A program made the translations under genes and the position numbers. From Bacillota bacterium (GTDB taxonomy: Bacteria > Bacillota > Bacilli > Alicyclobacillales > SLC66), in NCBI GenBank assembly GCA_021793015.1, contig JAJYTO010000012.1:1-32504 (forward strand): a stretch of DNA of 32,504 bases, given 5' to 3'. Below the pieces are notes generated by a model. The model saw nothing but the letters and a program-made list of their open reading frames with translations, had not been told where the DNA came from and searched no databases. Shown here one piece after another: positions 1 to 32,504 of this stretch (position 1 is the first letter of the stretch; each line of letters begins with the position of its first letter).

Positions 1-1
1 T

Positions 2-1213
2 CTCATCTCCAAGGCTATCATCTCAGATGGGATTGCGCCTGTCCAGTGGTATTTGCAAGAAAATTTTCTTGGAACCCTCCAACAAACCAAGCCCGTCAAG
101 GGCTCTCAACTTCATGCGTCAGCACTGGACCTACTCACTTTGTGCGAAATCAACGGCCTTCATGTACCTATTCGGCAATTGTTATTACTCGTCGCGGATA
201 TGATTCTCGGACACCCGGAAGCATCACGGGACAATATAATGAGTTGTAGCGACGTGCCTCAAATCCTGGACAAACAGAACGTTTCTGAGGGGAGTATTTA
301 CCGTAACATCTTTGGCGAAAATCTTTCGGAAAGACGAAGAGAGTCTACCGATATTTTTTCCATGTTAGGTCGATTCGGGATTGGTAACGAGTCAACGAAC
401 AGAATAGACAACGTTTTAATCTTTGGTGCTGATGATCCGGAATTGAATCCGCTTTACAAAAAATTAGTGTTAGAGGATTCATACTATGGAGCAGGCCCGA
501 GTTATCAGGCACAACAGAAGGCCTATTTAGAGGGGACGACTGAAGACGAAGGTAAAGAATTTCTGTCTAAGGTCAGATCGCAGCGTCAGAGGTTATTTTT
601 CGAAATACCAGTAGCTGATGCGACCGAACTCAAGCTATGGCAGTTGACTACGTTCCAGTATGCGGGAGAGTTCCTCAATGATGTCTATAGGGCGGTTGTG
701 GCGAATCAAAAGGTTTCTTCTAATATTAACTCAAGATTAGTCCGCGGCCTTAATAGAATCTTCACGGGTCTCTTAACAAGGACTCAAGAGGAATTGTATT
801 TGGCGACTTCAGGAAGCAACTCCCAATCTAAGGTCAGCAAGTTTTTTGAAGCGGCTATTTCAGTACCCAAAAACCGTGATGAAAGTGTTCTGGTAACTCG
901 TGACAATGCGGGGAAGGTGATTCTGCAGGTAAATCTCTCCCGCAGTCCAAATGTACCACCGGTTCAACTTCAATTAAATCTTATCCGATACGAATTCCTA
1001 TGTAGGGTCGCAGATGGGGCTCTTCCTGGAAGTTTTAGCAAGGAGTGCTACGAGGACATACTAGCGTTCAAAAGTCGGATTTTGACCCAACTACACAATA
1101 GAAGAATCGATGAACGTGATGAAGAAGATTCTATAACCAGTCTAGCATTTCAAATTGTTAAATTGACGACTAATGGGATGCTTGAAAAGAAGACTGTAGA
1201 GGTGAATACATAA
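2..1213 (+). CDS. C-terminal part of a defence-module protein (DptF-like position; 5' end outside window)
   Basis: Frame is open from base 2 (LISKAIISDGIAPVQWYLQENFLGTL...), so the listed TTG at 53 is probably not the true start. Stop TAA at 1211-1213 overlaps the next ATG at 1213. Product inferred from the operon with a FtsK/HerA-type protein. Confidence 0.6.
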   Translation, partial: LISKAIISDGIAPVQWYLQENFLGTLQQTKPVKGSQLHASALDLLTLCEINGLHVPIRQLLLLVADMILGHPEASRDNIMSCSDVPQILDKQNVSEGSIYRNIFGENLSERRRESTDIFSMLGRFGIGNESTNRIDNVLIFGADDPELNPLYKKLVLEDSYYGAGPSYQAQQKAYLEGTTEDEGKEFLSKVRSQRQRLFFEIPVADATELKLWQLTTFQYAGEFLNDVYRAVVANQKVSSNINSRLVRGLNRIFTGLLTRTQEELYLATSGSNSQSKVSKFFEAAISVPKNRDESVLVTRDNAGKVILQVNLSRSPNVPPVQLQLNLIRYEFLCRVADGALPGSFSKECYEDILAFKSRILTQLHNRRIDERDEEDSITSLAFQIVKLTTNGMLEKKTVEVNT

Positions 1214-2769
1214 TGTCGGAACGATTGCCTCGCCCCCAGAAAATTGATTCTGACATGTGGGTTGATGAAGCGATATGGGGACATCGCTTATACGATGAGC
1301 AGACTCCTTGGCTTTGTTTTATGGAATTCTTAAATGTACTAGATGCTGAAATCAGGGCAAACCGTGGACTAGCGGAAGATGTGGGCAACCGTAACTCCTT
1401 ATTATATTCGCCGAAATCTAGACTTTATCTCAGACATATACTCTTCAATAGCCCGCAGATGTCGTTAATTGTTAAACAGCATCCGAACGACAACGATTCG
1501 CAATGGGGTACATGGATTGGGTCAATGATAGGTGTTATGGGTGGGATAGCTAACCCGGATTTGACCTATCTACGTAATCGTTTTCTTGATTTTGACAAGT
1601 TTGTTGAGGTTGTTGAGTTCGTACGTTCTTCGACTATTGAAGGAGAAAACAATAAACGTTGGAGTTCCCAATTCATTTTCCCATACGGACCGGATTGTTT
1701 GTACGAGGATTTAGACGTGAAGGAAGACAACGTTTCATCAGACAGACGTTTTTTTGCTCGCGCGGGAGAGTTACTGTACTTAATGCTTTGTCGGAGCGGT
1801 CGAGGACCGGAGATTTTAGACCAAGTGTCCTCAAAGATTCTAAACTCTGAACATAAACTTAATCGCTTGGTTGCTGTTTTACAGCCGCCAGTTTCAACGC
1901 AAGAGTATCAAGGAACTCGAACTAATACTTACTTACCCTATGCTGTTCTTGAGGAGTACCGAAATCTTGCAGAGGACTGGTTATGCCTTTTTAGATGCAA
2001 CCTTTCGGCGTATGATTACGTCCCGTACTTAGTTGATCTCACTGGGCTGCATATGATCATATACAGTCTACGGCAGGCTCTTGAATTGATTGGGTTTGAT
2101 GAACAACCTTCATTTGTACTAGAAATTGTCGCACCTCGGAAAACCGTGATAAGGGATTTGGCCTCAGAGTCTTTCGCTGAGAACAACATCCTCTCCCGTA
2201 GAGCAGTTGAGGCTTACATAAACAGTATTAAAGAAACCGAGCAATGGACTATTGCAGTTGAGGATAACGATATAACTGACATTAGAGCCCTAATGAAAGA
2301 AACCTTTGCGTGGCCAAAAGATAGTAAAGACCACTCCCTTGATCACTTTCATTCTCCGGAAGAAATGTTCGATACATTTGCTGAAGCCGTCGAAAGGCGA
2401 CATCAGCAACATGTGAGCAAGTTCCATGGGGTTTGGGGAAGAGAGATAGGCCTGTCTTCGAGACGTGGCAGCCGCCGGGTGCGATATGCCCCCCATGATT
2501 CACTCTTAAAGACCCTTGTTCTGGTGGTAGTACAGGAGAGGATGGAATTCAAAGAGTTCTTAGAAGCAATTTACCTAAAGTATGGATTCATTATTGGCCA
2601 CCGTCAGGCAGGTAAGTACATTGAGAATGGCCGCGCTGACCAAGCTGATTTTGAAGAGAATTCCAAACGCCTCGAGCAACGGTTGTCGAGTATGGGACTG
2701 TTGAAGAGATTGTCGGATGCCTGCGCATACGTCGAAAATCCTTTTGCTATTCGGGGGACTAATAAATGA
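1213..2769 (+). CDS. Uncharacterised middle protein of three-gene defence-like operon (DptG-like position), 518 aa
   Basis: Long ORF with ATG overlapping the upstream stop (TAATG); stop overlaps the next start (ATGA). No motif recognised by eye. Confidence 0.65.
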   Translation: MSERLPRPQKIDSDMWVDEAIWGHRLYDEQTPWLCFMEFLNVLDAEIRANRGLAEDVGNRNSLLYSPKSRLYLRHILFNSPQMSLIVKQHPNDNDSQWGTWIGSMIGVMGGIANPDLTYLRNRFLDFDKFVEVVEFVRSSTIEGENNKRWSSQFIFPYGPDCLYEDLDVKEDNVSSDRRFFARAGELLYLMLCRSGRGPEILDQVSSKILNSEHKLNRLVAVLQPPVSTQEYQGTRTNTYLPYAVLEEYRNLAEDWLCLFRCNLSAYDYVPYLVDLTGLHMIIYSLRQALELIGFDEQPSFVLEIVAPRKTVIRDLASESFAENNILSRRAVEAYINSIKETEQWTIAVEDNDITDIRALMKETFAWPKDSKDHSLDHFHSPEEMFDTFAEAVERRHQQHVSKFHGVWGREIGLSSRRGSRRVRYAPHDSLLKTLVLVVVQERMEFKEFLEAIYLKYGFIIGHRQAGKYIENGRADQADFEENSKRLEQRLSSMGLLKRLSDACAYVENPFAIRGTNK

Positions 2770-5700
2770 GCCATGTTGACCTAATTGGACGGGTTGCAAC
2801 TGAATTTTTACGCCGCTCACTTCTACGAGACAACGCGGATCAGAATGACGGGGTATCTAGATATCTCTTAGATCGACTGACGGGCGAACAGGTCGCATGC
2901 ATCTGCAATACACTTTTGGAAGATCCATTCCTGAATTCAATGATTGATTTAAAGGTCCCCCGAAAGTTAGTGGGCGGTTTCGAGTTACCAAGTGAAGTAC
3001 TTACGGATGAGAGAACTACTTATTGGCGTAATGCCCCTTGTGATAAGGACGCAATATTATTAGCCAATACAAGTGATGATCAAGGGCAGTCGCTTCGAGA
3101 TATCACTGCAATTAGTGCAAGCGATTTAAAAGGCACGCCTGATCTTTGGGTAAGCGTGGCGGCTAAAGACTTACCGCTAACTGAAGATCAAAAAAAATAC
3201 TGGGAAAAAGCCTTGAGTGGGCTTAGAGAGGCCAATGATTGCAGTCTTGAACAATTTAGTGCATATGTGGTTAAGGTGCACGACATTATTGCTTTAGAGG
3301 GGATCCCGGTGGTGCGGGCTTTAGGCTGGGCGCTTCCAGCATTACGTATCCCTCGTGACTCTACGTTTTTTGAATCTATTTCTGAGAAGTCTCTAGGGTA
3401 CGTTTCAAAGTGGCGCCAAATGTTCGCTAATGCCTACAGCAAACGAGGATGTTATCTTTCTAAACAAAACCCTAATCGTCAAATAATCAACAATGAAGAT
3501 ATTTGGGAACCCTATCAAAATGTAAAAGACCAAATATCAGCAGATTACCATGAGTTTATTGAAGAGTTCATTCAGTGTAAGGAAACGTGGTCATCGGCGA
3601 CAGATCGTTTGGCAGAGTTGGAATGGGAAAGTGATAACATTGGTCTCATTTTTTCGGGCCTGCGAGTCGTGAAACTTGACTTGTCGTCCAGAACGATTCA
3701 GTTTTATGCTGATGAATTCCCGGATTCACTGTCCCAAGATGACTTGCAATATCTTGAGGCTCTTCGTAAACGTAAAGGCTCACGTGATGAAGATAAGGAC
3801 TTTTATGAAGATCACAGACATGAACTTGAAATGGATCGTGCGCTGAAATCACTCTGGGAGAAATTCGTTTATGGGAAGCCCATAGAGTGTACAGATTTTT
3901 TGGTCGGTCTAGTCACAGCCGTGCAAAGACTATTTGCGCAATGTGACTACACAACAGGACTTAAGGAACTCAGAATTAAGACCAGCAAGGGAAAAGGTCA
4001 AAAACAGTGGCTCGACATCAACGAAGATGTTGGCTTGTATTTTTGTACTGCATATCGTGGAATTGAAAAACTAACCAGCAACCATGTCGTATGGGATACC
4101 AACTGGTTATTTAAGTATGATGAATTAATTGTACAAAGAAGGAACCGAAACGACTACAAAAAGAACACTTCGTCAAGCAAAACTTCCACAAAAATTGCAT
4201 TTCATGTGGAACTTGTGTATACGGATCTTCAAGGTAACCATCACAAGAACATTGTAAGCTTAGACTGGAACTATCGGGTTGCTGTAATCGGCCTGGAACT
4301 CTTTGATGACTTAGAGAGGCTTGCTAGTCACCCATTTTCGTATTCTTCGGTTGGCATAAATCCAATTAGTAAGAAGGGCAAGTTGCAAAATATATCCCTT
4401 AACGACATCACTACCTTGCGGGCTGTTTATGGGCAGGATCGTGGTTCATTAGTCTCCACTTACAAGCGGTCAATTGATTTGAACAAGATCTTTTTGAAAG
4501 AAGTAAAAAATGGACTCGACCACGCGCGTTTGTCACAGCAGCAATACGTGTCTCTTCAAACTAGGTGGAAGACGTTTGCTGAGCTGTATTCTAAGGCTAT
4601 CTCTTCTTGGAAGGATGAGGGGATATCATCTGAATTACTCATAACCCAAGTCGATGCTTACGAGGCCTTGCTTGACGAACTTCGAACGAGTGCATTAAGA
4701 GACACCAATAGAATTCATCTGTGGCATCCTGTTATTCAATTAGGCAACATCCAAATAGAAGGTAACAACCCTGCTTCAATCATCGCGCCTTGGCACCCGC
4801 TTCGCATGGCTGAAAGGGCTGTTAAAATAAGACAGGTTGTTGCATTGATCAACTATGTTCTGAAGTCAGACGATGTGGATTTCGGAGATCCACAGTTATT
4901 TTTTAGTGATCTTTGTTTGGAACTCTCCCAGCCTTACTACCCGGAGGTCACGGTCGGCTTTCAAGGGGATCAGGCATATATAGTTGCTTTGTCTGATACG
5001 GTAAATGACTACAGCCTCATGGAGTCTCCAGTACGGGAATTTGACGATAATGAGACAAACGAAGATCCTCGTGAGGCGACCGAAAAAGTACTGACGGTGG
5101 TCAATAAGTACATCGACTTGCAACCTCATGAGAAGGCGAACTTGAGTATCGCACTGTTTAACTGCGACTCCACCCGTTTACCTCAATCTATTGTCAATGG
5201 TATTTCAGCACTCAATGACCACGAGGAAGAGGTTCGATGTCAGGTCATTTTGAGGCACCGAGACCTCAATAAATTGAGTGACTTGTACATGAAAATGATT
5301 GAAAGTGCAGACCAAGACCCCGACCTGATGGTTGCCAGTGAAATCTCCAAGGATTTTATGGCTCGTTTACGGATCGGGGTCATGGCGGATGCTGCCCCTA
5401 TTTCAAGTAATGCAGATGGTAAACCGGTCGACATTGTGTTCCTTCAGGACGTAATATCCAGAGAATCGAAATTGGTTTGGGTTGAGGTTCAGCCAACCGT
5501 GATCCCACGTTTGTTGGAGCATGTTCCACCACGTTGGGGAAAGCGAAAGTCTGCGGCCAAAGATGAATTGAAATCTACCGCCTTTCTCGTGTCGCCAAGC
5601 CAATCTTCTAGTGGTTGGTCCTATCTGAGGACTGTGCATGCAATTTTAGTGGGGGAAGAGTCAAGGGAAGATGTTTTCTTATTACCTGCAAGACAGATTT

Positions 5701-8057
5701 CTTTTCAAAATGAGAAAACGAAGGGACTGTTTGAAGAAGCACATACTCTTGGCGAGTGGGTTATAAATTCTGACTCACTCCTTGAACCTCGACTGTTAAA
5801 GAACCAAGGGGTTCAAGTTATCAAGTATCAACATAGTCGTACTCAAGGCCCCAGTATGGTTGTATCTTCCAAGTCTCAATTAAACATGCTTAAAGTACTA
5901 GTGAAACGCAGGTTAGCTGCACTCAATCTTGCGCTTACCGATGAAGACTTAAATCAGCTCACAAGCGATTTTATTGATGATGCCAACAGTGTTTCTGGAG
6001 ACATAGTTTTACGTGCTGCCAAGAGAGGTGTTTTTGCCAGTGAATTGCTTGGGGTTGTACTCAGCAAGACTTTGATCACTAGTGACATTGTCGAACGAAG
6101 TCCAATAAGTTGGTTTTTTTTGGACGATTACGCTTCGTGGTTGGGACAGAAAGAAGAGCAAATTGCCGACATTTTGGCGTTGTCTCCATACATTAAAGAG
6201 GGTAAACCCTGTCTCACCGTGATCATCTCTGAGGCTAAGTACGTTGATGCTAAGGGAGCGGCAGAAGCCAAGCGAAATTCTCAGAAACAGTTGAGGGATA
6301 CAGTATCCCGGATGTACAACGCCATTTTTGGATCCCCTGGGAGGCTTGACCGTGATCTGTGGCTGTCGCGCCTCAGTGATCTTGTTAATGATAGTACGGA
6401 GATCCCGGCTGATTCAACATTGACCATCGAGACATGGCGCGAAGGGATACGGAATGGAACTATACCAATTGTGCTGAAAGGATACTCGCACATCTTTGTT
6501 TCTTCGCCGGACGGTCACGTGGACAGCGAGCGATACCAACTCAGCAATGTCGAGGGATGTTTTCAGGAAGTATACTCACGGGATAAAGTGAGGGAACTTG
6601 TTCTTGCCTACGTTAAGGGGCAGACTGTGCTTCCAGTTCGTGAAAAAATCGGAGATGACAAGCCTTGGTTAAAGGTTAATATGCAACTTCCCGCGTCACG
6701 TGTTAATTTGCTCGGAGACAAGTCAGAATTACCAATACAATTGAGTGGAGAGTTAGCTGACACAACCAATGTAGGTCATGCGGAAAGCAATTCTCTCGGT
6801 TTGACCAATGGAGTTGGCAGCAACTCAGGCACACACTTTGAAGAACAGGCTCCCGAAGATGATACTTCTAATGTCGAGGCTGGCTCGATAAACGAACAAT
6901 TGATTGAATGGATTGCAGACAATCAGGATTCACATGAGTCAAATGCCGAAGCCGAGACTTGGGCGACTGAGGTTGTAAACACCTTGAGAACTGCACTGAT
7001 AAGTTACAGTCTGCAGGCCAAGGTTTTGGACAAGAGACTAACTCCCAACGCTGTCATTGTGCGACTCAAAGGTTCGGACCAGCTTAAAATTGACGATATA
7101 GAAAAGAAGCGTTCTCAGTTACTCACTACTCATGCGATTAATATCATTAACATAATGGCTCACCCGGGGGAAATTGTTGTATCTATTGCTAGACCCAAGC
7201 GTGAAACAATCACACTGCCTGAGGTTTGGAGACGTCGTAAACTTCTTGAAGACAGCAAGGGTATGAACATGAGTTTCATTGTCGGCATAAAGGAAATTGA
7301 CGGTGAAATTTTGTATTTGAATCTTGGTGGGCCTTTTTCAGGACTAGAGCAGCATGCACCACATACGTTGATCGCAGGGGCGACAGGCAGTGGGAAGTCC
7401 GTGCTTCTTCAGAATTTGATTCTAGATATATGTGCGACAAATAGCAAAGAATTAGCCAAGATTTATTTAATTGACCCGAAGTTTGGTGTTGATTATCAGC
7501 ATCTTGAAGAACTGCCTCACTTATCTGAGGGGATTATTATCGAACAAGATAAGGCCATCGAGACACTAGAATATCTCGTTCAAGAGATGGACCGAAGATA
7601 CCTTGAGTTTAGGAGTCAGAAAGTGAGTAACTTACGCGATTATAATGCAAAGATGCAGGATAAAGAAAAATTACTGCTCTTGTTCCTTATTCACGATGAG
7701 TTCGCAGAATGGATGTTGGTTGACACCTACAAGCAATCTGTATCTGCCTCAGTTCAACGGTTAGGAGTAAAAGCACGTGCTGCAGGAATACATCTCATTT
7801 TTGCTGCCCAACGCCCGGATGCCAATGTTCTGCCTGTCCAGTTGCGCGACAACCTTGGGAATCGATTAATTCTGAGAGTAGAAAGTGTTGGTACTTCCGA
7901 AATCTCATTAGGTGAGAAAGGGGCGGAACGTCTCTTGGGAAAAGGCCATTTGGTAGCAAGGCTTCAGGGCGAGTCTAGTTTGATATATGCACAGGTTCCA
8001 TTCCTGTCCAGCGAGGGTTTATCAGAGATAGCAGATTTAATTGTGCGAAAGGCATAG
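2766..8057 (+). CDS. Large FtsK/HerA-type ATPase, 1763 aa (DptH-like / phage-defence translocase candidate)
   Basis: C-terminal Walker A GATGSGKSVLLQN, IYLIDPKFGVDYQ, Walker B-like LLLFLIHDEFAEW, and AAGIHLIFAAQRPDANVLPVQLRDNLGNRLILRV, typical of the FtsK/SpoIIIE/HerA fold; very long N-terminal region. Confidence 0.75.
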   Translation: MSHVDLIGRVATEFLRRSLLRDNADQNDGVSRYLLDRLTGEQVACICNTLLEDPFLNSMIDLKVPRKLVGGFELPSEVLTDERTTYWRNAPCDKDAILLANTSDDQGQSLRDITAISASDLKGTPDLWVSVAAKDLPLTEDQKKYWEKALSGLREANDCSLEQFSAYVVKVHDIIALEGIPVVRALGWALPALRIPRDSTFFESISEKSLGYVSKWRQMFANAYSKRGCYLSKQNPNRQIINNEDIWEPYQNVKDQISADYHEFIEEFIQCKETWSSATDRLAELEWESDNIGLIFSGLRVVKLDLSSRTIQFYADEFPDSLSQDDLQYLEALRKRKGSRDEDKDFYEDHRHELEMDRALKSLWEKFVYGKPIECTDFLVGLVTAVQRLFAQCDYTTGLKELRIKTSKGKGQKQWLDINEDVGLYFCTAYRGIEKLTSNHVVWDTNWLFKYDELIVQRRNRNDYKKNTSSSKTSTKIAFHVELVYTDLQGNHHKNIVSLDWNYRVAVIGLELFDDLERLASHPFSYSSVGINPISKKGKLQNISLNDITTLRAVYGQDRGSLVSTYKRSIDLNKIFLKEVKNGLDHARLSQQQYVSLQTRWKTFAELYSKAISSWKDEGISSELLITQVDAYEALLDELRTSALRDTNRIHLWHPVIQLGNIQIEGNNPASIIAPWHPLRMAERAVKIRQVVALINYVLKSDDVDFGDPQLFFSDLCLELSQPYYPEVTVGFQGDQAYIVALSDTVNDYSLMESPVREFDDNETNEDPREATEKVLTVVNKYIDLQPHEKANLSIALFNCDSTRLPQSIVNGISALNDHEEEVRCQVILRHRDLNKLSDLYMKMIESADQDPDLMVASEISKDFMARLRIGVMADAAPISSNADGKPVDIVFLQDVISRESKLVWVEVQPTVIPRLLEHVPPRWGKRKSAAKDELKSTAFLVSPSQSSSGWSYLRTVHAILVGEESREDVFLLPARQISFQNEKTKGLFEEAHTLGEWVINSDSLLEPRLLKNQGVQVIKYQHSRTQGPSMVVSSKSQLNMLKVLVKRRLAALNLALTDEDLNQLTSDFIDDANSVSGDIVLRAAKRGVFASELLGVVLSKTLITSDIVERSPISWFFLDDYASWLGQKEEQIADILALSPYIKEGKPCLTVIISEAKYVDAKGAAEAKRNSQKQLRDTVSRMYNAIFGSPGRLDRDLWLSRLSDLVNDSTEIPADSTLTIETWREGIRNGTIPIVLKGYSHIFVSSPDGHVDSERYQLSNVEGCFQEVYSRDKVRELVLAYVKGQTVLPVREKIGDDKPWLKVNMQLPASRVNLLGDKSELPIQLSGELADTTNVGHAESNSLGLTNGVGSNSGTHFEEQAPEDDTSNVEAGSINEQLIEWIADNQDSHESNAEAETWATEVVNTLRTALISYSLQAKVLDKRLTPNAVIVRLKGSDQLKIDDIEKKRSQLLTTHAINIINIMAHPGEIVVSIARPKRETITLPEVWRRRKLLEDSKGMNMSFIVGIKEIDGEILYLNLGGPFSGLEQHAPHTLIAGATGSGKSVLLQNLILDICATNSKELAKIYLIDPKFGVDYQHLEELPHLSEGIIIEQDKAIETLEYLVQEMDRRYLEFRSQKVSNLRDYNAKMQDKEKLLLLFLIHDEFAEWMLVDTYKQSVSASVQRLGVKARAAGIHLIFAAQRPDANVLPVQLRDNLGNRLILRVESVGTSEISLGEKGAERLLGKGHLVARLQGESSLIYAQVPFLSSEGLSEIADLIVRKA

Positions 8058-8318
8058 AAGAAACTTTCCCTTAAGCGTGTCAGCAAGCTGTTGAATGAAT
8101 ACGGTGATATTTTGTAGACTACGATATCAGTTAGTAGCCCACATCGCGTGTGACGGGAGAAGTCGCACACCGGACGCGGGAGTTGATCCCACACTGTTGT
8201 GCGGCGCGGCATATTACGATCAACAAGGGAACGGCGGCGTATCGGCGGAAAACTGTTCGGCGCATTTGTGTAACCAGTGCGCCGTTTTCATCGTCTATAT
8301 TGAAAATGTGGGAGGGAC

Positions 8319-9716
8319 GTGACGGCCATCATGAAGGTTACCAGCCTGCGATCACTGCTCTATGTCACATTGTGCGCCGTCTTCGGAGGATTTCTTTTCC
8401 ATAGCGCTGGCGCGTGGAAGACATCCGCTTCCCCTGCGGCGCATGCGCGCCAGAGTGGCCGGTTGCATGCGAAAGCGACGACGCTGGGACTGCCTTTCGG
8501 GGTGCCCAATCCAGACTTCTGGTGGGCGATTCCGACGTTGGAACGCCAGGGTCTTCCGGTTATTTTGCCTGCGTGGCTCCCCTATGAAGGCCCATACAGC
8601 TATACGTTCAATCCAGCCTTGTACAACGGCATGCCGCCGATCAGCATCACCCCGCCGACGCGCTGGCTCGCGGCCGGCATTTCCGGCGTCGGCTACTCCA
8701 TTGGCGTCGGCAATGTCCGCGAAGAGGGCGCCGCACCGCTTTTGGGTGTAACGCCCGCCGGCAAAACCCTGACGCCTCCTGCGCATACGACCGTTCCCTT
8801 GACCCTGTCCTCACCGTATACGCAGTCGACTGACGGCCGGATGACCCCTCCTTTTGGCGTCACCGTCATCAGGCTGGCAAAACCAGTTCTTTTGTACGGA
8901 CTGCCCGTATCCATTGACCATGGGATCACCGCCCGCGTGAGCTGGTCCGTGTCTTACGGCACCATGGGAAATTGGACCACCGTCAGCTTCGAAGATCACG
9001 GATACCTGGTCATGTTGCACTGGCCCCATTTCAATGACAGGACCGCCGTAGAAATCGCCCGCAGTCTGGTCATTGTGAAAATGCCCAGTCGCCTGCGAAT
9101 CACATTTGGCCATGACAGTTTGACGATGCAGCCCATCCTGGGATGGACACCCCAGATGACATTGCGACGGGGGGAGGCTTGGGGATATCGATATCAGATC
9201 AACCATCTGGTTCACAGCATGCCGGTCGAATCTGTGCCCGCCCTTTCACCTTCGCCGAAAACACCCTATCTGCCTGCGCTGCCCGCGTCTCAGATTGCCT
9301 CCAGCACTGGAGGCATGTCATACGTCGTCGAAGGGATGCGCACAGGTCTCCATACGGTCTACGGCAACGGTCGTTCCGTGGTGCTAATGCCCGCAGTGTT
9401 GCCCAAGCCGTTCGCGTCATTCTGGCCAGGGGATTTCCAGGGGGACAGCGTCTCAAACCGCTATCTGTTGACGGCGCATCAGAAAGGCAGTTCAGCCGCC
9501 TTCTCGCTCGCGGGTTCCGACGGATCGCACATGCCGAGGCGTGGTTTGACGGTCCACACGAAGTTTGGTCCGGGCGCACTCAGCCGCACAGCCAACAGCG
9601 CAACCATCGCATTTGCTTCCTACGGGGCAACATTTACGATCACTGTGAGTGGCCTGGGCGCCGCTAACAGCAAAGTGGCTCTGGAAATTGTCGATGGTCT
9701 CACGAGAGTTCAGTGA
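8319..9716 (+). CDS. Secreted protein of unknown function, 465 aa
   Basis: GTG start with upstream GGGAGGG; hydrophobic N-terminal signal (SLRSLLYVTLCAVFGGFLFHSAGA); no family recognised. Confidence 0.65.
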   Translation: MTAIMKVTSLRSLLYVTLCAVFGGFLFHSAGAWKTSASPAAHARQSGRLHAKATTLGLPFGVPNPDFWWAIPTLERQGLPVILPAWLPYEGPYSYTFNPALYNGMPPISITPPTRWLAAGISGVGYSIGVGNVREEGAAPLLGVTPAGKTLTPPAHTTVPLTLSSPYTQSTDGRMTPPFGVTVIRLAKPVLLYGLPVSIDHGITARVSWSVSYGTMGNWTTVSFEDHGYLVMLHWPHFNDRTAVEIARSLVIVKMPSRLRITFGHDSLTMQPILGWTPQMTLRRGEAWGYRYQINHLVHSMPVESVPALSPSPKTPYLPALPASQIASSTGGMSYVVEGMRTGLHTVYGNGRSVVLMPAVLPKPFASFWPGDFQGDSVSNRYLLTAHQKGSSAAFSLAGSDGSHMPRRGLTVHTKFGPGALSRTANSATIAFASYGATFTITVSGLGAANSKVALEIVDGLTRVQ

Positions 9717-9727
9717 CTCTCGCCAAC

Positions 9728-9845
9728 GCCAACGTGCGCCAACGTGCGCCAACATGTGCCAACATGTGACAGCGGCAGACAGCGGCAGACAGCGGCAGAC
9801 AGCGGCAGACAGCGGCAGACAGCAGCAGACAGCGGCAGACAGCGG
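9728..9845. repeat. Compound 10-bp tandem repeat: GCCAACGTGC x2, GCCAACATGT x2, then AGCGGCAGAC x7 (one AGCAGCAGAC variant) plus a partial unit
   Basis: Direct reading of 9721-9850; two unrelated 10-bp units abut with the same period. Confidence 0.9.
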
Positions 9846-9969
9846 GAACACTGCGCCCTCCCACAAGATTGCTCAAGCAACCTTGGAGCGCGAACACTGC
9901 TTAGGTCAGACCCTTCGGGGAACCTATTGCGTCTATTCATCTGCAAGACGCAGAGGATGGTGCAAAACA

Positions 9970-11295
9970 ATGGAAATCAATAAGATGGATTTATATGGAT
10001 TAGCGTTGACGGGATTGATGTTGGCACAAGTGATTTCAACTCAACCAACAATGGCAGCAACCATGGGTTACCATGAGCAATTAAAACATATTGCGGGTGC
10101 GGACAAACACCTGGAAATCGAAACCATGAGCATGACCACGGCCAGAAACGGCTGGGCCATGGGCCACCTATCTGTGTCTGCTGGCTACGAGAACATGGTG
10201 TTAAGCACGGCAGATGGGGGCTTGATCTGGCAGAACGCGACCCCAAGTCACATGGTCAGCGGGCAAAGGGCTTTATCTGCCGGTTTCGCGGGGACACAGT
10301 CGGCAGTGATCGCCGTAAACGGATCATCCGGCATCGTTGCATACGTCACGACCGACGGAGGACGAAAGTGGGTGGTGTCAAAGCCGCTCGCAACCGCCTA
10401 TCCAAACGGCAATTTATACGTGCAGTTCGTGAACAGGCGGCGCGGTTTCATAGAGGTGTCCACTGGCGGCAATGGCACCTTGTATGGAGCGCTGCTGACA
10501 ACAGCAAATGGGGGTCAAACGTGGCGTCAAGTGTCCGGCAGTTCGATTGATACGGGGCGGAGTGGATGGCTGCCTTTTGCAGAGGGTTTTTCGTTTGAGA
10601 ACGCAAAGGACGGCTGGATGGGCGGCGTACAGAGGGATTTTTCGGGAGGAAACTTCGGCGGTTCTGGATTCCTGTGGATGTACAGAACAATCGATGGTGG
10701 AAGGGATTGGAGGCACGTAATACTTCCGTTTCCTGATGGATTTGCCGGTGCCAGCACGGAGGTCTCGCAGCCGCAGTGGTTCGGACGGACGGGATACCTC
10801 GTGATCCGGTACACTACTGCCAAGCAAAATCGCACAGGAATATTCTTGTACGAGACTCGAGACGGTGGACAGAACTGGGTGCCTGTGCGCACTTCACCGC
10901 CGGGTTCAGTGGATTTTGTCAACACCCGGGTGGGGTATGCCCTATCGTCTGGTCGATTGTTTCGCACAGGGAACGGAGGCGTTACTTGGGAACAGGTGGC
11001 GGCGCATGCTGCATGGAGAGAGTACACCAGCCTTCAGTTCGTCACACCTTCTGACGGTTGGATTGAGTGGTTCGATCAATACGGCCCACATTGGGAGCGA
11101 ACCACAGATGGGGGACGTGTGTGGAATGCCTACACGGCCGTGGCAGGAAAATCGTTGATCGCGGGTGGTCGTGAACAGGCGACGCACATTTATTTGGATG
11201 GCGCGGTCATTTCCAAACCAAGACACACTGTAGCGAAAGATCCCGCTTCTGGAGTGACCGCGCCTGCTTTGCGGACTTTATCACTGCTCCCCTGA
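9970..11295 (+). CDS. Secreted Asp-box/BNR-repeat beta-propeller (Ycf48/sialidase-like fold)
   Basis: Repeated Asp-box motifs: TADGGLIW, TTDGGRKW, TANGGQTW, TIDGGRDW, TRDGGQNW, TGNGGVTW, TTDGGRVW. N-terminal signal-like segment. ATG 9970 chosen over the track start 9649, which reads through the minisatellite. Confidence 0.75.
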   Translation: MEINKMDLYGLALTGLMLAQVISTQPTMAATMGYHEQLKHIAGADKHLEIETMSMTTARNGWAMGHLSVSAGYENMVLSTADGGLIWQNATPSHMVSGQRALSAGFAGTQSAVIAVNGSSGIVAYVTTDGGRKWVVSKPLATAYPNGNLYVQFVNRRRGFIEVSTGGNGTLYGALLTTANGGQTWRQVSGSSIDTGRSGWLPFAEGFSFENAKDGWMGGVQRDFSGGNFGGSGFLWMYRTIDGGRDWRHVILPFPDGFAGASTEVSQPQWFGRTGYLVIRYTTAKQNRTGIFLYETRDGGQNWVPVRTSPPGSVDFVNTRVGYALSSGRLFRTGNGGVTWEQVAAHAAWREYTSLQFVTPSDGWIEWFDQYGPHWERTTDGGRVWNAYTAVAGKSLIAGGREQATHIYLDGAVISKPRHTVAKDPASGVTAPALRTLSLLP

Positions 11296-11514
11296 TGATG
11301 GTTCAATCGATCTTAAACCTCGTCGCTGTTTGAAGCGGCGATGAGAGGTGTGCTTCCCGCAGTGCACCTTTGTCGCAGGCATCCGGGAACGATCCTACGA
11401 CTATTAGAGTATTGCCTACTCAATGAACCTCCTGTATGGTGGGTTCAGACGCTTTCTATTGGATCGGGGCCGACTGTCATTGATGCATATCGCGGCAACG
11501 AGAGGAGAAATCGC

Positions 11515-12018
11515 ATGATAAAGGGTTTGTATGAAGTTCATTTGCCAGTTCGGGATTTACAGCGATCAATTGCGTTTTATGAAAATATTGGGTTGGAATT
11601 GGCCTATGAATATGATGGCGTCGCTTTCCTGTGGATTGTGCCAAATAAGAGTTGGATAGGGCTGTGGCAAACAGATATCGCTAGAGACCGTGAGCCAGCC
11701 AGTTTTCCTGGCCATGGTCGACACGTAGCCTTTCAAGTGGATTTTGAGGACATCAAGAAAGCCAGTTTATGGCTTGCTGAAAAGGGGATCACTCTCCGTT
11801 CTCACGGAGGATTGGAGCCGCTGGAACCGATAGTTAGGCCCCATCAACAGAACAGCTCAATTTATTTTGACGATCCTGACGGGAATGCCCTTGAATTGAT
11901 ATGCGCTTTGCCAGACGGAAGCCCAACTGAGCCGAGCAAAATGATGTATTTGAGTGAATTTGAACGACTCGCTCAGGAATATGTCACACTAAGATCTCGG
12001 CTTATCTCAAACGATTGA
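11515..12018 (+). CDS. VOC/glyoxalase-bleomycin resistance-dioxygenase superfamily protein, 167 aa
   Basis: MIKGLYEVHLPVRDLQRSIAFYENIGLELAYE... and C-terminal IYFDDPDGNALELIC; AGAGGAG Shine-Dalgarno-like site before ATG 11515. Confidence 0.85.
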   Translation: MIKGLYEVHLPVRDLQRSIAFYENIGLELAYEYDGVAFLWIVPNKSWIGLWQTDIARDREPASFPGHGRHVAFQVDFEDIKKASLWLAEKGITLRSHGGLEPLEPIVRPHQQNSSIYFDDPDGNALELICALPDGSPTEPSKMMYLSEFERLAQEYVTLRSRLISND

Positions 12019-12116
12019 AGCTATAGAACGTTTCGCTTTCAATCGATATAATGTCATTGGATTTGGATTCGCGCTCCATGCTGACTATGAAGCTGCGAAA
12101 GGAAAGGGGCGCAAAT

Positions 12117-12509
12117 ATGCGGGAGAAAGATGCCCTCAGGCGAGTCATGGAGCGGCGGGAAATGCTGAACAACGGGCAAGTGCATGAAAATAACGCTCTT
12201 GTGGCGGATGACTTTTTCGCTGTGTTTGCCCTGGGCAACCCAGGCGAATTTGAGACCTACAATGCTGAACAATATCGCGCCGGGAACCTGCAAGCTGTGG
12301 AGCTTTACCGCGGGAAGAGTCCGCACTGGGGGTACACGGATCACAACTGGGGTTATCGATCCGATACAGAGTTCGTGATTTCTTCCAGCATAGATTTTTC
12401 GCTGAACGGAGAACTATTTATGCGCGCTATGGTGATGGAGGTCTATCGGCGACGGGATTCCGAGTGGTTGTTGGTGCGGCAATATATGGAGAAATACAAA
12501 CCGACGTGA
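12117..12509 (+). CDS. SnoaL/NTF2-like (DUF4440-type) small protein
   Basis: AAAGGGG upstream of ATG 12117; ends ...MEVYRRRDSEWLLVRQYMEKYKPT, NTF2-like pattern. Confidence 0.55.
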   Translation: MREKDALRRVMERREMLNNGQVHENNALVADDFFAVFALGNPGEFETYNAEQYRAGNLQAVELYRGKSPHWGYTDHNWGYRSDTEFVISSSIDFSLNGELFMRAMVMEVYRRRDSEWLLVRQYMEKYKPT

Positions 12510-12655
12510 CTCTCTCCCATACCCAAAGACTTGTAAAGCCGGATGTGGGTGCTGAACGACGACCAACCCAGCGTTAGAGGGAGATATGCACAGCGATTCT
12601 GTTTAGTTGTTCAAACAAGCGGGCGCGAGTTCAGAGTCATGTGGAGGTGTTCTCA

Positions 12656-12895
12656 GTGGAAGTGGCCGCATTTTTTCCCTTGGTCATGTCATTGGCCATT
12701 TTAACGAGCAAACGGATGCGTTCCATCGTGAAGGTGTGGTCAGTGACGGGGTTATTGTTGTTCTCATGTGTGGACTTGCTGGCGTTAGGGATGTCAATTG
12801 ACAGATTTGTTTTTGGCGGACTTGTCCTCGTGAGCACGGCGTTGCTTGTCGTCGCATTCGAGGTGAATCGGAGGCGCACACGAGATATATGGTGA
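12656..12895 (+). CDS. Small membrane protein, ~79 aa
   Basis: GTG start with GGAGG about 8 nt upstream; hydrophobic segments VAAFFPLVMSLAIL, VTGLLLFSCVDLLALG, FGGLVLVSTALLVVA. Confidence 0.5.
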   Translation: MEVAAFFPLVMSLAILTSKRMRSIVKVWSVTGLLLFSCVDLLALGMSIDRFVFGGLVLVSTALLVVAFEVNRRRTRDIW

Positions 12896-12916
12896 AATCT
12901 CTATCTAAAAGAGCCT

Positions 12917-12952
12917 GTTCAAAAAGGGGTCAGGTCAGACCCCTTTTTGAAC
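12917..12952. repeat. Perfect 15-bp inverted repeat GTTCAAAAAGGGGTC-AGGTCA-GACCCCTTTTTGAAC (REP-like palindrome or terminator)
   Basis: Arms are exact reverse complements with a 6-nt loop; lies 21 nt after the stop of the 12656 ORF. Confidence 0.85.
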
Positions 12953-13100
12953 AACCTCTACAAGAAAGTGAAATCGAACCAGGGTAAGTGTAATGCGACC
13001 ATGGGGGCGTGAACCGAGCAGCGTCTAACTGCCTCCCTCGTGGCGGCGGGCGATCGTTCTTTTCTGAAGACAACATCATTGAGGACGAGGTGGTTTCCGA

Positions 13101-13457
13101 GTGCAGATCTTTAGGTTTGGTCAAGAAACTGCGAGAAGTATCACTCAGTTCGATTCAAATCTCAGTATGTCGCGAATTTTGATGACTGCTAAACCTGCAC
13201 GGATCGGTTGCATGTATCTTGAAACCAACGGAATCATTGGCTTTCACCCGGCAGCCACTCCACAAATACTGCTTGTTGTATATGGACATGGCTGGGTTCG
13301 AGTCGACTCTGAAAAGAGAGTTCATGTTGAAACTGGGGATGCGGTTTTTTGGGAAACAGGAGAAGAGCACGAAACGCGAACTGACACTGGATTAATTGCG
13401 ATTGTTATCGAGTCAGACGAGTTAGATCCCTCACAGTTTATGCCGAGCAGAGCATAG
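13101..13457 (+). CDS. Small cupin-domain protein
   Basis: PQILLVVYGHGWVRVDSEKRVHVETGDAVFWETGEEHETRTDTGL, cupin barrel pattern; GTG start. Confidence 0.65.
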   Translation: MQIFRFGQETARSITQFDSNLSMSRILMTAKPARIGCMYLETNGIIGFHPAATPQILLVVYGHGWVRVDSEKRVHVETGDAVFWETGEEHETRTDTGLIAIVIESDELDPSQFMPSRA

Positions 13458-13615
13458 GTTCTTGCCGAACAAACGGGGCTTGGACTAAACCGCTAGCGCG
13501 GTGGAAAACCCCCTCCCTCCGTCACCCTAGCTGACACAATGTTGTCTGGTTTCTCTTCGTAACTCTCGCTATCCTATTCGTGCATCCCCATGCAACAATA
13601 GGAGGAGAGTGCCTT

Positions 13616-14498
13616 ATGAGATCCCATCAACACCTGATTCAGCGGATGACGGAGGATCTTCGACTGCGAGGGTTGTCACCGAACACCGTCGACGCCTACA
13701 TCCGTTCGGCCCGGATCTTTCTCGAGTTTTGCGGATGTCCAACAGATCAACTGGATGTCTCAGATGTCCGCCGGTTCCTTTTGTTCCTCATCCACGAGAA
13801 AAAGCGGTCTCCAGCGACGGTCAAGCATCTACAACGCGGCGGTCCGGTTTCTTTTTGCAGTCACCTTGAATCGTACCTTCAATCCCTTGCAAATTCCACG
13901 CCAGAAAACGCCAAAGACCCTCCCGCAAGTGTTGAACCGCCACGAGATCGCGTCTCTTCTGGAGCATTGTCACAACCGAAAGCACAAGGCGTTGTTTGCT
14001 TTGATCTACGGTTCCGGGCTGCGGGTGAGCGAAGCGGCCGCCATCAAAACGGAGCACATCGACTCCCGTACCATGCGGGTGTTCGTCCAAGGAGGCAAGG
14101 GAGCCAAGGATCGGTACACCGTGCTTTCCCACACCGCTGTGCAACTTTTGCGGGAGTACTGGAAAGCGTATCGTCCGGCCCATCCGGAAAGCTGGCTGTT
14201 CCTGGGCACGTATTCGCCGACTCACATCACCTCAGCGGCCATATCCCGTGCCTTTTGCGATGCGCTGAAGCGAGCGCAAATCTCCAAAGAGGTTTCCATC
14301 CACTCTTTGCGCCATTCGTTTGCGACCCATTTGTTGGAGGATGGAGTGTCCCTGCTGCAAATCAAAGAACTGCTCGGACATGCCAGCATCCGCTCCACGA
14401 CAGTGTATTTGCACTTGGCGAATGTCGCCTCTGGGATACTTAGTCCGCTCGATCGTGGGCCGTTCAAGGATGAAGGAAGAACCAGCGCCGATGCCTGA
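13616..14498 (+). pseudogene. Tyrosine recombinase/integrase split by a +1 frameshift near 13825
   Basis: N-terminal SAM-like part MRSHQHLIQRMTEDLRLRGLSPNTVDAY...KKRSPATVK is in frame 2. The catalytic part SIYNAAVRFLF...YGSGLRVSEAAAIK...HSLRHSFATHLLEDG...LGHASIRSTTVYLH is in frame 3. R..HxxR..H..Y residues are present. Confidence 0.8.
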
Positions 14499-15618
14499 AC
14501 TCCAAGACATCTTCGCCCAGTACGCCGACGCCTACGCACAGAGGCACCCGCTCTCCCTTGAACAGGGGAAAGTGGTCCGGGCCATCCAGAACTGCCGCAC
14601 CGCCGCCTTAGGGGGACATGTGGATGAGTGTGACCATTGCGGGTTCACGCATATCTCCTACAATTCCTGCCGCAACCGCCACTGTCCGAAGTGCCAAACC
14701 CTGACCAAGGAACGCTGGATCCAAGCCCAGAAGGCGAACTTGCTGGAGGTCGGGTACTTTCATGTTGTGTTCACCCTGCCGGAGGAACTGAATCCCGTCG
14801 CCTACCAGAATCCAGAGGTGGTATACAACATCTTGTTCAAGGCCGCCTCAGAAACCTTAACGGAGTTGGCGGCGGACCACACCTATTTGGGGGCGCAGAT
14901 CGGCTTTACCGCCGTCCTGCATACGTGGGGACAGAACCTCATGCTCCACCCGCACCTGCATTGCATTGTCCCAGGCGGTGGGTTGACTCCCGATGGACGA
15001 TGGGTGAACTCCCGCAAGAAGTTCTTTCTCCCCGTCAAGGTGCTCTCGCGTAAATTCCGGGGCAAGTTCCTGTTCTATCTCAAACAGGCAACGCTTGAGT
15101 TCCATGGTTCACTGGAGCCCCTGCGGAACGAGGCCCGCTTTCGGGAATGGATGTCCTCCCTCTACCGGAAAGAATGGGTGGTCTATTGCAAGCCGCCGTT
15201 TAAAACGCCGGCTCATGTGGTGGAGTATCTCGGACGCTACACGCATCGGGTGGCGATTTCCAATCAGCGGATTCTTCGTGTCCAAGACGAGTTGGTCACC
15301 TTCCGGTGGCGGGACTACCGGGGTGGAAATCGGCAAAAAGAGATGACTCTGACGGCCAACGAGTTCATTCGTAGGTTCTTAACGCATGTGCTGCCCAAGG
15401 GATTCACGAGAATCCGCCACTACGGGATACTCAGTCCCCGGAGCCGAAGGACGAAGTTGTCTCTTTGCCGAAAACTAACGAAGACTAAGGTTCACCCGGT
15501 TCCCAAACTGTCTGCGGTTGAACTGTTTCTCCAGTTAATGGGCAAGGATTTCACGGTATGTCCCAGTTGCAAGATCGGCCATCTGATGCGGGCGGCTCCT
15601 GTCTTCAAAAGTGCATAG
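14491..15618 (+). CDS. IS91 family transposase (zinc-binding N-terminus, HUH, Y2)
   Basis: CDHCGFTHISYNSCRNRHCPKC zinc motif, HPHLHCIVPGGG HUH motif, YLGRYTHRVAISNQRI YxxxY motif. ATG overlaps the integrase stop. Confidence 0.92.
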   Translation: MPELQDIFAQYADAYAQRHPLSLEQGKVVRAIQNCRTAALGGHVDECDHCGFTHISYNSCRNRHCPKCQTLTKERWIQAQKANLLEVGYFHVVFTLPEELNPVAYQNPEVVYNILFKAASETLTELAADHTYLGAQIGFTAVLHTWGQNLMLHPHLHCIVPGGGLTPDGRWVNSRKKFFLPVKVLSRKFRGKFLFYLKQATLEFHGSLEPLRNEARFREWMSSLYRKEWVVYCKPPFKTPAHVVEYLGRYTHRVAISNQRILRVQDELVTFRWRDYRGGNRQKEMTLTANEFIRRFLTHVLPKGFTRIRHYGILSPRSRRTKLSLCRKLTKTKVHPVPKLSAVELFLQLMGKDFTVCPSCKIGHLMRAAPVFKSA

Positions 15619-16043
15619 CATTGGCGAAGCGGCCCGTGGAGTGGGGAGGGGGAATCTATGCGCATGACGGGGTACAAGCGAGATCTGAGGCCACACCATC
15701 CCAGATTCCCCCCATGCGAGCCCTCATAAAACGACCCTTGGCGAGGGGTGGCCAAAATTGACTTCCCATAGTCGCTGACGACCGCGGTTCAGTCCAAGCA
15801 AAATATCCAAAGTCGGTGCTCAACCTACAGAAGCGCGCCATTCTTTTCGACCGACTTCGGATATTTCACTATTCATTATGTCCAATAAAGCGTTTGATCC
15901 ATTGCGACGATCCAGTGGTGTTTCAGGAATTCCTGCGGCGAATTGTTTTTTGGGATCGTTATTACTGGTGGCTAAAATTGCTCTCGATTGGGTATATAAT
16001 AGACATGGATAATGTCGTTGATAGCACCTGTGGAGGGAAATCA

Positions 16044-17177
16044 ATGAGCGTAGAATCGATCTTTCCGTTTGGTCGGCCAGTGACATCGGGTGATATCGTG
16101 GATCGTCGAGAATTTCTGGCAGAAATGCAGCAGCGCCTTTCGGATGGCCACAGTCTCATGCTGCCAGGTCCCAGGCGAATCGGGAAATCCAGTGTCGCTC
16201 ATGAAGTACTGCGGCGAATGCGCGACACAGGGGCATACACGGCCAACGTCGATCTCTTTTATGTGACCGGCATCGATGAGTTTGCTGCAAAGCTGATGAA
16301 ATCTGTGTTGGAAAACCGCACCGGTGTACTGGGGCAGGCGATTCGGGCGATGCGTGGATTGCGAACCCTGATCGGTCAAGCGGAGGTCCGTGCAAAAATC
16401 CATGATTTAGAATTAGGTTTATCTTTGGGACGCGAAGAGACAGACCTGTTAGAGCAACTTGAGATGGCCATTTCCTTGGCGGAAAATTTAGCGCAACGTG
16501 ACAATCGCCGGATGGTCATTCTGTTGGACGAGTTTCAGGAGATGGAACGCCTTGGCGGACAGGCGCTCCTGCAGCGGTTGCGGGCGCTCTTGCAGCGGCA
16601 AACACATACGGTGTATCTGTTTTTGGGCAGCCAGACCACGCTGATGCAAACCATCTTTGCGGATCGGGGGCAGGCGTTTTATCGGTTTGCCACCATGATG
16701 GAATTACCGTCGATTCCGGCAGAGGCTTGGCACGACTATTTGTCAAAACGGTTTGTGGATTTCCGGATGCACTTCACAGATCCCGCCTTTCGGCTCATGA
16801 TGGACCGCACGGGGGGTCACCCGTATTGTCTGATGGCCGTCGCATACAACGCGCATTTGCATGCGAACCTGCATCACTTGACCACCATTACGGCCGATGT
16901 GGTGGATTATGCGTATGAGCAGGCCATGAGGCATCTGCAATCCATCTACGATGTTCAGTGGCAGGAACTGCATCGATTTCGACATGCAGATACCGTATTT
17001 GCCGCATTGGTAGAGGGAGCGGCGCCGTATTCCCTGCCGATCTCCGGATCAGTTGTGACGAAGGCCATCCAGAACCTGATAAGGCTTTCGATCATCGTCA
17101 AAGGAGAGGGGCGCGGCGAGTATCATCTTGTCGAGCCCATGTTTGGTGATTGGCTCTTGCACCAACAGGGCAGATGA
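16044..17177 (+). CDS. AAA/STAND-like ATP-binding protein (archaeal ATPase family type)
   Basis: FGRPVTSGDIVDRREFLAEMQQRL...LPGPRRIGKSSVAHEVL (Walker A), MVILLDEFQEME (Walker B), TGGHPYCLMAVAYN. GGAGGG Shine-Dalgarno-like site before ATG 16044. Confidence 0.8.
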   Translation: MSVESIFPFGRPVTSGDIVDRREFLAEMQQRLSDGHSLMLPGPRRIGKSSVAHEVLRRMRDTGAYTANVDLFYVTGIDEFAAKLMKSVLENRTGVLGQAIRAMRGLRTLIGQAEVRAKIHDLELGLSLGREETDLLEQLEMAISLAENLAQRDNRRMVILLDEFQEMERLGGQALLQRLRALLQRQTHTVYLFLGSQTTLMQTIFADRGQAFYRFATMMELPSIPAEAWHDYLSKRFVDFRMHFTDPAFRLMMDRTGGHPYCLMAVAYNAHLHANLHHLTTITADVVDYAYEQAMRHLQSIYDVQWQELHRFRHADTVFAALVEGAAPYSLPISGSVVTKAIQNLIRLSIIVKGEGRGEYHLVEPMFGDWLLHQQGR

Positions 17178-17410
17178 CCAAAGCACATGAACTTGCGATT
17201 CCGGACCATTCCCTTGCCGCAAGTTTCCGAGAGCAATGCGCCGCAATAATTCGTAAGCGAAATGGCTTTCAAAATTATGCGGGACGGCGGCTACACCCTG
17301 CTTGTGATATACTCGGGATACAGGATCCGGAACGGCTCAACACCACGCTCGGACGTTAATGGGCGAAGTCTTCATAGAACGATAAGGCGCAGATATTTTG
17401 GGAGGTTGCA

Positions 17411-18088
17411 ATGCCCAAACTCATTTCGCGTGTTGATATCCTCCCAAGACCGCAACGACAGCTTTGGGGAGAGCTGGGGCAAACGCCGAAGCGATTTGGA
17501 TTCGTGATGTACGGCGGAACGGCGCTGGCCCTGCGTCTTGGACATCGACAGTCCGTAGACTTCGATTTCTTTGCCACTGCTCCCTTTGTATCGTCGTCTC
17601 TGCTTTCCGAGATTCCCTATCTCGATGGGGCGACGGTGCAGCGATCTTCCGAAAACACTCTGACCTGCCTGGTGGATAGAGGCGGTCCTGTACAGGTGTC
17701 TTTCTTTGGGGGTCTGAGCTTAAATCGGGTAGAGGATCCCGACGTCGCGGAGAACGGGATCAAGATTGCCTCACTTCTGGACTTGGCGGCCACCAAGGTC
17801 AAGGTCATTTTGGATCGTGCCAGCGCAAAGGATTATCAAGACATCGATGCGTTGCTTCAGACGGGGATGAATCTGACGGAAGCTTTGGGAGCTGCAGTGG
17901 CTGTTTACGGTCCGCAATTCAATCCCTTGTTGAGCCTCAAAGCTTTGACCTATTTTGAGGACGGCGATGTGAAGCGGCTTGCTCCTGACGCGCAAGTGCG
18001 GTTGCGTACGGCTGCAGCGGCAGACATTACTCGCATCCCCAAGTTTCGGCCGCTTCGTGAATTGGATCCGGAACGGCTAAGATCATGA
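17411..18088 (+). CDS. AbiEii/AbiGii-type nucleotidyltransferase (putative toxin)
   Basis: FVMYGGTALALRLGHRQSVDFDFF (hGGTAL...DhDhF signature), KIASLLDLAATKVKVILDRASAKDYQDIDALL. Confidence 0.85.
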   Translation: MPKLISRVDILPRPQRQLWGELGQTPKRFGFVMYGGTALALRLGHRQSVDFDFFATAPFVSSSLLSEIPYLDGATVQRSSENTLTCLVDRGGPVQVSFFGGLSLNRVEDPDVAENGIKIASLLDLAATKVKVILDRASAKDYQDIDALLQTGMNLTEALGAAVAVYGPQFNPLLSLKALTYFEDGDVKRLAPDAQVRLRTAAAADITRIPKFRPLRELDPERLRS

Positions 18089-18369
18089 TGGACCAAGACC
18101 TGATGGGCGTTGCGTCGAGGGTATGTTGGTTTAAGGCTCCGGCCGAGGTCCTTGCCGACAGCATCTTCTTTCTCGGCCATGTCATGACTTACGGTACCAT
18201 TGAGGACATCCTGACGGTGAAGCGCCATTACACAGACCAGGAGTTCGTGGATGCCTTGGAGAACGCGCCGTCAGGCGTCTTCGACCCTCGTTCCTGGAGT
18301 TATTGGCATGTTGTTTACGGGAAATTGCCTGTGCCGCCTCTGCCGGAGCGAGGAATTCCGGGGCTCTGA
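18085..18369 (+). CDS. Small partner protein of the AbiEii-like nucleotidyltransferase (putative antitoxin)
   Basis: ATGA overlap with the upstream stop; compact ORF MMDQDLMGVASRVCWFKAPAEVLADSIFFLGHVMTYGTIEDILTVKRHYTDQEFVDALENAPSGVFDPRSWSYWH. Confidence 0.65.
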   Translation: MMDQDLMGVASRVCWFKAPAEVLADSIFFLGHVMTYGTIEDILTVKRHYTDQEFVDALENAPSGVFDPRSWSYWHVVYGKLPVPPLPERGIPGL

Positions 18370-18527
18370 CGGTGGAACGCCGGGTTCCTGCACGAACCTG
18401 GACGAGGGGGTTGAAGTCCGCCCGCTCAGGATGGTTCGAGAGCGGGTTCCCCAGGGGGCTGGATTGAGAAGCTGCTGCCGCATAGGCCAGCGAGTAACAA
18501 GTAGAATCGACCCAAATCGATCCCGAA

Positions 18528-18869
18528 TTGCTCGTGAGGTTTCCGGATTTGCTCCAAGGGGGGCTTTGGGGGCGCGTCACGCTCTTTTGCGATGAGGCGG
18601 CGAGGTCGGACTGGGATGATGGGCCCGCGTCGCCCGTCTTTCTTGGAAATCTGGAGGTGGCGGGATGTGCTGGAACGCACCCGTATCAACCGGAGATAGC
18701 GCAGCGGGATCAGACGGCGGCGGAGAGAGTCGCGAGAACTTTCTTCAAGCTCGTATTTCCGGACGGTCGCGCGACGGAGCGGCGTTTGCCGAACCTCTTG
18801 CTGGATGAGTTGCGGATTGTCCCTGTGGGGACGGTGGTGGACGCGCTGAAGTCGGCGTTTGGAGACTGA
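18528..18869 (+). CDS. Hypothetical protein, start uncertain
   Basis: Open frame with a natural-looking C-terminus (FFKLVFPDGRATERRLPNLLLDELRIVPVGTVVDALKSAFGD); no recognised family and no clear start. Confidence 0.35.
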   Translation: MLVRFPDLLQGGLWGRVTLFCDEAARSDWDDGPASPVFLGNLEVAGCAGTHPYQPEIAQRDQTAAERVARTFFKLVFPDGRATERRLPNLLLDELRIVPVGTVVDALKSAFGD

Positions 18870-18946
18870 GACTGGACGGCTGCGTCGGGCCCATCTGATA
18901 TCTTCGCGCAAAGGATCAGAGCAGCAGGGGACGGGAGGCTGACCGA

Positions 18947-19870
18947 ATGCGGACGATCCTGATCGTTGGCGGCAGCGGTTTCGTGGGAAGAGAACTCGCA
19001 GCGGAATGCGTTCGGGAAGGGTGGCGAACGGTGGTCGCCTCGCGAGACCCCGTGACGGCAGAGAAGACTGCGCCGATGGGCGTGACCGTCTTGCCGCTCC
19101 AGGCGGCGGCAGACATCGAGCGGACGTTGGGCGATTGCCCGGACGCGCTGGTCAATTTGGCCGGTGAAAATTTGCAGTCCGGAAGATGGACGGAGGAGCG
19201 AAAACGCGCAATCTTGTCCAGCCGCGTGGAGACGACGCGCGAACTGGTCGCTTCGATGAGTGGCTGGCGGCAGGCTCCGGGTGTCCTTGTGAATGCTTCT
19301 GCGATCGGGTTTTACGGAACGGACGCGACAAGGGTGTGGACGGAAAACGATCCGGGCGGCGATTCGGATTTCCTGGCAGACGTCGTGAGGCGCTGGGAAA
19401 CAGAGGCGATCCGCGCGGAGGAACTCGGCGTGCGCGTGGTCCTGGCGCGCTTTGGCGTGATTCTGGGAAGGGGAGGAGGGGCGCTCGGCAAACTGGCGCT
19501 GCCTTACCGACTTGGGATCGGAGGCACCGTGGGCTCAGGGGAGCAGTGGGTGTCCTGGGTGCACATGCGGGATGTCGTGCGCATGGTGTTGTGGAGTATT
19601 GACGAAAAAGGGATCGAAGGGCCGCTCAATGTCACTGCACCGCAGCCTGTGACGATGCGCGCGCTTGGGCGGGCGATGGCCCGCGTGACAGGCAGACCGC
19701 ACTGGCTGACTGTGCCGGCGATCGCCCTGCGTTTGGTTTTTGGGGAGATGGCGAGCCTGATGCTCGAAGGACAACGGGTTTTGCCGCAAAAGGCTGTAGA
19801 ACAGGGGTATGCGTTCTATGCGGAGGAAATCGACGCCGCTCTGCGCGATCTGCTGGGGGTGAACTCCTGA
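18947..19870 (+). CDS. TIGR01777-type NAD-dependent epimerase/SDR family protein
   Basis: TILIVGGSGFVGRELA, ALVNLAGENLQSGRWTEERKRAILSSRVETTREL, NASAIGFYGTDA, WVHMRDVVRMVLW. Confidence 0.9.
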   Translation: MRTILIVGGSGFVGRELAAECVREGWRTVVASRDPVTAEKTAPMGVTVLPLQAAADIERTLGDCPDALVNLAGENLQSGRWTEERKRAILSSRVETTRELVASMSGWRQAPGVLVNASAIGFYGTDATRVWTENDPGGDSDFLADVVRRWETEAIRAEELGVRVVLARFGVILGRGGGALGKLALPYRLGIGGTVGSGEQWVSWVHMRDVVRMVLWSIDEKGIEGPLNVTAPQPVTMRALGRAMARVTGRPHWLTVPAIALRLVFGEMASLMLEGQRVLPQKAVEQGYAFYAEEIDAALRDLLGVNS

Positions 19871-19970
19871 CTTTGACTGATGCCTCAAACGCCATGTGTG
19901 CCCAGTTTTCATTCTGCTCCGGACTTTTTCACAGGTTTCGGAGATAAGTGCGCATGGAGGGGACTGCGTT

Positions 19971-20156
19971 TCACGCGGCAAAAGAAACAGCGCCGTCCTC
20001 GCCTCGATTGCGGCAACAGGATCGGCGCTGCTCTGCCTTGCGGTTCGGAACCACCTGTGTTTGCGGCTTGCGATTCCATTCGTTTCGCAACAGCGTCGGG
20101 TCGGGCCTGCCTTCCCGCATCATCTTCTTCCGCCGTCTCCGTGCTTTCGTGTTCAT
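19971..20156 (-). CDS. Small basic hypothetical protein (61 aa)
   Basis: MNTKARRRRKKMMREGRPDPTLLRNEWNRKPQTQVVPNRKAEQRR...; G-rich Shine-Dalgarno-like site (GGGGGGTTGATC) before ATG at 20156. Confidence 0.5.
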   Translation of the reverse strand: MNTKARRRRKKMMREGRPDPTLLRNEWNRKPQTQVVPNRKAEQRRSCCRNRGEDGAVSFAA

Positions 20157-20379
20157 GATCAACCCCCCACACACATACTCATCATGGTTATCACTATTGT
20201 ACGACATCTTCAATAACTTTGCCTGCGATTCCGCCCGCGCGATATCAAAATCCACAGTTCGGATGCAACGCAAATCCGGGAGGAGGTTGCGCAGCCAAAC
20301 GTCCGCCCAAGCGCCCGTACCTTCATTCAGCGGCCGAATTGCCGACATTGGGGCGGCGGAAATGGCCGGAATACGCAAT

Positions 20380-21273
20380 TCAGCGCAGCCAGGCGGACAG
20401 ATCGCGGTTCAGCAGACTCTGCAGTTGTGAGATGTCGGCGGCGAAAAACTCCTGAAGGGAGGCGCGGGTTGCGGGATGCATCTGCGTCTTTTCGAGGAGC
20501 ATGGATTTCGCGCGGTTGCCCAGCCGCTCCCGAAGGTCCGCCGGCACAAACGGCTTGACCATTTCCTTGAGCGCATTGGGTTTCGTGACGAAGTTGAACA
20601 ATGCCCTGGATTTTGGCATTCCCGATTCGTTGTAGCGAATGGAACTGTCAATGGCAAAACGCGGGTTGACGCCGAGAAATGCAAACAGTTCGGACATGAC
20701 GGCTGCGTTGTCGCGGCTGAAATCATCATAGAGGATGACCTTCACCTGCTCCCGTCCAAATACGTCCAGATAGCGGCGCACCTGTTCTGTGTACAGGCCC
20801 AGTTCCCGGTACAGCCACAGCGGCTCATAATCCAACCGCTTGCGGTTGGCCTCTTCCCGCAAGCCATCCTCGAAAGACAACGTTTCCCGCTCATCGCGCA
20901 GCAGGTGCATGTAGGCGGAAAAGGCCCGGTCCACAGGGTTTCGCAAAACGATGACGATCTTCATGTCCGGATTCTCGCTGTGGATGCGTTCCGCTGTGCC
21001 GGGATAATAGAGATAGAACGCGGACGATTCGCCGATTGCGATTTCATTGCCCACAGCGTCAAACAGGCTTTCATAGCGTTCTCTTGAGCCGATCGTCTCG
21101 GTGTTCATGCCCTCGTCTCCCCGCCCGTTGAATCTGGCCGGAAAGCTTGGCATCGCGAAGTAATGCGCCTCCTTCTTGACAGGCAAGTAGACTTCCGGAT
21201 GCTGGGCAAGATAGCGATCGATGGAACTGGTGCCCGATTTGGCGGCGCCTACGATAAGAAAGTTGGGTAACAT
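20380..21273 (-). CDS. PAPS-dependent sulfotransferase family protein
   Basis: 5'-PSB-like GAAKSGTSSIDRYLAQHPEVYLP and 3'-PB-like VIVLRNPVDRAFSAYMH; GGGAGGAG Shine-Dalgarno site before ATG at 21273. Confidence 0.9.
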   Translation of the reverse strand: MLPNFLIVGAAKSGTSSIDRYLAQHPEVYLPVKKEAHYFAMPSFPARFNGRGDEGMNTETIGSRERYESLFDAVGNEIAIGESSAFYLYYPGTAERIHSENPDMKIVIVLRNPVDRAFSAYMHLLRDERETLSFEDGLREEANRKRLDYEPLWLYRELGLYTEQVRRYLDVFGREQVKVILYDDFSRDNAAVMSELFAFLGVNPRFAIDSSIRYNESGMPKSRALFNFVTKPNALKEMVKPFVPADLRERLGNRAKSMLLEKTQMHPATRASLQEFFAADISQLQSLLNRDLSAWLR

Positions 21274-21382
21274 GATTCTCCTCCCACAAAAGATTGGACC
21301 ATGGGTCGTCTCCGAGTGCACGTTGGCAAACGCGTGTTCCGTGGTGTGCATGGCTACCGCTGTCCCCACACGCCGACCGTCG

Positions 21383-22396
21383 TCAGGCGGATGCTGCATC
21401 AAGCAGGTTTCTGGCCGCCGCGAGCAATGCGTCCATGTCCGCTTCTGTTGCGATCACCGCGCCAGCTCGAAATTCGTGCCCGCCGCCCCCGAATCGGCGC
21501 GCCAGTTCCAGCACGGGAACTCCACGCCCGCGCAGGCGCACGCGAATTTCAGTCGGACTCTGCTGCACGAAGAGCACGAAGAGCCGGCCGGGGAGCCGTT
21601 CCAGTTCCTCCGTCATCTGCGCGGCCTCATCGGGAGGGATTCCGGCCTCCCGCATCGCCGCCAGATCCAAATAGGACGCCATCAGACCGCCATCGCTGCG
21701 CGCGTTTCTTCTGAGTGTTTCACCGAGTCTGAAATACCCGAACGAACGGGTGTCCAAACGCTCTGCAATCGCGATTTTGTCAATCTGCGCCTTGGCTTCC
21801 AGAAAAGCCGCGGTCGTATACGTGCGTGTTGCCGTATCCCGCTTAAACCATTGAGTGTCCGAGACGATGCCAGTGTACAGATATTGGCATATTTCTGCAG
21901 TGAAAAGCGGGGTGGCGGTGATGCGTTCCAGTTCCTGCAGCAGAAGCGTCAGCATCTCCGCCGTGGAACTTGCCTGCGCGTCGATCAGGTTCAGAGTTCC
22001 GTAGCCCAGGTTGGACTCATGATGATCGATCACAATGTCAATGGCGCACAGGTCGCGTAACAGTTCAGGCGGTGTCGCCGTCTCGTTGCCGTATTTTGCG
22101 ATCAGGCCAGCGATCCGCTTACGGGTGTCGCGATCGAGTGCGAGGCGACCGACATTGCCGGTGTCAAGCGCCACCAGCAGAGCGTTTGCGAAGGGGTGCT
22201 CCGGGATCTGCGCGGCGGGCAGAAGCCAGCGCAGATGCTCCGGCAAATCGTGCGCAACGCTGACGGTTTTGCCGATTTGCCGCAGCGCCAGCGCCAGCGC
22301 GAATACGGACGCGGAATCGGCGTCGCCGCGCACGTGCGTGATCAAGTGGATGGGATTGGAAGCCGCGAGATTTGAAGCAATCTCGTTGTACGTCAC
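21383..22396 (-). CDS. nrnA: DHH-DHHA1 phosphoesterase, NrnA-like oligoribonuclease / PAP phosphatase
   Basis: HVRGDADSAS motif I, LVALDTGN, IDIVIDHHESN (DHH), RFGGGGHEFRAGAVI (DHHA1 GGGH). Confidence 0.85.
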   Translation of the reverse strand: MTYNEIASNLAASNPIHLITHVRGDADSASVFALALALRQIGKTVSVAHDLPEHLRWLLPAAQIPEHPFANALLVALDTGNVGRLALDRDTRKRIAGLIAKYGNETATPPELLRDLCAIDIVIDHHESNLGYGTLNLIDAQASSTAEMLTLLLQELERITATPLFTAEICQYLYTGIVSDTQWFKRDTATRTYTTAAFLEAKAQIDKIAIAERLDTRSFGYFRLGETLRRNARSDGGLMASYLDLAAMREAGIPPDEAAQMTEELERLPGRLFVLFVQQSPTEIRVRLRGRGVPVLELARRFGGGGHEFRAGAVIATEADMDALLAAARNLLDAASA

Positions 22397-22432
22397 CTTG
22401 CAGCACCTCAGTCAGTGAATGGCGTTCTTGAA

Positions 22433-23587
22433 TCATACTTGCGCCGCAAATTTTTCATAAAACTCCATCAGGACGGCCACCACTTCCGGACGGCTGAATT
22501 CAGGCGGGGGCGCGATGCCCTGGACGAGCATGGAGCGCACCTTTGTGCCGGAAAGAATGACTCTGGATTCCTCGCCGTGCGGACACGTCTTCGTCGTTGA
22601 CATCCCTGCGCAAGATGTGCAGTAGAATGCGTGTTCGAAAAACAGCGGGGTGATTCCGACTTCTTCCTTCGTGAACGATTGAAAGATGTGCTGGGCGTCA
22701 TAGCTGCCATAGTAATTTCCGACGCCCGCGTGATCCCGGCCGACAATAAAATGTGTACAGCCAAAATTCTTGCGCACCAGCGCGTGCAGGATCGCTTCGC
22801 GCGGCCCGGCGTAGCGCATGGCGGCGGTGTAGGCGCCAAGCAGCACCCGACCCTGTGGATAGTAGTGGTCGATCACTGCGTGATAGGCCCGCATGCGAAG
22901 ATCGGCAGGCACATCGTCGTCTTTTGTGGGGCCGACCAATGGATGGATGTAGAGGCCGTCGACTGTTTCCAGAGCGCATTTTTGAATATACTCATGCGCC
23001 CGATGGATCGGGTTTCGCGTCTGAAATCCGACGACCGTTTTCCATCCGCGCTGCTCAAAATAGCGTCTCGCCTCTTCCGGGGTGTGCGCATACTCGGCAA
23101 ATGGGTCAGCATCTGGCGTGGGTATGACCGTGATGGGGCCGCCCAGGTAGGTGTCGCCCCTGTGCAGCGTGACGTTGACGCCCGGATGTCCGGTTTCGTC
23201 TGTTCCATAAATTCGGCTCACGTCTGCACGGAGATTTGGACGGTAGACGCTGTTCGCGGTAAGAATCGCGTGAGCGACGCCGCGTTGATCGCAAAGGGCC
23301 AACTGCTCACCGGGCGCAATGCGCGAAGCGATATCCTGCGTCACAGGAAGCACCACGGGAAGAGACCACAACAGTCCGCTTGCCAGACGCATGTTTGCGA
23401 CCACTTCTCGGTAGTCTGATTCCTCCATAAAGCCGGTCAGCGGCGAAAATGCGCCCATGCCGATCTGACGGATGTCAGACAGCGCGATCTCGTCCACCTG
23501 GATTTTTCGCAGAGTCGACGCCTCATCGACTGCACGGTTTGACAGACGGTTCACCAGCGTGCCGCCGTGGGGTGCGATTAGAGTCAA
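22433..23587 (-). CDS. sat: Sulfate adenylyltransferase (ATP sulfurylase)
   Basis: APHGGTLVNRL N-terminus, FQTRNPIHRAHEYIQK, VGRDHAGVGNYYG, SGTKVRSMLVQG. Start TTG 23587 (or GTG 23596) chosen from Sat-like N-terminus and GAGGAA. Confidence 0.93.
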   Translation of the reverse strand: MTLIAPHGGTLVNRLSNRAVDEASTLRKIQVDEIALSDIRQIGMGAFSPLTGFMEESDYREVVANMRLASGLLWSLPVVLPVTQDIASRIAPGEQLALCDQRGVAHAILTANSVYRPNLRADVSRIYGTDETGHPGVNVTLHRGDTYLGGPITVIPTPDADPFAEYAHTPEEARRYFEQRGWKTVVGFQTRNPIHRAHEYIQKCALETVDGLYIHPLVGPTKDDDVPADLRMRAYHAVIDHYYPQGRVLLGAYTAAMRYAGPREAILHALVRKNFGCTHFIVGRDHAGVGNYYGSYDAQHIFQSFTKEEVGITPLFFEHAFYCTSCAGMSTTKTCPHGEESRVILSGTKVRSMLVQGIAPPPEFSRPEVVAVLMEFYEKFAAQV

Positions 23588-23607
23588 TACGTTCACTTCC
23601 TCGTGGA

Positions 23608-24255
23608 TCAAGATGAATGGCTCGCGGTGGATATGCTGCCCATCTCCGCGCCGTTTTGCATAGACACCGTACCGCTCACATAGTGCGCAATCCAACGAGT
23701 GGCGTCTTCCGCGGACTGCCTGTCCGTATGAATGGTTATTTCTGCGTCCAGCGGCGGCTCGTACGGTGAACTGATGCCCGTAAAGTCGCTGATGGCGCCA
23801 GCCTGCGCTTTCTTATACAGGCCCTTGGGATCGCGTTCAATACAGACTTCAAGCGGGCACTCCACAAAAACCTCAATGAATTCACCGGGAGCGAACAGCG
23901 CGCGCGCCGTGTTGCGATCCGCGCGAAGCGGCGAGATCATCGCGACGATAACCACAATGCCCGCATCCACGAACAATTTGGCAGTGTGCGCGACACGCCG
24001 AATATTCTCCTGACGGTCGGCCAGCGAGAAACCCAGGTCCTGGTTCAGGCCGTGCCTGACGTTATCGCCGTCGAGCAGGTATGTACGGATGCCTGCGTGG
24101 TGAAGTTGCAGTTCCAGCGAGTTGGCGATTGTTGACTTGCCCGCTCCCGACAGACCGGTGAACCAGACGGCGCAACTGGTGTGCCCGTGCTGCTGTGCAC
24201 GCGCGGCTCTCGTGACTTTATTGTCGTTCCAGGTCAAATTGCGCAAGTTATCCAC
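23608..24255 (-). CDS. cysC: Adenylyl-sulfate kinase (APS kinase)
   Basis: [72 protein letters not shown] start 24255 with GGAGG 6 nt upstream. Confidence 0.93.
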
Positions 24256-24302
24256 ATGTAGCCTCCTACCCTGTATATCCGGGCTCGTCCGTTCTGTCGC
24301 AT

Positions 24303-24320
24303 GATCGGCGTTCCGATCAA
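24303..24320. promoter_or_regulatory. Inverted repeat TGATCGG-CGTT-CCGATCA upstream of cysC (candidate operator/leader hairpin)
   Basis: Perfect 7-bp arms about 48 nt upstream of the cysC start. Confidence 0.35.
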
Positions 24321-24526
24321 TTCGGATATGCATGTCGCACGTGCGATTGGCAGCAGTCAATCATGCGAATCCAATACAATGGTGTGAATCAAAATTGTCA
24401 TACCGAATCCAGTATAACCGTAAAATCTCGAAATTACATTAGCGTTTTTTTGGAAGACTGCGCAGGGGCGCCGCAAAACCCGGGCATGGCAGTCTATCCC
24501 GAAAATAATGATGGTCCCTGCCGGTC

Positions 24527-24597
24527 GGAGTCATATATTGCGCCCCTGCTCAGACAGCGCTGTCGCTAAACTCGCGACGGGCGCAATATATGACTCC
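24527..24597. repeat. Palindromic dispersed repeat, copy 1
   Basis: GGAGTCATATATTGCGCCC...GGGCGCAATATATGACTCC, perfect 19-bp arms; similarity to copy 2 extends about 35 bp upstream and 30+ bp downstream. Confidence 0.92.
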
Positions 24598-24690
24598 TCC
24601 CCGAGCGGGCCTTGCATTCGCGAAGAACACTGCTGGCGCGTGAGCGCCATGAAAGTCTATCCCGAAAATATAAGATTGTCCCTGCCGGCC

Positions 24691-24760
24691 GGAGTCATAT
24701 ATTGCGCCCCTGCTCAAACAGCGCTTCGCACAACTCGCGACGGGCGCAATATATGACTCC
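24691..24760. repeat. Palindromic dispersed repeat, copy 2 (same orientation)
   Basis: Identical 19-bp arms; loop CTGCTCAAACAGCGCTTCGCACAACTCGCGAC; shared flank AGTCTATCCCGAAAAT...TCCCTGCCGG. Confidence 0.92.
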
Positions 24761-24829
24761 TCCCCAAGTGAGTTTTGCACCTGTGAAAAACTTCGCGGCG
24801 GCTTTTGGTCATGGGTTGTTGGCAGACGG

Positions 24830-25399
24830 TCAGTTCGCGGTGGCGCTGACCGTCTGATTGTGAACGCTGTTTAGAAATTGGGCGATCGTCGATTGATAGG
24901 CGGGATTGGACTGTTCATTGTTGACGATGATCTCGCGAACTCCCGTCGGGATCGGCGAGATGTACAGGGTATACGTCATGGAACCTGGCATGAGGAAGGA
25001 CAGTTCCGTGCCGTAGGCGGTCTGCCGATCGAGGATCAACTGATCCTGCGCGAAAGTTTGCTTGAGGCGGTTTATCTCCTGTTGCGCAGTGATGCCGGGT
25101 TGTGAGTTGATTTCAACCCCCAGCAGCAACTTATACGCGGTTTGCGCAGAATTTAAGAGGGCGCCGCCAACCAGTTGAACGTTGGGGCCGGCGTCGCTCG
25201 CGTCGACGAAATTGGCAGGGTAGGAAAATGTCACCGCATTTGCGACCGTGTGCGCGGTCCACGGCACAGCACTTTGCGAAGAGCGCAAGGCCGCGTACGC
25301 TGCGGACGCCGGCACGGCCAAGCCGACGCACAGCAGCAGGGATCCGAGTGCAACATTCCTGCGCCGCCAAGTTCTGCTGTTCCATCTATTGGTCAACAT
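24830..25399 (-). CDS. Secreted/anchored hypothetical protein (PsbP/DcrB-like fold possible)
   Basis: Signal peptide NVALGSLLLCVGLAVPASAAYA followed by VTFSYPANFVDASD...YTLYISPIPTGVREIIVNNEQSNPAYQSTIAQFLNSV. Confidence 0.6.
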   Translation of the reverse strand: MLTNRWNSRTWRRRNVALGSLLLCVGLAVPASAAYAALRSSQSAVPWTAHTVANAVTFSYPANFVDASDAGPNVQLVGGALLNSAQTAYKLLLGVEINSQPGITAQQEINRLKQTFAQDQLILDRQTAYGTELSFLMPGSMTYTLYISPIPTGVREIIVNNEQSNPAYQSTIAQFLNSVHNQTVSATAN

Positions 25400-25495
25400 G
25401 TGTCATCGCCTCGTATGATGATGCATGGCTGTGTTCGGAATGAATTCTTTGCTTATGAGTTCCTTACTATATGTCGGTCTTTACTCTATAGACGA

Positions 25496-25556
25496 TTGCC
25501 GACAGAAAAAGTTTCGGCTTTTTTGCCGATTTTCAAACCGGATCGGCAATTTTTTT
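25496..25556 (+). terminator. Two tandem terminator-like hairpins with interchangeable arms upstream of spoVAF-like gene
   Basis: GCCGA-N11-TCGGC-T6, then TTGCCGAT-N11-ATCGGCAA-T8; arms A/C (TTGCCGA) and B/D (TCGGC) are repeats of each other. Confidence 0.7.
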
Positions 25557-25634
25557 GGTGGGCTGAGCGTCCATTGGCAGTCTCTGCATATGGATCTTCG
25601 CGAATTCGCATACTGCCTGTGAGGGGTGATGTGA

Positions 25635-27122
25635 ATGACGACCGCTATGGAGTCTCTGGATAATATTATTATATCATCTGACCTCAAGGAAAACGACGAT
25701 TTCCTAAAAGAATTGCTTGGCATCGGAGTCAGTTGGGATCTGATCGCGAAGCCGTTTGTCTTTGCGGATGTCAAAATGACGGCCTACACGGCGAATGGCT
25801 ATTTTTTGACGATGAACATGGTGCTGATCGTTGAAAACCTGGAGATGACGATCAAGGAATTTGTCGCACGCCATCCGAACCGATCGTTTTCCATGGCGGA
25901 GCTTGCCAATTATCTGAACGTCACGGTGGGTTTCGTGCAGGTGCAGATCATCAAGAAGATGAGGGACGCTGTGCGCTTCATTCTGTCGGGTCCTCTGGTG
26001 ATCTTTATCGATGGCCATGAGGAAGTGCTCCTCATTGACACCCGGATCTACCCGATGCGCAGCATCCAGGAACCGGAGATCGAGCGTGTCGTGCGAGGAC
26101 CGCGCGATGGCTTTACGGAAACCATGCTTATGAATGTGGCGCTGATCCGTCGGCGTCTACGCGATCCCCGCTTGCGGGTTGAACTGCTCCAGGTGGGCGC
26201 GAGATCGCAGACAGACGTCAGTTTGATCTATTTGCAGGACGTGACCGATGATCAACTCGTCGCGCAGTTTCGCAAGAAACTGCAGTCGATCTCATCGGAT
26301 ATCGTAGCCATGGGTGAACAATCCGTCACGGAATGGCTGGGCGCGGTAAAATGGAATCCATACCCTATCGTTCGTTTCACTGAGCGCCCGGATGTGGCGG
26401 CGACCGGCCTTCTTGAGGGACAGGTCGTGGTCGTCGTCGACACAACGCCAGAAGTGATTGTCGGTCCGACAACACTGTTTCATCACATCCATCACCCGGA
26501 AGACTACCATGTGTATCCCGCTGTGGGTGTGTATATGCGGATCGTGATCATGGTTGGCAGTCTGCTGTCCCTGATGGCTCCCTCGTTATTTGTGGTGCTT
26601 GCCGCCGAACACGACAATCTTCCCAAAGTGCTGTCATTTCTCGGAACGCCAAAAAATCTGCCGTTGCCGTTAGGGTTGCAATTTCTGCTCGCCCAACTGG
26701 GCGTTGACCTCTTTGAGCGCGCGGTCGTCAACACGCCCACGGCCCTCGGCGCCGCCATAGGCGTTGTGGCCGCTCTGGTGTTCGGCCAATTTGCGGTCAT
26801 GATGAATCTGGTTGCTCCGGAAGTCCTGGTATTCATGGGCACGGCGGCGATCGCCCAATTTGCCACGTCATCGAGGGAACTCGCCGCAGCAAACCGGATG
26901 ATGCGGGCGCTTTTGATCGCGCTTGCATGGCTGTTTGGCGGGATCGGGTTTGCGGTCGGCATGATCTTTATCGTTATCGTGTTGGGCCGCACGAGGGCAA
27001 TGGGCGTCCCGTACCTGTGGCCTGCGGCTCCCTTTGACTGGAAAGGATTGAAAGCGCTGTTTGTTCGTGTGCCGCTGCACTCTGTCAAAGACAGATCGGC
27101 CGTCTTTCGTTCCAAGGACTGA
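25635..27122 (+). CDS. spoVAF: GerA-family spore germination protein, SpoVAF-like
   Basis: VELLQVGARSQTDVSLIYLQDVTDDQLV, NPYPIVRFTERPDVAATGLLEGQVVVVVDTTPEVIVGPTTLFHHIHHPEDYHVYPAVGVYMR, multiple C-terminal TM segments. Confidence 0.85.
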   Translation: MTTAMESLDNIIISSDLKENDDFLKELLGIGVSWDLIAKPFVFADVKMTAYTANGYFLTMNMVLIVENLEMTIKEFVARHPNRSFSMAELANYLNVTVGFVQVQIIKKMRDAVRFILSGPLVIFIDGHEEVLLIDTRIYPMRSIQEPEIERVVRGPRDGFTETMLMNVALIRRRLRDPRLRVELLQVGARSQTDVSLIYLQDVTDDQLVAQFRKKLQSISSDIVAMGEQSVTEWLGAVKWNPYPIVRFTERPDVAATGLLEGQVVVVVDTTPEVIVGPTTLFHHIHHPEDYHVYPAVGVYMRIVIMVGSLLSLMAPSLFVVLAAEHDNLPKVLSFLGTPKNLPLPLGLQFLLAQLGVDLFERAVVNTPTALGAAIGVVAALVFGQFAVMMNLVAPEVLVFMGTAAIAQFATSSRELAAANRMMRALLIALAWLFGGIGFAVGMIFIVIVLGRTRAMGVPYLWPAAPFDWKGLKALFVRVPLHSVKDRSAVFRSKD

Positions 27123-27222
27123 GCCATGCGCATGACTTCAGGCGCATGTTGCCGCATGCGGGCGTTTGCGGGTAAGATAGTGCCAGAAACTCCTGTGGAT
27201 GTGCTGAAAGCGAGGGACATGC

Positions 27223-27759
27223 GTGTCAAATGTTGTGGGGAATCTGTTTCTGGCCATGCTTAAATCAGGATTGTTGGGTTACGGCGGCGGGCCGGCGTCG
27301 ATTCCCATCATCCAGTCCCAGGTTGTTGAGACGTATCATTTTATGACACAGGAACAGTTCACCGATGCATTGGCGTTGGCTAACACACTGCCGGGGCCGA
27401 TCGCAACCAAACTGGCCACATTCATCGGTTACCAGACGGGCGGCCTGTTGGGCGGACTTGCCGCGCTCGTAGGGATGGTGGGGCCTACTTCCATTGGAAT
27501 TGTCCTGCTCGTCAATGTGCTCGCCTCATTGAAAGGAAATCCCCATCTTGCGGGATTGATCGCCGCCGTGCGCCCGGTCGTGGTCGTGCTGCTGCTGCAG
27601 ACCGCATGGATGTCGTCGAAAGGCACTTTTCCGGATTGGCGATCGTTTGCCATCGCCGCCGCCGCCGCGCTCGCTCTTTTCGTGTTTCGTGTGTCGACGC
27701 CAATCGTTATAGTCGCGGCGATGGTGTTGGGGGTGTTTTGGCTGGCGCCTGCCAAATAG
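27223..27759 (+). CDS. chrA: Single-domain chromate transporter (ChrA family)
   Basis: GLLGYGGGPASIPIIQSQVVETYHFMTQEQFTDALALANTLPGPIATKLATFIGYQTGG, CHR-domain signature. Confidence 0.9.
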   Translation: MSNVVGNLFLAMLKSGLLGYGGGPASIPIIQSQVVETYHFMTQEQFTDALALANTLPGPIATKLATFIGYQTGGLLGGLAALVGMVGPTSIGIVLLVNVLASLKGNPHLAGLIAAVRPVVVVLLLQTAWMSSKGTFPDWRSFAIAAAAALALFVFRVSTPIVIVAAMVLGVFWLAPAK

Positions 27760-27915
27760 GTCCGCTGCGAATCATGAATATCCGCGTCAAGCGACGCGTC
27801 GATCATGCGTTCAACGAGGTTGCCGCCGACAGAAAGGATGGGCGGAGGGTGCGACTGCAGCGCGTCGGAAAGCGGTGCAACGCCCCTCTGCGTCAGGATG
27901 GGCGGGTTGCTCTGT

Positions 27916-28110
27916 TTACGCCTCGCGGCTATCGCGAAACAGCAAGCCGATGCTGTAGATGCCGGCCAGGCCGATCACAGTATATACGATTCGGCTGAGC
28001 AGGGCGGCTTGCCCTCCAAAAATGGCCGCCACCAGGTCAAACTGAAACAGTCCCACCAGCAACCAGTTGAGCGCCCCTATAATAACGAGAACCAGCGTGA
28101 ATTTCGTCAT
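27916..28110 (-). CDS. DUF378 family small membrane protein
   Basis: MTKFTLVLVIIGALNWLLVGLFQFDLVAAIFGG...LSRIVYTVIGLAGIYSIGLLF; AGGAGGG Shine-Dalgarno site upstream. Confidence 0.9.
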   Translation of the reverse strand: MTKFTLVLVIIGALNWLLVGLFQFDLVAAIFGGQAALLSRIVYTVIGLAGIYSIGLLFRDSREA

Positions 28111-28131
28111 TCAATAATCCCTCCTGTCCTT

Positions 28132-28159
28132 ATGACAGTATCTCCAGACGATGTATAAT
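28132..28159 (+). promoter_or_regulatory. Candidate sigma-A promoter for fumarase (ATGACA-16 nt-TATAAT)
   Basis: ATGACA 28132-28137, TATAAT 28154-28159, 25 nt before the ATG. Confidence 0.45.
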
Positions 28160-28183
28160 AGATGCGAAAGGTGGGGTGTGCAC

Positions 28184-29701
28184 ATGGAACTCTTTAAGCA
28201 GAGCATGCTGGAATTGATCATTGATACTTCCACGAATTTGCCGCCTGACGTGAGACGAGCGATCGCGCGCGCGCAACTGCGGGAAGAGGTGGGTTCGCGG
28301 GCGGCGCTGGCGCTTGGAACAATCGCGGACAACATCATCTCCGCAGAGACGGATCAAGGGCCTATTTGTCAGGATACGGGAATGCCGACATTTGAAGTCC
28401 ATACGCCGGTGAACTGCAATCAGCTCGCTCTTGAACGGGACATGAAGGAGGCGGTTGCGGAGGCCACGCGGTTGGGAAAGCTGCGCACGAATTCCGTCGA
28501 TTCGCTTACCGGGACAAACAGCGGCGACAATCTGGGACCTGGAACGCCTGTGATTCATTTTCGTCAGTGGGAGCGAGACGATATCGAAGTCAGGCTCATT
28601 TTAAAGGGGGGAGGGTGCGAGAACAAAAACATCCAATACAGTTTGCCGACGGAACTGGAAGGGGTGGGGAAGGCCGGGCGAGATCTCGACGGCGTGCGCA
28701 AGTGCGTGATGCACGCGGTGTATCAGGCGCAGGGGTACGGGTGCTCTGCAGGGTTTATCGGGGTGTCCATCGGAGGAGATCGCACCAGTGGATATCAGCA
28801 TGCGAAGGAACAACTGTTCCGTCCGCTGGACGATGTCAATCCCAATGCCCAGTTGCGTGAACTGGAACAATACGTGATGGACAACGCCAACGAACTGGGC
28901 ATCGGCACCATGGGTTTTGGCGGCGCCGTGACGCTCATGGGATGCAAGATCGGCGTTCAAAACCGCCTGCCGGCCAGTTTTTTCGTGTCTGTGGCGTACA
29001 ATTGCTGGGCGTTTCGGCGGCAGGGCGTTACGGTCGATGCAGAGACGGGAGCCATCACCTCCTGGCTGTATAAGGACGGCGATGCGAAGCTTGCGAAGAG
29101 TCCCGGCATGGCTGGCGAGGGAGCGATCGTTCTTAAGGCGCCCATTTCAGAAGAACAGATCAGGGCGCTCAAGGTCGGCGACGTGGTTCTTATCGACGGG
29201 GAGATGCATACGGGTCGCGACGCGCTGCACAAATACCTGATCGATCACAACGCACCTGTGGAGTTGGACGGCGGGGTGTTGTACCACTGCGGGCCCGTCA
29301 TGCTGCACGATGAGTCCGGCTGGCATGTGAAAGCGGCGGGCCCCACCACGAGTTCGCGGGAAGAACCTTACCAGGCGGACATCATTCACAAGTTTGGGCT
29401 GCGAGTCGTGATCGGAAAGGGCGGAATGGGAGCCAGAACGCTGGATGCCCTGAGCGAGCATGGGGCCGTCTATCTGAACGCGATTGGCGGCGCCGCGCAG
29501 TACTATGCGCATTGCGTATCAGAGGTAAGCGACGTTCACTTCATTGACGAATTTGGCATTCCCGAGGCCATGTGGCATCTGCAGGTCAAGGGCTTTCCGG
29601 CCATCGTCACCATGGATGCGCACGGCAACAGCCTGCACGCGGATGTGCTGAACAGTTCCAAGAAAAAACTGGAGGTATTTGTCGAGCCCGTGTTTCAGTA
29701 G
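28184..29701 (+). CDS. Class I fumarate hydratase ([4Fe-4S], fused alpha/beta)
   Basis: QDTGMPTFEVHTP, SGDNLGPGTPVIHF, GGGCENKNIQYSLP, GTMGFGGAVTLMGCKIG, AAGPTTSSREEPYQADIIHKFGLRVVIGKGGMG. Confidence 0.95.
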   Translation: MELFKQSMLELIIDTSTNLPPDVRRAIARAQLREEVGSRAALALGTIADNIISAETDQGPICQDTGMPTFEVHTPVNCNQLALERDMKEAVAEATRLGKLRTNSVDSLTGTNSGDNLGPGTPVIHFRQWERDDIEVRLILKGGGCENKNIQYSLPTELEGVGKAGRDLDGVRKCVMHAVYQAQGYGCSAGFIGVSIGGDRTSGYQHAKEQLFRPLDDVNPNAQLRELEQYVMDNANELGIGTMGFGGAVTLMGCKIGVQNRLPASFFVSVAYNCWAFRRQGVTVDAETGAITSWLYKDGDAKLAKSPGMAGEGAIVLKAPISEEQIRALKVGDVVLIDGEMHTGRDALHKYLIDHNAPVELDGGVLYHCGPVMLHDESGWHVKAAGPTTSSREEPYQADIIHKFGLRVVIGKGGMGARTLDALSEHGAVYLNAIGGAAQYYAHCVSEVSDVHFIDEFGIPEAMWHLQVKGFPAIVTMDAHGNSLHADVLNSSKKKLEVFVEPVFQ

Positions 29702-29733
29702 ACATCCATGCCTGAGTTTTGTGAAGCAAAATC
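29701..29733. repeat. Partial outer arm of the palindromic repeat family (direct repeat with 29909-29940)
   Basis: GACATCCATGCCTGAGTTTTGTGAAGCAAAATC versus GACATCCATGCCTGAGTTTTGCGAAGAAAATC. Confidence 0.8.
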
Positions 29734-29808
29734 TCACTTGCGCGCCACCATCAGTGAATGAAAATGGCGCCGCGAGCGTTCTTCGCGAATGCATGGCCTG
29801 CTCTGGAA

Positions 29809-29878
29809 GGAGTCATATATTGCGCCCGTCGCGAGTTGTGCGAAGCGCTGTTTGAGCAGGGGCGCAATATATGACTCC
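29809..29878. repeat. Palindromic dispersed repeat, copy 3 (inverted relative to copies 1/2)
   Basis: Same 19-bp arms; the loop is the reverse complement of the copy 2 loop; reverse-complement flanks CATCCCGAAATACGGTGGCCCCTGCCGATC match copies 1/2. Confidence 0.92.
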
Positions 29879-29958
29879 GATCGGCAGGGGCCACCGTATT
29901 TCGGGATGGACATCCATGCCTGAGTTTTGCGAAGAAAATCTCGCCGCTTCGGAGTGGT

Positions 29959-31185
29959 TCAGAGGAATGGCCATAGGGGCGACAGGATAAGTTCTCCAAG
30001 TTTTTGCACAAGCGGCCGCCTCACCCATTCATCCAGAAGCAGTTCGCGACAGTGCTGCAGATCGTCGGCGAACACTTCTTCCATCTGCTGCGCAACGGCC
30101 GGATGGATAAATTCGATATTGAGCTCGTAGTTGCCAACCAGGCTGAGGCGGTCAAGGTTGGCCGTGCCGACGGTCGTCCAGGCGCCGTCGATCGTTGCCG
30201 TTTTGGCGTGGATCATGGCCGCCTGGTATAGGAAAATGCGAATTCCCTGCCGCAGGCAATCGGTGAAATAGGTGCGCGCCAGCCAGTCAGCCAGCAGGTG
30301 GTTCGATTGTTCCGGCACCATGAGACGCACATCCACGCCGCGGCGGGCAGCGCCCACCAGGGAACTCAGGACATGGCGGTCCGGGATAAAATAGGGCGTG
30401 GTGAGGAGTATCCGCTCGATCGCGACATCAATCGCTTCAATGTACATGGAACGGATGGGGAACATGAGCCGTTTTGGATCATTGGCGTACAGTCTCATGT
30501 AGGGAAGGAGAGACGCCGATGATTTGACCAGGCGCCGTTTCTCGTCCACATGTTCATTCCAGAAGTCGACAAACGAAGAATAGAGATTTTTTGCCGCTTC
30601 TCCTTCGATCCGAACATGCGTGTCTCGCCACTTTGCCCCATACAGGTCGCCGATGTTATAGCCGCCGCTGTATCCGATTTTTCTGTCGATCACCAACAGT
30701 TTACGGTGATCGCGGGCCAGGTTTCGGATGTCAAAGACATCCCAGAGCCGCGTCCACGCCTTGTAGCGCAGCAGATGGACGCTCGACGGGAATTTTTTAA
30801 ATTCCCGCGCCACCACCAGATTGGCGAAATCATCGAAGACGGCGTATACCTTGACGCCATCCTGCGCCTTGCGGAGGATGGCGTCCTTAATCTTGGAGCC
30901 GATCGCGTCACCTTTCCATATGAATGATTCAATGCAAATGGACTCATTCGCCGCGCGAATATCGGCGAGCATTGACTCGTACAGGCTGACGCCATAGGTA
31001 AAGATTTGCACGCGGTTGTGTCGGATGGAAAGTTCTGAAAGTGATTGCTGACCCAGAGTAATGCTGGTTCGACGTCGGCGAAAGCGCGTGCTGACGGCAG
31101 AACTTGCGACAACGACAATCTGCAGGGTCAATATGATGGCGACGGCGATAAAAAAACCGTCTTCGAGGCGCGCCGTGAGTGACAC
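29959..31185 (-). CDS. Phospholipase D / cardiolipin synthase-like protein
   Basis: Two HKD motifs: DHRKLLVIDRKIGYSGGYNIGD and IHAKTATIDGAWTTVGTANLD; N-terminal TM segment. Confidence 0.9.
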   Translation of the reverse strand: MSLTARLEDGFFIAVAIILTLQIVVVASSAVSTRFRRRRTSITLGQQSLSELSIRHNRVQIFTYGVSLYESMLADIRAANESICIESFIWKGDAIGSKIKDAILRKAQDGVKVYAVFDDFANLVVAREFKKFPSSVHLLRYKAWTRLWDVFDIRNLARDHRKLLVIDRKIGYSGGYNIGDLYGAKWRDTHVRIEGEAAKNLYSSFVDFWNEHVDEKRRLVKSSASLLPYMRLYANDPKRLMFPIRSMYIEAIDVAIERILLTTPYFIPDRHVLSSLVGAARRGVDVRLMVPEQSNHLLADWLARTYFTDCLRQGIRIFLYQAAMIHAKTATIDGAWTTVGTANLDRLSLVGNYELNIEFIHPAVAQQMEEVFADDLQHCRELLLDEWVRRPLVQKLGELILSPLWPFL

Positions 31186-31222
31186 GTTGTCATCGCTCCT
31201 TAACGCAATCCTGAACTACACC

Positions 31223-31252
31223 ATCCTACCTTATATTGTTACATACTGTCAA
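31223..31252 (-). promoter_or_regulatory. Candidate promoter for the PLD gene (TTGACA-18 nt-TAGGAT)
   Basis: Minus-strand TTGACA at 31252-31247 and TAGGAT at 31228-31223. Confidence 0.4.
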
Positions 31253-31378
31253 AGGGTGTTTGTCTGTTGCGCGTCGAACAGTGCGATTGCGCTGCCGGGA
31301 GGGAGGCACCGTCAGGAGGGCAGGCGTATGCGCGTATGCAGGGTCCGGGAGGAGGGAGGCAGCAGGAAGCAGGAAGCG

Positions 31379-32323
31379 TCAGGCGTCGGGAGGCATGGCG
31401 CCGGCGACTGGAGGCCGCAGTTTGCGCATGGTCTTTGCCGCCTGTGTCAGCACGCGATGGCGCGCGTTGTCATCCCGGTCGTGCACCTGCAGGATGACAA
31501 CGATTGAATAGGCGGAGGGGTAGAGGTCAGCCACCATGACCTTTGGGCTGGATGGGCCCCGTTCCGGGAATTCCCGCGCGAGGGCCGCTTCCAGATGTTC
31601 AACAAGGAGGCCTGGATCATAGTCGAAAGACACGTCAAACCGCACACGCAACAGATGCGAACTGGGTTTGGACCGATTCTCGATGATGGCCTGTACGAGA
31701 ATTCCATTCGGAATGACCTGAGGATATTCTTCGACCGTTTCGAGCAGTGTGTACATGAGATTGATGTCCTTGACGCGGCCAGAGTAAATGGGGCGCATGG
31801 CTTCGTGTGGAAAACTTGGCATCAGGATCGGATACTGCCAAGTGATGAAAGAAATCGAATCGCCCACGCGAAACGGATGAAAAATCACGATCCAGATGCC
31901 CGCGATCAGGTTCGAAAACATCGTCTGTCCGGCGAGGCCGACGATGACGGTCAGAAAGGCGCCGCCAAAGACCACGCTTGAAAGACCGACGCCGACCGCG
32001 CCCAAAGCGGCGAGCGCGATGGTCACATACAGAAGCAGTCGAGTCGCGTAACGGACGGTTGTCGCCGACTGCGGGCCGAGCCTGTCCACCGACAGTCGAA
32101 AAACATGCCGTTCCAGCGCCTTGGACACGACGACGCCGATTGTCAGGACGAGCGCCAGCCGAAAGATCTGCACAAATCCGAGCGGCACATGCTTCAGCAG
32201 ACCGGCCTCAGGCCCTACCAGGATGGTGATGAGAATACCCCCGATGATCAACAGGACCAGCCAGGACACCGTCTTTTTCCATGAGGGCTTTTTCGCGCCC
32301 TTGTCCGGGTCGGTGTTTGGCAT
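31379..32323 (-). CDS. MscS-family mechanosensitive ion channel
   Basis: TM-rich N-terminus; FGGAFLTVIVGLAGQTMFSNLIAGIWIVIFHPFRVGDSI; VIPNGILVQAIIENRSKP. GGAGGAA Shine-Dalgarno site before ATG at 32323. Confidence 0.9.
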   Translation of the reverse strand: MPNTDPDKGAKKPSWKKTVSWLVLLIIGGILITILVGPEAGLLKHVPLGFVQIFRLALVLTIGVVVSKALERHVFRLSVDRLGPQSATTVRYATRLLLYVTIALAALGAVGVGLSSVVFGGAFLTVIVGLAGQTMFSNLIAGIWIVIFHPFRVGDSISFITWQYPILMPSFPHEAMRPIYSGRVKDINLMYTLLETVEEYPQVIPNGILVQAIIENRSKPSSHLLRVRFDVSFDYDPGLLVEHLEAALAREFPERGPSSPKVMVADLYPSAYSIVVILQVHDRDDNARHRVLTQAAKTMRKLRPPVAGAMPPDA

Positions 32324-32335
32324 GTCGGTTCCTCC

Positions 32336-32504
32336 TTACACTTCGATCACATTCATCTCGTCAGGCAGTTTGACCTTTTCTACATTGCCACGAAACAGCG
32401 AAATGAGCAAGGCCGCGACGCCAAACAGCGTCACTCCGATGAACGTCCAGCGAAAACCGGTGACAAGCGGTGCAATAGGAGCGTTGTGCGGAGTAAAGTG
32501 ATAG
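32336..32504 (-). CDS. C-terminal fragment of a membrane protein (possibly MFS transporter), truncated by window end
   Basis: Minus-strand frame YHFTPHNAPIAPLVTGFRWTFIGVTLFGVAALLISLFRGNVEKVKLPDEMNVIEV*, open to the window edge. Confidence 0.5.
   Translation of the reverse strand, partial: YHFTPHNAPIAPLVTGFRWTFIGVTLFGVAALLISLFRGNVEKVKLPDEMNVIEV

Follow-up and report, generated by a model that had tools for sequence, protein, structure and literature searches.

Does a tightly overlapping three-gene operon that ends in a very large motor protein represent a new anti-phage module or a known one, and is it complete? The question was raised by the beginning of a 32,504-bp stretch of DNA (hereafter the window), which is the entire contig C20 of a draft Bacillota genome (321 contigs, 3.82 Mb, 91.9% complete). 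The first-pass annotation of the window had described three ORFs, the first of them truncated, with a TAATG overlap joining ORF1 to ORF2 and an ATGA overlap joining ORF2 to ORF3. We found the ORFs and both overlaps as described, all on the plus strand, with ORF1 reading from base 2 to base 1213 and open at its 5' end (further coordinates in Table 1). What appeared to be a new HerA defence system nevertheless turned out to be a known system, present as a damaged copy.

Table 1. Features of the ssp block in the window
Feature	Position	Strand	Basis
Mobile-element end, multicopy, joined into sspF	1..127		Matches starts of contigs C319, C128 and C279
sspF remnant, the last ~360 residues of ~616, Walker A half absent	128..1213	+	PADLOC SspF; DNA homology to L005
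sspG, intact, 518 aa	1213..2769	+	PADLOC SspG; AF2 model, pLDDT 90.7
sspH, intact, 1763 aa	2766..8057	+	PADLOC SspH, 2240.8 bits
SspH predicted PD-(D/E)XK nuclease domain, ~residues 1115-1285	6108..6620	+	Invariant residues; AF2 model; weak fold matches
SspH FtsK/SpoIIIE motor domain, residues 1528-1684	7347..7817	+	PF01580; PDB FtsK chains; invariance
Right-hand boundary of the probable acquired ssp island	8058..8241		Synteny with G002 from 8242; GC shift

The three genes match SspF, SspG and SspH

We searched the three ORFs against the PADLOC profiles, and the adjacent genes matched SspF, SspG and SspH in F-G-H order. ORF2 matched SspG (1.2e-191) over profile positions 3-498 of 498 and ORF3 matched SspH with 2,240.8 bits over positions 1-1765 of 1766, while the match of ORF1 to SspF (4.4e-135) was confined to positions 238-599 of 600, which is the C-terminal 60%. 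ORF2 and the N-terminus of ORF3, for which no family could be named earlier, do match named families. Judged by these profiles, the locus is sspF-sspG-sspH. These genes form the restriction module of SspABCD-SspFGH, an already known system based on phosphorothioate. The first-pass annotation had itself proposed that clear DptFGH matches would make the locus known rather than novel; by that measure it is known, but as Ssp and not as Dpt.

The same annotation had guessed at an anti-phage module, either a divergent DndFGH/DptFGH or a separate HerA-based defence system. The guess of a restriction module with an F-G-H layout held; neither of the two identities did. DndFGH/DptFGH is likewise a three-gene restriction module whose F subunit is a P-loop protein, and its layout is similar, with a large last protein that carries a C-terminal motor. 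However, the full-length matches were to Ssp families, and no Dnd/Dpt family occurred among the PADLOC or NCBIfam matches of the three ORFs at E<=1. The partner of DndFGH is DndABCDE rather than SspBCD, and the neighbours seen in relatives of our locus were sspBCD and not dndBCDE. Any sequence relation between the two modules is undetectable, and the original description of SspFGH states that the two share no sequence homology (PMC8092258). We rejected both DptFGH and a new HerA system on the profile matches and regard this reading as extremely improbable. The methylation-based MADS system was also rejected. Its MAD7 and MAD8 proteins are related to parts of SspG and SspH, but the MAD7 match covered the C-terminal ~90 residues of SspG (7e-11; 41.8 bits, where the cut-off is 410) and the mad8 match was restricted to the SspH motor (6e-23). 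These matches are partial and far below the family cut-off, and no full-length MAD7 or MAD8 was found at the curated cut-off.

SspFGH was described in 2021 in Vibrio anguillarum FF-93 as the restriction partner of SspBCD (mBio, PMC8092258), and its defining traits include a phosphorothioate at CCA, toxicity without the mark and phage protection. The Vibrio module damages unmarked DNA and suppresses phage DNA replication, is toxic when SspBCD is absent, and loses protection when any single gene of the three, sspF included, is deleted (PMC8092258). Our locus resembles FF-93 in its F-G-H order, in the FtsK-like end of SspH and in its family-level profile matches. It differs in that sspF is interrupted and lacks the Walker A half, and in that sspBCD, which adjoins sspFGH in most relatives, was not found.

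A mobile element is joined into sspF

ORF1 had been taken as truncated, and it is indeed open at its 5' end, but the edge of the window is not the sole cause; the earlier reading of the operon had overlooked a mobile element that interrupts sspF. Bases 1-127 of the window recur unchanged at the beginning of three other contigs of the genome, C319 (over 126 bases), C128 (83) and C279 (37), and all four contigs diverge immediately 3' of the terminus ...CATGCGTCAGCACTG. Contigs that begin at one shared end are typical of assemblies that break at repeats. Copies of the element that are 77-94% identical stop at the same base in four related genomes (G001, G002, G036 and G051), and the copy in G036 has a DruA/DUF4338-type ORF just inside its end (PF14236, 2.7e-10). 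Base 128 is the exact start of DNA homology to sspF of the closest relative, L005. The shared terminus and the sspF homology from base 128 together point to a multicopy mobile element joined to the interior of sspF; with the junction at 127/128, ORF1 as annotated opens with ~42 residues that derive from the element. The 127-base overlap appears to equal the word length of the assembler.

The loss amounts to ~256 of the ~616 residues of SspF. It includes the Walker A motif GTAGDGK, each position of which is conserved in 97-100% of relatives; the motif lies in the missing 5' part and is absent from the assembly. We looked for the other end or interior of the element and for the 5' half of sspF in search of a target duplication, and neither is in the assembly. 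The operon looks complete, yet its first gene is broken, a point of relevance to surveys in which one subunit is enough for a system to be scored as active.

The other ssp parts were not detected in the genome

Searches of the 92%-complete draft genome did not find the 5' half of sspF. SspC was not found in runs that picked it up in distant genomes despite identities of 23-30%, and a run that recognised SspB in five control genomes did not find it here. SspD was not found either, with a weaker probe that missed one control (L006). Two PAPS-reductase homologues of the genome (on C202 and C15) were considered as SspD and rejected, as the SspD search gives no match. Since sspBCD would be expected on the very side at which the contig ends and the draft is incomplete, the absence of sspBCD is likely though unproven; we infer that these genes are truly absent from the genome rather than unassembled. 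The element removes the P-loop half of sspF and no sspBCD is detectable, and for these reasons the module is probably non-functional. Our preferred reading, which we consider very likely, is that the locus is the restriction half of a horizontally acquired SspABCD-SspFGH island and that it is most likely non-functional here.

A complete and perhaps active system might instead be present, if a contig that escaped assembly or binning carries sspABCD together with the 5' half of sspF beyond the element, or if part of the population has an intact allele. The draft stands at 91.9% completeness, low-GC islands are often lost from draft assemblies, and contig C20 ends inside a repeat. On the other hand, four separate ssp parts (the 5' half of F, B, C and D) are all missing, and sspF would still be split even if the others lay across the element. 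We therefore regard a complete system as rather unlikely.

The ssp block as a probable acquired island

The third-position GC content (GC3) of the ssp genes was 0.43, compared with 0.67-0.69 in two core genes, and synteny with the sister species G002 begins at position 8242 of the window. Given this shift and the synteny break, the likeliest reading of the block is an acquired island with its right-hand limit somewhere in 8058-8241. Neither of the same-genus sister species (G001 and G002) has sspH, their matches being to the general FtsK motor only.

Relative to L005, dS was about 2 and dN 0.12-0.15 in all three genes. These values indicate strong purifying selection on the three genes across the divergence from L005 and are silent on the time after the insertion. 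In principle the residual sspG-sspH, with or without the C-terminal piece of SspF, could retain a reduced defence function or have taken on another role: both reading frames are open and conserved (dN/dS of about 0.07 relative to L005), and the kinship of the MADS proteins to parts of SspG and SspH points the same way. However, deletion of sspF abolished protection in the Vibrio module, the conservation spans the whole L005 divergence and so says nothing about the period after the insertion, and no outward promoter-like site was found when we looked for one in the element end. We judge continued function of the remnant to be quite improbable, and a non-functional restriction half remains the preferred reading.

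Predicted nuclease and motor domains of SspH

The motor of ORF3, previously called FtsK/HerA-type, is of the FtsK/SpoIIIE type and occupies residues 1528-1684 of 1763, while HerA matches were weak. It matched PF01580 in Pfam (1.3e-33) and FtsK chains in the PDB (up to 6.9e-29), with Walker A residue K1544 and Walker B residues D1644 and E1645; SspH thus has an FtsK/SpoIIIE-like C-terminus. Just ahead of the motor, D1135, E1156-x-K1158 and Q1175 form a PD-(D/E)XK signature that was invariant in 71 sequences. An AlphaFold2 model of residues 1010-1300 (pLDDT 84, pTM 0.85) had the expected PD-(D/E)XK order of a helix, a strand, a strand with E-x-K and a helix with Q. A Foldseek comparison of this model with the PDB gave the nucleases HamA, McrBC and FokI among the best matches, all of them weak (E 0.011-0.12); searching the PDB with the sequence of the predicted nuclease region returned no match.

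From the signature and the model we predict a PD-(D/E)XK domain in SspH, and its invariant residues offer a concrete, testable candidate for the DNA-damaging activity of SspFGH. The features named in the description of the Vibrio module were limited to a Walker A motif in SspF and an FtsK-like end in SspH, and the DNA damage observed there was not assigned to a domain (PMC8092258). We found no mention of a nuclease domain in SspH in the open-access papers that we searched, though such a mention may exist elsewhere. DndH has been reported to carry an REase ahead of its HerA/FtsK domain (PMC10853773), which makes the same working plan plausible for SspH despite the lack of sequence homology. The additions made here to the known system, namely the mobile-element junction in sspF and the nuclease assignment in SspH, are modest.

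The AF2 model of SspG (pLDDT 90.7) was mainly helical, and a fold search with it gave no PDB match. The end of the protein may be winged-helix-like, according to our own reading of the predicted secondary structure. An intact SspFGH would damage DNA that lacks the sulfur mark made by SspBCD and block phage replication. In such a machine SspH would supply FtsK-type DNA pumping together with the predicted PD-(D/E)XK cutting, SspF may act as a nucleotide-driven switch that gates SspH, and SspG may bind or bridge DNA.

Relatives of the locus and a second broken module

We fetched 80 SspH loci and searched their ORFs with profiles, which returned the F-G-H order in the relatives. Genes for SspB, SspC or SspD were present at 45 of the 49 loci that had enough flank on both sides, and two of the remaining four (L021 and L074) had SspC elsewhere in the genome. 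The closest relative, L005, is the Bacillota MAG WH4.bin38, which belongs to the same taxonomic family, with identities of 77% for SspH, 77% for SspG and 81% for the SspF remnant. Its ssp island has the same F-G-H order as ours and consists of sspDCB on the opposite strand, followed by sspA, a full-length sspF, sspG, sspH, and then a DUF262/GmrSD_N protein and a Ser/Thr kinase; sspDCB, sspA, the full-length sspF and the two downstream genes set it apart from ours.

The last two genes (L005:15908-18098) recur beside sspH in distant bacteria (L052, L055 and L056) and are a possible accessory effector pair of Ssp islands. In the sspDCB region of L005 (L005:132-5195), SspC matches a BrxC/PglY model (7.5e-125), while parts of BrxP are matched by SspB and SspD, which links Ssp to BREX-type proteins.

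Of the 69 loci with 4 kb or more of upstream sequence, 63 had sspF, sspG and sspH of normal length. L033 was left out of the judgement on broken genes, the region before its sspH being partly masked. Among the genomes without an SspC match, a second broken module was found in Bacillus massilionigeriensis (L070, on a 4.16-Mb contig), in which sspF and sspG are full-length and sspH (L070:12383-13935) is interrupted close to residue 775 by an element that carries an rve-type transposase and differs from the one in the window. SspB, SspC and SspD were not found in the B. massilionigeriensis genome. The broken sspF in the window and the broken sspH in this species are consistent with the toxicity that SspFGH is known to have without the mark, though two cases are too few to establish a pattern. 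Tentatively, the nuclease-motor machine may be unable to stay intact once sspBCD is lost, genomes then surviving when a mobile element disrupts one or other of the three genes and leaves a fossil of autoimmunity behind; we see this as a possible, if doubtful, generalisation. Four loci (L010, L016, L028 and L068) look broken or incomplete though they carry modification genes.

Other features of the window

A 46-bp dispersed repeat at 11248-11293 has more than 25 copies in the genome and further copies in the two sister species, and no inverted repeat of at least 12 bases was found around it. At 13580-15618 lie an integrase-type ORF and, after it, an IS91-like Y2 transposase. The pair at 15816-18088, an ATPase_2 protein and an AbiEii-like nucleotidyltransferase (PF08843, 2.9e-15), is possibly a toxin-antitoxin or defence remnant. 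On the minus strand, a PLD-like protein at 29959-31185 has a weak match to DrmC (4.5e-13), with no DISARM context seen, and a sulfate-activation cluster at 20380-24360 comprises a sulfotransferase, a DHH protein, ATP sulfurylase and APS kinase.
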